Of a DNA stretch of 64,000 bases, positions 1 to 64,000 are shown in pieces. The stretch lies in contig JAHELC010000001.1 of NCBI GenBank assembly GCA_024644405.1, positions 320,854 to 384,853 of the forward strand, written 5' to 3'. The notes beneath the pieces are model-generated. The model had not been told where the DNA came from, ran no database searches, and saw only the letters and a program-made list of their open reading frames with translations. Positions within the stretch are counted from its first letter, which is position 1. Each line of letters starts with the position of its first letter. The DNA comes from Nitrospinaceae bacterium. Its GTDB lineage: Bacteria; Nitrospinota; Nitrospinia; Nitrospinales; Nitrospinaceae. The position numbers and the translations under genes are program-made.

Positions 1-616
1 AATGGGTGATCAGGATTAACGCGTTGTCCTTGTTGTTCAGTTTGTTGACGCCCTGCGCCACCACTTTCAAAGCGTCGATGTCCAGGCCGGAGTCGGTTTC
101 ATCCAGAACCGATAATTTGGGACCGAGCACCGCCATCTGAAGAATTTCATTTTTCTTTTTCTCGCCGCCGGAGAAGCCCTCGTTTAAAAACCGGTCCTTG
201 TATTTCCTGTCCATCCCGACCAGCTTCATTTTCTCATCGAGGATTCCATCAAAATCCAGAGGATCAACTTCCTCTTCCCCCTGCTTCACCAGTTTGGCGT
301 TGTAAGCCATACGGAGAAATTCGGCGTTGTTGACGCCGGGGATCTCCACCGGATATTGAAATCCCAGGAAGACACCGGCGAGGGCGCGTTCTTCCGCGTC
401 CATCTCCAGCAGATCGTTGCCGTTGTAGGTGATGCTGCCTTTGGACACGACGTAAGACGGGTGGCCCGCCAGCACTTTCGCCAGGGTACTTTTGCCGGAC
501 CCGTTGGGTCCCATGATGGCGTGAACTTCGCCGGCGTTGACCGTTAACGAAACGCCCTTGACGATATCGGTGCCTTCGAACCCCGCGTGCAAATCTTTGA
601 TTTCGAGTAATGACAT
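1..616 (-). CDS. sufC: SufC, Fe-S assembly ATPase (partial, cut by window edge)
   Basis: ABC-type ATPase of the SufBCD complex, which builds Fe-S clusters in the cytoplasm. The minus strand opens with an ATG at 616 and reads MSLLEIKDLHAGFEG. Walker A GPNGSGKST lies at about residues 36-44, an ABC signature reads FSGGEKKKNEIL, a Walker B/D-loop reads LSVLDETDSGLD, and the H-loop histidine (LILITH) falls on the last bases before the left edge. The C-terminus and the next gene (sufD would be usual) lie outside the window. It follows sufB on the same strand after about 190 bp that hold a composite repeat. Identification is firm. Confidence 0.95.
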   Translation of the reverse strand, partial: MSLLEIKDLHAGFEGTDIVKGVSLTVNAGEVHAIMGPNGSGKSTLAKVLAGHPSYVVSKGSITYNGNDLLEMDAEERALAGVFLGFQYPVEIPGVNNAEFLRMAYNAKLVKQGEEEVDPLDFDGILDEKMKLVGMDRKYKDRFLNEGFSGGEKKKNEILQMAVLGPKLSVLDETDSGLDIDALKVVAQGVNKLNNKDNALILITH

Positions 617-666
617 GGTTTTATTCAGCCTTGATATGAATTGAAAATAATATCTATTAAAAAAGC

Positions 667-806
667 CACCCTTCGACAAGCTCAGGGTGACACCGGCGAG
701 CCGCCGGGGGCAAATTAAACCCCGGCCGGCAAAAGTAACCTAACAAATCGATCCATTCTGCCAAAGCCAAGCTGGGTCCAGCGTCACGCTGGCGGCGATT
801 CGCCGG
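667..806. repeat. composite intergenic repeat (units A+B+C) between sufB and sufC
   Basis: Three short units sit head to tail here. A contains CTTCGACAAGCTCAGGGTGA (671-690). B contains CCGGCGAGCCGCCGG (693-707). C contains GGGTCCAGCGTCACGCTGG (774-792). The same units recur, singly or together, near 14.03, 37.0-37.2, 55.46 and 58.13-58.24 kb, always outside genes. B and C are near-palindromes able to form hairpins. Their role here is unknown; by position they could attenuate or process the sufB-sufC transcript. Confidence 0.8.
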
Positions 807-2270
807 TTAGCCGACGCTGTTTTCGAGCTTGAGGGTCAACAGTTTCTGCGCTTCCACCGCGAACTCCATGGGAAGCTGTTTGAACACTTCCTTACAGAAT
901 CCGTTGATGACGGCAGTAATCGCGTTCTCCCTTGAGATGCCCCTCTGCTCAAAATAGAACAGTTGTTCCTCGCTGATCTTGGAAGTCGACGCCTCATGTT
1001 CCAGCTGGACTGAATTGTTGGCGGTCTCGATATAGGGGAACGTGTGCGCACTGCACTGATCGCCCACCAGCATGCTGTCGCACTGCGTATAGTTGCGGGC
1101 ATTCGTAGCGCCCTTGTTCACCTTGACCAGCCCGCGGTAGCTGTTGCTGGAATGATCGGCGGAAATCCCCTTGGAGATGATGCTGGACTTGGTGTTTTTA
1201 CCGATGTGGATCATCTTGGTGCCGGTATCGGCCTGCATGTGACCATTGGTCAGCGCCACCGAGTAAAACTCACCCTGGGTGTTGTCGCCCTGCAGGATAC
1301 AGCTGGGATATTTCCAGGTGATGGCGGATCCGGTTTCCACCTGCGTCCACGAAATCTTGGAGTTGTCCCCAGCACACTTGCCGCGCTTGGTGACAAAATT
1401 GTAGATGCCGCCCTTGCCCGTTTCCGGATCGCCGGCGTACCAGTTCTGTACGGTGCTGTACTTGATCTCCGCATTGTCGAGCGTCACCAGCTCCACGACC
1501 GCCGCGTGCAGTTGGTTGGTATCGAACTGCGGCGCGGTACAACCTTCCAGATACGAAACGTAACTGTTCTCGGCGCATATGATCAGGGTGCGCTCGAACT
1601 GTCCGGTTTCTTCGGTATTGATGCGGAAGTAGGTGGACAGCTCCATCGGCGAAATCGTGTCCGGCGGAATATAAACGAACGACCCGTCGGTGAACACGGC
1701 GCTGTTGAGCGCGGCGTAATAATTGTCGCCGATCGGAACAACAGTGCCCAGATACTCCTCAACCAGTTCGGGATATTCCTGTAACGCTTCGGAAATGGGA
1801 CAGAAGATAATGCCCACTTCCATCAGTTTTTTCTTGTGGGTGGTGGCGACGCTGACGCTGTCGAACACCGCGTCAACCGCAACATTGGACAGGCGCTTCT
1901 GTTCGTCCAGCGGAATGCCCAGTTTCTCAAAGGTGCGGAGCAGCTCCGGATCGACTTCGTCGAGGCTTTCCAGCTTCTTCTTCGGCTTCGGCGCGGAGTA
2001 ATAGGAAATATCCTGGAAATCGATTTTCGGGTAACGCACGTTCGGCCAGGCCGGTTCCTTCATGGTCAGCCATTTCCGGTAAGCCTTGAGCCGGAAATCG
2101 AGCATGAACTGCGGCTCTTTTTTCTTCAGGGAAATAGCACGGATCACGTCTTCGTTCAGGCCTTTCGGCAGGGTATCGGCTTCAATAAGCGTCGTGAACC
2201 CGTACTTGTATTCGCCTTTATCCAAAACCTCGTCAACGCTTGCGGTCTTCGAGTTCGTTTCATTGGTCAT
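807..2270 (-). CDS. sufB: SufB, Fe-S cluster scaffold subunit
   Basis: Cytoplasmic scaffold subunit of SufBCD on which nascent Fe-S clusters are built. The 487 aa length is usual for the family. The central beta-helix segment is typical, with [14 protein letters not shown], a C-terminal core reading [13 protein letters not shown], and [15 protein letters not shown] before it. The start is supported by AAGGAG a few bases before the ATG at 2270. It lies 29 bp after the NifU-like gene and before sufC on the same strand, so the three probably share a transcript. Assignment is secure. Confidence 0.96.
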
Positions 2271-2299
2271 TATAAAAACTCCTTAATTCCCCGAGGGAA

Positions 2300-3058
2300 T
2301 CAGAATGTCGTATCCATGTTGGGCGTGACCTGGAGATCTTTGTAAATCTCCCTCCGCAGGGTCTGCTCGATAAACGACAGAGTGCCGCCTATGGAAGACC
2401 CGCAACTGCCGCAGGCGCCCTGGTATTGGATGATGACTTTTTCGCCATCCACCACTTCCTGCACCTGCACGTTGCCGCCGTCGTTCATGAGCGCCGGACG
2501 GATTTTCTCGTCCAGCACGATGTTGATCTGCTGTATCTGTTCTTCCTCGCTCAGCCCCATCCAGGCCTGTTCCTGCAGGTTCAGTTCCTTGATCCCGGCA
2601 GGCTTGCCTGCTTCCTTGTTGATCCCCGCGGCCGCCAGGGCAACTGCTTTGGCTGAGGGATAGTTTTCTTTAATGAGTTTCAACAGCTCCGGCACGTTGC
2701 CGAACGCCAGTTTTTTCGATTCCGGAACGGCGGGCTCATCGGGATCATCCCGCAACGCACGCTCGATATCCGCCCCCAACAGGGAACAGGCCTCGTCCAA
2801 TGTGAGGTTCTGAACCATGGTGGACAACATCTCACCGATGGCCACGGACACCTTGCCGCCATAAGCAAAAAACTTGGCGCTGTAGATCCGGTCTTCTGCG
2901 GGATCCACCAGCCAGTAAAGCTTCATGTCCTTGAACTTGGCCTCCACCAGAGCCATCCCCTTTTCAGTGGCTTCTTCCTGGTAAAAGGCGCCCCGGTTCT
3001 TGGGACTCTTGGCGGCGGCTTCGAATTTTTCGGAAAATTTCTCTTCGGTTACGGACAT
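2300..3058 (-). CDS. NifU-like protein with cysteine-less IscU-like N-terminus
   Basis: Two-part protein of 252 aa heading the SUF operon. The C-terminal part (about residues 178-245) is a NifU C-terminal (NFU) domain with the metal-binding motif GACGSCGSS, expected to carry or deliver an Fe-S cluster. The N-terminal part (about 1-110) follows the IscU/NifU_N pattern (SAKFFAYGGKVSVAIGEM, then LTLDEA), but the conserved scaffold cysteines are missing; the usual GCGS position reads AYGGK. It therefore probably does not assemble a cluster through that domain. SufB follows 29 bp downstream. Clear as a family member, but the exact role (carrier versus accessory scaffold) is inference. Confidence 0.85.
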   Translation of the reverse strand: MSVTEEKFSEKFEAAAKSPKNRGAFYQEEATEKGMALVEAKFKDMKLYWLVDPAEDRIYSAKFFAYGGKVSVAIGEMLSTMVQNLTLDEACSLLGADIERALRDDPDEPAVPESKKLAFGNVPELLKLIKENYPSAKAVALAAAGINKEAGKPAGIKELNLQEQAWMGLSEEEQIQQINIVLDEKIRPALMNDGGNVQVQEVVDGEKVIIQYQGACGSCGSSIGGTLSFIEQTLRREIYKDLQVTPNMDTTF

Positions 3059-3598
3059 TTATATCACATCACCGGGGGGCACCTAAATAACGATAATTAC
3101 GGAGCTTACCCCGGACCTTCATATACAGGTTAAAGCCTTATTTTATATCAAAATTCAATGGATTACGTGAATAATAAATCAATTATCGGTCGATAGCAAT
3201 CGAACATTAGATGCGTCCCAGAGGCGAAAGGTCTTATAAATTCAAGGAAAATCGCGTTTTTCAGGCTATCACGCATCTGGATAGACACCATTTGTACAAG
3301 GGGGAACCCACTAAAAAGAGGAAATTTTCTTTTTCTCAAGGGACTTGGCAGCTAGCCCAAAGAGAAACGGATTATGCTGTATCGACACAAATTATTGTTT
3401 TATTGATTATTATTGTTTTCTGGACATAGCCTGACCCCTCCTTCTATTTGTTCCATTTATTTAGCATCTAGTATGAATATCGTGGATAAGCTATTGCTTT
3501 TCCTGGGAAATAAGATACAATATTTGTAACTTCAAAATTTGCAATTTTAAATCCTGCCTGTTCTCTAGCAGCAACATCGATAAACCGGAGTCCACAAA
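3059..3598. other. AT-rich intergenic region between SUF operon and accessory genes
   Basis: This is a divergent intergenic stretch of 540 bp. On the minus strand a TATAAA-like -10 (around 3140-3150, reading ATATAAAAT) could drive the SUF operon; the -35 is weak. I see no rRNA, tRNA or convincing protein gene. A 72-aa plus-strand reading frame at 3211-3429 has no ribosome binding site and biased composition, so I leave it out. Confidence 0.4.
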
Positions 3599-4114
3599 AT
3601 GCCAAGCGTAACGATCACACGCGAGAAGTTCCTCGAAGACCTTCAGGGCCGAACATTTTCCGATGTAGTGAAGGACCCTGAGCAACCTTTCGATGAAGTT
3701 CTTCAGTTCTTTAATGATAACAACAGGCAACGTCGGATGGAGGAGTCTGAGATTCACCACGACCGGCCTCCTTTGGCTGGCGTCGTCCGGGAGCTGGAAT
3801 CACATCCAGCCATCGATCGGTCTCTGGCAGAAACACACACTCAAAGAAGCAAACGATTACGGCAAGCGGTTGGTGTGGTAGTGCGCATCATTATGCAAGC
3901 CCGTGGTTGGCAAAAAGCGGGTCGTAAAGGATCGCTGGGTGTCCGGGTCGGCAGGAATCCGTCGGAACCCTCCCACAACACAGGCGGACTGGCATTCTGG
4001 TTCATTCGGGCCGAGCGCTATGTGCGTGCCGAGGGTATGCCCTACCGATCGGTGCGAGATCGCTACCAAGAAATCGAGTCTGCTATACCACAACAATCAC
4101 ATAACGAAAGTTGA
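3599..4114 (+). CDS. hypothetical protein, 171 aa
   Basis: I do not recognise a family. The start is supported by GGAG eight bases before the ATG. The protein is soluble, with no signal peptide or membrane segment. An acidic N-terminal half (TITREKFLEDLQ, DEVLQFFNDNN) is followed by a basic middle rich in Arg and Lys. The C-terminal segment reads GGLAFWFIRAERYVRAEGM and then a helical RDRYQEIE stretch. The DgcN-like gene begins 29 bp after it, so the two may be co-transcribed. Base composition is closer to the AT-rich accessory genes than to the core genes. Function unknown. Confidence 0.6.
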   Translation: MPSVTITREKFLEDLQGRTFSDVVKDPEQPFDEVLQFFNDNNRQRRMEESEIHHDRPPLAGVVRELESHPAIDRSLAETHTQRSKRLRQAVGVVVRIIMQARGWQKAGRKGSLGVRVGRNPSEPSHNTGGLAFWFIRAERYVRAEGMPYRSVRDRYQEIESAIPQQSHNES

Positions 4115-4142
4115 ATGCAAATTCAGCAAAAGAAAGGCCACA

Positions 4143-5324
4143 ATGATCCAATATGAAACCACGTTTGCCAAACGACAAAAGAAAGCACAAAAAGAATATA
4201 AGCCTGACCTAATAAAAAAGACGGCTCTGGTCTACTGTGAAAATGAATTCGGCTTAGTGGACGGAAAAACCGCCTCAGCGTTAGTTCGGCACTCTGAAAC
4301 CTATATCGTCGTTGGGATCATTGACAGTTCATTAGCGGGCAAGGATGCAGGAGAAGAATTAGGAGAAGAAAAGAATGGTATCCCTATTTTTTCAAATTTA
4401 AAAGACGCTTTGAGTAAAATTCCTAAGGTCCCGGATTGCTACATTTACGGAAAGGCTCCCTTAGATACTTATATATCGACTGAAGAAAGGTTTCTGATCT
4501 TAGAAGCCATGAAAAAAGGAATGGACATCATTAACGGTCTTCATCAATTCTTTTCCGAAGACCCAGAGTTTGTCCATATAGCCGCTCAGAACGATATCCA
4601 AATTAAAGATATTAGAAAACCTCCCCAATTAAAAGATTTGCATGTCTTTACGGGTCGAATATCCAAAGTAAATGTTCCTGTCATAGCCGTATTAGGTACC
4701 GATTGCGCCTGTGGAAAAATGACGACTGCCGTGGAACTCAGCAAAACCCTGAATAATCTCGGCATAAAGTCGGTACTCATCGCTACCGGTCAAACCAGCT
4801 TGATGCAGGGCGCAAGGTATGGCGTGTCGACCGATGCCCTCATTAACCAGTTTGTGGTCGGTGAGATAGAAAACTCCGTCATGCGGGCGTTTGACAACGA
4901 ACATCCCGATATCATTTTAGTTGAGGGGCAGAGCGCCGTCAGCCATCCCGCTTTTATGAGTTCTCTGGGTATTTTGAAAGGTAGCATGCCCGATGGCATT
5001 ATCCTTCAACATCCCCCTGCCAGGGCCTTCCGGTGCGACTTCCCTGATTTGGCGATGCCTTCTGTTGAAAGTGAAATTAAACTGATTGAAGCGATTTCTA
5101 AAGCCCGGGTGATGGCTATTGCATTGAGCCATGAAAACCTGGAAGACGAAGAAATCCTGAAAATCATAGCAGCTTACGAGAAACGGTTTCAATTACCGAC
5201 AACCGATGTATTGAGCCATGGTTGCCAGAAACTTGTTCAAACTTTAGGTGATCATTTTCCAAAGCTGAATCAAAAAATCCAGCGGAAGCATTTAGAAACA
5301 ATTCCCGTACTGGCAGCGAGCTAG
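4143..5324 (+). CDS. DUF1611/DgcN-family P-loop protein
   Basis: A 393-aa protein of the DUF1611 family. It has an N-terminal Rossmann-like half (TALVYCENEFGLVDGKTA), then a P-loop domain with GTDCACGKMTT at about residue 181 and QGARYGVSTDALINQ, DIILVEGQSAVSHPA and ILQHPPARAFRCDFP, all typical of the family. Family members called DgcN have been linked to D-glutamate catabolism as N-acetyltransferases; that is family knowledge, not shown here. I chose the ATG at 4143 (AAAGAAAGG upstream) rather than a longer open frame that overlaps the preceding gene. The racemase 23 bp downstream is a common partner and supports a D-amino-acid role. Confidence 0.85.
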   Translation: MIQYETTFAKRQKKAQKEYKPDLIKKTALVYCENEFGLVDGKTASALVRHSETYIVVGIIDSSLAGKDAGEELGEEKNGIPIFSNLKDALSKIPKVPDCYIYGKAPLDTYISTEERFLILEAMKKGMDIINGLHQFFSEDPEFVHIAAQNDIQIKDIRKPPQLKDLHVFTGRISKVNVPVIAVLGTDCACGKMTTAVELSKTLNNLGIKSVLIATGQTSLMQGARYGVSTDALINQFVVGEIENSVMRAFDNEHPDIILVEGQSAVSHPAFMSSLGILKGSMPDGIILQHPPARAFRCDFPDLAMPSVESEIKLIEAISKARVMAIALSHENLEDEEILKIIAAYEKRFQLPTTDVLSHGCQKLVQTLGDHFPKLNQKIQRKHLETIPVLAAS

Positions 5325-5347
5325 ACCATACCGTTTGGAAAAGATAA

Positions 5348-6433
5348 ATGAAATCGTTCATGCCGAGAATAGAGATTGACCTGTCCGAAATACGAAATAA
5401 CGCCCGGATACTATCTGATCTTTATGGGCAAAAAGGTATTTCCTTAATGGGTGTCACTAAAGCAGTGCTTGGAGAACCCTCTATAGTTGAAGCAATGATT
5501 CAAGGAGGAATCAGGCTCATTGCCGATTCTCGCATTGAAAACATTCAAAAAATGAAAAGGGCCGGGATATCAACTCAGTTCGTTCTTCTCCGCACTCCCT
5601 TAAGCCAGGCGGAATCTGTTGTTCAAAGTGCCGATATCAGCCTGAACACAGAGATCGAGACTCTTAAGAAACTTTCCCATTACGCAAAAACACAGAATAA
5701 AAACCACCAGGTCATTATTATGGTCGAATTGGGTGATTTGCGTGAAGGGGTCCTGCCTTGCGATCTTTCCCAATTTATCAGGAAAACGCTTTCTCTCTCC
5801 CATATAAAATTGATCGGCATTGGCTGCAATTTGGCTTGTCATGGTGGAGTGAAGCCTAATCGAAAAAATATGCAAGAGCTGTCCGCACTGGTTGATGCCA
5901 TTGAAAAGGAGTTTCAGATCCGTTTGGAAATAATTTCGGGCGGCAATTCGGCAAATTACGAGTGGTACCAATCTGCCCAGGACATCGGTAGAATTAACAA
6001 CCTTCGCCTGGGTGAATCCATTCTTTTGGGCTGCGAAACTGTGAGCCGAAGGGCGATTCCAGGATTACACACGCGTGCATTCCAACTCTTTGCCGAAGTA
6101 ATCGAGTCCAAAAAAAAACCATCTCTCCCGACCGGAGAGATATGTCAGGATGCTTTTGGCAATCTCCCCCGTTTCAAGGATCGAGGCATTCACCAGAGAG
6201 TGATTATTGCTTTGGGGAGGCAGGATATCCCGATGTCCAGCTTGAAACTTAACAACAAACTGGAAATGTTGGGGTCCAGCAGTGACCATATTATTCTCGA
6301 CAGCAATAACCACAAATTACAGGTTGGAGATGAAGTGAAATTCGACCTGGATTACAGTGGTCTTCTCTCGGCCATGACCTCTCCTTTTATTAGAAAGCAA
6401 TTTACTAATTGCAAGGATCACGCGGTGGCCTGA
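5348..6433 (+). CDS. PLP-dependent alanine/ornithine racemase-family protein
   Basis: A 361-aa fold-III PLP enzyme of the alanine/ornithine racemase (Orr/YhfX-like) group. The N-terminus reads RIEIDLSEIRNNARIL, followed by the PLP lysine region GVTKAVLGEP (K about residue 38), then MVELGDLREGVLP, GCNLACHGGVKP and ISGGNSANYE. The C-terminal beta domain includes IIALGRQDIP and SSDHIILD. It should interconvert L- and D-forms of an amino acid; the substrate cannot be told from sequence. The first ATG is at 5348, with an alternative at 5360. It directly follows the DUF1611 gene, a pairing seen in other bacteria, and the two are probably one transcription unit. Confidence 0.82.
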   Translation: MKSFMPRIEIDLSEIRNNARILSDLYGQKGISLMGVTKAVLGEPSIVEAMIQGGIRLIADSRIENIQKMKRAGISTQFVLLRTPLSQAESVVQSADISLNTEIETLKKLSHYAKTQNKNHQVIIMVELGDLREGVLPCDLSQFIRKTLSLSHIKLIGIGCNLACHGGVKPNRKNMQELSALVDAIEKEFQIRLEIISGGNSANYEWYQSAQDIGRINNLRLGESILLGCETVSRRAIPGLHTRAFQLFAEVIESKKKPSLPTGEICQDAFGNLPRFKDRGIHQRVIIALGRQDIPMSSLKLNNKLEMLGSSSDHIILDSNNHKLQVGDEVKFDLDYSGLLSAMTSPFIRKQFTNCKDHAVA

Positions 6434-6480
6434 CGGCAAATACCCAACAATATCAATTGCAAATGGAAATTTGAATACAA

Positions 6481-6930
6481 ATGAAAACCATCGACCCTTC
6501 CTCCCTTGAAAAGAAATTGCTCAACTATTTAAAAACAATTGGCGTGTATTTCAATTATTTACTGGCAAGCGCGTTGATCATCGTCGCGCTGTTTGCCATT
6601 GGATTATTCGGATATGACGTTTATCTATTATTCATAGGGCAGACTACTGTAGAAAAGGGTATTTTGACAACATTAGGCAGCCTCTTGATCCTTTGGGCGG
6701 CGATTGAATTGATTGATGAAGAAATCAAGCATCTACGCGGAGGACACTCTGCCCTGGCGGCATTTGTAGCACTTGCGATTGCCACATTGATTCGCAAAAT
6801 ATTGATTGTTTCCCTTTCACCTGAGAAAGCCCAAGAAATCCTGATGTATGGAGCATTGGTGCTGTGCCTCAGTATTGCTTACTGGTTGATTTCGCTAACG
6901 GCAAAATCTGCCAAAACCAAGGTGATTTGA
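6481..6930 (+). CDS. PsiE-family membrane protein
   Basis: A 149-aa integral membrane protein with about four transmembrane segments (about residues 22-48, 60-78, 90-110, 122-142). The segment IELIDEEIKHLRGGHSALAA followed by FVALAIATLIRKILI is the hallmark of the phosphate-starvation-inducible PsiE family. Its function is poorly defined. It lies 47 bp after the racemase on the same strand. There is no clear phosphate-box sequence in front, so phosphate control cannot be claimed. Confidence 0.8.
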   Translation: MKTIDPSSLEKKLLNYLKTIGVYFNYLLASALIIVALFAIGLFGYDVYLLFIGQTTVEKGILTTLGSLLILWAAIELIDEEIKHLRGGHSALAAFVALAIATLIRKILIVSLSPEKAQEILMYGALVLCLSIAYWLISLTAKSAKTKVI

Positions 6931-6950
6931 TCTAAGCCGGATCCCCTTGA

Positions 6951-7484
6951 ATGATCAAGGTCGACTTAAAATTAGTAATCCGCATTATCATGATGGAAAA
7001 GGCTGAAGTGAACCCGAAAGACAAAATTCAGAAACTCATTCAGGCAGAGTTACAAAAATGGGAGGACTACGATAGAAAAAACGAGGGCTTACGTGCCCGT
7101 CAGGTGGCCCGTTTCCAACCCCTTCGCAGCCTCCTCGATGAACTCACCGCCTCAATTGAACCTGAATATATCAAGGCAATTATTTTAGACGACCGCGCCA
7201 CGATTGAGGTGAGTCATGAAAACAACAACTCAAGCATGAAATGGACAATCGAACCAAACTATAAAATCCAGGGGAGGCAGCAGGAGTACTGGCGCCTCAA
7301 TTTGTGGCAAGATAAAGTGAGCCTGGAGGAAGCTCCCGGATTCAAGGTCAAGGAAAAACAGGGGGATGATGGCGAGCGGGCTCTGGAGTTTGGGACAGCG
7401 GATGAAGTAATCCAGTGTCTCGCTCAGGAAATGGCTAAGAGAGTGGCTTTCTATCGATACACAAAAAAACAGTGCGGGAAGTAA
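6951..7484 (+). CDS. hypothetical protein, 177 aa
   Basis: Soluble protein of unrecognised family, 20 bp after the PsiE-family gene. The N-terminal 13 residues before a double methionine (6990/6993) may not be translated; no strong ribosome site distinguishes the starts. From MMEKAEVNPKDK on, the protein is highly charged and helical (KIQKLIQAELQKWEDYDRKN), followed by a beta-rich middle with YWRLNLWQDKV and a helical C-terminus (EVIQCLAQEMAKRVAFYRY). No signal peptide or membrane segment. No function can be assigned. Confidence 0.6.
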   Translation: MIKVDLKLVIRIIMMEKAEVNPKDKIQKLIQAELQKWEDYDRKNEGLRARQVARFQPLRSLLDELTASIEPEYIKAIILDDRATIEVSHENNNSSMKWTIEPNYKIQGRQQEYWRLNLWQDKVSLEEAPGFKVKEKQGDDGERALEFGTADEVIQCLAQEMAKRVAFYRYTKKQCGK

Positions 7485-7837
7485 TGCCTGCCCGTTTTTG
7501 ACCCCCCCCCCACATTTTTTGTAATGAAATAAGCTTTAGAGCCGTTCGCAATGGAATACTCTTCTTAAGAGAGGGCAAGATAGAATTTAACGCTTTTTAC
7601 ATTCTGGTCACTTCTGATTGCCAATTTTATCGTATTGGGAGTTTCTCTCAACCGGCCGGATTCCTTTATACTCGTCAGCCTGTCAGCCATTTCGATTTCC
7701 CTCCAGGGATCCGCCCTGCTTAAAGTGATCGAGCAGACCCCCTCAACGAACTGGCCGGGTGACGAGAAGTGAGCGCGGAAGGGCTTGCATATGTCAGATG
7801 TTGATCTTATTAAATGATTGTGGAAAGGAGGCGAACC
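7485..7837. other. intergenic region, no gene seen
   Basis: About 350 bases without a convincing gene. A run of ten C residues lies at 7502-7511. Near the right end, TTGCAT (about 7783) and TATTAA (about 7806), 17 bases apart, could be a promoter for the 47-aa membrane peptide. A minus-strand reading frame across 7565-7921 lacks a ribosome site and overlaps the peptide gene; I reject it. Confidence 0.4.
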
Positions 7838-7981
7838 ATGAAAACCATGACAAAAAACAACGGCTTTTTTAAGTATCTGAGCTACAAAAACGAGCCTCGA
7901 TGGCTTAATATTTTCATTCACATCGGATTTGGGGTAGCACTCTTGTCGGCGCTCGTTGCCCTGATCCTGACTTATCTATAA
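7838..7981 (+). CDS. small single-span membrane protein, 47 aa
   Basis: Short gene with an excellent Shine-Dalgarno sequence (GGAAAGGAGGCG, AGGAGG eight bases before ATG). The peptide starts MKTMTKNNGFFKYLSYKN and continues with one hydrophobic helix (about residues 24-47, rich in Ile, Leu, Val, Ala) that ends at the stop codon. It is followed 41 bp later by a strong intrinsic terminator, so it is a complete transcription unit. No family recognised. The charge pattern suggests the N-terminus lies in the cytoplasm. Confidence 0.7.
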   Translation: MKTMTKNNGFFKYLSYKNEPRWLNIFIHIGFGVALLSALVALILTYL

Positions 7982-8022
7982 ACAGGATAGAGTTGTAAGA
8001 CGTTGTCCTGAAAGGTTTAAAG

Positions 8023-8052
8023 AATCCCGGAGGGGTTCCCTCCGGGATTTTC
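8023..8052 (+). terminator. intrinsic terminator after the 47-aa peptide gene
   Basis: A perfect 12-bp stem, AATCCCGGAGGG (8023-8034) against CCCTCCGGGATT (8038-8049), with a three-base loop, followed by a short T stretch. The stem is symmetrical and A-rich on its left side, so it may also stop minus-strand transcripts from the GAF-protein gene. Confidence 0.88.
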
Positions 8053-8095
8053 AAAATAGAATACAAATTTTATAAATTTGCAACACACAGTGGTT

Positions 8096-9112
8096 TTACT
8101 TTAATTCATCGGTTAATCCACCCGCGATGCGCTTGTCTTCAGTTTGCCTCGCTGATTCGAGACGATTGTAGAGACTTCGCAGGTGTTCGTCGTATTCCTC
8201 TTTTTGTATGTTGGCTTGATAACGCTCGAATATTCTTCCCAAAAGATAACCAATACCTTCCATGACCTCCAGCAGCTTGGGATCAGGTTCCAAAGCCTCT
8301 TCTGAAAAAAACTCCATCACACCCACCACTTTGGTTCCAATTAATATGGGGAACGCAAACCCGGCATGAACCCCGATTTCTATGGCTTGGCGGGCTCGCG
8401 GGAAGTTTTTATCTTTCAAAACATCAATAATCCACTCGGCGTTTCCACTGTTAACGACTCGACCGGGCAAACCTTCGCCCAATGCCAGAGGGGTGGCTTC
8501 GGTAACTTTCTTAAAGGGGGCAAACTTCTCTGGATCCTTCAAGTACCAGATCTTGGTCGGATTTAAAATATCCTGCTCTTCGTCTCTCAAGTACAAATGC
8601 CCCACTGGCCAACCGGTGTGGTAACAGATGACTTGCATGGCATCCGCCAGATCATCCTCAATTCTCTGTTTGGAGTTGGCCAAAACTGCAATAACACGGT
8701 GCAGCTTGACATAGTTCACTTCTTCTTTAAGCAACTGATATGCCATTTTAATTTCTTCTGACTCCTCCCTTACTTCAATAGACCGTATTTGCAACAGGGA
8801 AAAACCCGCGGTGAGCCAAATCAAAAATATTGAAAGAATGCGATTGACCCACACAATCCATAGTTGGGCCTGGGGAGGCGACAGCCAGACCCCAACTAAA
8901 GTCAACACTGTTCCCGTGATTGCTGAACCTATGATCAATTGCTTGTCCCTGGCCAACAATCCCACCAACACCAAAGCACAATAGGCTTCTCCCACCGAAA
9001 CACCCAGAGGCAGCAGTTCATCCGCAATTAAAATGACTGCGGCCAGAATTACGGAAATAATCCTGTATATGATTTTAGGTTTTCCTAACAGGGGACTGTT
9101 TTTAGATAACAT
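8096..9112 (-). CDS. membrane GAF-domain protein, truncated at a histidine-kinase H-box
   Basis: About 338 aa from the ATG at 9112; a TTG at 9169 would add 19 residues. The N-terminal part has four to five membrane segments (MASE-like), then a helical linker (EIKMAYQLLKEEVNYV), then a GAF domain (about residues 145-295: CYHTGWPVGHLYL, ALGEGLPGRVV, VHAGFAFPILIG, VVGVMEFFS). The protein ends SARQTEDKRIAGGLTDELK. This matches the start of a NarX-type dimerisation helix (consensus like RxRIAREIHDELGQ), but without the histidine and with no kinase domain after it. It may be a truncated sensor kinase or a reused sensory module. It lies downstream of the SulP gene on the same strand. Confidence 0.72.
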   Translation of the reverse strand: MLSKNSPLLGKPKIIYRIISVILAAVILIADELLPLGVSVGEAYCALVLVGLLARDKQLIIGSAITGTVLTLVGVWLSPPQAQLWIVWVNRILSIFLIWLTAGFSLLQIRSIEVREESEEIKMAYQLLKEEVNYVKLHRVIAVLANSKQRIEDDLADAMQVICYHTGWPVGHLYLRDEEQDILNPTKIWYLKDPEKFAPFKKVTEATPLALGEGLPGRVVNSGNAEWIIDVLKDKNFPRARQAIEIGVHAGFAFPILIGTKVVGVMEFFSEEALEPDPKLLEVMEGIGYLLGRIFERYQANIQKEEYDEHLRSLYNRLESARQTEDKRIAGGLTDELK

Positions 9113-9211
9113 GGCCGTAAAATTCTCTGGTTTGCTAAAATACCCATCCGCACACAATATTTCTTGCAATAACCTGAATGAAGGAGAATATAGGACAATC
9201 GCTCACTCAGG

Positions 9212-10906
9212 TCAAATCAACCGGGTCATTTTCTTCGACTTCTCAAATACAAATTTTTGTTCCAATGACCGGACACATTCGAAAATATCTTCAAATATTC
9301 TATCCTGGGAGATGATTTTGGGGATCAGGCCCGTGTCCCGGAACATCTTCAAAGGTTGGCCGTTAATATTGGCCAACCAGACTTCGATATCCTGTTTCTT
9401 TAAATCCTGAATAACGCTTTCATAGACATTGGCGGCCGATTGGTCAATATAGGGGACGCGGTTCATTTCAAAAATGATCGTGGTGATTTTGGGTAACTTC
9501 TTTATGTTTTCCTGCAAACTATATGAAAAACCAAAAAACACAGGGCCGCTGATGGTCTTCACATAAACTTGATCCGCCAGATCACGCGGCAAAATAAATT
9601 CTTCCCGCAAGTTGCAGGGCTTCATGACTTTCAGCATATGGAGAGGGAAGAGTTCCACTTTGCCCTCTCCAATATCACCCATTTTTTTCATGAAGATCAC
9701 GGAAGACAGGATCATTCCCACAGCGACCGCTTCAATCAAATCGACGAACACCGTCATCACCAACACAGTAACCAATATGGCTCCTTCAGCCCGGTTTACC
9801 TTCGCCAGTTGTTTTAATCCACGGTAGTCGATGATATCGAAACCAACCATTATTAGAATCGCCGCGAGCACTGGAATGGGAACATACTGAACATATTGTC
9901 CCAAGCCGAACAAAACACCCACTAAAAAAATACTGGAGATGACCCCTGCCCATCGCGTTCGGCCTCCGGCTTTGATGCTGACAATGGTTGACATGGTGGT
10001 GCCCGCTCCCGGCAATCCCCCGAACAATGCAGAGGTAAAATTACCCAATCCCTGACCGATCAGTTCACGGTTGCTTTTGTGCCGGGTCTTGGTGATCTGG
10101 TCTGCCACCACCGAAGTCAACAGGGTATCGATACACCCCAATGCCCCCAAAGTTAGGGCGGCACTCAACACAAATGGAATTTTATGGATATCAAAGTTCG
10201 GCAAATGCTGTATTTGAAGGCTGGGCAATCCCTGGGGAATATCGCCGATCACCGGAACCGATAACCCAAAAAAAACAGAAATGGAAGTTCCTATAATCAG
10301 AGCCGCCAGAGATGCAGGAATGGCTTTCGTTAATTTGGGCAGAGCAAAGATTATAAAGAGGGTCATTCCCCCCAACGCTACAGCCTGAATATTCAGCTGA
10401 GCAAATGCTTGAGGCAAATTCAAAAAAACTTTGATTATGTCCTTGGGTGATACTAGGCCCACCAGAGGATAGATTTCCAGAGAAATCAGAATGACACCAA
10501 TCCCGGTCATAAAACCGGAGAGCACCGGGAAGGGAATATATTTGACATAACCCCCAATTTTTATAACTCCAAAAATTATCTGGAAAACGGCGGCCATCAA
10601 AAATATCCCGATAATCGTTCCCATGCCCGATTCCAGACTTCCCGCGCTGGCGATCACCTGTGAAATTACCAGCGTCGCCACGACCGTCATGGGACCTGTC
10701 GGGGTACTGATTAAAGTGGGGGTTCCTCCTAATACAACGGCGATCAATCCTAAAATGATGGCACAATACAGGCCCGATACCGCCCCCAATCCCGATTGAA
10801 GCCCAAACGCCAGGGCCAGGGGTAAGGTCACAATCCCAGCCGTCAGGCCTCCCCAAAAATCTCCTTTTAAATTGCTGAAATTTAATCCCAAATCACGCAT
10901 TCCCAT
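9212..10906 (-). CDS. SulP-family anion transporter, BicA-like
   Basis: A 564-aa inner-membrane transporter with the SulP core (about 10-14 membrane segments, residues 15-420) and a C-terminal STAS domain (about 440-545). The motifs GGTPTLISTPTGPMTVV, LGCIDTLLTSVVADQIT, NRELIGQGLGN and GGLPGAGTTMS follow the cyanobacterial bicarbonate transporter BicA as I remember it, so Na+-coupled bicarbonate uptake is the best guess; sulfate transport cannot be excluded. The first ATG is at 10906, and a second at 10900 is better spaced from AGGGA. A 16-bp perfect palindrome lies just upstream. The GAF membrane protein follows 99 bp downstream, perhaps co-transcribed. Confidence 0.85.
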   Translation of the reverse strand: MGMRDLGLNFSNLKGDFWGGLTAGIVTLPLALAFGLQSGLGAVSGLYCAIILGLIAVVLGGTPTLISTPTGPMTVVATLVISQVIASAGSLESGMGTIIGIFLMAAVFQIIFGVIKIGGYVKYIPFPVLSGFMTGIGVILISLEIYPLVGLVSPKDIIKVFLNLPQAFAQLNIQAVALGGMTLFIIFALPKLTKAIPASLAALIIGTSISVFFGLSVPVIGDIPQGLPSLQIQHLPNFDIHKIPFVLSAALTLGALGCIDTLLTSVVADQITKTRHKSNRELIGQGLGNFTSALFGGLPGAGTTMSTIVSIKAGGRTRWAGVISSIFLVGVLFGLGQYVQYVPIPVLAAILIMVGFDIIDYRGLKQLAKVNRAEGAILVTVLVMTVFVDLIEAVAVGMILSSVIFMKKMGDIGEGKVELFPLHMLKVMKPCNLREEFILPRDLADQVYVKTISGPVFFGFSYSLQENIKKLPKITTIIFEMNRVPYIDQSAANVYESVIQDLKKQDIEVWLANINGQPLKMFRDTGLIPKIISQDRIFEDIFECVRSLEQKFVFEKSKKMTRLI

Positions 10907-10912
10907 ATTCCC

Positions 10913-10928
10913 TGCATTAATTAATGCA
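10913..10928. promoter_or_regulatory. 16-bp perfect palindrome upstream of the SulP gene
   Basis: TGCATTAATTAATGCA reads the same on both strands and lies six bases before the SulP start codon on the minus strand, overlapping where a ribosome would bind. A second inverted repeat, CCTTCA (10937-10942) with TGAAGG (10950-10955), lies just further upstream. Both could be operator half-site pairs for a dimeric regulator; no regulator is identified. Confidence 0.4.
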
Positions 10929-10955
10929 ACAAAGAGCCTTCATTGTATATGAAGG

Positions 10956-11393
10956 TCAATACTGCTGTGGATACTATAGGAATCTTTAAAAATACTCAAT
11001 CTGGGTTTTAATGGCATACGGGCATTAAAGGGAACGTGAGGCATGCCCACGGAGTTTTATAAAGTGGGGATGATGAACCGGTTAACGTCGCGTTGTAATC
11101 CTGGCCCCGTACCGAGCGCTCGGAATCCTTGAACTCTTCCTAGATGCTTTTCAAGCGCTTTCCCGGTCCAAAAACCTGAAAAACATGTAACAATTCCGTT
11201 TCGGAGGGTGTGTGGCCGGGTGAACCCCCAGTTTTTCTGCTCAGGGAAAGGCTGGGAATTTCCACTATTTTGGTGCATCGGCCCGAAAAAAAAGAGTATA
11301 ATTTCCTCAACTTTTCCGATAGGTTATCAAACGAAAGATCGACCCCCGCGGGGTTCTATCACAGACAAATAAAAGCATACGAGAAACAGGGTT
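10956..11393. other. divergent intergenic region with moaA promoter element
   Basis: About 440 bases between the SulP gene and moaA. A consensus -10 TATAAT lies at 11297-11302 with no good -35, giving a leader of roughly 85 nt that contains a small hairpin (ACCCC/GGGGT near 11343-11355) before moaA. I looked for a molybdenum-cofactor riboswitch pattern in the leader and did not recognise one. The rest holds nothing I can name. Confidence 0.4.
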
Positions 11394-12407
11394 ATGAGCG
11401 AGGCAACTCAAAAAGAACGGCCTATTTTGATCGACGGCATGGGGCGGAAGATCGTCAACCTGCGTATTTCCGTTACCGACCGCTGTAACTTCCGCTGTAC
11501 CTATTGCATGCCGGCGGACAACGTGGAGTTCATGGACCGCGGGGAATTGCTGTCGTTTGAGGAAATCACCCAGGTGGCCCGCGTCGTATCCAAAATGGGC
11601 ATTTACCGCCTGCGCCTGACCGGCGGTGAACCTCTGCTGAGAAAAGACCTGCCCACTCTCGTCAAGATGCTGGACGAGCTGGAGGATATCGAGGATATCG
11701 CATTGACCACCAACGCCTTTTTCCTGACGGATCAGGCGGCGGCCCTGCGCGCAGCGGGCCTGAAGCGCCTCAATATCAGTCTCGACGCGTTGGATAAAGA
11801 CAAATTCACGCACGTCAACCGGCGCGATTGCCTGCAACAGGTGCTGGACGGCATTGCCGAATCCCGGAAAGTCGGATTTGACTCCATCAAAATCAACGCC
11901 GTCGCAGTTAAAAATTTCTCGGAAGATGAAATTCTGAAACTGGTTGAGATGGGCCGGGAGCAGGACCTCGAAATCCGCTTCATCGAGTTCATGCCGCTGG
12001 ACGCCGACCAGACCTGGGAGCGCGACAAAGTGCTGTTCGGCCACGAAATTCTGGACATCATCAATCAGAAATATGAGCTGGTGCCGATCAAGGATTCATT
12101 GGAGATCGGCCCTGCCAGCGAATATTCGTTCTCCGACGGCAAAGGGAAAATCGGTATCATCACCGCCGTCAGCAATCCGTTCTGTGACTACTGCAACCGC
12201 ATCCGCATGACGGCCGACGGCAAACTGCGAACGTGCCTGTTTTCTACCAACGAACATAATCTGAAAGAACTCATTCGCGCCGGCGCCACCGACTCGGACA
12301 TCGAGCAGAGAATCCGGGCCGCCCTGGTCTCCAAGGAGCCCGGCCACAAGATCAATCTCGACAGTTTCGAGCGCCCGGTCCGCGCCATGCACGCCATCGG
12401 CGGCTAA
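11394..12407 (+). CDS. moaA: MoaA, GTP 3',8-cyclase
   Basis: Radical SAM enzyme for the first step of molybdenum cofactor synthesis, converting GTP to 3',8-cyclo-GTP (then to cPMP with MoaC). At 337 aa it has the usual length. The N-terminal SAM cluster motif CNFRCTYC has cysteines at 31, 35 and 38. The second cluster motif NPFCDYCNRIRMTADGKLRT lies near residue 270, and the essential C-terminal Gly-Gly ends the protein (HAIGG). AGGG precedes the ATG. No other moa genes are adjacent. The last codons lie inside the first unit of a tandem repeat that continues downstream. Confidence 0.96.
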   Translation: MSEATQKERPILIDGMGRKIVNLRISVTDRCNFRCTYCMPADNVEFMDRGELLSFEEITQVARVVSKMGIYRLRLTGGEPLLRKDLPTLVKMLDELEDIEDIALTTNAFFLTDQAAALRAAGLKRLNISLDALDKDKFTHVNRRDCLQQVLDGIAESRKVGFDSIKINAVAVKNFSEDEILKLVEMGREQDLEIRFIEFMPLDADQTWERDKVLFGHEILDIINQKYELVPIKDSLEIGPASEYSFSDGKGKIGIITAVSNPFCDYCNRIRMTADGKLRTCLFSTNEHNLKELIRAGATDSDIEQRIRAALVSKEPGHKINLDSFERPVRAMHAIGG

Positions 12408-12582
12408 CTCCTCTAGCGAGGAGAAGCAAATTGCTGACCCTTAACAGCTAGAGAAACTCCTTGAGCGCAATTTAAAGTGAGCACTGGACCATCGGCGGCT
12501 AACCCGTCTAACGACGGGGAGAAATTGGCTGGCTGTTGACGGCTTTCGATGATCCCCATGCGCATTTCAAAGTAAACGCTGG
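12393..12582 (+). repeat. two 95-bp tandem units with a covarying hairpin, overlapping the moaA 3' end
   Basis: Unit 1 (12393-12487) and unit 2 (12488-12582) have the same length, and both begin with CCATCGGCGGCTAAC, the last codons and stop of moaA. A degenerate third start lies at 12583. Each unit carries a hairpin with the same geometry but different sequence: CTCCTC-TAGC-GAGGAG in unit 1 and CCCGTC-TAAC-GACGGG in unit 2. Each ends in a conserved tail (AAAGTGAGCACTGG and AAAGTAAACGCTGG). Pairing kept while bases change suggests selection on RNA or hairpin structure. It is not a CRISPR array: units are adjacent and too few. Confidence 0.75.
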
Positions 12583-12737
12583 CCATCGGCGGCTGATCCG
12601 TTTTCCGAACTTCCTGCGTAATTGCCCGCTTCCCTGCACTTTTGACCACTCCCCCGGCCGACCTCTTGATCTATAACTAATTGATTTTAAATAGATTTCA
12701 TAAATTTACATTTAAATAATCGGGAATCCGGTTTGAG

Positions 12738-12763
12738 GTAAATCTAACAATCCATAGATTTAC
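12738..12763. promoter_or_regulatory. inverted repeat GTAAATCT/AGATTTAC
   Basis: Perfect 8-bp arms (12738-12745 and 12756-12763) with a 10-base spacer lie in very AT-rich DNA about 30 bp before the extended -10 of the candidate sRNA. The position suits an operator or activator site for that promoter. No regulator is identified. Confidence 0.35.
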
Positions 12764-12793
12764 ATAAAATCTGTTTTTTCGGAAAAGTGGTGG

Positions 12794-12799
12794 TATACT
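12794..12799 (+). promoter_or_regulatory. extended -10 promoter element
   Basis: TGGTATACT (12791-12799) is an extended -10 (TG-N-TATACT) with only a weak T-rich -35 about 17 bases upstream. It would start transcription near 12806, giving a transcript of about 80 nt that ends at the intrinsic terminator at 12850-12886. Confidence 0.45.
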
Positions 12800-12805
12800 G
12801 ATTTT

Positions 12806-12886
12806 AATAAATCGGTAGATGTTATACCTTTTTACCTCCTCTTAAAGTGTCCGAGAGCAGACCCTCCTGCTCTCGGATATTTTTTT
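12806..12886 (+). ncRNA. candidate small RNA with anti-Shine-Dalgarno motif
   Basis: About 81 nt between an extended -10 promoter and a strong terminator, with no reading frame worth naming. The single-stranded-looking middle contains ACCTCCT (12834-12840), the exact complement of a Shine-Dalgarno AGGAGGT and the same as the 3' end of 16S rRNA. The terminator loop adds CCCTCC. A base-pairing sRNA that masks ribosome sites would look like this. It could instead be only the end of the moaA transcript or an attenuator before larE. Confidence 0.4.
12850..12886 (+). terminator. strong intrinsic terminator upstream of larE
   Basis: Perfect 11-bp stem TCCGAGAGCAG (12850-12860) with CTGCTCTCGGA (12867-12877), a six-base loop and a T-rich tail (12878-12886). 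It ends either the candidate sRNA or read-through from moaA, and separates both from larE. Confidence 0.92.
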
Positions 12887-12943
12887 GCCCCGATTTGTGT
12901 TAATTTGGTCCCACTTTCAAAACGTTCGATCCTGAAACCCCTC

Positions 12944-13768
12944 ATGGCTCTGCAAGAAAAATACGAGAAATTGAAATCCCTGTTCCGCGCAATGGGCAGT
13001 GTGGCCGTCGCTTATTCCGGAGGAGTCGACAGCGCCCTGGTGCTGGCGGTCGCGCATTCGGTGTTGCACGGCAAGACGCTGGCGGTGACAGGCAACTCGG
13101 CCAGCCTGGCACAACGGGAGCGGATCGCGGCCACGGACTTGGCGGCAGCACTCGGAGTCGAACATTGCGTCATCGATACGCAAGAAGTCGCTTCCCCCGA
13201 CTATGCGGCCAACCCGGTCAACCGCTGCTACTACTGCAAATCGGAACTGTACTCCAAACTGAAAGAAGTCGCCGACCAACGCGGACTGAAACATATCGTC
13301 AACGGCACCAATGTCGACGACCTGGGGGATCACCGACCCGGGCTCGACTCGGCACGTGAAGCGAACGTGCGCAGTCCGCTGTGCGAAGCGGGGTTTACCA
13401 AACAGGATGTGCGTGACCTGGCCCGGCAATTGGGACTGCCCGTGTGGGACAAACCGGCCATGCCCTGCCTGTCCTCGCGCATCCCTTACGAGCAGGCCGT
13501 CACCCCCGAAAAACTGGCGATGATCGAACAGGCGGAAGATGTCCTGATCGCCCTCGGCTTCACGCAATTGCGGGTGCGGCATTATGGCGAGTCGGCCCGC
13601 ATCGAATTGCCCTCAAAAGACCTGCCGCGCTTTTATCAGGAAAACCTGTTCGAGCCGGTACGTCTTCGGTTCTTGGAAATCGGTTTCCGGCAGGTGACGG
13701 TGGACCCGGAAGGATTCCGCTCCGGCCGTTTGAACGAGGCGGTGGCATCCGCCAAAGAGGAAAAGTAA
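12944..13768 (+). CDS. larE: LarE, ATP-dependent sacrificial sulfur transferase
   Basis: PP-loop enzyme that adenylates and then sulfurates the nicotinate-derived precursor of the nickel-pincer nucleotide cofactor, donating sulfur from its own cysteine in many members. The PP-loop SGGVDS lies at residues 25-30. CYYCKSELY (near residue 90) and the sacrificial-cysteine region PCLSSRIPYE are present. I use the ATG at 12944 (274 aa); an upstream TTG at 12905 would extend into the terminator region. No larA, larB or larC lies nearby, so its client enzyme is not in this window. The next gene starts two bases after the stop. Confidence 0.9.
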   Translation: MALQEKYEKLKSLFRAMGSVAVAYSGGVDSALVLAVAHSVLHGKTLAVTGNSASLAQRERIAATDLAAALGVEHCVIDTQEVASPDYAANPVNRCYYCKSELYSKLKEVADQRGLKHIVNGTNVDDLGDHRPGLDSAREANVRSPLCEAGFTKQDVRDLARQLGLPVWDKPAMPCLSSRIPYEQAVTPEKLAMIEQAEDVLIALGFTQLRVRHYGESARIELPSKDLPRFYQENLFEPVRLRFLEIGFRQVTVDPEGFRSGRLNEAVASAKEEK

Positions 13769-13769
13769 T

Positions 13770-14012
13770 ATGTTTCAATATAAATTGAAACCCGAATTCC
13801 GCAAGCAATTGAAAGACCCGGACCTGTTCGAGAAGGGGATGGAAAAAGTGTACTGGGGACTGATCATCACCATGGCGGGAGTGGGGCTGATGCTGATCCT
13901 GTATTTCCACGATCCGGAAAAGGTCCTGCATCCCACCTGGGTGCTGTTCTCGGGTCTCGGCCTCGCCGCCTGGGGCGAATGGCAGAAATACAAGGGTAAG
14001 GGGAGCTTATAA
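13770..14012 (+). CDS. small two-span membrane protein, 80 aa
   Basis: Begins one base after the larE stop and is almost certainly co-translated with it. The N-terminus is charged (FRKQLKDPDLFEKGMEK), then two hydrophobic helices (about residues 28-46 and 54-69) flank HDPEKVLHP, with a basic tail (KYKGKGSL). No family recognised. Nothing links it to LarE chemistry except position. Confidence 0.65.
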   Translation: MFQYKLKPEFRKQLKDPDLFEKGMEKVYWGLIITMAGVGLMLILYFHDPEKVLHPTWVLFSGLGLAAWGEWQKYKGKGSL

Positions 14013-14022
14013 AACGACGACT

Positions 14023-14053
14023 GTGTCACCCTGAGCCTGTCGAAGGGCGACAC
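14023..14053. repeat. dispersed repeat unit A with GTGTC/GACAC ends
   Basis: Contains TCACCCTGAGCCTGTCGAAG bounded by GTGTC (14023-14027) and GACAC (14049-14053), so the unit can fold on itself. It is the same core as at 671-690 (opposite orientation) and 37063-37082. It lies directly after the membrane-protein gene. Confidence 0.75.
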
Positions 14054-14107
14054 AAAATTTCAAGTATCAGGCTGGACCCCCTTTTGCACCGGGCCTTGCC
14101 AGGCCAT

Positions 14108-14153
14108 AAAAAAAGGATCCTCTCTTTTCGCGCACGCTACTCAGAAAAGATCC
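14108..14153 (-). terminator. intrinsic terminator of the structured RNA
   Basis: On the minus strand GGATCTTTTC (14153-14144) pairs with GAAAA...GATCC (14129-14115, with a five-base bulge), followed by seven T residues (14114-14108). The orientation of the T-run fixes the direction of the RNA as leftward. Confidence 0.8.
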
Positions 14154-14320
14154 CGCGGGGTTGCCTTCTAATTCTTACTCTTTTTTACCAAACATTTCGG
14201 AGGCAACCCCAACCAGCTTATAGCCGATTAAACTTACTGTACTTCGGTTTAGCCCCACTTGCCTTCGGCTATAACAGGAGGCGGCCCTATTGTCTCCTCC
14301 CATAATAAATATGGGCCGCC
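14108..14320 (-). ncRNA. candidate structured non-coding RNA, about 190-210 nt
   Basis: Read on the minus strand, this stretch has consecutive strong stems: GGCGGCCC (14280-14287) with GGGCCGCC (14313-14320); a perfect 10-bp stem between 14218-14227 and 14265-14274 (TTATAGCCGA/TCGGCTATAA); and a perfect 10-bp stem between 14157-14166 and 14201-14210 (GGGGTTGCCT/AGGCAACCCC). It ends with an intrinsic terminator at 14108-14153. A TTGACA (14331-14336 reversed) lies 17 bases before CATATT (14308-14313 reversed), so transcription may begin near 14301, inside the first stem. It has no coding frame of note. It matches no RNA class I can name: not tmRNA, SRP RNA or RNase P by their known conserved motifs. 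Confidence 0.6.
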
Positions 14321-14382
14321 CCGCCACCCCTGTCAATATCCGGCTAAGCCAAAATCGAAAGGCGAAATAATCCTTTAAAAAT

Positions 14383-14613
14383 TTACTTTTTTTTCTTTTC
14401 CAAAGAACAGGTCAATTCTCCAGAAAGGTGAATACCTGAAGGGTTTATAACCCACAGTTTTCGGTCACCTTCTTTTTCTAACATCTGCTTAAGTTCCTCT
14501 TCAGAGAATTCATGGATAATTTCTCCTTTCCGCTTTATAACCAGTTTCAAGAGGCCGGGCGCTCCAGCTTTGGGTTCAATTGGACCTGTATTTATTACAC
14601 GGCATGGAGGCAT
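14383..14613 (-). CDS. hypothetical protein, 76 aa
   Basis: Possible small soluble protein just upstream of the structured RNA on the same strand. The sequence is protein-like, alternating beta and charged helix: LLKLVIKRKGEIIHEF, then EEELKQMLEKEGDRKLWVI and a basic lysine tail. The ribosome site is weak. No family recognised. It may be co-transcribed with the RNA, though that RNA has its own promoter candidate. Confidence 0.42.
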   Translation of the reverse strand: MPPCRVINTGPIEPKAGAPGLLKLVIKRKGEIIHEFSEEELKQMLEKEGDRKLWVINPSGIHLSGELTCSLEKKKK

Positions 14614-14863
14614 CAGCCCGGACGTCTCTTTTCCATCTTTTTTTAAACCCTATTATATTAACATCCTCTTTAAATTCGTTTCTGAACGTTGGCCCAAAAA
14701 AGTGTCACATCCAAACCCAATGAAACATGCTAGGAAAATAGCAAATTTCTTTACCATGAAAATGGGGTCAAGTCTCTTCTTGACTACATAAGGTTTTAAC
14801 TTTGGCAATTTCCTTTTTATCCTCAGAGAATAAGGACCAACCCACTACCCCTGTTAATAGCGA
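14614..14863. other. intergenic region with small REP-like hairpin
   Basis: About 250 bases with no gene. GTCAAG (14767-14772) and CTTGAC (14779-14784) form a hairpin inside AATGGGGTCAAG, a sequence style often seen in REP elements near RAYT transposases. No transposase is present here. A run of eight T residues lies just before the proC stop. Confidence 0.4.
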
Positions 14864-15727
14864 TTACTCCCCCTTTTTTTTAGGCGGGTGGTGGTTTTCG
14901 GAATTTTTGCCGAGCCATTGGGATCGCTTGGTGGCTTCTTCGACGGCGTTCATCAGGGTGGTGCGGAGGCCGCCTTCTTCCAGGGTATGCAGGCCGGAGA
15001 TGGTGGTGCCGCCGGGTGAGGTCACCTGGTCCTTCAACTCGCCGGGATGCTTGCCGCTTTCCAAGGCGAGTTTGGCGGAACCGAGAACGGTTTGCAGGGT
15101 GAGGATATTCGACACGTCGCGGGACAGGCCCATCTTGACGCCGGCGTCGGACAGGGCTTCAATGATCATGAAAATGTAGGCGGGTCCACTGCCGCTCAAC
15201 CCGGTCACCGCGTCGAGATGCGCCTCGTTCACGTCGACGGTTTTTCCGACGGCTTCAAAAATCCGGTGCGCCACTTTGAGATCGGCCGCGGACACCTTAT
15301 GACTGGCCGCCAGCGCGGTCACCCCCTCATGCACCAGCGCCGGGGTATTGGGCATGGTGCGCACCACGCCCAGTTTTTTCTTGCCGTCGGGACTGAGGCA
15401 TTCCGCAATGGTTTTGATGGGAATACCGGCGGCGATGGAGATAATCAGTTTTTTGTTGTCGACCTCATCGGCGATGCTTTCCAACACCTCTTTCATGGAC
15501 TGCGGCTTGACCGCCAGAAGAATAATGTCGCATTTTCTGGCCAGCTCGGGACTGTCGTCGGTGGTTTTGACGTGATACTCCTGCTGCAGCCATTCCCGCC
15601 GTACCGGACAGACGTCGGCGGCCATCAGGTTTTTGGCCTCGATGAATCCTGCGGACAGGAGTCCCTTGATCATGGCCTCGGCCATGTTGCCGCCCCCGAT
15701 GAACCCTATTTTTTTACTCTTCAGCAC
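14864..15727 (-). CDS. proC: ProC, pyrroline-5-carboxylate reductase
   Basis: Final enzyme of proline synthesis, reducing 1-pyrroline-5-carboxylate with NAD(P)H in the cytoplasm. The N-terminal Rossmann motif IGFIGGGNMAEAMIKG, the central VVRTMPNTPALVHEG, and the signature DAVTGLSGSGPAYIF and QVTSPGGTTISGLHTLEEGG are all present. I place the start at a GTG (15727) with GGAG eight bases before it; a longer frame to 15826 would run through the end of the preceding gene. The YggS-family gene ends 34 bp upstream, a very common pairing. Confidence 0.95.
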   Translation of the reverse strand: MLKSKKIGFIGGGNMAEAMIKGLLSAGFIEAKNLMAADVCPVRREWLQQEYHVKTTDDSPELARKCDIILLAVKPQSMKEVLESIADEVDNKKLIISIAAGIPIKTIAECLSPDGKKKLGVVRTMPNTPALVHEGVTALAASHKVSAADLKVAHRIFEAVGKTVDVNEAHLDAVTGLSGSGPAYIFMIIEALSDAGVKMGLSRDVSNILTLQTVLGSAKLALESGKHPGELKDQVTSPGGTTISGLHTLEEGGLRTTLMNAVEEATKRSQWLGKNSENHHPPKKKGE

Positions 15728-15761
15728 AACCGCGTCTCCTGCATCAATTAAAATTAAACAT

Positions 15762-16457
15762 TCAGTGGGCGTCCCGCGCCCCGAAAATGGCGGTGCCCAC
15801 CCGTACCCAGGTGGCGCCTTCTTCAATGGCCACTTCGAAATCGTTCGACATGCCCATGGACAATTCGTCCATCGTAATATTTTCGATATTCACCGCCCGC
15901 ATCCGGTCCCGTAATTTTCGCAACACGGCAAAGTGTTTGCGCGACTTCTCCGGATCCGGATCGAACGGGGGAATCGTCATCAACCCCCGGACTGAAATCC
16001 CATCCAGGGATACCAGCATGTCCAGCAGTTCTTCCAGATCACCGGGAGCCACCCCGGACTTGCTGGTTTCGCCGGACACGTTGACCTGGATCAACACCGG
16101 CGTGACCACATCATGCTTCAGGCTGTGCTGGTGGATTTCCTCAGCCAGTTCCGAATTATCGACCGAATGGATCAGTTCGAACAGGCCGGGAATATACTTT
16201 ACTTTATTCCTCTGCAAATGCCCAATGAAATGCCAGTGATAGGACTCCGTTCCCAGAGCCTCGATTTTGTCCCGGGCTTCCTGAACCTTATTTTCCCCCA
16301 ATACACAGCCTTCTATCCCAGCGACTTCGATGCGTTCAGCGGGAACAGTTTTGGATACCGCCACCAAACGAACTGCATCCGGCTCGCGTCCGGATTTTCG
16401 GGCAGCTTGCGCCATGCGTTCTTTAACGGCCACGAGGTTATCGGCAATCAAGGACAT
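15762..16457 (-). CDS. YggS-family PLP homeostasis protein
   Basis: Single-domain PLP-binding TIM-barrel protein (PLPBP/YggS family) thought to control pyridoxal phosphate and amino/keto acid balance; it has no firmly known catalytic activity. Motifs: RLVAVSKTVPAERI with the PLP lysine, GENKVQEARDK, WHFIGHLQRNKVKYI, VNVSGETSKSGV, LSMGMSNDFEVAIEEGATWV and VRVGTAIFG. I use the ATG at 16457 (MSLIADNLVAVKERM), which gives the usual family length. A longer frame to 16514 is open, but its first 19 residues are not conserved. It sits between the PII gene and proC on the same strand. Confidence 0.92.
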   Translation of the reverse strand: MSLIADNLVAVKERMAQAARKSGREPDAVRLVAVSKTVPAERIEVAGIEGCVLGENKVQEARDKIEALGTESYHWHFIGHLQRNKVKYIPGLFELIHSVDNSELAEEIHQHSLKHDVVTPVLIQVNVSGETSKSGVAPGDLEELLDMLVSLDGISVRGLMTIPPFDPDPEKSRKHFAVLRKLRDRMRAVNIENITMDELSMGMSNDFEVAIEEGATWVRVGTAIFGARDAH

Positions 16458-16527
16458 GGATAGGAACCGGTGTGGGGAGTCGAAAGCTTGCCGGATTGAA
16501 ACTGATAACCCCAATACGGAATTAAAA

Positions 16528-16875
16528 TCAATATAAAGCCTGCGTGCCCTTCTCCCCGGTGCGTACCCGGATGGCGTCCTCCACCGGCTGGACGAAAATT
16601 TTGCCGTCGCCCAGGTTGCCGGTACGCAGGGTCGTTACCATCCCTTCAACCACCTCATCGACGCTTTCATCCTCCAGGACAATGGTAATTTCGATCCGGT
16701 GATGAAATTGCGGCACCTTGCTTTTTTCGGGATCGGGGTGGGATTGCATCTGGCTCAGGGGTTTGCCGATGCCCTTAACCTCGGACACGGACATGCCGGG
16801 AACCCCCAGGGCAAACAGCTTTTCCCTGATCTCATCCAGCTTCTCGAATCGCATATAACATTTGATCATTTTCAT
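16528..16875 (-). CDS. PII-family signalling protein with non-canonical T-loop
   Basis: A 115-aa member of the GlnB/GlnK fold starting MKMIKCYMRFEKLDEIREKL. The second half is classical (VDEVVEGMVTTLRTGNLGDG, KIFVQPVEDAIRVRTGEKG), including the B-loop TGNLGDGK for nucleotide binding. The T-loop is not: where E. coli GlnB has the uridylylated Tyr51, this protein reads KPLSQMQSHPDPEKSK, without a tyrosine. Uridylylation control is therefore unlikely, and the partner is unknown because no amtB or glnA lies nearby. Start chosen at 16875; 18 residues upstream in the open frame are not PII-like. Confidence 0.85.
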   Translation of the reverse strand: MKMIKCYMRFEKLDEIREKLFALGVPGMSVSEVKGIGKPLSQMQSHPDPEKSKVPQFHHRIEITIVLEDESVDEVVEGMVTTLRTGNLGDGKIFVQPVEDAIRVRTGEKGTQALY

Positions 16876-16895
16876 AAGAAAGACCAATTTAGACG

Positions 16896-16934
16896 AAAAA
16901 AAAAGGCTTTGCAACCGTACAGATTGCAAAGCCT
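16896..16934 (-). terminator. intrinsic terminator of the response-regulator gene
   Basis: Perfect 11-bp stem AGGCTTTGCAA (16904-16914) with TTGCAAAGCCT (16924-16934). On the minus strand it is followed by a run of T residues (16904-16896). It lies 30 bp past the response-regulator stop and so isolates that gene from the PII gene. Confidence 0.9.
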
Positions 16935-16964
16935 GGGGTCACTCCACCCGGAGATGGGTCCCGT

Positions 16965-17360
16965 TTAAAAATCAATCGTTTTCCCGGCGGAAATCTGCTC
17001 TTCCACCACCGATAATAATTTTTCCTTTTCCACCGGTTTGACCAGGTAATCCTTGACGCCTTTCTTCATCAAACCGATGGCCAATTCTGTATCCGGATAA
17101 CCGGTAATGACAACAATAGGAATCCCCGGGGCCTCCTTTTTGAGGAACTCAATGGCTTCTACCCCGTTGACCTTGGGCATCCGTATATCGCAAAGGATCA
17201 ATCCCACATTCACCAGATTGTCGCCTGACTTCAGGGTGTTGATGGCGTTTTCACCATCCACCGCCTCGAGCACATTAAACCCCTTCTGCTCCAATTGAAG
17301 TTTGATTACATCCCGAACGTCATTTTCATCATCCACAACCAGAATTTTTCCTTTACCCAT
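16965..17360 (-). CDS. single-domain response regulator (CheY-like receiver)
   Basis: Stand-alone 131-aa receiver domain with no output domain. Acidic pair D10/D11, phosphoacceptor D58 in LILCDIRMPK, the Thr switch in VVITGYPD and the conserved Lys in DYLVKPVEKEK are all present. GGAGG lies shortly before the ATG. It is divergent from the large histidine kinase at 17621, which is the likely phosphodonor. It ends at its own terminator. It could act by protein-protein contact or as a relay intermediate. Confidence 0.9.
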   Translation of the reverse strand: MGKGKILVVDDENDVRDVIKLQLEQKGFNVLEAVDGENAINTLKSGDNLVNVGLILCDIRMPKVNGVEAIEFLKKEAPGIPIVVITGYPDTELAIGLMKKGVKDYLVKPVEKEKLLSVVEEQISAGKTIDF

Positions 17361-17620
17361 ACGTCAACCTCCTTATAAAAGTTCCTAATGGTATCAGCAT
17401 TAGTGTGGTGAGGACTGTCGGGGATTGTTGCTGGAAGAACTTGATGATAATTTTGGGCTCTCCCCCCTCTGCAAAGAAACTCACCAACCTTTTGTTTAAA
17501 ATAGGCCCTGTTCCGAAAACGCGCCACTTTTTTTGTAAAAGGCATGAAATTCAAAGGCTGTGGGCGTATATTGATTGCGATGGGTATCGAAAAATCAAGC
17601 TCACTCTAAAAGGGTGGCCC

Positions 17621-20047
17621 ATGACCAGGAAACGAAAATCCTCGCGCAATATTTTTTCTTTTTTGCGTATGGGGTTAAAAAACAAATTGATTGCGATCGT
17701 GATCGGGGTCGGAACGGTACCCTTGATCCTGGCCATGATTTTCTCCTACCTGCAGGGCAACAAATCACTGACCCAGGTGATCGGCTCCAGTTTCCAGGCG
17801 CTGGCCTACGAAACGTCCACCAAAATCGACCTCCTGCTGAAGGAGGAAATACATAAAATCACCCACCTGGCCAGCCACCCCACGCTGGTGCTTTGGGTTA
17901 CCGAGCAAAACAAGTTCCTGGAACAAACCCCACTTCCTAAAATCAAACAGGAATTACGCGAACAATCCCAGGCTTGGAAGGAGCGAAACCCTCAACCCCT
18001 ATCGCCCACGACTAATAGAGCCAATAAAGTATTGAACGGTTTTTTGAAAAACGAACCCCATGCCCTGGAGAATACCTTCGCCCTGTTCGTCACCAATTCC
18101 AAGGGCACCCTGGTTTCCAGTATCAATTTCCGTCCTGATTTTATGAATTCCAAACTGCCTTCATGGAAAAAAGTGATGTCTGGAAAACTGGAAACCTTTA
18201 TCGGCCCCCTGATTCAGGACCCCCGGACGGACGAATACACATTCGAATTTGCGGTACCCATCAAGGATTATACCGGCCGGGTGGCGGGAGTGTTGCATCG
18301 GGTGTATTTCGCCGGGGAGTTTTTCAACAATGCTCTCGAAACCATCACTTTCGGCGAGACCGGCCATGTCATGCTGATCAATTCCGATGGCGTGGTACTG
18401 ACCTGCCCGATTTTACCGACGGGACACCAGCTGGCCGACCCCAAACTGGTTAAAGCCGTCACAGGTCCGTCGAATGCCTGGGCACAAACCCAGGGAGACG
18501 GCCATGGCAGTGAGGATATTTCCATCATCGGCTATTCGCCCCTCGAAAAAACGAGCAGGCACACGACCGCCTCCACCCGTCACCGTTGGTACACATTTGC
18601 CTGGCAGGCGTCCGACGAATTGTTTGCGCCGACACAAAGCCTGTTGTCCTGGGTTCTGGGCGCCGGATTATTTTCCCTTCTCCTGATCGTCATCATGGGT
18701 TCACTCGCTGCCAACAAGATCGTGCGTCCCATACGGCAAGTGCAACGCACGGCCGAATCCATCGGCCGGGGGGAAACGGTGGAACCGCTCGACATCAAAA
18801 CCGGAGACGAGATCGAATCCCTTGCGGAAGAAATCAACACCATGAGCGGGCTGTTGCAGAAAACGTTTTCCGGCCTGGAGCACCAGGTGGAAGCCAAAAC
18901 CCAGGAAGTGATCTATCTTAAAAAATATACCGACAGTATTTTGATGAGCGTCCCGGAAGTTATTTTGATATTCAATTCGGATTTGAAAATCGAATACGCC
19001 AACGCCGCATTCGAACATTTAACGTGCTGGAAATCCTCGGAGTACCTGGGACAGGGTTTGAACGATGCACCGTCCGAGTTTCACGAAGCCTGGGATTTGC
19101 TGATCAAGGAGCTGGGAAAATATCAATGGGGAATAAAAAAGGACCATCCCCAACCCGCCGTCGGGGACCAACCTTATCAAGCGAAGGACCCTCTGGCGCC
19201 GTGCGGTGAAGCGTCTCCCAAGGAATCCCAGACTACGGTCACCCTGGGCGACCAGATATTCGCCTACAAGTTTTTCGACGTGGTGCTGGAAGAGGAGAAA
19301 GCCCGGCGCATCGGAATGATCATGAAGAACATCACCGAAGAAAAGAGATTGTTGGACCAGTTGACCCAGGCGGACAAGCTTTCGGGGCTGGGAACCCTGG
19401 CGGCGGGTATCGCTCATGAAATGAACAATCCCCTGTATTCCATCATGGGTTATACCGAAGCCATCCTGGATGAAAAACAGATTTCAAAAATCAAGCCCCT
19501 GGCTCAAAAAGTACTCGACCGTTCCAAACATATGGCATCGGTCATCCTGAACCTGTCAGGTTACGTTCGGACGAATGAGAAGGATGCTTTGAAAGAAGTC
19601 GATATCAACGAGCGACTCGAAGCGGCTACGGAAATGGCCTTGATGGCTTCTTACACCGACGGCATCGATCTGGAAAAAAATTTCAGTGCGATTCCAAGCA
19701 TAAAAGCCAAGCCGGAGGAAATCCAACAGGTGTTTCTCAATATCATAAGCAATGCGGTGCAGGCGATGGAAGGCAAGGGTAAACTGACTCTCTCCTCCCA
19801 ACAGGACAACGGTTTCATTATCGTTCAAATTCGGGACACCGGTCCGGGCATTCCTCCTGAATATATTTCCAAAGTGTTCGACCCCTTCTTCACCACCAAG
19901 GAGCAGGGCGAAGGCACGGGACTGGGACTCAACATCGCTCATCGGGTGATGAAACAAAGTGGCGGAGATATAAAAATCCAATCCGAACCCGGCCAGGGAA
20001 CGACATTTGTGATTTCATTTCCCTTCAATGGACAAGGAAAAAAATGA
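17621..20047 (+). CDS. membrane sensor histidine kinase (Cache-HAMP-PAS-HisKA-HATPase)
   Basis: An 808-aa inner-membrane kinase. The order is: first membrane helix (about 22-44), a periplasmic Cache-like sensor of roughly 290 residues (FGETGHVMLINSDG), second helix (about 345-367), HAMP (KIVRPIRQVQRTAESIGRGE), a PAS domain (LMSVPEVILIFNSDLKIEYA) with an unusual proline-rich insertion (QPAVGDQPYQAKDPLAPCG), HisKA with H599 in GIAHEMNNPL, and HATPase_c (NIISNAVQAM, DTGPGIPPEY, GTGLGLNIAH). I chose the ATG at 17621; the open frame upstream is not conserved-looking. The divergent receiver protein is the likely partner. Confidence 0.9.
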   Translation: MTRKRKSSRNIFSFLRMGLKNKLIAIVIGVGTVPLILAMIFSYLQGNKSLTQVIGSSFQALAYETSTKIDLLLKEEIHKITHLASHPTLVLWVTEQNKFLEQTPLPKIKQELREQSQAWKERNPQPLSPTTNRANKVLNGFLKNEPHALENTFALFVTNSKGTLVSSINFRPDFMNSKLPSWKKVMSGKLETFIGPLIQDPRTDEYTFEFAVPIKDYTGRVAGVLHRVYFAGEFFNNALETITFGETGHVMLINSDGVVLTCPILPTGHQLADPKLVKAVTGPSNAWAQTQGDGHGSEDISIIGYSPLEKTSRHTTASTRHRWYTFAWQASDELFAPTQSLLSWVLGAGLFSLLLIVIMGSLAANKIVRPIRQVQRTAESIGRGETVEPLDIKTGDEIESLAEEINTMSGLLQKTFSGLEHQVEAKTQEVIYLKKYTDSILMSVPEVILIFNSDLKIEYANAAFEHLTCWKSSEYLGQGLNDAPSEFHEAWDLLIKELGKYQWGIKKDHPQPAVGDQPYQAKDPLAPCGEASPKESQTTVTLGDQIFAYKFFDVVLEEEKARRIGMIMKNITEEKRLLDQLTQADKLSGLGTLAAGIAHEMNNPLYSIMGYTEAILDEKQISKIKPLAQKVLDRSKHMASVILNLSGYVRTNEKDALKEVDINERLEAATEMALMASYTDGIDLEKNFSAIPSIKAKPEEIQQVFLNIISNAVQAMEGKGKLTLSSQQDNGFIIVQIRDTGPGIPPEYISKVFDPFFTTKEQGEGTGLGLNIAHRVMKQSGGDIKIQSEPGQGTTFVISFPFNGQGKK

Positions 20048-20054
20048 ATAGGAG

Positions 20055-20819
20055 TTAGGAGAGTTGTTCGGGGGCGGGGGCCATCAGTTTAATCCAATGC
20101 TTTTTCTCCCACTGCATGGCTTCTCGGTAATGGCGGTATTCTTTTTCCTTGGACTTGAAATCCTTATGGTGCATCTGCCACTGACCATTGCGTCGGACCG
20201 GCGGCATTGCCTGGTGGCACATTTCATGGTAGACCGTCAACTCCAGCACAATCACCGGAACAAAACCCTGCTTGAGCCGTGGGTGAATCCGGATCAGCTT
20301 GTTTTTGGAATCATAGGAACCGAAGCTGAAGGAACGGCGGTTGGGGACTTTGACGTTTTTCCCCCACTCCACCTGAGCTTCCACCCTGCCGTTAAAATAT
20401 TCTTCGTTGATACGGTCAAAGATCGCCTGCAGGTCCCGTTCATCCACCGGCGGTACTTCCACTAACTCCCGCTCCGCCTGGCGGGCCTGGGCCCGGCATT
20501 CCTTGAGAAAATTGCGCACCAGCGTACGTTGCGACTCCGAGAGGTGTTCCAACTGCGCTACCTGACCCAGCAACCGGCTTTGCAGGGACTCCTGCACATC
20601 CGATGTGTCGCACGGAAACAAATCGTAATAACCTTCGTTGAACACCTCCCACCTCACCCGTTGGGAGGTGGAATCGACGCTCACCTGCCCTAAAAATTCC
20701 TGGCCCTTTTTGCGGCACCGGAACAGTTTCTTGAATACATCCCCCGCCTGGGCAAAGGAACCGGGTACTCCCAAAGTAATCGTACCGGGGTTAACAGTTT
20801 GCTTTTTTATACCGGGCAT
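20055..20819 (-). CDS. SprT-like zinc metallopeptidase
   Basis: A 254-aa protein whose C-terminal part is a SprT-like domain with the zinc motif HEMCH (residues 198-202) followed by a further histidine pair (MHHKDFKSKEKEYRHY). The N-terminal half is helical and charged (KECRAQARQAERELVEVPP) and unassigned. Cytoplasmic; no signal peptide. SprT-like proteins are related to DNA-protein crosslink proteases, but the substrate here is unknown. Start set at the ATG 20819 (GTGAG upstream); a TTG at 20876 is also in frame. Convergent with the kinase gene, with only seven bases between. Confidence 0.82.
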   Translation of the reverse strand: MPGIKKQTVNPGTITLGVPGSFAQAGDVFKKLFRCRKKGQEFLGQVSVDSTSQRVRWEVFNEGYYDLFPCDTSDVQESLQSRLLGQVAQLEHLSESQRTLVRNFLKECRAQARQAERELVEVPPVDERDLQAIFDRINEEYFNGRVEAQVEWGKNVKVPNRRSFSFGSYDSKNKLIRIHPRLKQGFVPVIVLELTVYHEMCHQAMPPVRRNGQWQMHHKDFKSKEKEYRHYREAMQWEKKHWIKLMAPAPEQLS

Positions 20820-20976
20820 GGAAGAACTCACTTTCAGGAAGGCAACTGAGAAAATGCTTGAGGCGATAAAACCCAACCTTATGATATTACACTCTCGCCC
20901 GGTGTAAATTCAATTCCTTTTTTCCCGGGTTGCCGAGTGTCTTTACTTGCCTGGGAATTCGTGTAATGATTAATCT

Positions 20977-22317
20977 ATGCGAAATATATTATCCGCTGTT
21001 TTAATGCTTTTTCTGGCAGGCGCGTGTGCCGGGCCTCCGTCTACCGATAATGCCTCCACCGCCTACGATCCCGGCCCGGATATCGAGCGGTTTTTAGACA
21101 CCGCGGACCCCGCCGAAGAAACCCGGATTTTGACGCGACTGAAGGAGTCCAGGGTTTCCCATGATTCCATTAAAGCCTATTTGCGCGAGAGTGCCAAAGG
21201 CTCCCACGGACTTTCGGGTTTGTTCCTGGGCGTTCCCGTCAAACACATGGGAAAGGAATTGACTTATTCATTGTATGTCCCCGACTCAGCCCAAAAGGGG
21301 AAACCCTTGCCACTGATTGTCATCCTGCATGGCATGGGCGGACGGGGAGATATGACGCTTCAGCGTTGGCGGAAGCGGTTGAACGATGAGTTCATCATCC
21401 TCTGCCCCTCGTATCCCATCGGCGCCTGGTGGACCCTGTCCGCGGAGGAGCTGGTTCTGCAACTGATCCGCGAAACCAAAATGCGGATCGCGGTCGATCC
21501 CAACCGGATTTTTCTGGCGGGACTTTCCAACGGCGCGCTGGGGGCTTACATGATAGGAACGTTTTATCCCGATTACTTCGCGGGGGTCATCCCCATTGCC
21601 GGGGCGATTTCGGAACCGCATTATCTGCATTTCCTGATCAACCTCACCAACACGCCGGTCTACAGCATTCAGGGGCAGTACGATCCCATCTTTCCCATCC
21701 AGTTCAGCCACCGTATCAATAAAATCCTGAACGACATGAAATATTCCCTGACCTATCGCGAACACACTGAAAAGGGCGCGGCGCATGGCGGACATTTTCT
21801 GCCCGAATCCGAGGTCCCGCCGCTTCTGGAATGGTTGCAGGAGCAACAGAGGGAACCGTATTCCACCCTCATCCGCATGATACGGGAAGGCAATCATCTG
21901 GACCGCATACAATGGGCGCGTGTGACACGTGGCTTGAATATGGCCGCCCTGCAGATACCCGGTCCCCTGCCGGAATCCATGAACATCAAAGACGGCAAAG
22001 CCGCCACCCTGATCGCTGTTCACAAGGAAGCCAACCTGTTCGAAGTCGTGGGAAAAAACCTGTTGGAATTGGAACTTTATCTGGATGCCGACCGGGTGGA
22101 TTTCGATCAACCGGTCATGGTGACGTTTCAGGAAATGAAAGAGTTGGAGGGCAAAATCATCACCAGTCAGAAGCTGGTCAAGCACCACGGAAAAGTAATC
22201 AGGGATACCGCCCTCCTGCTCCGGGAATTCAAATTGCGCCGGGATCCGGAACAACTGTACGATGCCAAAATCACGGTGATCCTGGAAGAGGGTTCCCAAT
22301 TTGCCATGAAGCCATGA
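20977..22317 (+). CDS. lipoprotein alpha/beta hydrolase (esterase/depolymerase-like)
   Basis: A 446-aa protein with a lipoprotein signal peptide (lipobox LAGAC, modified Cys17), so anchored in a membrane facing the periplasm. The central alpha/beta-hydrolase domain of the PHB-depolymerase/feruloyl-esterase type has the oxyanion region LIVILHGMGGRGD, the nucleophile elbow GLSNGALGAYM and a C-terminal histidine region (GAAHGGHFLPES). The last 130 residues form an extra beta-rich domain (LIAVHKEANLFEVVGKNL). The substrate is unknown. The stop overlaps the mutS2 start by four bases (ATGA). Confidence 0.82.
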   Translation: MRNILSAVLMLFLAGACAGPPSTDNASTAYDPGPDIERFLDTADPAEETRILTRLKESRVSHDSIKAYLRESAKGSHGLSGLFLGVPVKHMGKELTYSLYVPDSAQKGKPLPLIVILHGMGGRGDMTLQRWRKRLNDEFIILCPSYPIGAWWTLSAEELVLQLIRETKMRIAVDPNRIFLAGLSNGALGAYMIGTFYPDYFAGVIPIAGAISEPHYLHFLINLTNTPVYSIQGQYDPIFPIQFSHRINKILNDMKYSLTYREHTEKGAAHGGHFLPESEVPPLLEWLQEQQREPYSTLIRMIREGNHLDRIQWARVTRGLNMAALQIPGPLPESMNIKDGKAATLIAVHKEANLFEVVGKNLLELELYLDADRVDFDQPVMVTFQEMKELEGKIITSQKLVKHHGKVIRDTALLLREFKLRRDPEQLYDAKITVILEEGSQFAMKP

Positions 22318-24695
22318 ACCGCTCCGAACCTCCTTCCCCACAAAGTACGCAACAGAACAGCAGGGCGCATATCGGATGGACCGCCATCCAAAACGCATTG
22401 GCCGGTCTGGCCGAATCTCCTGTAACCCGGAAACTCTGTGCCACTCTGCATCCCGAATCCGATTTTGAGTCGGCCCAGCGTTTATTGGAAGAAACCTCCG
22501 AAATGGTTTCTGCACTGGCAGGAGTCGAGCCCTTCCCTCTCCGGTCATTTGACGATCTAAACCCGATCCTCCAACAGGTGGCAGAGAGCCTTTTGGTGGA
22601 ACCGGCACCCTGTCTGCAGGCCGCGCATCACCTGCGACTGGCCCGCGATCTCAAAAAATATTTCAAGAAACAGGACGCCACACCCCTTCTCAAACAAATA
22701 AGCGAAATCCTGGATCCCATACCCTCCTTGCTGAAAGAGATCGAACGTTGCCTGGAGGTGGACGGGGAAATCAAAGAAAATGCCTCGCCGGAACTGAAAC
22801 AGGCATTGCGCCATGCCGCCACGGCCCGGCAAAACCTGGAAACATCTCTCAAGAAAATCATGGCTAAAACCGGATCGAGAGATGCCCTCCAGGACAGTTA
22901 CTTTACAGAACGGGAGGGCCGGTTGGTTCTGCCGGTCAAGGCCGAAGCCAAATCCCAGCTGGACGGCATCGTGCACGACAGTTCCGGCAGCGGTCAAACC
23001 CTGTTTGTGGAACCCGCCTCTATTATTCCGCTGAACAATAAAGTCAAAATCGCGCGGATGAACGTAGAACAGGAAAAAATAAAAATCCTGCAGGCGCTGG
23101 CAGGCGGCCTGCGGGAACACCAGGAAGTGTTGCAACGCAATCAGGATCAATTGAAGGCGCTGGATGCGATTTATGCGCGAGCCCGGCTGGCCGGAAAAAT
23201 GGATGCGCGCCGCTACCTGTTAAGAGACGACGGCCTGGTGAACCTGCGCCGGGCGCGCAATCCCGAACTGGTCCTGAACGGGCAAGAGGTGATTCCCAAC
23301 GATATCCAATGGGACTCGGCGACACGAGTGATCATCATCTCCGGTCCCAATACCGGCGGCAAAACGGTAACATTGAAAACCGTAGGACTGATGTCGCTGA
23401 TGGCGCGGGCCGGATTGCTCCTGCCGGTGGCGGACAACTCGGAAATGGGGTTTTTCCCGGAAGTGTACGCCGACATCGGTGACGAGCAGAGTATTCAACT
23501 GCAATTGTCCACATTCTCCGCGCATCTCGCAAAAATTATTCATATCCTGAACAACGCTTCCAAAGGGGCGTTGATTCTGCTGGACGAACTGGGAATCGCC
23601 ACCGACCCGCATGAAGGAGCGGCCCTGGCGGAATCGATTCTAATCGAAATGAAGCGGCGCGGATTGATGGTGCTGGTCTCCACGCATTACCTGGCTTTGA
23701 AAACTCTGGCGCAAACTGAAGAAGGCTTTTTAAACGCCTGCACCGAATTTGACGACCAGACGCACCGGCCCACGTACCGCCTGATCTTCGGCGTACCGGG
23801 AGACAGCGCCGCGATGGAAACGGCGGAACGGCTCGGGCTCGATCCCGGCACCCTCGACCGGGCCCGCGCCATCTATGAACAAAAGGATCACCGCGCCGAA
23901 CAGCTCCTGCAATCGCTGAGCCGCCAGAAACGGGAAATGGTGAAAGACCAGGAAAATCTTCAGCAAAAAATGGAAGAGACTGACCGAATGCTGAAAGAAC
24001 AGAAAACCCTTACCGAAAACTTAAAGGAAGAGGAACGGGACTTCATCCAAACCAAAGCAAAAAAAGTGCAAAGCTTTGTCCGCGACGCCAAGCGGGAAAT
24101 CAAAAAACTCATGGACAGTCTGCGCGAGACCCGCGATGTCTCGCAGGTGCGCAAAGCAGAAAAACAGATCCACCAACTGGGGCAAGTCCCCTTATCCGCA
24201 CTGTCTCCGCAGGAAGCCGGTTGGGAAGTGCCCGCGAACCAGCTCAAATCCGGTGACCGGGTGCGCGTGGAACACTACAACGCTTACGGCACCCTTCTGG
24301 AAGACCCCGAGGGAAAAAGCAGGGTACGCATACTATTGGGGAATCTCGAGACCACGGTGGACATCCAAACACTGAAAGGAAGCCGCGATCCGGCCCCGGC
24401 GAAAAACACCAGGGCGGAACCGGAAATACGAATCCAGACGGAGGCCCAAACATCTTCCCAAACCACATGCGACCTGCGAGGGAAAAGCGTGGACGAAGCG
24501 AAAGAGGAAATGGAGGTGTTTCTCAGTCGCGCCATCGTCAACAAACTGGAGAAAGTGATCATCATTCACGGACACGGCATGGGCAAACTGAAACAGATGG
24601 TACGGGACACGCTGGATGCTTCCGGCATTGGCAAAAACCATCACCCCGGCGAGCGGCACGAAGGCGGCGACGGCGTGACGGTGGTAGAGTTGTGA
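22314..24695 (+). CDS. mutS2: MutS2, DNA/ribosome-processing ATPase with Smr domain
   Basis: A 793-aa MutS2. The MutS-like core has Walker A GPNTGGKTVTLKT near residue 343, the Q-loop/ABC signature region STFSAHLAKI, and Walker B ILLDELGIATDPHEGAAL. A long coiled coil (about 530-610, REMVKDQENLQQKMEETD) and a KOW-like segment (SGDRVRVEHYNAYGTLLE) follow. A C-terminal Smr nuclease domain begins with DLRGKSVDEAKEEM and ends IIIHGHGMGKLKQ. The family acts on branched DNA and, in Bacillus, on collided ribosomes. The start ATG at 22314 overlaps the hydrolase stop; a longer open frame from 21831 lies inside that gene. Confidence 0.94.
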   Translation: MNRSEPPSPQSTQQNSRAHIGWTAIQNALAGLAESPVTRKLCATLHPESDFESAQRLLEETSEMVSALAGVEPFPLRSFDDLNPILQQVAESLLVEPAPCLQAAHHLRLARDLKKYFKKQDATPLLKQISEILDPIPSLLKEIERCLEVDGEIKENASPELKQALRHAATARQNLETSLKKIMAKTGSRDALQDSYFTEREGRLVLPVKAEAKSQLDGIVHDSSGSGQTLFVEPASIIPLNNKVKIARMNVEQEKIKILQALAGGLREHQEVLQRNQDQLKALDAIYARARLAGKMDARRYLLRDDGLVNLRRARNPELVLNGQEVIPNDIQWDSATRVIIISGPNTGGKTVTLKTVGLMSLMARAGLLLPVADNSEMGFFPEVYADIGDEQSIQLQLSTFSAHLAKIIHILNNASKGALILLDELGIATDPHEGAALAESILIEMKRRGLMVLVSTHYLALKTLAQTEEGFLNACTEFDDQTHRPTYRLIFGVPGDSAAMETAERLGLDPGTLDRARAIYEQKDHRAEQLLQSLSRQKREMVKDQENLQQKMEETDRMLKEQKTLTENLKEEERDFIQTKAKKVQSFVRDAKREIKKLMDSLRETRDVSQVRKAEKQIHQLGQVPLSALSPQEAGWEVPANQLKSGDRVRVEHYNAYGTLLEDPEGKSRVRILLGNLETTVDIQTLKGSRDPAPAKNTRAEPEIRIQTEAQTSSQTTCDLRGKSVDEAKEEMEVFLSRAIVNKLEKVIIIHGHGMGKLKQMVRDTLDASGIGKNHHPGERHEGGDGVTVVEL

Positions 24696-24747
24696 CGTGT
24701 TATTAAAACAATAATTATCTCAAACCACATTTCGTGAGGACCTGATA

Positions 24748-25320
24748 ATGAAACGTATAATTCCTATAAGCCTGGCAATACTTGTTATGTTGACCGGACT
24801 TTCCCATGCAGGTGGCGGGAAGGTGCAGGTTACGCTTCACGGTCAACCATTGACCCTGCTCGGCAATCCTTTAAAGGAAGGACAACCTTTCCCTGCCATA
24901 ACGATTCCCGACAGCGGGTTGAAAATGACCGACCTGCGAACCTTCAAAGGCCAAGTGACCATCATCAGTATCGTTCCTTCCATAGACACCAAAGTATGTG
25001 AAAAACAAACCCATATTTTAAGTGAAGAGAACGGCGGACTGGACAAAACCGTTCGCCTGGTAACCGTCAGCCGGGATCTGCCCTTCGCGCAAAAACGTTT
25101 CGCGGAGGAAGCAAAGATCCACAACGTGCTGTTCCTTTCGGATTACCGGGATGGCAAGTTCGGTACTTCTACCGGACTGATGATTTATGAGAACCGTCTG
25201 CTGGCTCGGGCGCTGGTCGTTGTGGACAAAAAAGGGGTGATTCGGTATCTGGAAATCGTGCCGGACCTCGGACAGTTACCCGACATGAAAAAGGCGTTTC
25301 AACTGGCGGGGTCTTTATAA
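24748..25320 (+). CDS. tpx: exported thiol peroxidase (Tpx) lacking the resolving cysteine
   Basis: A 190-aa atypical 2-Cys peroxiredoxin family member with a Sec signal peptide (cleavage near GLSHA-GG), so periplasmic; E. coli Tpx also acts there. The peroxidatic cysteine is C84 in VPSIDTKVCEKQT, and the SRDLPFAQKRF motif is kept. Where E. coli Tpx has its resolving cysteine (RFCGAE) this protein has Ala119 (RFAEEA). No other cysteine remains, so it would have to work by a 1-Cys mechanism with an outside thiol. The alkyl/hydrogen peroxide substrate role is family knowledge. RBS GTGAGG precedes the ATG. Confidence 0.9.
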   Translation: MKRIIPISLAILVMLTGLSHAGGGKVQVTLHGQPLTLLGNPLKEGQPFPAITIPDSGLKMTDLRTFKGQVTIISIVPSIDTKVCEKQTHILSEENGGLDKTVRLVTVSRDLPFAQKRFAEEAKIHNVLFLSDYRDGKFGTSTGLMIYENRLLARALVVVDKKGVIRYLEIVPDLGQLPDMKKAFQLAGSL

Positions 25321-25349
25321 GGAGACAGACCAGCTTCAGGGGAAAATTT

Positions 25350-26045
25350 TTATACCGCTTCGGTTTCTTTCCTGGGTTGCAGGTCTTCCGGTTTGAGTAC
25401 GGGACGCGCGATGCACAAGGTTCCAAGGAAGGTTTTGTCCACGCCGCGCGTCTGTACGAGTTCGTCGCTCTCCTCCCACAGGCCGCAGGCATCCACCGCA
25501 AACTCGATCGCGGGAATATCGTTGGAGATCACGGAGTTCGGGCTGGTCCTCAATTGAACCGGGAGGTGGTAGGTTGCCCGGTGACCGACTCGCTTGGTCA
25601 TGATTCGGGGAAGCATTTCGTCCTTGTTATCCATGAACAGAAGATCGCCGACGAACTCTCCGATAATTTCTCCATCCTCGTATCCCAGCAGTCGCACGGC
25701 AGGGTTGGCGAAGACCACGATGCCATGGTTGTCCAGTTGAAAGATCAGATCATTGGTGGATTCGACAATGGATTTGTACCGGCGTTCGGTCTTGCCCAAC
25801 TCGATAATCGTTTTCGTTCCGGACTCCCGGAACCCTCCCATCAAACTGGGAACGGTGAAGATCATCGCCAATAAGACAATACCGATATGCACCGCGGTAT
25901 CAAACCAGGGCGTTTCACCTGGTGAAATGGCGGACTTGATCACGCCTTCCAACCCGAATTCCCACAACAGGGACAATACCAGAACCAAAAAAAGTGTCGC
26001 ACCGAAGTGGTTCCAAAGCTTTTTTTTAAAATCTTCCGGACTCAT
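25350..26045 (-). CDS. membrane-anchored PAS-domain protein
   Basis: About 231 aa from MSPEDFKKKLWNHFG; the open frame extends to 26093, and neither start has a clear ribosome site. Two membrane helices (about 15-35 and 54-72) are followed by a cytoplasmic PAS domain (RRYKSIVESTNDLIFQLDN, FANPAVRLLGYEDGEIIGE). No kinase, cyclase or other output domain follows. It may be a sensory input subunit for a partner encoded elsewhere. It converges on tpx, with 29 bp between. Confidence 0.75.
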   Translation of the reverse strand: MSPEDFKKKLWNHFGATLFLVLVLSLLWEFGLEGVIKSAISPGETPWFDTAVHIGIVLLAMIFTVPSLMGGFRESGTKTIIELGKTERRYKSIVESTNDLIFQLDNHGIVVFANPAVRLLGYEDGEIIGEFVGDLLFMDNKDEMLPRIMTKRVGHRATYHLPVQLRTSPNSVISNDIPAIEFAVDACGLWEESDELVQTRGVDKTFLGTLCIARPVLKPEDLQPRKETEAV

Positions 26046-26187
26046 AAGGATGCGTTCATGAAACGGCCTCAAAAATGTTCCGAACTGGCACATGTATTAG
26101 ATAGTCATCAGATTACCATTTATCGGATAAACAATCCAGTTTTTCTTGACTGAAAAATGATCAAATCAGCCATATTCCTTATAGGGA

Positions 26188-29115
26188 TTAATGGAATACC
26201 TTGACCAGGTTTTTGAAATGAGAGGAGGATTTTTTGATCTTGCCCTCGTTTCCCAGGGCACATACCGTTCCCAGGTCGCGGACTTTTTCAAACATCCCGG
26301 CATACTCCCGGATATCGCTCATCCGAGTGGACAACAAATCCTCCAAACGCCGTTGTTTGAATTCATGAGTCATGCCGGTCAGATGTTCATTTTTAGCGAG
26401 GGACCCTTTGCGGTCCGGAGTCAGGGGAGGATCGATCTTGCCGGCGCAACCGATGACGATCTTCTCAAACTCCTCATCGGGGATATCCAGCCGGCTCAAA
26501 AATTCTGGGATGTCATCGTACACCTCAAGGGTTTCCACCAGGTTGGGGTCGCGGTAAGACACCAGCGCCAGGTCCCCCGTATACAGGTCAAAGTTTAACG
26601 AGCTTCCATACGCCCCGCCCTTGACACGCACCCGGTCCCACAGGTAAACCGTGCGCAGCAGAGCCTTGAGAACGTCGAACTGTCCGGAAAACTCAAACCC
26701 ATAATCATAAAGGTTGGCGGCTTTCCCCACATATTGAACCGTGCTCGCCGTCATGAAGGCTTCGTTCGAATCCACCGGTCCGAATTCCAGATCGACGGTG
26801 GGGTGGGACACGTCAGGCAATACGTCAACCATTCCCCGCAAACGTTTTTCCATCTTTTTATATTCCTTGCCGGTGCAGGTGACGTTGACCAACAGGTTTT
26901 CGCGGGTGAACACATACTTCGCCACTTCCCGAAAACTGTCCGCCACTTCCTGCGGATTATGTTCGACACGCTTCAGCAGATCTTCGAGAAAACGGAAATA
27001 GGTGATGCCGTCCAGCAATTCGTCATACCGGCCGAGGCGGGAGTGATAGGACTGGAGCCGCGACAGGACATAGTGGCTGCCGTTCGGAACAATGGAGGCT
27101 TCCATGTTGGCCTTGGCGCTTCGGATTATTTCAGTCAGCCGATTGTGGTTGTCGAAGTTCCGCTCGCCAAACAATTCCTCGAACAGGTCGAACAGTTCGT
27201 CGGCTTTTTCCACCAGTGCCGTGCCGTTGAAGTTGAGATAGGAAATTATCCGGTTTCGGTCCCGTAACGGAACAGCGGAAAAATCGGTCGAGGAAATTCC
27301 GCCGGTGCGGATGCCGATCTGCTGGCCCATCTCCACATAATCGCGCTTGTTGGTTCCCATGCCCAACACCAACCGGCCCAGCAGGGACAGATATTGAATC
27401 TGATCCTGAGGCACTTTCTCCGTGGTGAAACACAGTTGAGTGTAGGCGATCTTGTTGGTGAACAGATCGTGGAACAACGTTTGAGGCGCACTTTCATTTT
27501 TAATCTCGCTTGGGTAATGCGGCGCTTCTTTGCCCACGTCCGCCAGTGTCAAACGGGGCAAAGTGGCCAGAGCTTCCGGAGGGTCCGGCTCCATCTGCCG
27601 CGCTTGCAGCGTTTGGGTGTTTTTCACCAGCTTCTCGATTTCCGGCCCGGCCAGAGAGGCTTTCATCTGCCGCAACTGCTTCCGGACTTTGGCCTCCTGC
27701 TTCTCTCCCAACCCCGGTTTGGGCACCAGCGTCACCACACTGCGGTGTTTGTTCTCCAGCAGATATTTGCGGATGAGCTTCTCGAAATGCCCTTCCTTCG
27801 ACTTCTTTTTAACCTTTTTCATCAGTCGGTCGTATCTCAGATGGCTCAGCGGATTGGCATCGTACAGCCAGGAACCGAGAGCTTGAATATTGTAGATGAT
27901 GCCTTTCGGGAACCCCCCGAAATTGGCCTCGCGCAGTTTGAAGTCGACCGTATTGACCGAGGCCAGCACCTGGTTTTCATCGATTCCATTTTCAGCCAGA
28001 TTTTCCAGAGTGTTGAAAATGAGATCAACGATCTTTTGCGTATCCCCCTTTTCCGCACCTTTCATGCCCACGGCGAACATCGTCTCAATGCGGTTGTCGT
28101 CGAACCCTCCGCCGATCACCTCGGATCCCAGGCCGGATTCCATCAGCGCTTTGCGCAAAGGCGATCCGGAGGTCCCCAGCAGAATGTGACTCAGAATATC
28201 CATGAACAGGCAATGCTCATAATCGGTTGACTTGTCGAGTTTGAGACCGACAACGATGAAGGTTTTTTTCTCCAGCGATTCGTCTTTGGAAACCGGGTAA
28301 GCAATTTCCTTCGACTTGGGCTTGCTGAACCGCCTTTGAAGACCCACCTGGGAATCCACTTCCATGCGGTCAAATTCATTCAGGTATTCTTCATGTATGA
28401 ATTTCAGATACTCGTCGGTGTTGCCGTCTCCGTACAAGAAGATTCGGCTGTTGGAAGGATGGTAGTAACGCCGGTGAAAATCCTTGAACTCTTCATACGT
28501 CAACTCGGGGATGACCAGCGGGTCGCCGCCGGACTCGTAACCGTAAGCGGTTTTCGGAAACAAGGAATGCGCCAGGTAACGGTCGAGCACGCTTTCGGGG
28601 CTGGAGAAGACTCCCTTCATCTCATTAAACACGACGCCCTTGTAGGACACTGGACCGTCTGGATCTTCCAGTTCGTAATGCCAGCCTTCCTGCATGAACG
28701 TCTCCCGTGTGATGGCCGGATGAAACACGGCATCGAGGTACACGTTCATGAGATTGTACAGATCCTTCTGGTTTCTGCTGGCAACCGGGTATATGGTCTT
28801 GTCGGGATACGTCATGGCATTGAGAAACGTCTGCAGACTGCTCTTCATGAGTTCCACGAACGGCTCCTTGACCGGATATTTCCGGGAACCGCACAGCACA
28901 CTGTGCTCCAGGATGTGCGCCACACCCCGGTCGTTGGTGGGTGGGGTCCGGAAGGTGACGCTGAACACCTTGTTGTCGTCGTCGTTCTCCATCACCAACA
29001 GCTCGGCTCCTGTTTTTTCATGCTCGAACTGGAGCGCGACGGAGTTGAGCTCTTTGATATCTTCCTGATGCGTGCATTTAAAACCGTGATAGGTCTGGTG
29101 AGTTTCAAAACTCAT
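26188..29115 (-). CDS. M16C metallopeptidase (presequence-protease type)
   Basis: A 975-aa zinc peptidase of the PreP/M16C type, which degrades peptides inside a closed chamber made of two homologous halves. The inverted zinc motif HILEH lies at H67, E70 and H71 in VAHILEHSVLCGSRKYP, and the distal glutamate region is VVFNEMKGVFSSPE. A long coiled linker lies between halves (about 510-580), and the second half ends with the family pattern RVKGGAYGSSLNFD. The ATG at 29115 has AAAGGA just upstream; the frame extends to 29244, but that part is not conserved. No signal peptide, so a cytoplasmic peptide-clearance role is likely. Confidence 0.92.
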   Translation of the reverse strand: MSFETHQTYHGFKCTHQEDIKELNSVALQFEHEKTGAELLVMENDDDNKVFSVTFRTPPTNDRGVAHILEHSVLCGSRKYPVKEPFVELMKSSLQTFLNAMTYPDKTIYPVASRNQKDLYNLMNVYLDAVFHPAITRETFMQEGWHYELEDPDGPVSYKGVVFNEMKGVFSSPESVLDRYLAHSLFPKTAYGYESGGDPLVIPELTYEEFKDFHRRYYHPSNSRIFLYGDGNTDEYLKFIHEEYLNEFDRMEVDSQVGLQRRFSKPKSKEIAYPVSKDESLEKKTFIVVGLKLDKSTDYEHCLFMDILSHILLGTSGSPLRKALMESGLGSEVIGGGFDDNRIETMFAVGMKGAEKGDTQKIVDLIFNTLENLAENGIDENQVLASVNTVDFKLREANFGGFPKGIIYNIQALGSWLYDANPLSHLRYDRLMKKVKKKSKEGHFEKLIRKYLLENKHRSVVTLVPKPGLGEKQEAKVRKQLRQMKASLAGPEIEKLVKNTQTLQARQMEPDPPEALATLPRLTLADVGKEAPHYPSEIKNESAPQTLFHDLFTNKIAYTQLCFTTEKVPQDQIQYLSLLGRLVLGMGTNKRDYVEMGQQIGIRTGGISSTDFSAVPLRDRNRIISYLNFNGTALVEKADELFDLFEELFGERNFDNHNRLTEIIRSAKANMEASIVPNGSHYVLSRLQSYHSRLGRYDELLDGITYFRFLEDLLKRVEHNPQEVADSFREVAKYVFTRENLLVNVTCTGKEYKKMEKRLRGMVDVLPDVSHPTVDLEFGPVDSNEAFMTASTVQYVGKAANLYDYGFEFSGQFDVLKALLRTVYLWDRVRVKGGAYGSSLNFDLYTGDLALVSYRDPNLVETLEVYDDIPEFLSRLDIPDEEFEKIVIGCAGKIDPPLTPDRKGSLAKNEHLTGMTHEFKQRRLEDLLSTRMSDIREYAGMFEKVRDLGTVCALGNEGKIKKSSSHFKNLVKVFH

Positions 29116-29213
29116 GGAGATTCCTTTCAGGATATCGAAACCCGCTGGGCGGCACCCGGCGGGAATGGGGATTGAATTGAAGGAAAAGAATACCACAGCA
29201 GGGTGGAAAATCC

Positions 29214-29978
29214 TTATCCCGTAATCTCCAGGCCCACGGGACAATGATCGGAGCCCATCACCTCCGGCGTAATATACGAATTTTTAACGCGTTTCATGAG
29301 GCTCTCGGTGACAAAAAAGTAGTCGATCCGCCACCCGATGTTGCGTTCGCGCGCATTGGCGCGATAGGTCCACCAGGAGTACTGGTCCGGCTCCTGATTG
29401 AATTCGCGGAAGGTATCAATGTATCCGTGGGCGACAAACTTGTCCATCCACTCGCGCTCGATGGGCAGGAACCCGGAATTCTTTTCATTGGGCTTGGGAT
29501 TTTTCAGATCAATAGCCTTGTGTGCGGTATTGACATCCCCACAGATGATCAATTCCCTGCCTTTCGCCCGCAGAGCTTCACAATGATCGAGAAACGCATC
29601 GTAAAAGTCCAACTTGTATTGCAGGCGCTCTTCCCCGCTGGTGCCGTTGGGGAAATAGATATTGAGCAGATCAAATTTGGGAAACTCGTGGCGAATGTAA
29701 CGGCCCTCGACATCGAACCGTTCAATCCCCATTCCCAAGTGGACGTTTTTGGGTTTCTTCTTGGTGAACGTGACCACACCGCTGTAGCCTTTGCGCTGGG
29801 CGGGATTCCACGTCGCATGATAACCGCTCAGTTGCGCCACCTGCGGAGGCACCTGCTCGGGATGCGCTTTGGCTTCCTGCAGGCACAACACGTCCGGAGA
29901 CACCCGGTCGACCCACTCCAGAAATCCCTTTTTCACCACGGCGCGGATGCCGTTGACGTTCCAGCTGACAATATGCAT
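29214..29978 (-). CDS. xth: exodeoxyribonuclease III (AP endonuclease)
   Basis: A 254-aa EEP-fold nuclease for base-excision repair, cutting at abasic sites and degrading 3' ends. Motifs: MHIVSWNVNGIRAVV, VLCLQEAKAHPEQVP (metal-binding Glu), NIYFPNGTS, ELIICGDVNTAHKAIDL, the RNIGWRIDYFFV segment and the C-terminal catalytic GSDHCPVGLEI. Full length for the family. It ends 98 bp before the M16C start on the same strand. Confidence 0.95.
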   Translation of the reverse strand: MHIVSWNVNGIRAVVKKGFLEWVDRVSPDVLCLQEAKAHPEQVPPQVAQLSGYHATWNPAQRKGYSGVVTFTKKKPKNVHLGMGIERFDVEGRYIRHEFPKFDLLNIYFPNGTSGEERLQYKLDFYDAFLDHCEALRAKGRELIICGDVNTAHKAIDLKNPKPNEKNSGFLPIEREWMDKFVAHGYIDTFREFNQEPDQYSWWTYRANARERNIGWRIDYFFVTESLMKRVKNSYITPEVMGSDHCPVGLEITG

Positions 29979-30106
29979 GAAAGAATCTCCTCGCTCAGCC
30001 CATTTCTCCGGCGGAAACCCTCCGCCAAAAGGGGAAAGGATAAGTCAATTCACCCGTTGGTTCAAGAACGTTCGCTTAATAATGCTTAATCAGGAAAGGA
30101 AGGAAA

Positions 30107-30514
30107 TCAGGAGGTTTCTTCCGGGGTCACGGTGGGCAATGCGGCGGCGTGGTGGAGAATCATTTTCCATTCCCCTGCCACTTTCTGAAACAGGTTGGTG
30201 GCGTGTACCTTGGAGCTCTGAACGCCGGTCATTTTGATGGAAAACAGGTTTTCCTGGCAACTCACCCAGGCAAAATCATCATGAATCATGACATCGGCAT
30301 CGGACACTTTGATTTCCATATGCTGGTTGTGGTGGAAAATATCCTCCCAGCTCTGGATGATCTCCTGATAGCCCTTGAGCACCGGCCAACCGGGATGAAT
30401 ACAGCGGGCGCAGACATCATCCTGCCACACGTCTTTCATCATGGCCAGATCCTGCTTGTTGAACGCATCGTAAAAGTGCTGATTCGAGGATAGAATTTGC
30501 TGATCGGTTTGCAT
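30107..30514 (-). CDS. SnoaL-like (NTF2-fold) protein
   Basis: A 135-aa single-domain protein of the cystatin/NTF2-like fold (SnoaL_3 type): helical N-terminus HFYDAFNKQDLAMMKDVW, then HPGWPVLKGYQEIIQSWEDIF, then beta strands ending VHATNLFQKVAGEWKMILHH. The pattern is shared by many proteins of unknown function often labelled nuclear transport factor 2-like. No catalytic claim can be made. It follows the thioredoxin gene of the Ccm operon by about 70 bp and may be on the same transcript. Confidence 0.8.
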   Translation of the reverse strand: MQTDQQILSSNQHFYDAFNKQDLAMMKDVWQDDVCARCIHPGWPVLKGYQEIIQSWEDIFHHNQHMEIKVSDADVMIHDDFAWVSCQENLFSIKMTGVQSSKVHATNLFQKVAGEWKMILHHAAALPTVTPEETS

Positions 30515-30584
30515 TATGGGTTTCGTTTCCGTTTGAGATTGGAGAATGAGTGCGTGATGATCCCTATACTCCTATTAGAAGGTT

Positions 30585-31190
30585 TTATCCCGGAGCTTTC
30601 AACAAATATTCGAGGGCCTTGTATGTTTCTTCCGATTCCCAGTTTTTAGCGCCATCCACTTCGGCCACCACCATGCCCTTTTTATCGATCACGAAAGTGG
30701 TGGGAATCGTGAGGGTTTGATACCGGCTTTCCACCTGTCCGTCCGAATCGAGCAATACCGGGAAGGACAACCGGTACTCGTCGGCAAAAGTCTGTACCTT
30801 GTCGGAGGACCCCTTGTCGAGACTGACCGCCAGTATTTCCAGGCCCTGCGACCGGTACTGGCGATACAGGTTTTCCATTCCGGGCATCTCCACCCGGCAG
30901 GGCCCGCACCAGGTGGCCCACAGATTGAGAATGACCACCTTCCCCTTATGGTCCGCCAGTTGCACGCGTTGGCCTTTCAGATTGCGCACGGTAAAAGCCG
31001 GCGCCTTGAATCCCACTTCCGATTTTTCGGAATCCACTCCGGGCGGCAGTTGGACATCCGCCAGGGTCACCGGAGTTTCATAGTAATGATCCACCATGAT
31101 CAGAATCGCGGCGAGCAGTAACACCGCGTAAATCGCCACGTACTTTTTAGTGAGAGTAAAGTCGCTCTTTTTTGATACGGTCGATTTCAT
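30585..31190 (-). CDS. TlpA/CcmG-like thiol-disulfide reductase
   Basis: A 201-aa membrane-anchored thioredoxin-fold protein facing the periplasm. One N-terminal helix (about 15-35) is followed by a thioredoxin domain with WATWCGPCRVEMP and the cis-proline in LTIPTTFVID. As the last gene of the Ccm operon it probably reduces apocytochrome or CcmH cysteines before haem attachment, the CcmG role. Its start overlaps the ccmC 3' end by 44 bp; a shorter start cannot be excluded. Either TlpA or ResA would be an equally fair family name. Confidence 0.88.
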   Translation of the reverse strand: MKSTVSKKSDFTLTKKYVAIYAVLLLAAILIMVDHYYETPVTLADVQLPPGVDSEKSEVGFKAPAFTVRNLKGQRVQLADHKGKVVILNLWATWCGPCRVEMPGMENLYRQYRSQGLEILAVSLDKGSSDKVQTFADEYRLSFPVLLDSDGQVESRYQTLTIPTTFVIDKKGMVVAEVDGAKNWESEETYKALEYLLKAPG

Positions 31191-31857
31191 CTTTCATCCG
31201 TTCGAGCCGCACCCGCAGGCTCATCAATAGAAAATACAGCAGGGTGAACGCGCCCAGGGCAATCAACAGCGTAACATTCATCGAAGGATCATTGCCGGCA
31301 CCCAGGCCTTCGGTCGTAATAAATTTTGGCTGCGGATGAAACCCCCGCCACCAGAGGACCGAAAAATGGATCAAAGGTATGTCGAGAAACCCGACGATTC
31401 CTATCACGGCGGCGTATTTGGCGCGGATGGAGCCGGCTTCGCTCTGTGCCCGGAGCATCAGGTAAGCCACATAAATCAGCCACAGCACGAGGGTCAAAGT
31501 CAGGCGCGAGTCCCACACCCACCATCTGCCCCAAATCGGCTTGGCCCACAGCGGACCGGTGATCAACACCAGGGAACAGAAGACAATGCCAATTTCCGCC
31601 GAGGCGTGCGCGTAGATGTCCCATTCCCGTTCCTTCTTCCACAGGTACAGAATACTGCACAGGAAGACGATGAAAAACGCGAAAAACGCAATCCACGCCG
31701 AAGGCACATGAAAATACATGATGCGCTGGACCACGCCTTCGGTTTTTTCTGTCGGGACATAGAGAAAGATCGCCACCAACGCGGCCAGAATACCGATCCC
31801 CGCCAGCGCCATCAAACTATAACCAGGGCTATCATTTTCTTGAGAAGCCTCACTCAT
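31147..31857 (-). CDS. ccmC: CcmC, haem-handling subunit for CcmE
   Basis: A 236-aa inner-membrane protein with six helices. The periplasmic tryptophan-rich WWD signature reads WGRWWVWDSRLT, and the conserved histidines are in IMYFHVPSAW and LIHFSVLWW. It loads haem onto CcmE with CcmA, CcmB and CcmD. The ATG at 31857 overlaps the end of ccmD (ATGAGTGA); the longer open frame upstream would run through ccmD. Part of the leftward Ccm operon. Confidence 0.94.
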   Translation of the reverse strand: MSEASQENDSPGYSLMALAGIGILAALVAIFLYVPTEKTEGVVQRIMYFHVPSAWIAFFAFFIVFLCSILYLWKKEREWDIYAHASAEIGIVFCSLVLITGPLWAKPIWGRWWVWDSRLTLTLVLWLIYVAYLMLRAQSEAGSIRAKYAAVIGIVGFLDIPLIHFSVLWWRGFHPQPKFITTEGLGAGNDPSMNVTLLIALGAFTLLYFLLMSLRVRLERMKDEIDRIKKERLYSH

Positions 31858-32002
31858 GGCCCGAATCCTTCTTGAGGGTTTCCTTGAGGAGGTCGAGATC
31901 CTTTTTAAGGGAATGATTCCGCCGGACGAGAGAAAACACGTACACAAAAATCCCGCCCCAGACAAACACGTTTACCGCGAATAAGTATTTCAGGTTGTCC
32001 AT
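31850..32002 (-). CDS. ccmD: CcmD-like small membrane protein, 50 aa
   Basis: Short gene tucked between ccmB and ccmC. It starts MDNLKYLFAVNVFVWGGIF, has one membrane helix (about residues 5-26), then a charged helical tail (RRNHSLKKDLDLLKETLKK). Size, topology and position match CcmD, which holds CcmE to the CcmABC complex. Its stop overlaps the ccmC start by eight bases, and it begins four bases after the ccmB stop. Confidence 0.85.
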   Translation of the reverse strand: MDNLKYLFAVNVFVWGGIFVYVFSLVRRNHSLKKDLDLLKETLKKDSGHE

Positions 32003-32006
32003 CAAA

Positions 32007-32687
32007 TCACTCCTCTAAAATATGATCGATCGTCATAATGGATGCGCTGATAAAGATAATATCGAAACAGAGGATCAATCCCACCCAGTTCATCATATCT
32101 GCGAGGGATTTGCCATCCAAAACCTGCCCGGTCAACCGAACCGATCCGATGGCAATCGGCACGATCAGCGGATACAGCAGAATTGGAAGCATGATCTCCC
32201 GCGTTTTCAAATTGGACGACAGGGAGGACAACAATGTCCCCAAGGCGCTGAATCCCAGTGTTCCCATAAAAACAACCGCCAGCAAGGGCGTCAGATGCGA
32301 CACCAGATCCACATTAAAAAATATCATGAACACCGGCAACAGGAACGCTTCCATGATCAGTAGAAAAGCCAGATTACTCAACATTTTCCCGAAGTAAATC
32401 GCCGAGCGGTCCACCGGCGCCAGCATCAAACCCTGCAGACAGCCGTTTTCCTTTTCCAGAGTAAACGAACGGTTGAGCCCGAGGGTGCCCGCGAACAGGA
32501 TGGCGACCCACAAAACTCCCGGCCCGACTTGATTGGCGTCTACGATGCTGAGGTTGATAGAGAAGATGAAAATCAGCATCACCAGTATCGCGAACACGAA
32601 CATGGAACTGAACAGCTCGCGGGTTTTCAGCTCGGTGACAAAATCCTTCCAGACAATCGCCTTGACCTGAGACAGATAAGTGTTCAT
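32007..32687 (-). CDS. ccmB: CcmB, ABC transporter permease of cytochrome c maturation
   Basis: A 226-aa permease with six membrane helices and the family start VKAIVWKDFVTELKTRE and signature FAGTLGLNRSFTLEKENGCL, then MLAPVDRSAIYFGKM. With CcmA it forms the ATPase that releases holo-CcmE from CcmC. The ATG at 32687 lies one base past the ccmA stop (32689), so the two are translationally coupled. The extra 16 residues of the open frame lie in ccmA. Confidence 0.94.
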   Translation of the reverse strand: MNTYLSQVKAIVWKDFVTELKTRELFSSMFVFAILVMLIFIFSINLSIVDANQVGPGVLWVAILFAGTLGLNRSFTLEKENGCLQGLMLAPVDRSAIYFGKMLSNLAFLLIMEAFLLPVFMIFFNVDLVSHLTPLLAVVFMGTLGFSALGTLLSSLSSNLKTREIMLPILLYPLIVPIAIGSVRLTGQVLDGKSLADMMNWVGLILCFDIIFISASIMTIDHILEE

Positions 32688-32688
32688 C

Positions 32689-33435
32689 TCAACCCCTTCC
32701 TGCCTGTGCCACTTTTTCGAGATACAACCGTTCAAAACCGGCGGGATCTAGTTGGTCCGCCGATTCCCACAAAGCCAGTTTGCCGCGGACCATGATCGCC
32801 ACCCGGTCGCACATGTCCAGCCCGCGCGAAAAATCGTGGGTGGTCATCAATATCGTTCGCTGGTCCGTGTGCAGGGCCTGCAGTTGCTCCTTGAGTATGC
32901 CCGACGCGTGCTGGTCGAGGCCCGTGTACGGTTCATCCAGAAACAGGATCGACGGATTGTGCACGATCGCCCGCGCGATGGACAATCGTTGCAGCATGCC
33001 CCGGCTGAACGTCCGCACGCGGTCGTGCATTCTCGGTTTCAGCCCCACCTCGTCGATCACCGCGATGGCCCGTTCCTCCGCCGACTCCACGCCATACATC
33101 GTGGCGAAAAAACGGATGTTCTCGAGCGGCGACAAATCGGCATACAGGAAACTGGCATGAGAAATCACCCCGATCTCCCGCCGCATTGCCGGGTCCGCTT
33201 CCTTCACGTCATAGCCCGCCACGAGGGCGGTACCGGACGAAGGCCGAGACAACGCCGACAGAATGCCGATCAAGGTCGTTTTACCGGCACCGTTGGGACC
33301 GAACAGACTCAGGAATTCGCCTTTCCTCAATTCGAAGTCGACACCGCGCAGGGCTTCCAGATGTCCGAAATGTTTTCGGATGCCTTGCACCTGAATGGCT
33401 TGGCCGGGATTCGGCGAAGGTTTGGATTCGGTCAT
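32689..33435 (-). CDS. ccmA: CcmA, ATP-binding subunit of cytochrome c maturation
   Basis: A 248-aa ABC ATPase with Walker A GPNGAGKTTLIG, signature FSRGMLQRLSIARAI, Walker B SILFLDEPYTGLD and H-loop LMTTHDFSRG. It powers the CcmAB complex that releases haem-loaded CcmE. It lies 36 bp after the CcmI-like gene and is coupled to ccmB. Identification by motif alone would be a generic ABC ATPase; the neighbours make it CcmA. Confidence 0.93.
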   Translation of the reverse strand: MTESKPSPNPGQAIQVQGIRKHFGHLEALRGVDFELRKGEFLSLFGPNGAGKTTLIGILSALSRPSSGTALVAGYDVKEADPAMRREIGVISHASFLYADLSPLENIRFFATMYGVESAEERAIAVIDEVGLKPRMHDRVRTFSRGMLQRLSIARAIVHNPSILFLDEPYTGLDQHASGILKEQLQALHTDQRTILMTTHDFSRGLDMCDRVAIMVRGKLALWESADQLDPAGFERLYLEKVAQAGRG

Positions 33436-33471
33436 GAGGGATCGGGAAGTTGGGGACGACTCATCCGCGAA

Positions 33472-33801
33472 TCAAGCCGCACCCGCGGTCTTTTTTTTCT
33501 TCTTCAACTGCTTTTCCAATGCGTCTATTTTTTCCAGGAGGCCCACCGCCTCCTCCTCCAGCTTGTGGTGGAGCGCCTCGAAATCCGGTTGGGATATTTT
33601 ATCGGTCTTGAAATCGAATTCCAGTTCTTTAATGGCCAGCAACACTTCCTCTTTACGGACCAGAAGATGCTTGTACTCTTCCTCGGCAGGGTCCAGAGGT
33701 TTGAACAACCGCTTGGGGGGAATCCTCGAAAACAGGGGAATACCAACAGCCACCAGAATCAACACAACAAGAATCAGCTGTAGGAAATTCGCACCGGTCA
33801 T
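33472..33801 (-). CDS. CcmI-like short membrane/coiled-coil protein
   Basis: A 109-aa protein with one N-terminal membrane helix (about 5-25) and a long coiled coil (VRKEEVLLAIKELEFDFKTD, KISQPDFEALHHKLEEEAVG) ending in a lysine run. This matches the N-terminal membrane and leucine-zipper part of CcmI, which joins CcmF/CcmH and presents apocytochromes. The TPR domain of full CcmI is missing. It lies between ccmH and ccmA, four bases after the ccmH stop. Confidence 0.72.
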   Translation of the reverse strand: MTGANFLQLILVVLILVAVGIPLFSRIPPKRLFKPLDPAEEEYKHLLVRKEEVLLAIKELEFDFKTDKISQPDFEALHHKLEEEAVGLLEKIDALEKQLKKKKKTAGAA

Positions 33802-33805
33802 AGTG

Positions 33806-34294
33806 TCAGGATTCTAACCGGTCGAGTTCGTCTTGCAGCCTCTTGGAAAACTTTCCGGAAGGAGGTGCGGACGCCGATTCCTCTCCACTTGCGTCGGCAT
33901 CCTTTTTGGTACGAACCGGCCGCGTCCAGGACTGGACCACTTTACGCACCCCGAATCCGCCGATCGCCAACGCTGCAAATGGCATGATCCAGGCCGAAAG
34001 ATTGAAGCCTGACTTGGTCGGGGCCGACAGTACCGTTTCGCCGTACTTGTCGACGTATTGTTTGATGATCTGGTCCACCGTCAATCCGGATTCCAGTTTC
34101 GACGTCAAGGTTTTGCGGGTTTCCTTGGAGGTGTCGCAGGTGCAGTTGATCAGCACCTTGCCGCACTTGTCGTCGCATTTGCACATCAGCGCGTTTTCCA
34201 GATCGGCCAATTGCGACGCGGCCCAAACGGTCGCCGGCCCTGCCAGCACCAGCAGTGCGGCCAGCATCATCATAAAGGTTCTCATCGTTTTCAT
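33806..34294 (-). CDS. ccmH: CcmH-like protein with CxC motifs
   Basis: A 162-aa periplasmic protein with a signal peptide, a thiol-redox helical domain and one membrane helix (about 95-113). The usual CcmH motif LRCxxCQ is replaced by ALMCKCDDKCGKVLINCTC, giving cysteines 38, 40, 44, 51 and 53. It should reduce or hold the apocytochrome CXXCH cysteines with CcmF. The start at 34294 has GGAG upstream and lies six bases past the ccmF stop; the longer open frame runs into ccmF. Family is clear; the extra cysteines are noteworthy. Confidence 0.85.
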   Translation of the reverse strand: MKTMRTFMMMLAALLVLAGPATVWAASQLADLENALMCKCDDKCGKVLINCTCDTSKETRKTLTSKLESGLTVDQIIKQYVDKYGETVLSAPTKSGFNLSAWIMPFAALAIGGFGVRKVVQSWTRPVRTKKDADASGEESASAPPSGKFSKRLQDELDRLES

Positions 34295-34299
34295 AAGTT

Positions 34300-36315
34300 T
34301 CACTCCTGCGCCGGCATGAAGATCTGTTCCTGGCGTTTCAAACGTTCCGTGCGGCGGCGGGCTTCCAGCCGATCCGGCCACACGGCGATCATGGTCCCGA
34401 ACGCGATGACCCAGCCGCCCAGCCACATCCATTTGACCATCGGTTTGACGTACACCTTGATGGTGGCGGAACTGTTGTCCGGATTAAAATCCGCCAGAAT
34501 CATGTACACGTCTTCTTTTAACGTGGAGATCAGATCCACTTCCGTGACCGGCTGGTTTTGTCCTTTATAAAATTCCTTCTCCGGCAAACCGGTCCATACT
34601 CTTTTGCCGTCCCGCTCGATTCCCAACTGGGCGATGACCCGGGTCTTGGTGCTGTTCTGCTCTTTTACCAACAACTTTTCATAAGTGAAATCATAACCGC
34701 GCAGTTGAAACCGGTCGCCGATGTTGAGCTGTTTCTCCACGTCGGTGCTGTACGACTGCGACCCGGCGATACCGGCAAATATCAGGACCACGCCCAGGTG
34801 TACGATATAGCCTCCGTACCGGCTTTTATTTTTCCAGACCATGCCGGACAACGCGCTGACCGGGGACTCCCCATGCGCTTCCATGCGGGCGCCGGTGCCC
34901 TTCCTGAATTCGATGAGCATTGAGCTCATCACAAAAATGCACAGGATGAAGGTGATGTAAGTGAAGATTTCCGATTTGTCGGTCAGCGGAACGAAGGGAA
35001 ATAAAACAGCGGCACCGATAACTGCCGCCAGCACCGGTTTGGTGAAATTCTTTTTCAGGTTCGACCAGCTGGACCGGCGCCACGCGATGACGGGTCCGAT
35101 ACCGATCAACGCCAGCAGGACCATGCCGATAGGCACATTCACCTGGTTGTAGAACGGCGGACCGACGGTGATCTTCACCCCGCGGAACGCTTCGGATACG
35201 ATCGGGAAAATAGTGCCCCAGAATGTAGAGAACGCAATCCCCAGGAGCACCAGGTTGTTGAGCAGAAAGCTGGCTTCACGGGATAAAAACGAGTCGAGTT
35301 CATTTTTACTTTTCAACAGGGGCAAACGCAGTAAAATCATAGAAATTGAAAACGCGATGATCACGCCCAGGAATCCCAGGAAGTAATAACCGAGTGTCGC
35401 TTCGTCAAAGGTATGCACCGACTGGATCAACCCGCTGCGGGTGATAAAGGTGCCGAAGATGGTCATCACGAATGTCAGCAGGACCAGCGACATGTTCCAG
35501 ACCTTCATCATGTCCTTCTTCTCCTGGATCATCACCGAATGCAGATACGCGGTGGCGACAATCAACGGCATGAACGCCGCGTTCTCCACCGGGTCCCACG
35601 CCCAGTAACCGCCCCAACCCAACTCGACATACGCCCACTGCGCGCCGAACAGGTTGCCCATGCACAGGAAGAACCACGACACCAGCGTCCATTTCCGGGT
35701 CAGGCGAATCCAGCCGTCGTCCAGGTTCTTGGTGAGCAGGGCTGCGGTGGCAAAGGCAAAGGGTACGGTGAACCCGACATAGCCCAGGTACAGGGTCGGC
35801 GGATGAATCACCATCCAGTAGTTTTGAAGCAGCGGGTTCAAACCCCGTCCGTCTTCCGGCGGTACCGGAAGGCGCTCGAAAGGATTGGTCGAAAAGTTGA
35901 GGAGTACCAGGAAGAACAGGGTGATGACCATCATCACCGCCAGGGCGATGGGCACCAGCCGGACGTTCTGCTTCCGGTTCTGAACATGAACCACCATCAT
36001 GTAGGTGGTGAGAATCAGCGTCCAGAACAGGAGCGATCCCTTCTGCCCGCCCCAGAATGAAGAGAATTTGTAGAAGAAATCGAGGTCGATGTTGGAATAG
36101 GCCCAGACATACTGGAGGCTGAAATCGTTGACCAGAAACGCCTTCCACAGCGCGACGGAGGAGACCATCACGCATCCCCACACGATGATGGGGGTTTTGT
36201 CGGCACTCATGTAGACATCGACGCGGTTGCTCCGGAAGGCCATCACATAAGAAACCACCCCGTACAGGGCCGTCGCCAGGGCCAGCAATAATGCAAATTC
36301 ACCGATATCATTCAT
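34300..36315 (-). CDS. ccmF: CcmF, cytochrome c haem lyase
   Basis: A 671-aa inner-membrane protein with about 14 helices that attaches haem to apocytochrome c. The tryptophan-rich WWD region reads YVELGWGGYWAWDPVENAAF. The N-terminal FWGGQKGSLLFW and MNPLLQNYWM-like HPPTLYLGYVGF stretches and the conserved FITRSGLIQSVHTF follow the family. A C-terminal periplasmic region precedes the last helix. Second gene of the leftward Ccm operon, 82 bp after ccmE. Confidence 0.95.
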   Translation of the reverse strand: MNDIGEFALLLALATALYGVVSYVMAFRSNRVDVYMSADKTPIIVWGCVMVSSVALWKAFLVNDFSLQYVWAYSNIDLDFFYKFSSFWGGQKGSLLFWTLILTTYMMVVHVQNRKQNVRLVPIALAVMMVITLFFLVLLNFSTNPFERLPVPPEDGRGLNPLLQNYWMVIHPPTLYLGYVGFTVPFAFATAALLTKNLDDGWIRLTRKWTLVSWFFLCMGNLFGAQWAYVELGWGGYWAWDPVENAAFMPLIVATAYLHSVMIQEKKDMMKVWNMSLVLLTFVMTIFGTFITRSGLIQSVHTFDEATLGYYFLGFLGVIIAFSISMILLRLPLLKSKNELDSFLSREASFLLNNLVLLGIAFSTFWGTIFPIVSEAFRGVKITVGPPFYNQVNVPIGMVLLALIGIGPVIAWRRSSWSNLKKNFTKPVLAAVIGAAVLFPFVPLTDKSEIFTYITFILCIFVMSSMLIEFRKGTGARMEAHGESPVSALSGMVWKNKSRYGGYIVHLGVVLIFAGIAGSQSYSTDVEKQLNIGDRFQLRGYDFTYEKLLVKEQNSTKTRVIAQLGIERDGKRVWTGLPEKEFYKGQNQPVTEVDLISTLKEDVYMILADFNPDNSSATIKVYVKPMVKWMWLGGWVIAFGTMIAVWPDRLEARRRTERLKRQEQIFMPAQE

Positions 36316-36397
36316 AGACTATCCATCCTGTCCTACCCGGCGCGGCGGAACCCATAGGAAATCGGAACCGCAGAATCTCAAATACTTGATTGTGGAA

Positions 36398-36889
36398 TTA
36401 GATCGTCGTTTTTCCGGGCTGGATTTTAGGTGACTCCAAAGTGGGCGTTTTGTCTTTGCCATAAGGGATGTTTCCCGGATGGGTTTTGCCCGCTTCCTTT
36501 TCCGCTTCGTACTTGGAAGGACAACTGGTCATTAACGTGTTTGCATGGAACACCCCGTCCCTGCCCAAAGTGCCTTCCACCACCACTTCCCGGCCGTCTT
36601 CAAACATGTCGGGCGTAACCCCTTTATAGGTAACGGGCAACGTCGCCTTATTCTCTTCAATCCGGAAGGAGACATCGAGCCTGTCGTTCGGGTTCCGGTT
36701 GATGGAACCATTGACCACGGTGCCCTTCACTTTGATCCCGGCCCCATGATAATCGGCGGCAGCAACCGTCAGCTCGTCCACCGTCAGGAAAAATTTGGAG
36801 GTGGTGCTGATGCTGGTGGTAATCAGGTACCCCACCGCCAGAACAATCAAAACACTGCCAATGACAAATTTGATCTGCTTGTGTTTCAT
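36398..36889 (-). CDS. ccmE: CcmE, haem chaperone of the CxxxY type
   Basis: A 163-aa protein with one N-terminal membrane helix (about 7-25) and a periplasmic OB-fold (FFLTVDEL, IKVKGTVVNGSI, LPVTYKGVTPDMFEDGREVV). In E. coli CcmE haem binds His130 in an HxxxY motif; here the same position reads C123-PSK-Y127, the CxxxY variant described in some archaea and sulfate reducers. The protein continues with a lysine- and proline-rich tail. First gene of the leftward Ccm operon; its upstream DNA holds a composite repeat and then the mraZ promoter. Confidence 0.93.
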   Translation of the reverse strand: MKHKQIKFVIGSVLIVLAVGYLITTSISTTSKFFLTVDELTVAAADYHGAGIKVKGTVVNGSINRNPNDRLDVSFRIEENKATLPVTYKGVTPDMFEDGREVVVEGTLGRDGVFHANTLMTSCPSKYEAEKEAGKTHPGNIPYGKDKTPTLESPKIQPGKTTI

Positions 36890-36999
36890 TTTATATGCGC
36901 TCAGCCCCGAAACCGGGTTAAAGGGTTTAAAAATAGGCTACTTTCCAGCATTTGACCTCATAGTATCACTCCCAAAATACCCCTGTCAAAGCAATTCCC

Positions 37000-37222
37000 C
37001 CGGCGAGCCGCCGGTGGCAAATTTGGGTCCTGTACCATGCCGGACAGGCGAGCCATCCCCTGTCACCCTGAGCCTGTCGAAGGGGGACAAGACAAATATA
37101 CCGCAGAGTTCGCAGAGAGCGCGGAGAAACCAAAAATGGGAAATAACCCAGGTCGGCGAAAGGCATTTCCCACCCCCTGCCCACAACGCCCACCCAGCTG
37201 GGTCCAGCGTCACACTGGCCGG
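37000..37222. repeat. composite intergenic repeat cluster (units B, A, other, C)
   Basis: Between ccmE and mraZ lie unit B (CGGCGAGCCGCCGGTGGCAA, 37001-37020), unit A (TCACCCTGAGCCTGTCGAAG, 37063-37082), an AGTTCGCAGAGAGCGCGGAG stretch near 37107-37126, and unit C (CTGGGTCCAGCGTCACACTG, 37198-37217). The same B, A and C units occur beside sufB, larE, ftsZ and the HNH gene. No gene is visible in the region. Confidence 0.8.
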
Positions 37223-37335
37223 ACGTTGCCCGGGTAAATTGACATCCGTGAATTGCGTCTAAGGATCATCGCTTGCCGTGAACTGTCCGCCCGCTCCCCC
37301 TCAGGCTGGCCAGTGTATATTTTTTGCTTTTTTTG

Positions 37336-37390
37336 TTGACAGAATGTCGCACTGTGTTAGCATAGTGTCTTAATGTGTCATAAAGTGTTA
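37336..37390 (+). promoter_or_regulatory. mraZ promoter with MraZ-binding repeats
   Basis: A -35 TTGACA (37336-37341) and a -10-like TAGCAT (37358-37363) are overlapped by four GTGT direct repeats starting at 37354, 37365, 37375 and 37385, so spaced 10-11 bases, one helix turn. Tandem short G/T repeats at 10-bp spacing upstream of mraZ are the known MraZ binding pattern. Binding would block the promoter, giving autorepression of the dcw operon. Confidence 0.82.
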
Positions 37391-37430
37391 CGAACGGATA
37401 TCACAGGCACCATCTCCTGGCAGAGAAGCA

Positions 37431-37814
37431 ATGAACGGTTTTTTAGGGACTTACAGCGTAAATATGGACGAAAAGGGGCGCCTCAATGTGCCCTCCAAGT
37501 TCAAGGCCATATTGGAGAAGTCTTATGACTCCAATCTGGTGGTGGCTGTCATGGATAATTTTCTGATCGCCTTTCCCCAGAAGGAATGGCAGATCAACGA
37601 AGAGAAATTGAGCAGTTTGTCCGGGCTGGAACGGGAAGATCGGCAAAAGATGAGGGAGTTTTACTCCCGCGCCAGCGAGTGTGAGTTGAAGTCCGGCAAG
37701 ATATTGGTTCCCCAGTTTCAGCGGGAAATCGCCGGATTGAACAAGGAGGTCGTACTAGTCGGGATGTCAAAATCGTTTGAAATTTGGGCGGGGGACCGGT
37801 GGAACAAACTCTGA
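37431..37814 (+). CDS. mraZ: MraZ, transcriptional regulator of the dcw cluster
   Basis: A 127-aa DNA-binding protein of the AbrB-like double-SpoVT fold. First repeat: YSVNMDEKGRLNVPSKFKA; second repeat: SGKILVPQFQREIAGLNKEV. It represses transcription of its own operon in bacteria where tested, and GTGT boxes lie in its promoter. It opens the dcw cluster, and rsmH starts 28 bp after its stop. Confidence 0.95.
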   Translation: MNGFLGTYSVNMDEKGRLNVPSKFKAILEKSYDSNLVVAVMDNFLIAFPQKEWQINEEKLSSLSGLEREDRQKMREFYSRASECELKSGKILVPQFQREIAGLNKEVVLVGMSKSFEIWAGDRWNKL

Positions 37815-37842
37815 CCGCCCAAACCATGGGAGGGCAACCGCC

Positions 37843-38780
37843 ATGGTGGATTATCACATACCCGTACTGAGAGAGGAGGTCCTCCACTATTTAAACGCCG
37901 GGGACAAACGCCTCATCGTCGACGGAACCTTGGGCGATGGGGGCATACCGAAGCGATCTTGCAGAATTCCGGGCCGCAATGCCGGGTTCTGGGAATCGAC
38001 CGGGATGCCGAAGCCCTGGCCCGAGCCCGCAAGCGATTGGCTCCTTTTGGAGGGAGAGTCATTTTGGTGCACGGGAATTACAGTGAAATCCAAAGCATCC
38101 TGGCTGAACGGAACATCCAGGGAATTGACGGCTTGCTTCTGGATCTCGGGGTTTCGTCCCGGCAGTTGGACACCCCGGAACGCGGGTTCAGTTTCACACA
38201 CGACGGCCCTCTCGACATGCGAATGGATCGGGAGGAGACAACGACAGCGGCAGACTTACTCGAAACGCTGTCGGATAAAGAATTAGAAGACATCATAAAA
38301 ATTTACGGAGAAGAACGACACTATAAAAAGATCGTACGGTTTATCCGCAAAGCGCAGGGCAAAGGCCCCCTAAGCACTACCGCCTCACTTGCAAGAATCC
38401 TCTCCAGCGCGGCCAAACAACCGCGTCCCACGAGAATTCATCCTTCGACACGAACCTTCCAAGCCCTGCGCATTGCGGTCAACCGTGAACTCGATCATCT
38501 CCGAACCTCTCTGACCGACTCCCTGCAAATTTTGAACGACACCGCCCGAATGGTGGTGATCTCCTTTCACTCCCTGGAAGACCGCATAGTAAAGCGTTTT
38601 TTCCAGGATGAGGCGAAAGCCTGTATCTGTCCTCCCAAAACGCCGATCTGCATTTGCGGAAAAAAGAGCCGGCTGAAGATCATCACCCGCCGCGTGGTCA
38701 CACCCCCTGCGGAGGAAGTGAAAGCCAATCCCCGTGCTTCCAGCTCCAAGCTGAGAGCGGCTGAAAGAATTTATGCTTAA
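37843..38780 (+). CDS. rsmH: RsmH, 16S rRNA C1402 N4-methyltransferase, interrupted by a 1-base frameshift
   Basis: SAM-dependent enzyme that methylates N4 of C1402 in 16S rRNA. Translation from the ATG at 37843 reads MVDYHIPVLREEVLHYLNA to VDGTLGDGG. It should continue HTEAILQNSG, but that part is in another frame from 37944. A run of five G at 37939-37943 where six would restore the frame explains the break exactly. With one G added the protein is about 312 aa, the usual length, including the motifs LLDLGVSSRQLD, FSFTHDGPLDMRMD and ISFHSLEDRIVKRFF. A sequencing or assembly error in the homopolymer is most likely; a true mutation is possible. It overlaps ftsL by eight bases. Confidence 0.9.
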
Positions 38781-39090
38781 GTTCGCCCGCAAACTGGTGA
38801 CCCAATGGTTTCACGTATCGCCCCGGGAGTTCGGGGTGGTGGTGCTGGTGGGCTTTTTGTTTCTCGTATGCGCTCTGGTTTATGTCTGGCCCAACGTCAA
38901 GATGGTGAACCTGGCCTATGAATTCCAGGAGCAGAAACGCCTGCATCAGGAGCTGATTCAGGTCAACAGCCTGCTGAAACTCGAGCGGGACAGCCTGATG
39001 TCGCTGGACCGCATCCAGTATCTGGCGGAAACCCAAATCGGCATGAAAGAGCCGCAACCCGGGCAAGTGATTACTATTCTGTTGAAATAA
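38773..39090 (+). CDS. ftsL: FtsL-like cell division protein
   Basis: A 105-aa bitopic protein: short cytoplasmic N-terminus, one membrane helix (about 20-42, GVVVLVGFLFLVCALVYVW), then a periplasmic coiled coil (FQEQKRLHQELIQVNSLLKL) ending near IQYLAETQIGMKEP. Sequence conservation in FtsL is low; size, topology and place between rsmH and ftsI identify it. It would form the FtsQLB-type complex, with FtsQ encoded further down. The start overlaps the rsmH stop. Confidence 0.85.
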   Translation: MLKFARKLVTQWFHVSPREFGVVVLVGFLFLVCALVYVWPNVKMVNLAYEFQEQKRLHQELIQVNSLLKLERDSLMSLDRIQYLAETQIGMKEPQPGQVITILLK

Positions 39091-39094
39091 CATC

Positions 39095-40840
39095 ATGCGA
39101 AATCACAAATCCAAATCCAGCCACACCTCCGCACAGGCCGTCAAAGGCAGGCTGGCGATGGTTTCCTTTTTGCTGTGGGTTATGGGGCTGATATTGGTGG
39201 GTCGTCTGGTTCACCTCCAAATCATCCAGCACGACCACCTGGCGGCGCAATCGGACAAACAGTATCTGCGAACCGTGGAAATCACTTCCGGCCGGGGCAA
39301 TATCTATGACCGCAACCGGAACCAGCTGGCCACCAACATCCGGGTCGAATCGGTTTACGCCAACCCCAAAAGCGTTATCGACAAAAACAATACCGCCCGC
39401 ATACTCGCCAGCGCGCTGAAGCTGAACCCAGGGACGGTTCTGAAGAAATTGAAATCCGACCGGCATTTTGTCTGGATCAAACGCAAAGGCGAAATGAACG
39501 CCGTTGAGAAACTCAAGCAGTTGGATCTCGCCGGAGTCGGATTCATCGCCGAAGCCAAGCGCTATTACCCAAAACGCAAACTCGCCGCCAGCACTCTCGG
39601 TTTCGTGGGCCTCGACAACCAGGGTCTGGCCGGTGTCGAGCATTATCATCACGCCGTCCTGAAAGGCAATCCGCAGCGATCCGTACTGGAAAAGGATGCG
39701 CGGGGGCGTTATTTGTGGACCACCGCCTATGCGCAGGAGATCAACAAGGGAAAACGGGACGTCGTGCTGACCTTGGACGAAGTGATTCAGTTTATCGCCG
39801 AGCGCGAGCTCAAACAACAGGTCCGGGAATACCAGGCGAAGAGCGGGCTGGCGATCGTCATGGACCCGTATACCGGTGCCATCTTCGCCCTGGCCTCCGC
39901 CCCCGAGTTCAACCCGAACAACTATTCAGCCTACCCCAAACACTTTTGGCGCAACGATTCCGTGGCCAGCGCCTACGAACCGGGGTCGATTTTCAAACCG
40001 ATTGTAGCCGCGGCCACTCTGGAAGAAGGCCTGGCGGGACCGGACGACATCTTTTTCTGTGAGAACGGATCATTCACGGTGGGCAAGTCACGCATCGGCG
40101 AAGCGTCCAATCATCAGTTCGGATGGCTGACCCTGCGCAACATTATCGCCAAGTCGAGCAATATCGGCGCCATCAAAATCGCCCAGGAGCTGGGCCGGAG
40201 CCGTTTCCATGACTACATGCAAAAGTTCGGGTTCGGCGGCAAGCTGGGGATGGATCTCCCCGGAGAAGCTTCGGGGTCCCTGCAAAGTCTCCCGCAGTGG
40301 TCGGGATTGTCTCTGGCTTCCATGTCCTTCGGCCATGAAATTGCCGTGACCCCCATCCAGATGGTTTCCGCCATTGCCGCCATTGCCAATGGCGGAGCGC
40401 TCATCCGCCCGCGCATGACCCAGGCCATTCTCAAAAACGGAGCCGTTGAAAAAACATTCAAGCCCGAGATTATCCAGTCGGTAGTCTCGGAAGAAACCAG
40501 CCGGCAGATGATCAACATTCTCAAATCGGTGGTGAAAACCGGAACCGGGGCCCAGGCCGCGATTCCCGGTTTTGAGGTGGCCGGCAAAACCGGCACCGCC
40601 CAGAAGATCGACCCGGCGACTCAAAGTTATTCGAAAACCAAATACCTCGCGTCGTTCATCGGATTCGTTCCGGCGGACGCGCCCCGGCTGGTCATCCTGG
40701 TGATGATCGACGAGCCGCAAAAATCTTATTGGGGAGGCGAAGTGGCCGCCCCGGTGTTTCAAAAAATCGCCCGGAAAACGTTGCGGTACCTGCACGTCCC
40801 TTCCAGTCTGGATCGGGTGTTCGTACTCGACCGGGTGTAA
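39095..40840 (+). CDS. ftsI: FtsI/PBP3, septal peptidoglycan transpeptidase
   Basis: A 581-aa class B penicillin-binding protein with an N-terminal membrane helix (about 23-43), a dimerisation domain and a C-terminal transpeptidase domain. Active-site motifs: S298-IFK (in AYEPGSIFKPIV), SSN (AKSSNIGAIKIA) and KTGTAQK near residue 495. It cross-links septal peptidoglycan in the periplasm together with FtsW. No PASTA domains are present. It starts four bases after ftsL. Confidence 0.94.
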   Translation: MRNHKSKSSHTSAQAVKGRLAMVSFLLWVMGLILVGRLVHLQIIQHDHLAAQSDKQYLRTVEITSGRGNIYDRNRNQLATNIRVESVYANPKSVIDKNNTARILASALKLNPGTVLKKLKSDRHFVWIKRKGEMNAVEKLKQLDLAGVGFIAEAKRYYPKRKLAASTLGFVGLDNQGLAGVEHYHHAVLKGNPQRSVLEKDARGRYLWTTAYAQEINKGKRDVVLTLDEVIQFIAERELKQQVREYQAKSGLAIVMDPYTGAIFALASAPEFNPNNYSAYPKHFWRNDSVASAYEPGSIFKPIVAAATLEEGLAGPDDIFFCENGSFTVGKSRIGEASNHQFGWLTLRNIIAKSSNIGAIKIAQELGRSRFHDYMQKFGFGGKLGMDLPGEASGSLQSLPQWSGLSLASMSFGHEIAVTPIQMVSAIAAIANGGALIRPRMTQAILKNGAVEKTFKPEIIQSVVSEETSRQMINILKSVVKTGTGAQAAIPGFEVAGKTGTAQKIDPATQSYSKTKYLASFIGFVPADAPRLVILVMIDEPQKSYWGGEVAAPVFQKIARKTLRYLHVPSSLDRVFVLDRV

Positions 40841-40904
40841 CGCAAGTCCCGAAGGTGAAGCCGGTGGTTTCCGAACCACAAGCCGCACTTTCATTTGAGT
40901 GTTT

Positions 40905-42407
40905 ATGGGTCAAAAACTCTTAGACCTGATCGATGGGTATCCCATGGCTGACGTAACAGGAACGCTGGACCGCAATATTTCATCCATTGCCTACGACTCC
41001 CGCAAGGTGGAGCCTGAGGGTTTGTTCGTCGCCATGCCCGGCCACCACCACGACGGCAGCCGGTTCATCGGGCAAGCCATCGAAAAAAAAGCCGGAGCAT
41101 TCGTCACGGAAATGCCCCGCCAACAGATTGCCGAAGCCGGTTTTCAGAACCCCGGCGTCACGGCTATTCACGTGGACGATTCGCGCCATGTGCTGGCCTG
41201 GGTGTCCGACCGGTTTTACGGACGCCCCTCGGACCGGCTGGATTTGATCGGCATCACGGGAACCAACGGCAAAACCACGTTGACCTATCTGCTGGAACGG
41301 ATTTTTGAAACGGCGGGACATTCCTGCGGCGTCATCGGTTCCATCAATTACCGCTACGGCGGAACGGAATACCCCGCTCCCATGACGACGCCGGAAGCGC
41401 TGGAGATCAACCGCATGCTTTCCGAGATGGCCGGCCAGGGAGTCGAGAAATGCTGTATCGAGGTGTCTTCCCATTCGCTGGCACTCAAGCGGGCGCGGGA
41501 GTTGCGGTTCGCGGTCGGAGTGTTCACCAATATCACGCGGGATCACCTCGATTATCACAAAACATTCGAACACTACAAGGACAGCAAAAAGATTTTGTTC
41601 CGGGATTGCAAAATTCAAAAACAGGTCATCAACATCGATGACCCGGTGGGACGGGAAATTGTGCAGGAAAACTCCCTTGAAACCCTGACCACCGGTTTGG
41701 ACTCGAATGCAGACGTGACGGCGGAGGATTGTGTTTTGTCGCAAGGCGGCATCCGGTTCACCCTGAAAACGCCTTCAGGCACCCAGGCCATCCAGTCCCC
41801 TCTGCTTGGGCGGCACAATGTTCACAACCTGCTCTCCGCCTCTGCCGTCGCGTTGGCGCAGGGAATTTCCCTGGCTCACATCGGACAGGGGATTCAATCG
41901 CTGGAGCGCGTTCCGGGGCGATTCGAAAAAGTACAGCAGGGACAGGACTTCATTGTCGCGGTCGATTACGCGCATACCGACGACGCGTTGGCCAACGCCC
42001 TGAAGGCCGCCCGGACCCTTTCCGAAAAACAAGTGATTGTTGTATTCGGATGCGGCGGCGACCGGGACCCTGGCAAACGCAAGGAAATGGGTCGCGTCGC
42101 ACTGGAAATGAGCGACTTCGCCGTTATCACTTCTGACAATCCCCGCACCGAAGACCCGGAACAGATCATCCGGAACATTTGCGAAGGCATTCCCGCGAAC
42201 CGGAAACCGAACGAACATTACACGATCCTTCCCAACCGCCGGGAAGCCATCGACTTTGCCATTCAACGGGCGCAAACCGGCGACCTGGTGCTGATCGCCG
42301 GCAAGGGACATGAGGATTACCAGATACTCAATACCGGGAAAATTCATTTTGACGATCGTGAAGAGGCGGAACGAGCCCTCAAAGAAAGACTCGGTGTTAA
42401 TGGATAG
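40905..42407 (+). CDS. murE: MurE, UDP-MurNAc-L-Ala-D-Glu ligase (third residue, probably meso-DAP)
   Basis: Cytoplasmic ATP-dependent ligase adding the third stem-peptide residue. The 500 aa protein has the Mur ligase fold: ISSIAYDSRKVEPEGLFVA at the N-terminus, P-loop GITGTNGKTTLTYLL, TTPEALEINRML, and the carbamylated-lysine region. The substrate motif DNPRTEDP (near residue 410) is the DNPR pattern that goes with meso-diaminopimelate in Gram-negative enzymes. Start at ATG 40905; a GTG two codons upstream is possible. It overlaps murF by eight bases. Confidence 0.95.
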   Translation: MGQKLLDLIDGYPMADVTGTLDRNISSIAYDSRKVEPEGLFVAMPGHHHDGSRFIGQAIEKKAGAFVTEMPRQQIAEAGFQNPGVTAIHVDDSRHVLAWVSDRFYGRPSDRLDLIGITGTNGKTTLTYLLERIFETAGHSCGVIGSINYRYGGTEYPAPMTTPEALEINRMLSEMAGQGVEKCCIEVSSHSLALKRARELRFAVGVFTNITRDHLDYHKTFEHYKDSKKILFRDCKIQKQVINIDDPVGREIVQENSLETLTTGLDSNADVTAEDCVLSQGGIRFTLKTPSGTQAIQSPLLGRHNVHNLLSASAVALAQGISLAHIGQGIQSLERVPGRFEKVQQGQDFIVAVDYAHTDDALANALKAARTLSEKQVIVVFGCGGDRDPGKRKEMGRVALEMSDFAVITSDNPRTEDPEQIIRNICEGIPANRKPNEHYTILPNRREAIDFAIQRAQTGDLVLIAGKGHEDYQILNTGKIHFDDREEAERALKERLGVNG

Positions 42408-43794
42408 CGACTTGAAGACTTTAGTGACCGCGGTTCAAGGAGAACGTTTGATGGGAGAACCTTCCCAAAAATTCAAAGGGGTTTCAATCGACTCCCGAAC
42501 ACTGAAGCCTGGCGAGCTGTTTTTTTGCATCCAGGGGGACCGCTTCGACGGTCACAAATTTTTAAACGATGCCGTCGAAAAAAAAGCGGCGGGTGTGGTG
42601 ATTTCCGATCGCGAAAAAATCACCGGATCTCTACTTCAACACACGGACCTCTTTGCAGTGATCGTCCCGGATACCACCCACGCTCTGCAGGAACTGGCGG
42701 GTTACCACCGAAACCGGTTCACGCCCCACATGATCGGCGTCACCGGCACCAACGGCAAATCGACCACCAAGGAAATGATTGCCAGTGTTTTAAAAATGCG
42801 ATATCCGACACTCAAAACCGAAGGCAACCTGAACAACCACATCGGCCTGCCGTTGACTCTGTTGGGGTTGAAACCGTCCCATGAAGCGGCGGTGGTGGAA
42901 ATGGGAATGAGCGCCGCCGGAGAAATCAAACGCCTGGCGGAAATCGCCAAACCCCGGATCGGTGTCATCACCAACATTTCCCAGGCCCACATGCTCCAAT
43001 TGAAAACTTTGAAAGACATCCAGGCGGCAAAGGGCGAGTTGTTTCAGTCCTTGAGTGAAGAAAGCACGGCCGTCGTCAATGCCGACGATCCGCTGGTCTA
43101 CGAACTGGCTGAAAAATTGCGGGCCGGGGTCATTACGTTTGGAATCAACAACGAGGCCAATGTGCGCGCCACCGATATTCGCGCCAATGAGGATGCCGGG
43201 TATGACTTTACCTTAAATGTTTGGGACAAAGCGATTGCCGTCCACCTGCCCTTTCTCGGCCGGTTCAATATCTATAACGCACTCGCGGCGGCCGCGGTCG
43301 GCCATGCTCTGGACATCTCTCTGGAGGAGATCAAAACCGGGTTGGGCGTTAAACACAAGCTCTCTCAGCGGGGTGAAGCAGTTCGTTACGGGAACATCGA
43401 AGTTCTCAACGACACCTACAACGCCAATCCGCAATCCATGCGGGAGGCCATGCAGACTCTGAAAGAATATCCCACCGAGGGCAGAAAATTTCTGGTGATC
43501 GGCGACATGCTGGAGTTGGGCGAAGGCGAACAGTCTGCCCATCAACAACTTGGAAACGAGGCTGCCGGATATGGGTTTGACTATTTGATCACGGTCGGGG
43601 AACTGGCGGGTCTTGCCGGCAATGCCGCCGTGGAATCGGGAATGGCGAAAGACCGGGTGCACTGCTTTGATATCCATCGGGCGGCGGCAGAATTTCTGAA
43701 AACGGCGATCCAACCCGGCGATTGCCTGCTGTTCAAGGGATCGCGCGGGTCGCATATGGAAACCGTGCTGGAAGGTTTAATGAAGCAGGAATAA
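42400..43794 (+). CDS. murF: MurF, UDP-MurNAc-tripeptide D-Ala-D-Ala ligase
   Basis: A 464-aa Mur ligase that adds the D-Ala-D-Ala dipeptide made by Ddl. Motifs: GVSIDSRTLKPGELFFCIQG, P-loop GVTGTNGKSTTKEMIA, NLNNHIGLPLTLL, and ISQAHMLQLKTL. The C-terminal domain contains NDTYNANPQSM and VIGDMLELG. I place the start at 42400, overlapping the murE stop, because the frame upstream lies within murE. Confidence 0.95.
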   Translation: MDSDLKTLVTAVQGERLMGEPSQKFKGVSIDSRTLKPGELFFCIQGDRFDGHKFLNDAVEKKAAGVVISDREKITGSLLQHTDLFAVIVPDTTHALQELAGYHRNRFTPHMIGVTGTNGKSTTKEMIASVLKMRYPTLKTEGNLNNHIGLPLTLLGLKPSHEAAVVEMGMSAAGEIKRLAEIAKPRIGVITNISQAHMLQLKTLKDIQAAKGELFQSLSEESTAVVNADDPLVYELAEKLRAGVITFGINNEANVRATDIRANEDAGYDFTLNVWDKAIAVHLPFLGRFNIYNALAAAAVGHALDISLEEIKTGLGVKHKLSQRGEAVRYGNIEVLNDTYNANPQSMREAMQTLKEYPTEGRKFLVIGDMLELGEGEQSAHQQLGNEAAGYGFDYLITVGELAGLAGNAAVESGMAKDRVHCFDIHRAAAEFLKTAIQPGDCLLFKGSRGSHMETVLEGLMKQE

Positions 43795-43802
43795 AGGAAA
43801 CT

Positions 43803-44888
43803 ATGTTTTATCACATTTTTTATCCACTCAGCTCGGACTATACATTCTTGAACGTGTTTCGGTACATCACGTTCCGCTCGGCCTGGGCCGGGATTACCGC
43901 ACTGGCGCTGTGCCTGCTGATCGCTCCGCACCTGATCCGCTTTTTGCAAAGACTGCAGATCGGAGAAAAAATCCGGGACGACGGTCCGGAACGTCACTTG
44001 AGCAAGTCGGGAACGCCGACGATGGGCGGGCTGTTGATTCTGTTTGCATTCGTCCTGTCCACCCTGCTGTGGGCAAACCTCAGCAATATCTATATTTGGG
44101 TGGTGGTGATAGTCGCAATCGGATTCGGATTGATCGGGCTGTACGACGATACCCTGAAATTCCGCAAAGGTGACGGCCTGCGGGCGCGAACCAAGCTCAT
44201 TCTCCAGGCCCTGCTCAGCGTGGGCGTGGCGGTATTTCTGGTTTATTACGATCCGGTCCGTACCGGTTACGCCAGCCAACTGTTTGTTCCCTTCTTCAAG
44301 GATTTCACTCCCGACCTGGGCTGGGGTTATCTGATCTTCATCGTTTTTATTGTCGTGGGCACCTCCAACGCCGTAAACCTGACTGACGGGCTGGACGGGT
44401 TGGCCATCGGCCCGATCATTATCGCCACCGTCACGTTTACGGGCATCGTATACCTGACCGGGCATTTCAAGTTTGCGGATTACCTGAACATTCAGCACAT
44501 CCGGGAAGCGGGAGAACTCGCTGTGCTCACCTCCGCCATCATCGGAGCCAGCCTGGGGTTTCTCTGGTACAACACCTACCCCGCGCAAATCTTCATGGGC
44601 GATGTCGGCTCCCTTTCCCTGGGCGCTGTGCTCGGTACCATTGCCTGTATTTCCAAACAGGAACTGCTGTTGATTCCCGTCGGCGGGATTTTTCTGATCG
44701 AAGCGCTGTCGGTCATCATTCAAGTCGGATATTTCAAATACACCGGAGGCAAACGTTTTTTCAAAATGGCGCCTCTGCATCACCATTTCGAACAATTGGG
44801 CTGGCCGGAACCGAAAGTGATCGTACGGTTCTGGATCGTCGCGGCGATCCTGGCCATCGCCAGCCTGAGTACACTCAAACTGAGGTAA
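43803..44888 (+). CDS. mraY: MraY, phospho-MurNAc-pentapeptide transferase
   Basis: A 361-aa inner-membrane enzyme with about ten helices that makes lipid I from UDP-MurNAc-pentapeptide and undecaprenyl phosphate. Motifs: KSGTPTMGGLLI, the Mg-binding aspartates in GLYDDTLKFRKG, GTSNAVNLTDGLDGLAIG, YPAQIFMGDVGSLSLGA and the HHHFEQLGWPE loop. AAAGGAAACT precedes the ATG. It starts eight bases after murF. Confidence 0.96.
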   Translation: MFYHIFYPLSSDYTFLNVFRYITFRSAWAGITALALCLLIAPHLIRFLQRLQIGEKIRDDGPERHLSKSGTPTMGGLLILFAFVLSTLLWANLSNIYIWVVVIVAIGFGLIGLYDDTLKFRKGDGLRARTKLILQALLSVGVAVFLVYYDPVRTGYASQLFVPFFKDFTPDLGWGYLIFIVFIVVGTSNAVNLTDGLDGLAIGPIIIATVTFTGIVYLTGHFKFADYLNIQHIREAGELAVLTSAIIGASLGFLWYNTYPAQIFMGDVGSLSLGAVLGTIACISKQELLLIPVGGIFLIEALSVIIQVGYFKYTGGKRFFKMAPLHHHFEQLGWPEPKVIVRFWIVAAILAIASLSTLKLR

Positions 44889-44891
44889 CAC

Positions 44892-46226
44892 GTGAAGTTT
44901 AAGGATCAGAATATTTCCATCATCGGCATGGCACGCTCCGGAATCGCAGCCGCGAACTTCCTGGCGGCACAGGGCGCGCGAGTGACCCTGATGGACGGCA
45001 AGCCCAAAGAAATGCTGGACGATGTGCTGAAGCAACTCGCGTCCGGAGTGAACACCGTCTTCCAATCGTCCACGCCCCTGCCCGATGCGGATCTGGTGAT
45101 CCTGAGCCCGGGAGTGGATATCGACTCGCCGGATTTGAATTCCGCACGCGCCAGCGGAACCGAAATTATCAGCGAACTGGAGCTGGCGTACCGGGTCGGT
45201 AAAACGCCGATCATCGCGATCACCGGAACCAACGGCAAGTCAACGACCACGTCCCTGATCGGTCACCTGCTGGAGCAAGGCGGCAAGGACGTGCGGGTCG
45301 GAGGCAATATCGGCGTCCCTTTTATCTCCCTCGTCCAGGATCCGCCCCGGGATTTCATGGTTCTGGAAATCAGCAGTTTTCAACTGGAAGGCGCGGTGGA
45401 GTTTCATCCCAGAATAAGCGTGCTTCTGAACATCACTCCGGATCACCTCGACCGGCATAAAACGATTGAGCGCTACGCCGAGTTAAAAGAAAGAATTGCC
45501 GAGAATCAAACCCGGGACGATGTTCTGGTCCTCAACCACGACGATCCCTGGGTGCATCGCGTCGCGGCGGGGAAACGATCGCAGAAATGGTACTTCAGCA
45601 TGACCGGCCCGGTGGAGCGGGGTTGTTATTTAAACGGGGACCAGGTCCTGTTTAAAGACAGCGGGAAGGAAGAAGCGATTTGTCGTATCGGCGAATTGCA
45701 TCAAGCTCTGCAGTGGCAGGCGGAAAATATTCTGCCTTCGGTGCTGGTTGCCCGGCTGGTGGGAATAGATGCCGCCTCCATTGCCAAGACCCTGCGCGAA
45801 TTTAAAGGACTGGAGCACCGCCTGGAATGGGTGCGCTCCCTCAACGGTGTCGATTTTATCAATGACTCCAAGGGCACCAACATCGGCGCGCTGGAAAAAT
45901 CGCTCAACAGTTTCGATCGGCCCATTGTCTTGATCGCGGGCGGACAGGATAAGGGCGGAGATTTCCAATCATTGAAACCGCTGTTCAAAAAGAAAGTGAA
46001 GCACATGGTGTTAATCGGGGAAGCCCGGCCCAGGATTCAGGCGGTCCTGAACGGATCGTTTGGGTACGAAAATGCGGACGACATGGAATCCGCGGTACGC
46101 CGGGCTTACGCCCAGGCGCAACCAGGCGACGTGGTTCTGCTCTCTCCGGCTTGCGCCAGTTTCGATATGTTCCGGGACTACGCGGACCGGGGCAGTCAGT
46201 TTAAAGGATACGTGCAATCTCTTTGA
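44892..46226 (+). CDS. murD: MurD, UDP-MurNAc-L-alanine:D-glutamate ligase
   Basis: A 444-aa cytoplasmic ligase adding D-Glu to UDP-MurNAc-L-Ala. N-terminal Rossmann-like domain (ISIIGMARSGIAAANFLAAQ), P-loop ITGTNGKSTTTSLIG, GGNIGVPFISL, EISSFQLEGA, and the C-terminal VDFINDSKGTNIGALEKSL with IAGGQDKGGDF. GTG start three bases after the mraY stop. Confidence 0.95.
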   Translation: MKFKDQNISIIGMARSGIAAANFLAAQGARVTLMDGKPKEMLDDVLKQLASGVNTVFQSSTPLPDADLVILSPGVDIDSPDLNSARASGTEIISELELAYRVGKTPIIAITGTNGKSTTTSLIGHLLEQGGKDVRVGGNIGVPFISLVQDPPRDFMVLEISSFQLEGAVEFHPRISVLLNITPDHLDRHKTIERYAELKERIAENQTRDDVLVLNHDDPWVHRVAAGKRSQKWYFSMTGPVERGCYLNGDQVLFKDSGKEEAICRIGELHQALQWQAENILPSVLVARLVGIDAASIAKTLREFKGLEHRLEWVRSLNGVDFINDSKGTNIGALEKSLNSFDRPIVLIAGGQDKGGDFQSLKPLFKKKVKHMVLIGEARPRIQAVLNGSFGYENADDMESAVRRAYAQAQPGDVVLLSPACASFDMFRDYADRGSQFKGYVQSL

Positions 46227-46272
46227 GGTTCGTAAGCCTTGAGTATTAGAGAAACACATTTAAAGGAAATGC

Positions 46273-47385
46273 GTGAGCACTCATCGAAAAAAACAATACG
46301 GATGCGATTCCACCCTGGCGTGGACCCTCGCAGCGCTCATTCTGGCGGGGATCGTCATGGTCTTCAGTTCCAGCGCCGTGCACGCCCAGGAGACCTATCA
46401 GGATTCGTTTTACCTGCTGAAACGACACGTCACGTGGGTCCTGCTGGGAACGGCGCTGCTCGTCTTTGCCCGCAAATTCGATTATCACCGGTGGGAAAAA
46501 CTGACGCTCCCGATCATGGCGGTCACCTTTCTGTTACTGCTGGCGGTCATGGTGCCTGCGCTCAGCAAGGAAGTGGGCGGCGCACGGCGGTGGCTGACGC
46601 TCGGCGGGTTTTCCCTGCAACCGTCCGAGATCGCCAAGTTTACCGTCATCCTGTTCATCGCCAAGTCGATGGTGAAACGTGCGGAAAAACTGAAAAGCTT
46701 CGCGTACGGGTATCTGCCCAACCTGATCGTTCTGGGAATTTTTTTCCTGTTGATACTTCTGCAACCGGACTTCGGCACCGCCATGATCATTTCCATCGTG
46801 GCGTTCGTCATGTTGTATGTCGCCGGGATTCAAAAGAAGTTCCTGTTGTATTCCGTGCTGGCGGTCATTCCGTTTCTGGTCACCGCAGTGATGGGCGCGC
46901 AATACCGCACGCGGCGCATCCTTTCATTTCTCGATCCCTGGGCCGACCCCTCGGATACCGGCTTCCAGGCCATCCAGTCCTTTCTGGCCTTCGGGCGTGG
47001 CGGCATCTGGGGACTGGGACTGGGCGACAGCCGGCAAAAACTGTTTTACCTGCCGGAAGCGCATACCGATTTCATCTTCTCCGTGATCGGGGAAGAGCTG
47101 GGAATTATCGGCACACTGGGAATCATCCTGCTGTTCGGCATATTGATCTGGCGGGGATTCACCATCGCGTCGCACGCCAAGGATTTGTACGGCACGCACC
47201 TGGCCATCGGATTGACTCTGCTGGTCGGCGTGCAGGCGTTCACCAATATGGGCGTGGCGGTCGGTGTTCTGCCGACCAAGGGATTGACGCTTCCATTCAT
47301 CAGCCTGGGCGGATCGTCCCTGCTGATCACGCTGTTGTGCATGGGAGTGCTGTTGAACATATCGGACCATTCGGTCCGGCGTTGA
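46273..47385 (+). CDS. ftsW: FtsW, lipid II polymerase of the septum (SEDS)
   Basis: A 370-aa SEDS glycosyltransferase with ten membrane helices that polymerises lipid II at the septum with FtsI. Motifs: GGARRWLTLGGFSLQPSEIA, LLQPDFGTAMII, FLAFGRGGIWGLGLGDS, YLPEAHTDFIFSVIGEELG and the C-terminal GLTLPFISLGGSSL. GTG start at 46273 preceded by AAGGAAA. A 385-aa frame in another register over the same DNA is a shadow. Confidence 0.95.
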   Translation: MSTHRKKQYGCDSTLAWTLAALILAGIVMVFSSSAVHAQETYQDSFYLLKRHVTWVLLGTALLVFARKFDYHRWEKLTLPIMAVTFLLLLAVMVPALSKEVGGARRWLTLGGFSLQPSEIAKFTVILFIAKSMVKRAEKLKSFAYGYLPNLIVLGIFFLLILLQPDFGTAMIISIVAFVMLYVAGIQKKFLLYSVLAVIPFLVTAVMGAQYRTRRILSFLDPWADPSDTGFQAIQSFLAFGRGGIWGLGLGDSRQKLFYLPEAHTDFIFSVIGEELGIIGTLGIILLFGILIWRGFTIASHAKDLYGTHLAIGLTLLVGVQAFTNMGVAVGVLPTKGLTLPFISLGGSSLLITLLCMGVLLNISDHSVRR

Positions 47386-47395
47386 ACATTTATTA

Positions 47396-48487
47396 ATGAC
47401 GAACTCAGTCGTCATAGCGGGCGGCGGGACCGGAGGTCACCTCTATCCCGGCATCGCCCTGGCAAAAGCGCTTATGAAGCATGATGCAGACATTCAAATC
47501 ACGTTCGTCGGTACCCGGCAGGGGATCGAGTCGCGCGTCCTGCCGCGTGAAGGACTCCGGCTGAAAACGATTTTGTCGGGAGGCCTCCTCGGGAAAAAGG
47601 GAATCGGACGTTTGGTCAACTGGCTCAAACTGCCGGTCAGCCTCCTCCAGTCGACGGGGTATCTGCTCATGAACCGTCCGCGGCTGGTGGTGGGGGTCGG
47701 CGGTTACGTCTCCGGTCCAGTGGCGTTGTCGGCGTGGGCGCTCCGCATCCCTCTGTTGATTCAAGAACAAAACACGGTGCCGGGCGCCACCAACCGCTGG
47801 CTCGGCAAAATCGCCGACAAGGTGGCGATCACTTTCGAGATGTCCAAAAAATATTTCCCTGCCCACAAGGTGGTGGAAACCGGCAACATGATCCGCGAAG
47901 AATTTACAGTAGCGAAAGCGGCCAACGTCCCCACTTCCGAAAAGTTCACGGTACTGGTGCTGGGTGGAAGCCAGGGAGCGCAGTCCATCAACCGCGCCCT
48001 GCTGGATGCGCTGGATCCACTGGAGCCGGTAAAAGAGCTTTTGCACATCATCCACCAGACCGGTCAATCGGGGGAAACCGAAGTGCAGGCCGGTTACGAA
48101 CACAAAGGTTTTTCCGCCGACGCACGGGCGTTCATCTACGACATGGCGGATCAATATCGCAAGGCATCGTTGATTATCTGCCGGTCCGGCGCCACCACGC
48201 TGGCGGAAATCACAGCGCTGGGGATTCCCTCGGTGCTGGTGCCCTACCCTTACGCGGCGCACAACCATCAGGAACACAACGCGCGGGCGCTGGAATCCAC
48301 CGGCGCGGCGCGGGTCATCCTCGATAAAGACGTGAACGGCGAAATTTTAGCGGAGATTATCCTCGACGGCATCGAACATCCCGAAGCCTTGCGGGAGATG
48401 GGCAACAAAAGTTTTCAAATGGGACGGCGCGACGCCACCGAGCGTGTCCGCCAATTGTGTATGGAACTGATGTCCGGTTCCAATTGA
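47396..48487 (+). CDS. murG: MurG, lipid II-forming GlcNAc transferase
   Basis: A 363-aa GT-B enzyme on the inner face of the membrane that adds GlcNAc to lipid I. Motifs: VVIAGGGTGGHLYPGIALAK, GVGGYVSGPVALSAWAL, LIQEQNTVPGATNRWL, VLGGSQGAQSIN, and the UDP-binding CRSGATTLAEITALGIPS, then PYPYAAHNHQEHNA. Full length. It begins 10 bp after ftsW. Confidence 0.96.
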   Translation: MTNSVVIAGGGTGGHLYPGIALAKALMKHDADIQITFVGTRQGIESRVLPREGLRLKTILSGGLLGKKGIGRLVNWLKLPVSLLQSTGYLLMNRPRLVVGVGGYVSGPVALSAWALRIPLLIQEQNTVPGATNRWLGKIADKVAITFEMSKKYFPAHKVVETGNMIREEFTVAKAANVPTSEKFTVLVLGGSQGAQSINRALLDALDPLEPVKELLHIIHQTGQSGETEVQAGYEHKGFSADARAFIYDMADQYRKASLIICRSGATTLAEITALGIPSVLVPYPYAAHNHQEHNARALESTGAARVILDKDVNGEILAEIILDGIEHPEALREMGNKSFQMGRRDATERVRQLCMELMSGSN

Positions 48488-48530
48488 TTGATTGCAGAAA
48501 CACGCAGGACCCAGGGAATTATGAGGTCGT

Positions 48531-49940
48531 ATGTTTTTAGGCAAAACCAAGCGGATTCACTTTATCGGTATCGGAGGTTCCGGCATGAGCGGCATTGCTG
48601 AAGTGTTGATCAACGAGGGTTACGAAGTCACCGGCTCGGACAAGTCCAAGTCGAACGTGACCGAGTACCTGGAGAAGATCGGCGCCCGCATCGCCTACAA
48701 ACACGAGGCGAAAAATGTGGACGGGTGCCAGGTGGTGGTGACCTCCACCGCCGTCAAACCGGACAACGTGGAAGTGCAATCGGCCCGCAAGCAGACCATT
48801 CCCGTGATCCGACGCGCTGAGATGCTGGCCGAATTGATGCGCATGAAGCAGGGCATCGCCATCGCCGGCACGCACGGCAAAACGACGACCACCTCGCTGG
48901 TCGCGACCGTTCTGGCCGGCGGCAACCTCGACCCCACCGTCATTATCGGTGGCAAGCTGAAAAGCGCGGGCAGCCACGCCAAAATGGGACAGAGCGAATT
49001 TCTGGTGGCGGAAGCGGATGAAAGCGACGGTTCTTTCCTGAAACTGACACCAACCATCGCCGTGGTCACCACTCTGGACGAAGAACACATGGACTTTTAC
49101 AAGACGCTCGACAACATGAAGGAAGCGTTCCTGACATTTCTCAACAAGATACCATTCTACGGAACATCGGTGCTGTGCCTGGACGAACCCAACATCCAGT
49201 CCCTTATTCCCAAACTGGAGAAACGGTTCATCACTTATGGGCTGGTGAGCCAGGGGGATTACACGGCGCGCAACATCCGGGTGAAGGGATTGGACACGCA
49301 GTTCGACGTGTTTTACCTGGGGAACGAGTTGGGAACGATCCACTCCGTCGCTCCCGGCAAACATAACGTGCTGAACACGCTGGCGGCGGTCGCGGTGGGC
49401 ATGGAGCTCAACCTGACGTTTGACAGCATCGCCCAGGCACTCAAACAATTTACCGGTGTTCAACGCCGTTTCGAAATCCACCACAACACCGATTCCCTGG
49501 CGGTGGTCGACGACTACGGTCATCACCCGGTGGAGATCCAGGCCACGTTGAAAACGGCCAAGGAAGTGTGGCCGGACCGGCGGCTGGTGGTGGTGTTCCA
49601 ACCGCACCGCTATTCGCGGACCCAGACCCAGATGGAACATTTCTGGTCCGCGTTCCACGATTCGGACTATTTGATCATCAATGACATTTTCCCCGCCGGT
49701 GAGGAACCCATCGAAGGCATCCACTCCAAGGGAATCGTGGACGGCGTTCGGAAATTCAGACACAAAAACGCCGAGCACGTGGCAACACCTAAAGAAACTT
49801 TGAAACGCCTGTCCCAAATCCTGGCCCCCGGCGATGTCTTCATGACACTCGGCGCGGGTAATGTGTGGGAACTGGGGCGCGATCTGATGGCCAACCTTCC
49901 CGAGCGGCTCCGCGAGGGAAAACCTGGAAAGGATAGTTAA
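48531..49940 (+). CDS. murC: MurC, UDP-MurNAc-L-alanine ligase
   Basis: A 469-aa cytoplasmic ligase that adds the first stem-peptide residue. N-terminal IHFIGIGGSGMSGIAEVL, P-loop IAGTHGKTTTTSLVA, EADESDGSFLKL, DEEHMDFY, and C-terminal VVDDYGHHPVEI and VVFQPHRYSRTQ. About 43 bp separate it from murG. The start is supported by GAGG six bases before the ATG. Confidence 0.96.
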   Translation: MFLGKTKRIHFIGIGGSGMSGIAEVLINEGYEVTGSDKSKSNVTEYLEKIGARIAYKHEAKNVDGCQVVVTSTAVKPDNVEVQSARKQTIPVIRRAEMLAELMRMKQGIAIAGTHGKTTTTSLVATVLAGGNLDPTVIIGGKLKSAGSHAKMGQSEFLVAEADESDGSFLKLTPTIAVVTTLDEEHMDFYKTLDNMKEAFLTFLNKIPFYGTSVLCLDEPNIQSLIPKLEKRFITYGLVSQGDYTARNIRVKGLDTQFDVFYLGNELGTIHSVAPGKHNVLNTLAAVAVGMELNLTFDSIAQALKQFTGVQRRFEIHHNTDSLAVVDDYGHHPVEIQATLKTAKEVWPDRRLVVVFQPHRYSRTQTQMEHFWSAFHDSDYLIINDIFPAGEEPIEGIHSKGIVDGVRKFRHKNAEHVATPKETLKRLSQILAPGDVFMTLGAGNVWELGRDLMANLPERLREGKPGKDS

Positions 49941-50075
49941 TCCATGCTGAACAATCCTTGGAAAACCCGACTCATCCGCTTTGCTCATCTACACCAGGGA
50001 CAAAGCGTACCGATGGCAACATTGACCGGATCATCCCGAACGATCCTGGGAAGAACCATTCACAAGAGAACCTTT

Positions 50076-51002
50076 ATGAGCCCCTCCACAAACTGGTTGA
50101 ACCGAATCAAGGGAGAAATCCGTTACGACGAACCCATCTCCCATCATACGTCTCTGCGCGTCGGCGGTCCGGCGGATGTATTCATCGTCCCCAAGGATGT
50201 GTCGGACCTGCAGCTCATATTCAAACATCACGGGGATATGCCGTTATTCATTCTCGGAGAAGGCACGAACCTCATCATGAACGACAAAGGGTTCCGGGGC
50301 ATCGTCATTGCCACCAAGAACCGTTTCAAGGAAATCGAGCCGCCCGTGTTTTTCAAAAACGCAGAAGGCGAAGAAGGAGCCGTGGTCACTGCCGGCGCTG
50401 CCACCAAGATGTCTTATCTGGTCAAAAATCTTGCGAAATACTCGCTGACCGGGATGGAAAATCTGGTGGGCATTCCCGGTTCTCTCGGCGGGGCGTTGAT
50501 CATGAACGCCGGAGCGGACGGTACGGAAATCTGCGATGTGATTCGCAGCGTCACACGCGTCAACGCCGAAGGCGATCTGGAAACCCTGAAAAAATCGGAA
50601 CTGAAGTTCGAATACCGCAAAACCACCTTCCCCACAAAGGGCGGCATCATCGTATCCGCGGAACTGGAATTGAAAAAGGGCGACCACGCGAAAATCCAAA
50701 ACACCATCGACAGCCATCTGGTCCGCCGCAAAAACAAGCAACCGCTGTCTTTGCCCAACTCGGGCTCGGTGTTCAAGAACCCGGAAGGGGATGCGGCGGG
50801 ACGCCTCATCGAGGAAGCGGGACTGAAAGGATTCAGCATCGGTGACGCCGGCGTATCGATCAAGCACGCCAACTTCATTGTCAACAAAGGAGACGCACAG
50901 GCCTCGGAGGTGATTGAAATCATCGAACATGTCCGGGCCACGGTTCTGGAAAAAACCGGCGTGGAGCTGGAAACCGAAGTGATTATCGTCGGTGAACGGT
51001 AA
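50076..51002 (+). CDS. murB: MurB, UDP-N-acetylenolpyruvoylglucosamine reductase
   Basis: FAD/NADPH enzyme completing UDP-MurNAc. FAD-binding motifs ISHHTSLRVGGPADVF, ILGEGTNLIMND and TGMENLVGIPGSLGGALIMN are present. The catalytic serine lies in LPNSGSVFKNPEGDAAGRLI, and C-terminal glutamate in ELETEVIIVGE. From the ATG at 50076 (MSPSTNWLNRI) it is 308 aa, the usual length. The open frame reaches back to 49944 with a good ribosome site, but those 44 residues use codons unlike the rest and show no MurB features. If translated from there the enzyme has an odd N-terminal extension. Confidence 0.93.
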   Translation: MSPSTNWLNRIKGEIRYDEPISHHTSLRVGGPADVFIVPKDVSDLQLIFKHHGDMPLFILGEGTNLIMNDKGFRGIVIATKNRFKEIEPPVFFKNAEGEEGAVVTAGAATKMSYLVKNLAKYSLTGMENLVGIPGSLGGALIMNAGADGTEICDVIRSVTRVNAEGDLETLKKSELKFEYRKTTFPTKGGIIVSAELELKKGDHAKIQNTIDSHLVRRKNKQPLSLPNSGSVFKNPEGDAAGRLIEEAGLKGFSIGDAGVSIKHANFIVNKGDAQASEVIEIIEHVRATVLEKTGVELETEVIIVGER

Positions 51003-51045
51003 AGGGCGACCTGGAGAGCGCCTGATTTAAAATTTTGATGAACAT

Positions 51046-51112
51046 GGTCCGTACGCAAAGGTACCCCTCCTTCCTTTGTCCCCGGTCCTTGGCCAAGGAC
51101 CGGGGGCGGACC
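51046..51112. repeat. 26-bp perfect palindrome in a three-way inverted-repeat structure
   Basis: Between murB and ddl, positions 51080-51105 form a perfect palindrome with 13-bp arms (CCCCGGTCCTTGG then its complement) and no loop. Next to it CAAAGG (51056-51061) pairs with CCTTTG (51073-51078). GGTCCG (51046-51051) pairs with CGGACC (51107-51112) around both, so the whole could fold as a three-way junction. There is no T-run, so it is not a simple terminator. It could be a protein site, an RNA processing site or an inserted element. Confidence 0.7.
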
Positions 51113-51138
51113 GTTACATTTGATGCAAGGATGTGCTG

Positions 51139-52059
51139 TTGAAGTCGCTGAAACAAAAAACGATCGGCGTGCTGATGGGAGGGCTCTCCCCGGAGCGGGA
51201 AGTTTCATTGACTTCGGGGAAAGAGATCTTCAACGCCATCCAGAAGAAAGGGTTGAACGCTGAAATGATTGACGTGGACCACAACATCGGAGCCACCCTG
51301 GCGAAGCAGAAGATCGATCTGGCTTGTATCGCACTGCACGGCACCTGGGGCGAGGACGGCACGATTCAGGGAATTCTGGAGTATCTCAAAATCCCTTACA
51401 CCGGCTCGGGTGTTCTGGGAAGCGCTATCGCCTACAACAAGGTGGTGTCCAAGGAGATATTCATGGAACGCGGCATCCCCACGGCACCCTATCAGGTGAT
51501 CACCCTTGAAGATCGCAGCCGGGTGAAAAGAACGCTGGATTTGCCGGTGGTGGTGAAACCCGCCGATCAGGGATCGAGCATCGGCGTCAGCATTGTCCGC
51601 ACCGAACCCCAATGGGAAACGGCACTCGACGAGGCCTTCGAGGTTTCCGAGGAAATCCTGATTGAACAATATATCGAGGGCAAATTGCTGGCGGTTGGGA
51701 TGAATGGACCGCAACCCATGCCGATCGTGGAAATCGTTCCCAAATCGGGTTTCTATGATTACGAAGCGAAGTACACCGAGGGCAAAACGGATTATGTGTG
51801 CCCGGCGCAACTGAGCCCGGATGAAGAGAAACTGTGCCACGATGCGTCGGTCCGGGTGTTCAAGGCCCTCAAGGGCCGGGGATTCCCGCGCGTGGATTTG
51901 ATTCTGGACCAGGGCACCCCTTACGTCCTCGAAATGAACACCATACCGGGAATGACGCCGACCAGCCTGCTTCCCATGGCGGCACGCAAGTCCGGTCTGG
52001 AATTTGACGACCTGGTGATCGAAATTTTGAAGAACGCACGACTGGATTACAAAAACTAA
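51139..52059 (+). CDS. ddl: Ddl, D-alanine--D-alanine ligase
   Basis: A 306-aa ATP-grasp enzyme making the D-Ala-D-Ala dipeptide for MurF. N-terminal VLMGGLSPEREVSLTSG, LHGTWGEDGTIQG, VVKPADQGSSIGVS, the ATP-grasp FPRVDLILDQGTPYVLEMNT and IPGMTPTSLLP match DdlB. I prefer the TTG at 51139 because AAGGA lies seven bases upstream; the GTG at 51133 is too close to it. It follows the palindromic element. Confidence 0.95.
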   Translation: MKSLKQKTIGVLMGGLSPEREVSLTSGKEIFNAIQKKGLNAEMIDVDHNIGATLAKQKIDLACIALHGTWGEDGTIQGILEYLKIPYTGSGVLGSAIAYNKVVSKEIFMERGIPTAPYQVITLEDRSRVKRTLDLPVVVKPADQGSSIGVSIVRTEPQWETALDEAFEVSEEILIEQYIEGKLLAVGMNGPQPMPIVEIVPKSGFYDYEAKYTEGKTDYVCPAQLSPDEEKLCHDASVRVFKALKGRGFPRVDLILDQGTPYVLEMNTIPGMTPTSLLPMAARKSGLEFDDLVIEILKNARLDYKN

Positions 52060-52065
52060 AACACC

Positions 52066-52977
52066 ATGATGAATTACACCTTGAAAAAACCCAAAGGATC
52101 CCGCCTCAACTGGGGAGAGGTTCATTCGCGTCAGCGGAAAAACCACAAACGTCCGGGCAAGGTTCTGAAAGGGCGCAAAATCAAAAACCGCCAGAGCGGT
52201 TTCCGGGAACGCGCGAAAGCCTTCCTGGACGTCATCGCCAAAGCGGTCCTGGTCATGATCATGGGTTATGGAGCGTTTCATGGTTACCGGTTTGTCACCA
52301 CCGCGCCGCAGTTTACCGTAGCCCAGATCCATTTTTCCGGAAACGAGAAGGTCAGCCTGCATACCCTGGAGGGTATAGCCCGGCCGCTGTTGGGACAAAA
52401 CATATTCCAGCTCGACCTGCAGTCCGTCACCGAACGGTTCAAGGCCAATCCCTGGATTGAAAATGTATCCGCCGTGCGCCGGTTGCCGCGCGGAATCCGT
52501 ATCGAGGTTCAGGAACGAACCCCGTTCGCACGGATCCAGCTGGACAAAACTTATCTGATGGATCACTACGGAGTATTGATCGTTCCCGACAACAAAAAAT
52601 ACGGCGCTCTGCCCCTGATCACGGGAGTGAAAGTACGCCGGGTCGAGCTGGGCAACGAAATCCCGGTGGCGGGAATCGTGCCGGGGTTGCAGGCCATGCA
52701 CTTCATGAATCAACTGGGCGCGTTCAAGGACGATCCCATTCAGAAATTTCATATGTCCAGTCCACGCAAGCTGGTATTCACCACCGAAAGCCGGGGGATC
52801 GATATCTATCTGGCGGTGGACCGGATTCAGGAAGGTTTTGAGAATTTGAAGATAATACTCGACGCCATGGATTCCAATCTTTCCGGGATTCATTACATCG
52901 ACCTGTCCTTCAAGGACAAGGTGGTGGTCAAGAAAAACCGGATGGAACCGCGGCGCGGGATCGTACACAAGATTTAA
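52066..52977 (+). CDS. ftsQ: FtsQ, cell division protein with POTRA domain
   Basis: A 303-aa bitopic protein: a long basic cytoplasmic N-terminus (about 60 residues, rich in Lys and Arg), one membrane helix (about 62-80, KAVLVMIMGYGAFHGYRF), then a periplasmic POTRA domain (FTVAQIHFSGNEKVSLHTLE) and beta domain (FKANPWIENVSAVRRLPRGI). It joins FtsL in the divisome and recruits downstream proteins. Start at 52066, six bases past ddl; an ATG one codon later is equally possible. Confidence 0.92.
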   Translation: MMNYTLKKPKGSRLNWGEVHSRQRKNHKRPGKVLKGRKIKNRQSGFRERAKAFLDVIAKAVLVMIMGYGAFHGYRFVTTAPQFTVAQIHFSGNEKVSLHTLEGIARPLLGQNIFQLDLQSVTERFKANPWIENVSAVRRLPRGIRIEVQERTPFARIQLDKTYLMDHYGVLIVPDNKKYGALPLITGVKVRRVELGNEIPVAGIVPGLQAMHFMNQLGAFKDDPIQKFHMSSPRKLVFTTESRGIDIYLAVDRIQEGFENLKIILDAMDSNLSGIHYIDLSFKDKVVVKKNRMEPRRGIVHKI

Positions 52978-53001
52978 CCGTTTTTTGAAAAGGGGACACA
53001 C

Positions 53002-54234
53002 ATGTCCAAAAAACAAAACTACATCGTCGGCCTGGACATCGGCACAACCAAAATCTGTTGCATCATCGCCGAGGTCACGCCTCAGGGCGAGATCGAAATC
53101 ATCGGTCTCGGCCAGTCGCCCTCCCGCGGCCTGCGCAAGGGGGTGGTGGTCAATATCGACGGCACGGTCGAATCAATCCGCAGTGCGGTCGAGGAGGCGG
53201 AACTGATGGCGGGAGCGGAGATTGATTCCGTCTTTGTGGGAATCGCCGGCGGCCACATCAAAAGCATGAACAGCCACGGCATCATCGCGGCGAAGCACAA
53301 GGAGATCAACCACCACGATGTGGACCGCGTGATCGAAGCGGCAAAGGCCATCGCCATTCCCCTGGACCGCGAAGTGATCCATGTCCTGCCGCAGGAATAT
53401 ATCGTGGACAACCAGGACGGTATCAAAACGCCTCTCGGCATGGCGGGGATACGGCTGGAGGCCAAGGTGCATATCGTCACTGCCGCCGTCACTTCGGCGC
53501 AGAACATCGTCAAATGCGTCAACAAGGCGGGACTGGGCGTACAGGATATCGTGCTGGAACAGCTTGCCTCAAGCGAGGCGGTGCTCTCCGCCGATGAAAA
53601 GGAATTGGGCGTGGCGTTGATCGATATCGGCGGCGGCACTTCCGACCTGGCGATTTTCTACCAGGGCGCGATCAAGCACACCTCGGTGCTGGCTATCGCG
53701 GGTGCGCAGGTGACCAACGACATCGCCATCGGACTCCGCACCCCCAACGCCGAAGCGGAAAAAATCAAACACGCGCATGGATGCGCTTACTCCAGCCTGA
53801 TCAAGCACGACGACACGATCGAAATTTCCACCGTCGGCGGGCGGAGTACGCTCAAGGTATCGCGGCAGATTCTCAGCGAAATCATCGAAGCGCGCATCCG
53901 GGAAATGTTTGAAATGCTCAACCACGAAATCCAGACGTCCGGATTCCAGGACAGCATTTCTTCCGGCATCGTCATCACGGGCGGCTCGGCCTGCGTGGAA
54001 GGCATGGCGGATCTGGCAGAGGAAGTTTTTCAGGTGCCGGTCCGCATCGGCACTCCCATGGGTCTCGGCGGCCTGGTGGATGTGGTGACCAACCCCATCT
54101 ACGCCACCAGCACGGGGCTGATTCATTACGGAGAAAAAAGTTATAAAGCGGGCCGCACCATGGACCTGCAAGGCAGGAATCTATTTGAAAAAATCTTCAG
54201 CCGCATGAAGGGCTGGACTGAAGAATTCTTTTAG
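53002..54234 (+). CDS. ftsA: FtsA, actin-like membrane tether of FtsZ
   Basis: A 410-aa actin-fold ATPase that anchors FtsZ to the membrane. N-terminal [16 protein letters not shown], the 1C domain, phosphate 2 motif [17 protein letters not shown], and [19 protein letters not shown]. The C-terminus ends with an amphipathic helix ([17 protein letters not shown]) that would sit in the membrane. GGGG lies before the ATG. ftsZ follows 17 bp downstream. Confidence 0.96.
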
Positions 54235-54251
54235 TCACCAAGGAGGAAACA

Positions 54252-55436
54252 ATGGGCATGATTGAATTTGAACCAACCAATGATTATTCGGCGAATATCA
54301 AGGTCATCGGCATCGGCGGGGGCGGCGGCAACGCGGTCAACGCCATGGTGCGTTCCAACATCCAGGGGGTGGAGTTTATCCAGGCGAACACCGACATGCA
54401 AACGCTCGACGCCTCCCCCTGCCAGCACAAAATACGGATCGGGACGGAATTGACGCGCGGTCTCGGCGCCGGGTCCAATCCCGAGACCGGGAAAATGGCG
54501 GCAGAGGAAAGCCGCGAACATTTGTACGACGTGCTGGAAGGCTCGGACATGGTCTTTCTCACCGCCGGCATGGGCGGAGGCACCGGTACCGGCGCCACGC
54601 CGGTCATCGCGGAAATCGCCCGGGAAGTGGGGGCGCTCACCGTCGGTGTGGTCACCAAGCCTTTTATGTTTGAAGGCAGCCGGCGTCAAAAGCAGGCCGA
54701 GGAAGGAATCGAGGAATTGAAGGAAGCGGTCGATACCCTGATCGTTATTCCCAACCAGAAGCTGCTGAGCTTCATCGGCAAGCAAACCTCGCTGGGCACC
54801 GCGTTCTCCCAGGTCGACGACGTTCTGCGTCAGGCGGTGTGCAGTATCTCGGATTTGATCGTGATTCCGGGATTGATCAATCTCGACTTCGCGGACGTCA
54901 AAACCATCATGTGCGGCATGGGAAAAGCGCTGATGGGCGGCGGTATCGCCTCCGGTGAAAACCGGGCCATTGAGGCGGCCCAGCGTGCCATCTCCAGCCC
55001 GCTGCTGGACGAGGCATCGGTCGAAGGCGCCCGCGGGATTCTCATCAACATCACCGGTGGGGAAGACCTCACCCTGCACGACGTCAACGAGGCGGCCATG
55101 CTGATTCAAAAAAGCGCCCACGAAGATGCCCATATCATCTTCGGTGCGGTGGTGGACGAATCGATGAAAGAGGACATGCGCGTGACGGTGATCGCCACCG
55201 GATTCGAGAAGGATGAGCGCCAACGGCTCTTTCTCGCGCCACAGGAGCCCAGCGCCATGCCCATGAAAAAAGTGGTGAACGGGCCGGATGTGGAAGCGGA
55301 TATGGAAAATCATCCCGCGTACCAACAGGAAAGCTTGAAGGAACTGGCGGATATCATCCGGAAAGAATCTCCGGACACGCTGTCCAACAGTTCAAATTTC
55401 GATATCCCGACGTTCCTGCGGAAACACGCCGATTGA
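54252..55436 (+). CDS. ftsZ: FtsZ, tubulin-like division GTPase
   Basis: A 394-aa tubulin homologue forming the Z-ring. N-terminal [18 protein letters not shown], the tubulin signature [17 protein letters not shown] near residue 105, and the T7 loop [11 protein letters not shown] are present. A linker of about 50 residues follows, and the conserved C-terminal peptide [11 protein letters not shown] that binds FtsA closes the protein. A consensus ribosome site AAGGAGG precedes the ATG. Last gene of the dcw cluster. Confidence 0.97.
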
Positions 55437-55668
55437 TCCGCAGGGCGGCGAACCGCCACGGGCCAGCGTGACGCTGGGCTCAATTTCTAAATTGCGCTCA
55501 GTTGTATTCTCTAGAAGTCAACACCCTGCCAGATCCCCCTCCGGGCAGGAGCTGGCGAAAGTAACTTTACAATCGCGCCATAACGCCTCAGCAAAGTTGG
55601 CTCTGCGCCGAGCAGGGTCGCCCAGAGAGGAGAGGGAGCCGGTCTTCCGGTTTCCTCCCCTCCCTCCT
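55437..55668. repeat. intergenic region after ftsZ with repeat unit C
   Basis: About 230 bp between convergent ftsZ and the DUF547 gene. It starts with a GGCGG/CCGCC hairpin and the palindrome CCAGCGTGACGCTGG (55463-55477), the inverted form of unit C. A G/U-tolerant hairpin (GGGAGCCGG near 55629, CCGGTTTCC near 55642) lies near the right end, without a clear T-run. No gene is visible. Confidence 0.65.
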
Positions 55669-56448
55669 TCAATTCCTCTTGTTCAAATCCCAGTTGTAAT
55701 CCAGATAGGAAACGTCGAGGTTTCCCTTTTTCAGGAAAGCCCGGTCTTTCTCCGGTGCGTAGCGGGAGAGGAACGGCAGGACCCCGCCTTTCGGTTCAAA
55801 GTCTTCTTCGAACCAGTCGAAAATTTTTGAGAGCGTCACCCGCCCCTTGCTACGCTCGATCTGGAGTCCCTTACCCCTGTTTTCCAGAAACCGCTTGAAC
55901 TGATCATCGAGTTGCGCATCCAACCGGTCCGCCGTGTAGGCTTCCTTGCGCAGGTCGGGACAACTCACCGATGCACAGACGATGGCGACATGGATGCGCG
56001 GGTCCCCCATCTTCCGTAAAGTTTCGTGCTCGATGTCATTCAGGGTGACCTCCTGGCCGCCGACCACCCCCACCTTCTTTTTCCAGACCGATTCGAACAG
56101 GCTCCCGGCGTCCTTGATGCTGTCTACCGGGTAATGGTCCACCACCATTTTGACCGCCATGATGTTGTAGACGTTGATCCAGAAGGTCATTTTTTCTTTG
56201 GAGGTTTTCAGCGTATCGGGAGCAAACGATTTCAGATCCGCGATCAGTTGCGCATACGCCGGGTCCTTCTTCATACCGGGATAATCGACCCCGGCCAGCC
56301 GCACACCGGCGATGGTGGTCGGTCCCACGTGTTTTTTCACCAATCCGTCCCAGCCCAGGAAATCGAAGGCCCAGGCCGAGGACGGCGCCAGCACCAGACA
56401 TAGGATCAACACCCAGAATTTTTCGAAGAAGACGCGTTTCATGGACAT
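55669..56448 (-). CDS. exported DUF547-domain protein
   Basis: A 259-aa protein with a Sec signal peptide (MKRVFFEKFWVLILCLVLAP, cleavage near SAWA-FD) and a DUF547 domain: KMTFWINVYNIMAVKMVVDH, IKDAGSLFESVWKKKVG, TLNDIEHETLRKMGDPRIH, and VCASVSCPDLRKEAYTADRL. The conserved cysteines (ASVSCPDL) and asparagine-rich start hint at a thiol-type active site, but no activity is known to me for the family. Start at 56448 with AAGGA upstream. Periplasmic. Confidence 0.88.
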   Translation of the reverse strand: MSMKRVFFEKFWVLILCLVLAPSSAWAFDFLGWDGLVKKHVGPTTIAGVRLAGVDYPGMKKDPAYAQLIADLKSFAPDTLKTSKEKMTFWINVYNIMAVKMVVDHYPVDSIKDAGSLFESVWKKKVGVVGGQEVTLNDIEHETLRKMGDPRIHVAIVCASVSCPDLRKEAYTADRLDAQLDDQFKRFLENRGKGLQIERSKGRVTLSKIFDWFEEDFEPKGGVLPFLSRYAPEKDRAFLKKGNLDVSYLDYNWDLNKRN

Positions 56449-56594
56449 TTCCAAATCCTTTAAATGCATTTTAAAATTTAAGCGGTATAATGACATGGTT
56501 AACACTCCCAGGGCGAACGGTAATTGTATTCATAGAAATGGTTCCCTGTTTAGTCCCTCCCGGAAGCGTTCCCTTACACTTTTTTGATACCCGC

Positions 56595-57440
56595 ATGAAT
56601 CCCGATCCCAAAGAATTGCTGTATGTTTCCGACCTGGACGGCACCTTGCTGGACATGCACGGCGAGTTTCCCCGTCCCTGGGTGGATCGCCTGAACCGCC
56701 TGATCGACCGCGGCCTCAAATTCACCATCGCCACGGCCCGCAACTACGATTCGGTCCACCCCATTTTACACGAGGTGAACCTGCAACTGCCGGTCATTCT
56801 GTTCAACGGGGCCTACCTGACCCATTTCGAGACCGGGGAGAACCTCGAGCAGTCCAATTATATCCAGCGCGACGTGGTCTATGAACTGCTGGAACGGGTC
56901 GCCCCGCTGGAGCAGGATCCGTTCGTCTATACGTTCGATGAAATGCACCGCCTGTATTACCGCAACGCCACCAACGCGGGCTCGCAGGCTTACCTGAAAA
57001 GCCTGGAAGGCGACGACCGACTGCAATATGTCGATGAATATCAATTCAAAGACGGCGAACAGATTGCCGGCCTGCTGCTGATCGACACTCCGGTCCTACT
57101 GGACCCCGTCCACCGGCAACTGCGCGAGCGGTTCCCGGATCACCTCAACCTGTACTTCGCGAAAGACATCGCCCATCCCAAATTTCACTGGCTGCAGATG
57201 TTCCACCACCACGCCGACAAGGGCAAAATGCTGCGCACCCTGTCCGAGCATCTGCATACCCCGTTATCGCAGATCGTGGTGTTCGGGGATTACCTCAACG
57301 ACCTTGAAATGTTTGAGATTGCCGGGAAAGCGGTGGCCATGGGCAACGCCCTGCCGGAGCTGCAGGCGGCGGCTCACCAGGTGATCGGCACCAATTCGAA
57401 GGGCGCGGTGCTGGATTATCTGGAATCCCTGGGATTCTAA
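56595..57440 (+). CDS. HAD-family phosphatase (Cof type)
   Basis: A 281-aa HAD IIB-subfamily hydrolase. Motif I VSDLDGTLLDMHG (nucleophile Asp), motif II TIATARNYDS, motif III lysine in HHHADKGKMLRTL, and motif IV VVFGDYLNDLEMFEIAG. Cof-type enzymes remove phosphate from sugar phosphates, flavin or PLP; the substrate cannot be told here. The ATG at 56595 lies just past the region transcribed for the divergent DUF547 gene. No strong ribosome site. Confidence 0.88.
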   Translation: MNPDPKELLYVSDLDGTLLDMHGEFPRPWVDRLNRLIDRGLKFTIATARNYDSVHPILHEVNLQLPVILFNGAYLTHFETGENLEQSNYIQRDVVYELLERVAPLEQDPFVYTFDEMHRLYYRNATNAGSQAYLKSLEGDDRLQYVDEYQFKDGEQIAGLLLIDTPVLLDPVHRQLRERFPDHLNLYFAKDIAHPKFHWLQMFHHHADKGKMLRTLSEHLHTPLSQIVVFGDYLNDLEMFEIAGKAVAMGNALPELQAAAHQVIGTNSKGAVLDYLESLGF

Positions 57441-57482
57441 ATACCACTGGCTCCAGGGAGCCCATTGGAGTAGAATCAAACC

Positions 57483-58133
57483 ATGACTGATAAAGAACAG
57501 CCGCAGGAACCGGAAAAGACAGTCTACCAGCGCGACAAAACCGCGCCGGAACCGAAGGTCCCCGACAAGCCGGAAGGCGAGGCACCGAAGCGCCCGGTTG
57601 TCAAACCGCGCAAGGTGTTCCAGGCGAAGAAAGTCAAAATCCAGTCGAAGAAACCGCTGGAGCATCGCGTCCGTCACATCCTGGTGTCCAGCGTTGAAGC
57701 CGCCAACCTGATCCGGCAGACGGTCCAGGATTTCCAAATGGAACTGGCGAATGAGCCGACGGACGATCCTGACAAGGAATATCAGGATTACGAAAAGATC
57801 GAAAAGTTTTTTGCGCGCCTGGCGAAAAAATACAGCGTCTGCCCCAGCAAGGCGGTGGGCGGCGACTTGGAATGGATCTACCCCAAGATGCCGGAGATTG
57901 AAGGCATCCTCTCCAAAGAACTGCGCGATGAAATCCTGAAATGTGAAAAATTCGTGATCCCCGAGCCGATCAAATCGAAATTCGGGCTACACATCGTTCT
58001 GGTGTGTGAAACGCAGATCTGCAAAAAAATGGTGGAAGAACAGGAAAAACTCGACCCGCGCTACGAAGCCCTCGCCGCCAAAGATGCCCCCCGAACACAA
58101 GCTCCCCCTTCCAGTATGGATATTCCCTCCTGA
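57483..58133 (+). CDS. PpiC-type (parvulin) peptidyl-prolyl isomerase, cytoplasmic form
   Basis: A 216-aa protein without a signal peptide. The first 60 residues are a Pro/Lys-rich, probably disordered tail (EPKVPDKPEGEAPKRPV). A parvulin domain follows (HRVRHILVSSVEAANLIRQ, FFARLAKKYSVCPSKAVGGD, LEWIYPKMPEIEG, KFGLHIVLVCET). It lies 42 bp after the HAD gene. Its stop codon lies inside the first bases of a unit B repeat. Confidence 0.85.
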   Translation: MTDKEQPQEPEKTVYQRDKTAPEPKVPDKPEGEAPKRPVVKPRKVFQAKKVKIQSKKPLEHRVRHILVSSVEAANLIRQTVQDFQMELANEPTDDPDKEYQDYEKIEKFFARLAKKYSVCPSKAVGGDLEWIYPKMPEIEGILSKELRDEILKCEKFVIPEPIKSKFGLHIVLVCETQICKKMVEEQEKLDPRYEALAAKDAPRTQAPPSSMDIPS

Positions 58134-58236
58134 CCGGCGAGCCGCCGGTGGCAATTCTTTTCCCTATTCCCTTTTCCAGATTCATCCGTGTTTATCTATG
58201 TTGATCTGTGGTTAATTTGGGTCCAGCGTCACGCGG
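58134..58236. repeat. composite intergenic repeat (units B and C)
   Basis: Unit B (CCGGCGAGCCGCCGGTGGCA, 58134-58153) begins at the stop of the parvulin gene. A segment resembling a widespread environmental repeat (ATCCGTGTTTATCTATGTTG, near 58183) follows, then unit C (GGGTCCAGCGTCACGCGGGT, 58219-58238), ending at the next gene. The arrangement copies that at 37.0-37.2 kb in part. Confidence 0.75.
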
Positions 58237-58237
58237 G

Positions 58238-58327
58238 TTACATCTTGAACCAAAAGAGAATGCCGGCGAGCACAACGATCGCCAGTGTTCCGTATCCCAT
58301 GATCTTCAGCATCTTGTCGCTTTCCAT
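58238..58327 (-). CDS. very small membrane peptide, 29 aa
   Basis: The ATG at 58327 has GGGAG eight bases upstream and encodes MESDKMLKIMGYG followed by one hydrophobic helix (LAIVVLAGILFWF) ending KM. A longer open frame to 58570 overlaps the HNH gene and is not protein-like there, so only the short form is proposed. It follows the HNH gene by 20 bp on the same strand. No family recognised; peptides of this length are easily overcalled. Confidence 0.5.
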   Translation of the reverse strand: MESDKMLKIMGYGTLAIVVLAGILFWFKM

Positions 58328-58347
58328 GTACCCGCTCCCGTACTGGT

Positions 58348-58677
58348 CTAAAAATTGATCTTCGAGTTCATCTGGTTTTTGAGGATGAGTTCCGCTGCCG
58401 TATAGTATTTCTTGTCGCTGTTGCACGGCTTGCACGCCACCACGACATTCCCCCTGGTGCTCTTGCCGCCGCGCGACACGGGCACGATGTGGTCCATGGT
58501 GAGATCCTTCTTGGCGAAGTTCTGCCCGCAATAATAACACTCGCCCTTTTCGAGCTGGTTCTGCCACCATACCGACGCCTTGAGCGCCTTCGCCTTTTCT
58601 TTTTCCTTTTTGACGCTCTCCGGGCTGGGCGCGGCGGGTTCCCGGCCCTTCTTACCTCGTTGTCGTTTCGCCACCAT
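58348..58677 (-). CDS. HNH-family endonuclease-like protein
   Basis: A 109-aa protein: a basic, disordered N-terminus (KRQRGKKGREPAAPSP), then an HNH domain with zinc knuckle CYYCGQNF, the catalytic MDHIVPVSRGG and NVVVACKPCNSDK. Free-standing HNH proteins of this type occur as housekeeping nucleases of unknown role and in phages; nothing mobile surrounds this one. Start taken at 58677 (MVAKRQ). Confidence 0.85.
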   Translation of the reverse strand: MVAKRQRGKKGREPAAPSPESVKKEKEKAKALKASVWWQNQLEKGECYYCGQNFAKKDLTMDHIVPVSRGGKSTRGNVVVACKPCNSDKKYYTAAELILKNQMNSKINF

Positions 58678-58751
58678 TAAACCGTTTAAGATCAAAAGAG
58701 TTCATATTCAGCCAAAGCTCACGTACCGTCGCGGAGCGACCGCTTTTCTTC

Positions 58752-59216
58752 TTATTGCGCTGTTTCTTTGTGGCCATAGGTTCGTATCAGTTTAAAGGGA
58801 TTCATATCCAACCGCACCGCGCGCACCGTGCCCGACAGACTGCCCTGCGGGAACCAGAAATTCTCGCCAACGTCGAAGGCAAACCCCATCGCGCCGGAAA
58901 GCCGCGTCTGCCAGGTCCAGAAACAACTGCCGTAGCCGATCTCGAAGATGGGGTCTATATGCAGGATAAAGGTCTTACCGCGCGATTCAAACTCATACTT
59001 CAGCTCGTACAGGCTTTGCAGTTCCAGCTTGTTGGGCAAACGCCAGTCGGAATGACCCCCAAGCTTTCTGCGGTTGAGTTCCACGACGTATTTCTCGGCA
59101 TCGTACCAGGTGACGTAGTTCCCGGTCTCGGCGTAGCCGTAACTCTCCTGCCACATCAGGCCGGTCACCGAATCGGTCAGCGTGCCGTCGCCGTTGTCGG
59201 TATAGCGCTCGGTCAT
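58752..59216 (-). CDS. DUF1566 (Lcl-type) domain protein
   Basis: A 154-aa protein consisting of a single DUF1566 domain, a C-type-lectin-like fold: RYTDNGDGTLTDSVTGLMWQ, WYDAEKYVVELNRRKLGGHS, DWRLPNKLELQSLYEL, then WTWQTRLSGAMGFAFDVG and VRAVR. Such domains are often in exported or surface proteins, but this one has no signal peptide. Its start overlaps the YkgJ-family stop (ATGA), so the two are translationally coupled. Confidence 0.85.
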   Translation of the reverse strand: MTERYTDNGDGTLTDSVTGLMWQESYGYAETGNYVTWYDAEKYVVELNRRKLGGHSDWRLPNKLELQSLYELKYEFESRGKTFILHIDPIFEIGYGSCFWTWQTRLSGAMGFAFDVGENFWFPQGSLSGTVRAVRLDMNPFKLIRTYGHKETAQ

Positions 59217-59569
59217 GCCAGGCGTTCCAGCGGAGTTTGACGCTCGAAGCTGTAACCGCAGGCGTCGATATCGTTCGGCGCATCCGGGTACTTGAGGCAC
59301 AGCAGGGGTTTTTCGGGAGAGTCGTGGACCTTGCACCCGTTGTCCTCCGTCAATTGACTGCACGGGATATCGACCTCGTAAAACAGCGCGTTGCCTGGAA
59401 TATCCTCCCCCACCACACGAATCCCCCGGTAGCCGAGGTAACGCTCCAACTCCTCCCGGTTGCCATGCTGGCGCAGAGTCACATCCCTTACCACCGTCAT
59501 ATTCACCGTCCGGCAACACTCCCCGCATTGATGGCATTCCCCGGTTCGATTAAGCATATTGTTTTCCAT
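59213..59569 (-). CDS. YkgJ-family cysteine-cluster protein
   Basis: A 118-aa protein of the YkgJ/CxxCxxCC family. N-terminal CHQCGECCRTVNM, then VDIPCSQLTEDNGCKVHD and KPLLCLKYPD, with about eight cysteines likely to bind zinc or an Fe-S cluster. Cytoplasmic. The function of the family is not established. It is the first gene of a two-gene unit with the DUF1566 protein. Confidence 0.88.
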   Translation of the reverse strand: MENNMLNRTGECHQCGECCRTVNMTVVRDVTLRQHGNREELERYLGYRGIRVVGEDIPGNALFYEVDIPCSQLTEDNGCKVHDSPEKPLLCLKYPDAPNDIDACGYSFERQTPLERLA

Positions 59570-59900
59570 TTATTCGTTGTTCACTCCCCACTTCAGGCCA
59601 TTATCCTAACATATCTTTTAAGGGATACTGCGGGAGGTAGAGTGCTGGTAGTGTCTCAATTCGGCCCAAAGCGGACACTCGATTAAGGCAAGGAAGACGC
59701 CTGCTCTTACTTCAACTTCCATGGAGAAGGCTTAACGCTTCATGGTCCCGGGAAAACATAAAGACGTGAATCCAGGAAAAATGGGTCCGCTCCGTTGATC
59801 AACAAGAAAAGACAACCTAAAAAAATGGAAACGTCCGTTCTGGAAGCGTGCGCCATTTCCCAAAACCCTTTTTCAAGGCCAGCCCTCCAAAAATTAATAT
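59570..59900. other. intergenic region with dispersed motif
   Basis: About 330 bases before the Fur-boxed promoter. It holds one copy (reversed) of GTCCGCTTTGGG (59665-59676), which recurs at 60575-60586 and 63773-63784. I see no gene, RNA or terminator. Confidence 0.4.
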
Positions 59901-59933
59901 TTGACAATAATAATGAAATTGATTATCATTATC
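59901..59933 (+). promoter_or_regulatory. sigma70 promoter overlapped by a Fur box
   Basis: -35 TTGACA (59901-59906), 17-base spacer, -10 TATCAT (59924-59929). GAAATTGATTATCATTATC (59915-59933) matches the classical 19-bp Fur box GATAATGATAATCATTATC at 16 of 19 positions and covers the -10. Iron-loaded Fur would block this promoter. It drives the 52-aa peptide and fur, so fur should be autoregulated by iron. Confidence 0.88.
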
Positions 59934-59977
59934 ATATTGAAGGTGGGAGCTAATCTATCTAAAGTAAGGAGAAGCAA

Positions 59978-60136
59978 ATGGTTGATAAATACAACGAATC
60001 CAGCCAATTACGAGTCCGTTTGGCAATCCTTGAATCTCAGCTGAAGATCGCAAATAAAAAAGTCCAATACCTGGAAAAAATAAACAAATATAAGGGTGGA
60101 AAGTATGGAATACGTTCAGGAATTAAAAATATTTGA
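59978..60136 (+). CDS. small coiled-coil peptide, 52 aa, overlapping fur
   Basis: Excellent ribosome site (TAAGGAG eight bases before ATG). The peptide MVDKYNESSQLRVRLAILE continues as one amphipathic helix (QLKIANKKVQYLEKINKYK) and a basic end. Its last 32 bases overlap the start of fur in another frame, implying translational coupling. It lies first after the Fur-boxed promoter. Unrecognised; it recalls SlyX-like short coiled coils only in shape. It may be a real peptide or a leader that controls fur translation. Confidence 0.62.
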   Translation: MVDKYNESSQLRVRLAILESQLKIANKKVQYLEKINKYKGGKYGIRSGIKNI

Positions 60137-60545
60137 GAATTATCTTGCGGAAAATAATATGCATTTAACCCGCCCCCGTAAAGTCATTTTGCAGGTCTTT
60201 TTACAGACTGAGGGTCATATGGAAATTGAGGAGCTTTTTGAGAAAACCAAAATGGTGGATAAAAATATTGGCCGCGCCACAATATATCGTGCCATGAATC
60301 TTTTGGTCGAAAGCGGATTGGCCCAGGAAAATTCTCTTATCGAAGATAAGAAATGTTTTGAGAGGGTTTATGGACGAAAGCATCATGATCACTTGGTATG
60401 CACACGATGTAAGAAAATCGAGGAATTCCACCACCCTATGATCGAACGTTTCCAGGAAAAAACCGCCAAGAAACATCAATTCACCCTTATTTCCCATCAC
60501 ATGACGTTATTTGGCGTTTGCCAGAATTGCAATTGTAATATGTGA
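60105..60545 (+). CDS. fur: Fur-family metal-dependent repressor
   Basis: A 146-aa winged-helix regulator. DNA-binding half: HLTRPRKVILQVFLQTEGHM, GRATIYRAMNLLVESGLA. Metal sites: HHDHLVCTRCKKIEEFH (regulatory and zinc site) and the C-terminal CQNCNC giving two CxxC zinc knuckles. I use the ATG at 60105 with GGTGG upstream; a GTG three codons earlier is possible. The closeness to an iron-type Fur box suggests Fur proper rather than PerR or Zur, but metal identity is inference. Confidence 0.9.
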   Translation: MEYVQELKIFENYLAENNMHLTRPRKVILQVFLQTEGHMEIEELFEKTKMVDKNIGRATIYRAMNLLVESGLAQENSLIEDKKCFERVYGRKHHDHLVCTRCKKIEEFHHPMIERFQEKTAKKHQFTLISHHMTLFGVCQNCNCNM

Positions 60546-60724
60546 TAAATGGGTCTTACTAAATTTAGGCGAGCGTCCGCTTTGGGTCCTTTGTGGGCTA
60601 ATGATTAGCTCACCCAAACTCCCTCAATTCCTTCCAATGTACCCTGTTTATGTTCCCTGTTGTCTTATAGACCGATTTATACAAAACTGCCTATCCCCAT
60701 ATCTAGGATGTTGTGTCATCAGTC
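60546..60724. other. short intergenic region with dispersed motif
   Basis: Convergent gap between fur and a SUMF1-fold gene. It contains GTCCGCTTTGGG (60575-60586). No stem with a T-run is seen that would end fur. Confidence 0.4.
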
Positions 60725-61552
60725 TTATTGTTGAGAATTTTTGATTGAACGGACGCAACGAAAACCAATGCCATCGGTTTTCAACGCGAATCCACCTTTG
60801 CCCCGTGCCGCGGGTCGAATGTCCGATTTAAAGCTGTGCCAGGAGCCTCCCTTGATGACTTTCAAAATTCCTGTCCGCGGACCTTGCGGGTTCGTGCTGG
60901 GGGCCTGCGCATAGTAATCTGGGGCGTACCAGTCCTGAGTCCACTCGCGGACGTTTCCGGACATGTCATATATCCCATAAGGTGAGGAGGTTTCTTTATG
61001 GGATCCCGCTGCCCAGAGTGTTTTGGTTCCATTCCAGTCGTGCTCAAAATTAACCGTTTTGATACGGGGTGATTGCGATCCCCATGGGAAGAGGGCGCCG
61101 TAGTTTCCCCGAGCCGCTTTCTCCCACTCGGCTTCTGTGGGAAGACGTTTTCCAGCCCAATGACAATAGTCAACCGCGTCATACCAGGTCACCTGAACGA
61201 CCGGTAAGGTGTCAATATCAGTGACTTCAGAAAGCAATCCGCCTCCATAAGGATTTGAGGGTTCCTTGCGTCCGGTGGAATGGATGAAATGCAGATACCG
61301 TTCGTTGGTGACTTCATAAATATCTATCGCGTAGGCATCCAAATAAACCTTTCTCTGAGGCCGTTCATCGGGTCTTCCTTCCGAGGGCTTGCTGCCCATC
61401 AGGAACTCCCCGACAGGAATAATCTTCATTTCAACCGGATCACGGTTTGTCGACTTTACGTCATTCGCATGAACCCCGGTTTGTAAAGGACTCAATGCCG
61501 AAATTAGGACTAAAAGAACAGTCATATGAAACATTTTTTGAACAATTGTCAT
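60725..61552 (-). CDS. exported SUMF1-fold (formylglycine-enzyme-like) protein, no catalytic Cys
   Basis: A 275-aa protein with a signal peptide (MFHMTVLLVLISALSPLQTG, cleavage near VHA) and a complete SUMF1/FGE-sulfatase domain: MKIIPVGEFLMGSKPSEGRP, DAYAIDIYEVTNERYLHF, VTWYDAVDYCHWAGKRLPTE, EWEKAARGNYGALFPWG, MSGNVREWTQDWY and IGFRCVRS. True formylglycine-generating enzymes carry two catalytic cysteines just after the GGS motif; here that part reads KGGSWHSFKSDIRPAARG, with none. A binding or structural role in the periplasm, as for NirV-like members, is more likely. It overlaps the upstream gene (ATGA). Confidence 0.88.
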   Translation of the reverse strand: MTIVQKMFHMTVLLVLISALSPLQTGVHANDVKSTNRDPVEMKIIPVGEFLMGSKPSEGRPDERPQRKVYLDAYAIDIYEVTNERYLHFIHSTGRKEPSNPYGGGLLSEVTDIDTLPVVQVTWYDAVDYCHWAGKRLPTEAEWEKAARGNYGALFPWGSQSPRIKTVNFEHDWNGTKTLWAAGSHKETSSPYGIYDMSGNVREWTQDWYAPDYYAQAPSTNPQGPRTGILKVIKGGSWHSFKSDIRPAARGKGGFALKTDGIGFRCVRSIKNSQQ

Positions 61553-61929
61553 TGTTTTTGTTCCTGACTTTTTGTGATTACTTTCTGGGTAATTTCCAAT
61601 ATTTGTTTGATCAAGTCCTGAGTTTTTTGTATGTCGCCTCCTTCTTCGGCGGCATATGCTTCCGCCAGAAGTGCGCGTGATTTGTGAAGGTTCATTTCCA
61701 GTTCGCTTTGAATACTGGGAGAAGCCAGAGTTCCTCCCAGGGCCGCGTGATGGTACATATCCCAGGCCAGTTCGACTGATAATCGTGCATGAGTTGTAGT
61801 GTGTACAGTTTTTTCTTCAGGGAGGTTGTTACAGAATCCAAGGTCTGGATTGATGAGTGATAAAGCCACCCCGATAAGAAGAATGCTTATCAAGGCTAAA
61901 AATTGGTTTTTGTGTATGCTGTGTTTCAT
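61549..61929 (-). CDS. small exported helical protein, 126 aa
   Basis: Unrecognised protein with a signal peptide (FLALISILLIGVALSLI, cleavage near GFC-NN). The mature part is helical: TTHARLSVELAWDMYHHAAL, then ELEMNLHKSRALLAEAYAAE and GDIQKTQDLIKQILEITQKV. The stop overlaps the start of the SUMF1-fold gene by four bases, so the two are made together and may interact in the periplasm. Confidence 0.68.
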   Translation of the reverse strand: MKHSIHKNQFLALISILLIGVALSLINPDLGFCNNLPEEKTVHTTTHARLSVELAWDMYHHAALGGTLASPSIQSELEMNLHKSRALLAEAYAAEEGGDIQKTQDLIKQILEITQKVITKSQEQKQ

Positions 61930-62025
61930 GGCTTATCTTTAAGGCAGTCTGGATGTTCTCCAGAAATTTGATCTAAGGAGGAGGGGGATGACCCCCCCCT
62001 CTTTGATCAAATAAAAATGATTCAG

Positions 62026-63075
62026 TTACCGAATCTGTTTATGAATCATTTTTTTCAGCTCGAGATATTCCATGTTATTGCTTTCCAGGCTCAATGCCTT
62101 TTCAATAGACTTCATGGCCTGGGGATATTTTTCCGCACCCATTTGAATCAAGGCGTTCATGTAAAAAGTACGCCCCTCAAGCATGGAATCGGTTTCTGCC
62201 GATCGTGCACAACGAAATCCCAATCCAACGCCGTAACTGTTGTTCATGGGATCGTTCCAGAATCGATGGGTCGTTGTTACGGTTGCGCTAGGGGCATACC
62301 AAGAACCCCCGCGGATGACTCTTTTTTTCCCGACAGCAATACGGTCCACGTAAGTGCCGGTAGCGCTCAGAAAGGCTCCTTCTTTTGGGCCGTTCGGATT
62401 TAAGGCATGCCTGGAAGCTTTGTAGTAATGAGGGTCATACCAATCCTGCACCCACTCAAAAACATTCCCGCTCATGTTGTAGGCCCCATAAGTACTTTTA
62501 CCATTGGGAAAAGAGTCCACATCCGCGGTGAATTCTTTCTGGCGACCGAAGTTCGCATTACTGGCGTTGAGTTCATTGCCCCAGGGATATTTGTAACCTT
62601 CGGGACCCCGCGCGGCTTTTTCCCATTCCGCTTCGGTCGGGAGCCGTTTATTGGCCCAATTGCAGAAAGCCTTGGCGTCGTGCCAGTTCACTCCGCTGAC
62701 CGGTTGTCTGGGCTGATTGCGTTTGTGGTCATCCCAGTAAGCGGGAGCCGGATGTCCGGTGGCTTTAATAAACTCTCCATACTGTTGGTTGGAAACTTCA
62801 TACTTGTCGATAAGAAACGAATCCAAAATAACCGTGTGGGCAGGACCCTCATCGTGAAACGCTTCCCGTGAAACGGCGTATTTGAGTCGTTGCCTTTTTG
62901 ACATTTTCTGGGTTTTGGGATTGACTTGCTTGTCCACCCCCATAAGAAAGGAACCCCCCGGAACTAGAACCATGTCTTCCGGTACTTGAGTCTCAGCCCA
63001 AGAGGTGGGAGCCCCCAAAAGGGCCGTCGCCAAGCAGGCAACCAAGGTGAGTTTGAGTTTTTTTTTCATGGTCAT
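62026..63075 (-). CDS. exported SUMF1-fold protein with C-terminal helical extension, no catalytic Cys
   Basis: A 349-aa protein: signal peptide (KLTLVACLATALLGAPTSWA), SUMF1 domain (DMVLVPGGSFLMGVDKQVNP, DSFLIDKYEVSNQQYGEFIK, VNWHDAKAFCNWANKRLPTE, AEWEKAARGPEGYKYPWGNE, NMSGNVFEWVQDWY, GLGFRCARS), then about 55 residues of helical, TPR-like sequence (MNALIQMGAEKYPQAMKSIE). The catalytic cysteine position reads IRGGSWYAPSATVTTTHRF, without cysteine. GGAGG precedes the start. It lies 96 bp before the small exported protein on the same strand, likely one unit. Confidence 0.88.
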   Translation of the reverse strand: MTMKKKLKLTLVACLATALLGAPTSWAETQVPEDMVLVPGGSFLMGVDKQVNPKTQKMSKRQRLKYAVSREAFHDEGPAHTVILDSFLIDKYEVSNQQYGEFIKATGHPAPAYWDDHKRNQPRQPVSGVNWHDAKAFCNWANKRLPTEAEWEKAARGPEGYKYPWGNELNASNANFGRQKEFTADVDSFPNGKSTYGAYNMSGNVFEWVQDWYDPHYYKASRHALNPNGPKEGAFLSATGTYVDRIAVGKKRVIRGGSWYAPSATVTTTHRFWNDPMNNSYGVGLGFRCARSAETDSMLEGRTFYMNALIQMGAEKYPQAMKSIEKALSLESNNMEYLELKKMIHKQIR

Positions 63076-63113
63076 GCCATCCCTCCTTTTTATAATATTT
63101 TTTCAATGAATAT

Positions 63114-63194
63114 ACATGGGCTTAATGTTTGTTTATAGTATTATCCAATAGATTAAACAAACTATAGACATGGCTGATAGTATTATGCCCATGT
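63114..63194. promoter_or_regulatory. nested inverted repeats upstream of SUMF1-fold operon
   Basis: Outer arms ACATGGGCTTAAT (63114-63126) and ATTATGCCCATGT (63182-63194) match with one mismatch. Inside, GTTTGTTTA (63127-63135) and TAAACAAAC (63154-63162) match perfectly. TAGTATTAT also occurs twice (63136-63144 and 63178-63186) in direct order. The element lies about 40 bp before the SUMF1-fold start codon, the position of an operator. Confidence 0.5.
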
Positions 63195-63359
63195 AAAATT
63201 ACAGAATCAAGCAGGGTTCGCTTCGTTCTTCGCGATTTGCCTTTGAACGCCCAGGCAGCGTGACGAACGCATAAATCCCCCTCATTCAAATAGACCGCAT
63301 TTGGAGGAAAATATTCGAATTATTTAGCAACTAAGAGGTCTAAAGGGGCTAACTGGTAA

Positions 63360-63733
63360 TGTGGACGGTCCGCCGCCAAGGCGAACCATTGCGCCGGCGT
63401 GCAGGGCATGTACTGGCAGGTGCACAATGCCCTATTCGAAAACCAAGACAAATTGAAGCAAGGTAAATTGAAGTGATTGCCGAAAAAATTTCACTAAATA
63501 AGAAGGCGTTTCTTTGGTGCATGAAAGGTGATCGCTTTAAGGAGAAATTCGGCAAGGACGTTTCTGATGCTGTCAAAGCTCAGATCACGGGCGCGCCGAA
63601 CTTTGTTCTGGGCATGACGACAAACAACTTGGTCAATGGAGCCCGCCTGGTGGGGGCGCAACCCCTTGTCGCGTTTGAGAGTCATGTTCAAAAGCTTCTC
63701 AAAAACACTGAGAGCAAAACAAAAACCAACTAA
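63360..63733 (+). pseudogene. remnant of a DsbA-family oxidoreductase, truncated and frameshifted
   Basis: Two frames together read like the C-terminal half of a DsbA/Com1-type thioredoxin-fold protein. The first part (63372-63473) gives AAKANHCAGVQGMYWQVHNA, then LFENQDKLKQGKLK, then a stop at 63474. The second, shifted frame from 63473 gives KKAFLWCMKGDRFKEKFGKD, then AQITGAPNFVLGMT and RLVGAQPLVAFESHVQKLL. A stop (63357-63359) bars the frame upstream, and the redox-active CxxC half is missing. It cannot make a working enzyme. Confidence 0.75.
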
Positions 63734-63920
63734 TAACGGCTTCTCTATCAGATATATTCAAGTGACGTAAATGTCCGCTTTGGGCCGTCAAAAGTCGGTC
63801 GAAAACTGACATTCGGTTGTGGTACAACTTAAAGGGGCAGGTCAGCTGGTTGTTTAGTTAGGGCCACTTCCCTGTAACAAGTGGCGGTTTTTCCCAACAA
63901 AGGGTAACAGGAGGATAATT
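63734..63920. repeat. dispersed motif with hairpin, upstream of last gene
   Basis: TGTCCGCTTTGGGCCG (63772-63787) is a 16-base match to the reversed copy near 59662-59677. AATGTC (63770-63775) and GACATT (63808-63813) bound it, giving an imperfect hairpin. The remainder up to 63920 shows a ribosome site for the next gene and nothing else. Confidence 0.5.
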
Positions 63921-64000
63921 TTGTATATATTGCGAATAGTCTTTTGCGTTGTAACCTTGTTGTTATTAGTTACTGATAAAGGATTTTCGGAAAACCTCAT
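63921..64000 (+). CDS. start of an exported protein (partial, cut by window edge)
   Basis: AGGAGG lies eight bases before a TTG at 63921. Translation gives a short basic start (YILRIVFC) and a hydrophobic stretch (VVTLLLLVTDKGFS) like a Sec signal peptide, then leaves the window after 26 codons. Too little is visible to name it. Confidence 0.5.
   Translation, partial: MYILRIVFCVVTLLLLVTDKGFSENL

Follow-up and report, generated by a model that had tools for sequence, protein, structure and literature searches.

Why should the last codons of a gene stand three times in a row ahead of the sequence downstream of it? This question is raised by moaA, the gene of the GTP 3′,8-cyclase, in a 64,000-nt stretch of Nitrospinaceae DNA analyzed as a whole (the window). 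The encoded MoaA is full-length, scoring 379.6 bits against TIGR02666 (cut-off, 284) with the profile matched to its last position. The final bases of the gene form a direct repeat, CCATCGGCGGCTAA, the second copy of which is identical to the first (14/14) and the third nearly so (13/14, ending in TGA instead of TAA). The matches flanking the two intervening units span 15 and 12 bases, and none of 100 shuffles reached either length.

A first-pass annotation, made from the sequence alone, had described two adjacent units of exactly 95 bp, each starting with the moaA end and carrying a hairpin, followed by a decayed third start. The gene end does recur where it was reported, and the two hairpins are as described, each unit opening with a perfect 6-bp stem and a 4-base loop (Table 1). 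The adjacent repeats are likewise real, but their spacings are 95 bp and then 94 bp, so that only the first unit (U1) has the stated length and the second (U2) is one base shorter. We consider it reasonably probable that the locus holds two members of a dispersed, double-hairpin repeat resembling REPINs or BIMEs, and that insertion at the gene end duplicated the end of moaA.

TABLE 1 Features of the moaA region and further family copies in the window
Feature	Position	Strand	Evidence or remark
moaA (GTP 3′,8-cyclase)	11394..12407	+	ORF; TIGR02666, 379.6 bits; stop TAA at 12405-12407
moaA 3′ end, first copy of CCATCGGCGGCTRA	12394..12407	+	Direct-repeat search
Hairpin H1 of U1, CTCCTC-TAGC-GAGGAG	12408..12423	+	0 nt from moaA stop
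U1, dispersed-family copy	12408..12488	+	R1 profile match at 12407-12479, 62.9 bits
moaA end, second copy	12489..12502	+	Direct repeat, 14/14 identical
Hairpin H1 of U2, CCCGTC-TAAC-GACGGG	12503..12518	+	
U2, dispersed-family copy	12503..12582	+	R1 profile match at 12503-12575, 52.3 bits
moaA end, third copy (stop TGA), read as native moaA end plus native downstream sequence	12583..12596	+	Match to relatives G008 and G002
Family copy	37237..37305	-	39.8 bits
Weak family copy	55482..55553	-	19.7 bits

The units belong to a dispersed repeat family

U1 and U2 are members of a dispersed, noncoding family of hairpin repeats of about 80 to 100 bp in this genus of the Nitrospinaceae, a family that includes the Nitrospina-type bacteria, major marine nitrite oxidizers. 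A BLAST search returned further matches of the moaA-end region elsewhere in the 2.98-Mb genome, and a sequence profile (A1/R1) built from 19 copies found at least 95 family copies at an E value of ≤0.01, with 150 of 607 candidates scored. Sixteen of the 95 lay inside an ORF of at least 100 aa, as called by a crude ORF caller. Across 41 genomes (this one and 40 relatives, denoted here by G numbers), the profile matched in 10, comprising all eight genomes of the genus, with 25 to 92 copies each, and two of the four other members of the family, with 5 and 3 copies. It had no match in the remaining 31, of which 29 represent other families of the order. The named relatives are mostly Nitrospina, Nitrospinaceae, or Nitrospinota MAGs. 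No gathering-level Rfam match was found in the window, and the hits at 11000-13500 were at chance level; literature searches on Nitrospina and repeats turned up no paper on this family.

The proposal that a genome search might expose the similarity as mere chance can therefore be dismissed, and we regard chance or an assembly artifact as a negligible explanation: the genome is a draft in 40 contigs, but the family has many copies in eight assemblies, and the same arrangement occurs in named GenBank MAGs. Since its copies are spread over many unrelated genes and tRNAs, the family is not specific to moaA, and the suggested regulatory RNA tied to Mo-cofactor synthesis was abandoned.

Pairing of the first hairpin is kept through paired changes

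An element starts with the H1 stem and runs through AGG(C/G) and a core of about 45 bases (about AACTTGCTGACCGTTAACGGCAAGCGATGATCCTTGGGCGCAATT) into an A/T-rich stretch, which a second hairpin, H2, often follows. H1 stems of at least 5 Watson-Crick pairs were present in 46 of the 95 copies, compared with 5.5% in shuffles, and the same test applied to two core stretches and an upstream stretch gave 5 to 8 of 95. Covariation was counted in 75 of 135 copies from this genome and its relatives, picked by loop motif and position without regard to pairing. The five inner pairs were each Watson-Crick in 63 to 67 of the 75, above the maximum of 1,000 shuffles, and all five were so in 54, which displayed 17 distinct stems. 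H1 is thus real at the family level, its pairing being kept through paired changes.

This bears on the earlier argument that equal pairing with different sequence implies a selected structure. The paired changes were borne out in the loop-anchored copies, but the two moaA hairpins alone could not show selection, so the covariation is established only by the genome-wide family. Folding both units, as the first-pass annotation had proposed, gave nothing significant: taken singly on either strand, U1 and U2 had no excess stability over shuffles (z = -0.80 and -1.18). RNAalifold likewise returned no consensus structure for 60 copies, because 5- and 6-bp stems and 4- and 5-base loops put H1 out of register, hence our use of loop-anchored counts. 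One covarying column pair (C-G in 64 and T-A in 14 of 95 copies) hinted at a long-range helix, AA.TTGC/GCAATT; we do not claim this helix, as it rests on that one pair in the formal count and could reflect two subfamilies.

In the H2 region, a stem of at least 6 bp was found in 40 of 95 copies (3% in shuffles; 9 of 95 in a control region), and one of at least 5 bp in 52. A few H2 types recur, the commonest being CCGGGCCTTGCCCGG, GCGGCGATTCGCCGC, and CCAGCGTCACGCTGG. The last, searched as CCAGCGTSACGCTGG, occurred in 29 of the 41 genomes, far beyond the genus and up to 85 times, whereas its reversed control occurred in one. By eye, the element ends look inverted, and in most units H1 and H2 are not copies of each other.

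Could mutation, not selection, have produced the covariation, through template switching (quasipalindrome correction) or the swapping of whole hairpin modules? We treat this as a tentative but serious possibility. At an SDR-type gene, where an element-type hairpin stands exactly after the TAA in all five genomes in which the gene was found (with the core truncated in G001 and G003), our genome and G002 share the core while their stems are wholly different (CTCCTC-TAGC-GAGGAG and CCGGCG-AGC-CGCCGG, respectively), as would be expected if entire hairpins were swapped. At another gene, C33:19657, a hairpin arm agrees with the native bases that follow the stop (GTC/GAC), and CCAGCG-TGA-CGCTGG also appears in the H1 position, making H1 and H2 types interchangeable. 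Yet orthologous tRNA-Ser and SDR sites retain the pairing in different species, which suggests some use, and decayed copies do exist, 15 of the 95 copies in our genome lacking H1.

Elements abut stop codons and serine tRNA genes

H1 could be placed in 80 of the 95 copies, and 67 of these had an upstream ORF end within reach. Eleven of the 67 began exactly 0 nt from the stop codon, 3 overlapped it by one base, and 4 lay at 1 to 3 bases, while no other distance held more than 2. Because 5- and 6-bp stems both abut, the contact with the gene is made by the stem base and not at a fixed distance from the core. The exact abutment is weaker in the relatives, where 25 of 40 copies had an ORF end, 2 of them at 0 nt and 3 at 2 to 4 nt from H1. 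Contact on the far (H2) side is weak, with 5 hairpins at 0 to 2 nt among 40 converging stops.

Serine tRNA genes gave a similar picture. Each of the 17 tRNA-Ser genes in the loci examined (four anticodons, six genomes) carried an element-type hairpin within 5 nt of its 3′ end, mostly at 0 nt, although the loci were mostly chosen for holding elements, so that 17/17 is not an unbiased rate. The contrast with other tRNAs was drawn within loci of the same kind: none of eight (four Arg, Asn, Asp, Phe, and Val) had such a hairpin at that spot, the Val gene having one at about +9. In two tRNA-Ser genes, the CCA itself is the start of the hairpin (CCAGCG..CGCTGG), and some have no CCA ahead of the hairpin. 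One locus (L121; G000:C32:252200-270900) holds a cluster of four tRNA-Ser genes, which differ in anticodon, and a tRNA-Arg gene, interleaved with many element copies, and several relatives in the genus have tRNA-Ser genes with elements too.

These placements bear on whether the hairpin is a 3′-end RNA module used by the host, such as a terminator or a stabilizer of mRNA and tRNA 3′ ends under selection, instead of a mobile repeat. We judge this possible but rather unlikely. It would account for the exact abutment to stops and tRNA-Ser ends, for the hairpin in five of five SDR orthologs, and for the hairpins in the window, which follow the stop at 0 nt in 3 and at 1 nt in 4 of 53 ORFs, compared with 0.36 per position further down; moaA apart, these ORFs were not picked for stop-adjacent hairpins. 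It fits less well with an H1 that lacks a T-run, when a strong terminator-like hairpin lies further down (12844-12890), or with a family that is genus-restricted and variable between orthologs. Nor are the copies confined to 3′ ends: by the crude ORF caller, 24 of 95 were convergent, 22 co-directional sense, 14 antisense, 12 divergent, 7 at edges, and 16 inside an ORF. H1 as an intrinsic terminator was rejected, since it is followed by AGG.AACTTGC with no T-run.

Two more hairpins at 0 nt were noticed in the window, one at 58134 and one after a minus-strand ORF ending near 2300 (CCGGCGAGCCGCCGG and TTCCCTCGGGGAA). In other Nitrospinota (L057, L061, L064, and L073), different hairpins stand directly after the moaA stop. 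Of 140 ORFs, four had a hairpin at 0 nt, and every one of these was moaA, which marks the moaA end as a recurrent hairpin site.

In the moaA mRNA, the hairpin starts at the first base after the stop codon, and H1 probably behaves there like Escherichia coli REPs near stops, as a barrier to 3′ exonucleases and a drag on the terminating ribosome. PMC12306157, citing an earlier study, describes a proposal that E. coli REPs lying no more than 15 nt from a stop codon stall that ribosome. In both cases, a palindrome follows shortly after the stop; unlike the REPs of that account, the Nitrospinaceae hairpin is often at 0 nt and also stands behind tRNA genes, which are not translated.

Orthologous sites and the origin of the gene-end copies

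Four sites were searched for orthologs, one of which (C16:86666) was too mixed to score. The element after the stop of C33:19657 was present in our genome, G004, and G007, truncated in G001, and absent from G002, G003, G005, and G006. At C32:261453, it stood at 0 nt in our genome and G001 and at +5 in G006, and was absent from G003, G005, and G007, the last having a small hairpin only. This presence and absence after the same stop among orthologs indicates that elements come and go at exact sites, for which mobility may be the cause.

At moaA itself, a single element directly follows the stop in G002, G003, and G007, and a remnant does so in G001. The expectation that relatives might lack both the second unit and the hairpin was accordingly half right: no relative examined has the second unit, but of the four other genus members with a moaA locus, three have one element at the exact spot and the fourth a remnant. 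Within the genus, we saw no moaA site that was cleanly empty. By eye, a deletion between two stretches of GGCTGA seems to have removed H1 at the G001 moaA end (L024/L050), so that the element core now supplies the stop codon TGA.

The third gene-end copy, previously taken for a decayed start, is more plausibly the original end of moaA. The sequence behind it matches what immediately follows the moaA stop in G008, which belongs to another genus of the Nitrospinaceae and has no match to the repeat family (score, 40; maximum of 200 shuffles, 36), and that following the element in G002 (49; shuffle maximum, 38). It had no significant match in the other five of the seven relatives (G001, G003, G009, G010, and G011). 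Position 12583 would then mark the native end of the gene, before which the elements entered with a copy of about 12 to 14 bases.

Plain tandem duplication of the gene end plus element, by slippage or unequal exchange with later divergence, is an unlikely origin for this arrangement, even though the 95- and 94-bp spacings recall it and family arrays elsewhere have similar periods, mostly 89 to 108 bp. The cores of U1 and U2 are 65% identical (family median, 62%), and the two rank 35th and 18th of 94 among each other's neighbors; they are not nearest neighbors and not sister copies. The noncoding gene-end copy nonetheless matches in 14 of 14 bases, for which the probability is about 0.002 at 65% per site, and a simple duplication leaves the third copy directly before native sequence unexplained. 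A second case of a copied gene end is the G006 SDR gene, where 20 bases of the gene end lie between two elements spaced 95 bp apart; because these units are nearly identical, that case looks more like tandem duplication.

Because U1 and U2 are not sisters and the third copy matches a relative's native end, we read the moaA locus as the outcome of element insertion, with the end of the gene duplicated in the process, which also makes a mobile-type element copying a gene end on arrival the best-fitting of the roles suggested at first. The element would be a short, palindromic, gene-less passenger of the REPIN/BIME type, spread by some enzyme. Copies do occur with H1 set directly against the 3′ end of a gene or tRNA-Ser. 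Insertion between the last moaA codons and the native downstream sequence would have duplicated about 12 to 14 bases of the gene end, and two insertions, or one insertion and a replacement, would leave two elements flanked by three copies of the gene end.

As a general rule, target-site duplication is unproven: direct repeats are clear at moaA, the G006 SDR gene has a related pattern, and most other copies have none. Flanking repeats at a P value of <0.05 were found for 11 of 95 copies in our genome and 9 of 52 in relatives, mostly in arrays or the tRNA-Ser cluster. Of the 23 tandem pairs inspected, only those at moaA and the G006 SDR gene had gene-end copies proper; a further direct repeat, at L171, was set aside once inspection showed it to be an array of a variant from another genus and not a gene end.

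Mobilizing enzymes and known palindromic repeats

No Y1 transposase (Y1_Tnp, PF01797; RAYT) was found in our genome, which is 95.84% complete. A Y1 gene was present in two of the eight genomes of the genus, with no family match in either locus. A RAYT as the mover is not supported. Reverse transcriptase (RVT_1) was found in none of the eight. One of the Y1 genes, of 330 aa in G002 (L208; G002:C17), is bounded by inverted repeats of its own (AAGGGGTCAAGTCTC...) and, by eye, is inserted in sequence resembling an element copy.

Short palindromic repeats are a known general kind, and what is unusual here is the exact joining to gene and tRNA-Ser ends together with the gene-end copies. Mitochondrial double-hairpin elements and GC clusters are mobile double hairpins of variable sequence and kept structure, comparable in how they work only, as they belong to different genomes; integron attC sites also come after stop codons. 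REPINs and BIMEs, as outlined in PMC3116915, are REP doublets with RAYT transposases. They share with the Nitrospinaceae element a noncoding length of about 70 to 110 bp, many intergenic copies, in many units two end hairpins, tandem arrays, and the lack of a gene of their own. In contrast to that outline (PMC3116915), the Nitrospinaceae element lacks a GTAG or CGTC tag at the foot of its hairpin, its own genome has no Y1 transposase, its hairpin sequence varies freely, and it abuts stops and tRNA-Ser genes exactly, with copies of the gene end at moaA. GTAG lay within 6 nt of H1 in 3 of 80 copies and CGTC in 1; because such tags are rare and Y1 is missing from our genome, the element works like a REPIN but is not classed as one. 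CGTC REPs and rickettsial palindromic elements, in the account given by PMC3733652, are palindromic repeats likewise without a known dedicated transposase, but they differ in sequence, tag, and layout.

A bolder version of the insertion reading, which we find doubtful, is that an undescribed route, using neither a Y1 transposase nor a reverse transcriptase, joins the structured element of about 80 bases precisely to functional 3′ ends (for a gene, the first base past its stop codon; for tRNA-Ser, the CCA/discriminator end), copies 12 to 20 bases of the gene end, and recognizes the hairpin and not its sequence. With hairpins at 0 nt from stops and from the ends of tRNA-Ser genes, whose stems change without losing their pairing, two questions become testable: by what means short palindromic repeats spread where RAYTs are lacking and what effect a hairpin has when it starts at the first base behind a stop codon.

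Between the moaA elements and larE, the terminator-like hairpin mentioned above, which has a T-run (z = -8.0), is preceded by a CCTCCTC motif (12800-12890). A similar motif plus terminator was matched by regular expression in 6 of 27 relative loci, and the pair may represent a small RNA or a conserved leader or terminator.

Follow-up and report, generated by a model that had tools for sequence, protein, structure and literature searches.

The window analysed here, a stretch of 64,000 nucleotides from a Nitrospinaceae bacterium, very probably contains a genuine RNA gene on its minus strand, at approximately 14301-14108. Comparison with related genomes indicates that this gene very probably represents a previously uncatalogued sRNA family of Nitrospinota, whose members occur in the window's family and, within the same order, in part of another family. 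The predicted RNA is approximately 194 nt long, and the gene consists of a promoter, three hairpins (P1, P2 and P3) and an intrinsic terminator, in that order. An original prediction made from the letters of the window had proposed that a structured non-coding RNA of about 190 nt is encoded here by a free-standing gene read leftwards. Conservation, promoter position, covariation and the lack of a conserved ORF all argue for this proposal.

A sigma-70-type promoter, TTGACA-17-CATATT, lies on the minus strand at 14308-14336 (-35 box 14336-14331, 17-nt spacer, -10 box 14313-14308). It is correctly placed, as predicted, and its position puts the transcription start at approximately 14301. Across the 12 complete copies of the gene, the -35 box is TTGACA in 11 (TTAACA in genome G003) and the -10 box is CATATT or TATATT in 11 (CCTATT in G009); for G002 and G009 a script picked another -10 register, and the 17-nt spacer reading of these two copies was made by eye. 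In all 12 complete copies checked the -10 box ends 6-7 nt before the first base of P1, so that P1 starts at or beside the expected +1, and the sequences of these copies place a promoter of its own at the 5' end of the RNA. At the other end, the leftward terminator with seven T residues that had been predicted was found at 14108-14156 (minus strand) as a hairpin (14155-14115) followed by a T run (14114-14108). The same element recurs in G004, G007 and G002, and different intrinsic terminators are carried by G022, G009 and G011. A repeat occupies the terminator position in G001, and G003, G008 and G014 have no clear terminator. Terminators vary among members, yet come after P3 in most.

All three hairpins lie on the minus strand. 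The 5' hairpin P1 (GGGAGG...CCUCC; 14276-14303) was identified by alignment and covariation, with five pairs changed on both sides. P2 (14218-14274), identified by folding, alignment and the covariation count, has a perfect 10-bp stem, UUAUAGCCGA (14274-14265) and UCGGCUAUAA (14227-14218), enclosing a 37-nt purine-rich loop. P3 (14157-14210) is likewise closed by a perfect 10-bp stem, GGGGUUGCCU (14210-14201) and AGGCAACCCC (14166-14157), in which seven core pairs are invariant in both families; four upper pairs of the hairpin covary. The stems of P2 and P3 are the two perfect 10-bp stems of the original prediction, and their coordinates were verified. The 8-bp G/C stem that it had added, GGCGGCCC (14320-14313) with GGGCCGCC (14287-14280) on the minus strand, is present in the window as sequence, but does not stand as part of the RNA. 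It pairs promoter-overlapping sequence with the 3' side of P1, its 5' arm precedes the predicted start and reaches the -10 box, and the stem is not retained in relatives. Because one arm overlaps the promoter, the stem falls outside the transcript of the TTGACA/CATATT promoter. As judged from the sequences, this pairing is a coincidence and the real first stem is GGGAGG...CCUCC, from about the predicted +1.

The window's own fold is only moderately above shuffled controls, and the case for an RNA gene depends on comparison across genomes. The region 14301-14108 folds better than dinucleotide shuffles (z = -2.1, 5/200), which is modest taken alone. With the terminator removed, the window copy gives z = -1.5 and its homologues z = -2.6 to -5.8. 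The antisense strand folds about equally well, so the strand assignment rests on the promoter and terminator. We counted covariation in ten sequences over 30 pairs, where 95.2% of cells pair. The compensatory changes among relatives that the original prediction had named as support were observed as two-sided changes at 10 pairs, compared with 4.3 in shuffles (0/500 reach 10) and at most 3 in slid controls; the counting alignment was fitted to the structure and hence leans towards it, and the shuffles ignore the relatedness of the sequences. G-U cells number only 18 against 8 A-C cells, eight of the G-U cells coming from one pair. The signal sits in P1 (five pairs) and upper P3 (four pairs), and the conserved structure with compensatory change that this comparison shows supports these two hairpins. 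P2 varies hardly at all across the ten sequences, and the seven lower P3 pairs are the same in all of them, so covariation is thin there.

Outside this count, P2 has been rewritten in genus g2, where its arms are CCCCGGUG/CAUCGGGG in G010 and CCCCGGUG/CACCGGGG in G008. On these sequences, the replacement is extra support for a maintained hairpin, beyond the covariation count. The core of the P3 stem, GGGGUUGY/RCAACCCC, is unchanged even where P1 and P2 are rewritten. Its core pattern occurs about once per genome, at the sRNA locus, in 12 genomes and in 0/8 of the searched genomes of family f2; additional matches in G001 and G022 resemble chance. At about one occurrence per genome, P3 was rejected as a genome-wide repeat. 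Since the core is invariant and found about once per genome at the sRNA, the P3 sequence itself appears to be selected, which suggests selection on sequence and not on shape alone, and sequence-specific recognition.

Conservation in close relatives, which the original prediction had set as its own test, extends through the genus and beyond: the RNA is found, whole or in part, in 12 genomes, counting that of the window. A DNA search recovered the block in 6/8 genus genomes examined, with matches running from about the -35 box to the terminator; the two genomes without a match are 70-72% complete and have no full proC in the assembly. A covariance model built from seven sequences matched G009, from another genus of the same family (E 1.3e-10), and two genomes of the second family, G022 (7.8e-10) and G014 (E 0.002), with proC adjoining the match in all three. 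The genus-g2 genomes G010 and G008 show this promoter and order of three hairpins as well, in the region after proC. These copies were recognised first by that position; for G008 the model adds a weak match (E about 0.001). In G011 the P3-terminator end alone is present, at a contig edge and next to the small convergent gene that also neighbours the RNA in the window. When models R1 and R2 were run over 77 Nitrospinota genomes, matches were confined to the window's family and two genera of the second family, and the large family f2 was without the RNA; several f2 genomes have proC directly abutting the small convergent gene. Its absence from so large a family marks the RNA as dispensable in the phylum. 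Among 84,980 species scanned, a pattern search gave 8 matches, of which 7 are the sRNA in Nitrospinota-type records (one labelled Nitrospirae) and the eighth is a chance match in a Campylobacterales contig; this pattern requires an intact P2, and genus-g2-like copies elsewhere would escape it. The P2-P3 pattern had no match in the viral sequences of IMG/VR.

Upstream of the RNA and in the same direction lies proC (14864-15826, minus strand), encoding pyrroline-5-carboxylate reductase, which also stands beside the RNA in G004, G001, G003, G002, G007, G009, G022, G010, G008 and G014. The orthologous site is nearly always the 3' end of proC, and in relatives the RNA follows at a short distance. 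On the far side is a convergent gene for a small membrane-type protein (13770-14012, plus strand) with a weak, sub-threshold match to DUF6249; reading the sequences also placed this gene beyond the RNA in G004, G002, G022, G009, G014 and G011. Next comes an ATP-pyrophosphatase gene with Pfam matches to Asn_synthase and QueC, which we take to be larE-like. A cis-acting riboswitch or mRNA leader was rejected, as no co-directional gene follows the RNA and the next gene is convergent.

The surroundings of the gene show several rearrangements. In the window, an insert of approximately 500 bp (14360-14863) parts the RNA from proC. It contains a 124-codon lipoprotein-like frame on the minus strand, broken by two adjacent stops (TAA TAG) and absent from all 30 related genomes searched. 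Beside the proC stop is a degraded promoter-like copy, TATTAACAGGGGTAGTGGG, with a borderline score, which suggests a remnant of an older duplicate of the 5' region of the RNA. In G007 two RNA copies that differ slightly (L010 2366-2510 and L011 2351-2495) lie on either side of a Sel1-repeat-like gene and an Rhs-like C-terminal tail, both named by eye; contigs L010 and L011 overlap by 140 bp, which puts the copies probably about 2.5 kb apart. One of the two, a full copy with its own promoter, stands away from proC. Such copies may mark the RNA gene as a hot spot of recombination. Repeats were also seen past the terminator: 14028-14052 is a copy of a dispersed repeat, CCCTGAGCCTGTCGAAGGGCGACA, to which the repeat-like sequence filling the terminator position of G001 is related, and 14071-14106 (GGCCTGGCAAGGCCCGG...) has copies of 86-93% identity at several other sites in G002, G003, G006 and G009, and is probably a dispersed repeat as well.

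The original prediction had matched the RNA to no known class, and this agrees with a search of Rfam 15, which returned no family at gathering score; the best permissive matches (E 1.8 and 3.2) are chance. Literature searches for non-coding RNA in Nitrospina or Nitrospinae gave nothing relevant. No Hfq was found in the 26 genomes searched, and CsrA was found in 22 genomes. Taken together, we favour as the best explanation overall, with somewhat better than even confidence, an undescribed proC-linked sRNA that would act in trans without Hfq. Given that the RNA is real, we put a trans-acting base-pairing regulator at slightly less than an even chance.

The RNA is most likely a Hfq-independent regulatory sRNA with the type I 3'UTR layout. 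Type I 3'UTR-derived sRNAs are transcribed from a promoter of their own that is located inside an ORF or immediately behind it (PMC7821165), and MicL, DapZ, MicX, RsmW and ArgX have been reviewed as members of this class (PMC7821165, PMC9438474). The present RNA resembles them in being small and structured and in its promoter just after an ORF, an arrangement seen in the relatives, the window now having the insert before proC. Their 3' ends are shared with the mRNA, as we infer to be the case here. They differ in that several need Hfq, which was not found here, and no sequence kinship is known.

These observations allow us to propose how the element might work. The promoter downstream of proC would drive an RNA of about 194 nt, whose 5' stem-loop would open at the predicted first base. 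The element would in addition supply the proC mRNA with its 3' end, because most members show no evident terminator in the interval from proC to the RNA promoter. Hairpins at both ends would protect the RNA, which would act in trans without Hfq, using the purine-rich P2 loop or opened P3 strands to pair with mRNAs, and the sequence-invariant P3 stem would serve as the recognition element, either a pairing core or a protein site. As a tentative extension, GGGGUUGY/RCAACCCC in this Hfq-independent RNA might be recognised either by a dedicated RNA-binding protein or by one constant mRNA partner, and might connect the proC locus with another pathway. Targeting of larE by the P2 loop was rejected; larE ranked best of 49 local start regions, yet gave z from -2.0 to +1.0 in six genomes.

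A purely protein-binding RNA, in which P3 and perhaps P1 would titrate or scaffold a specific protein and the other hairpins merely protect, is in our view rather unlikely. It likens the RNA to CsrB/RsmY or 6S, each of which binds its own protein, and would account for a P3 core that stays constant where P1 and even P2 are rewritten; the near-consensus promoter, which suggests steady expression, also fits. CsrA, however, the obvious candidate, finds no support. The RNA is like CsrB, CsrC, RsmY and RsmZ in being a stem-loop array with its own promoter and terminator in a host that encodes CsrA, but lacks their excess of GGA: the window RNA has 2 such motifs against 4.1 in shuffles, and the count exceeds shuffles only in G008 and G010, so that a CsrA sponge was rejected. 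The GGAGGAG stretch originally put forward as a possible CsrA site is half of P1, where it is largely paired, and is replaced in G022, G014, G008 and G010. 6S RNA is comparable in length and likewise a free-standing gene. It differs in forming one long bubble-bearing hairpin, against three separate hairpins here. It was also rejected as an identity, with no RF00013 match at the locus and a genuine, Rfam-positive 6S RNA elsewhere in the genome (G000:C16:246471-246646). No further protein candidate emerged.

We consider it improbable that the hairpins simply terminate and protect the proC message, with the promoter-like sequence incidental. The short gap after proC in relatives and the lack of another evident terminator would suit such a 3' end, but the spacing of the -35 and -10 boxes from P1 is constant in every copy, genus g2 included, and three hairpins other than the terminator are conserved. 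In the window some 500 nt with the broken frame intervene before proC, and the second G007 copy stands away from proC with a promoter of its own. Still less probable is a DNA-level element, such as an integration hot spot or an inverted-repeat binding site. Inserts next to the promoter of the RNA in the window and separating the two G007 copies, together with highly conserved palindromic arms, point in that direction; against it, pairs co-change, G-U included, and promoter, start and terminator are laid out as a transcription unit. A short protein-coding gene from the ATG at 14303 (42 codons in the window, and 41 in G001) can be practically dismissed, as frames from ATG run to 42, 19, 15, 15, 41, 17 and 9 codons (9-19 codons in five copies from the same genus), the ATG is missing from five more divergent copies, and a +1 near 14301 would leave no room for a ribosome-binding site.

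Together these data support the preferred reading of a proC-linked regulatory sRNA, with conservation and anatomy strong and the function proposed. They also show that reading raw sequence can reveal a real RNA gene missing from Rfam. The dominant known marine nitrite oxidisers belong to Nitrospinota (PMC10839748), a phylum for which our literature searches found no study of regulatory RNA and whose searched genomes yielded no Hfq. A compact, conserved sRNA with a covariance model offers a concrete target for how such bacteria use sRNAs.
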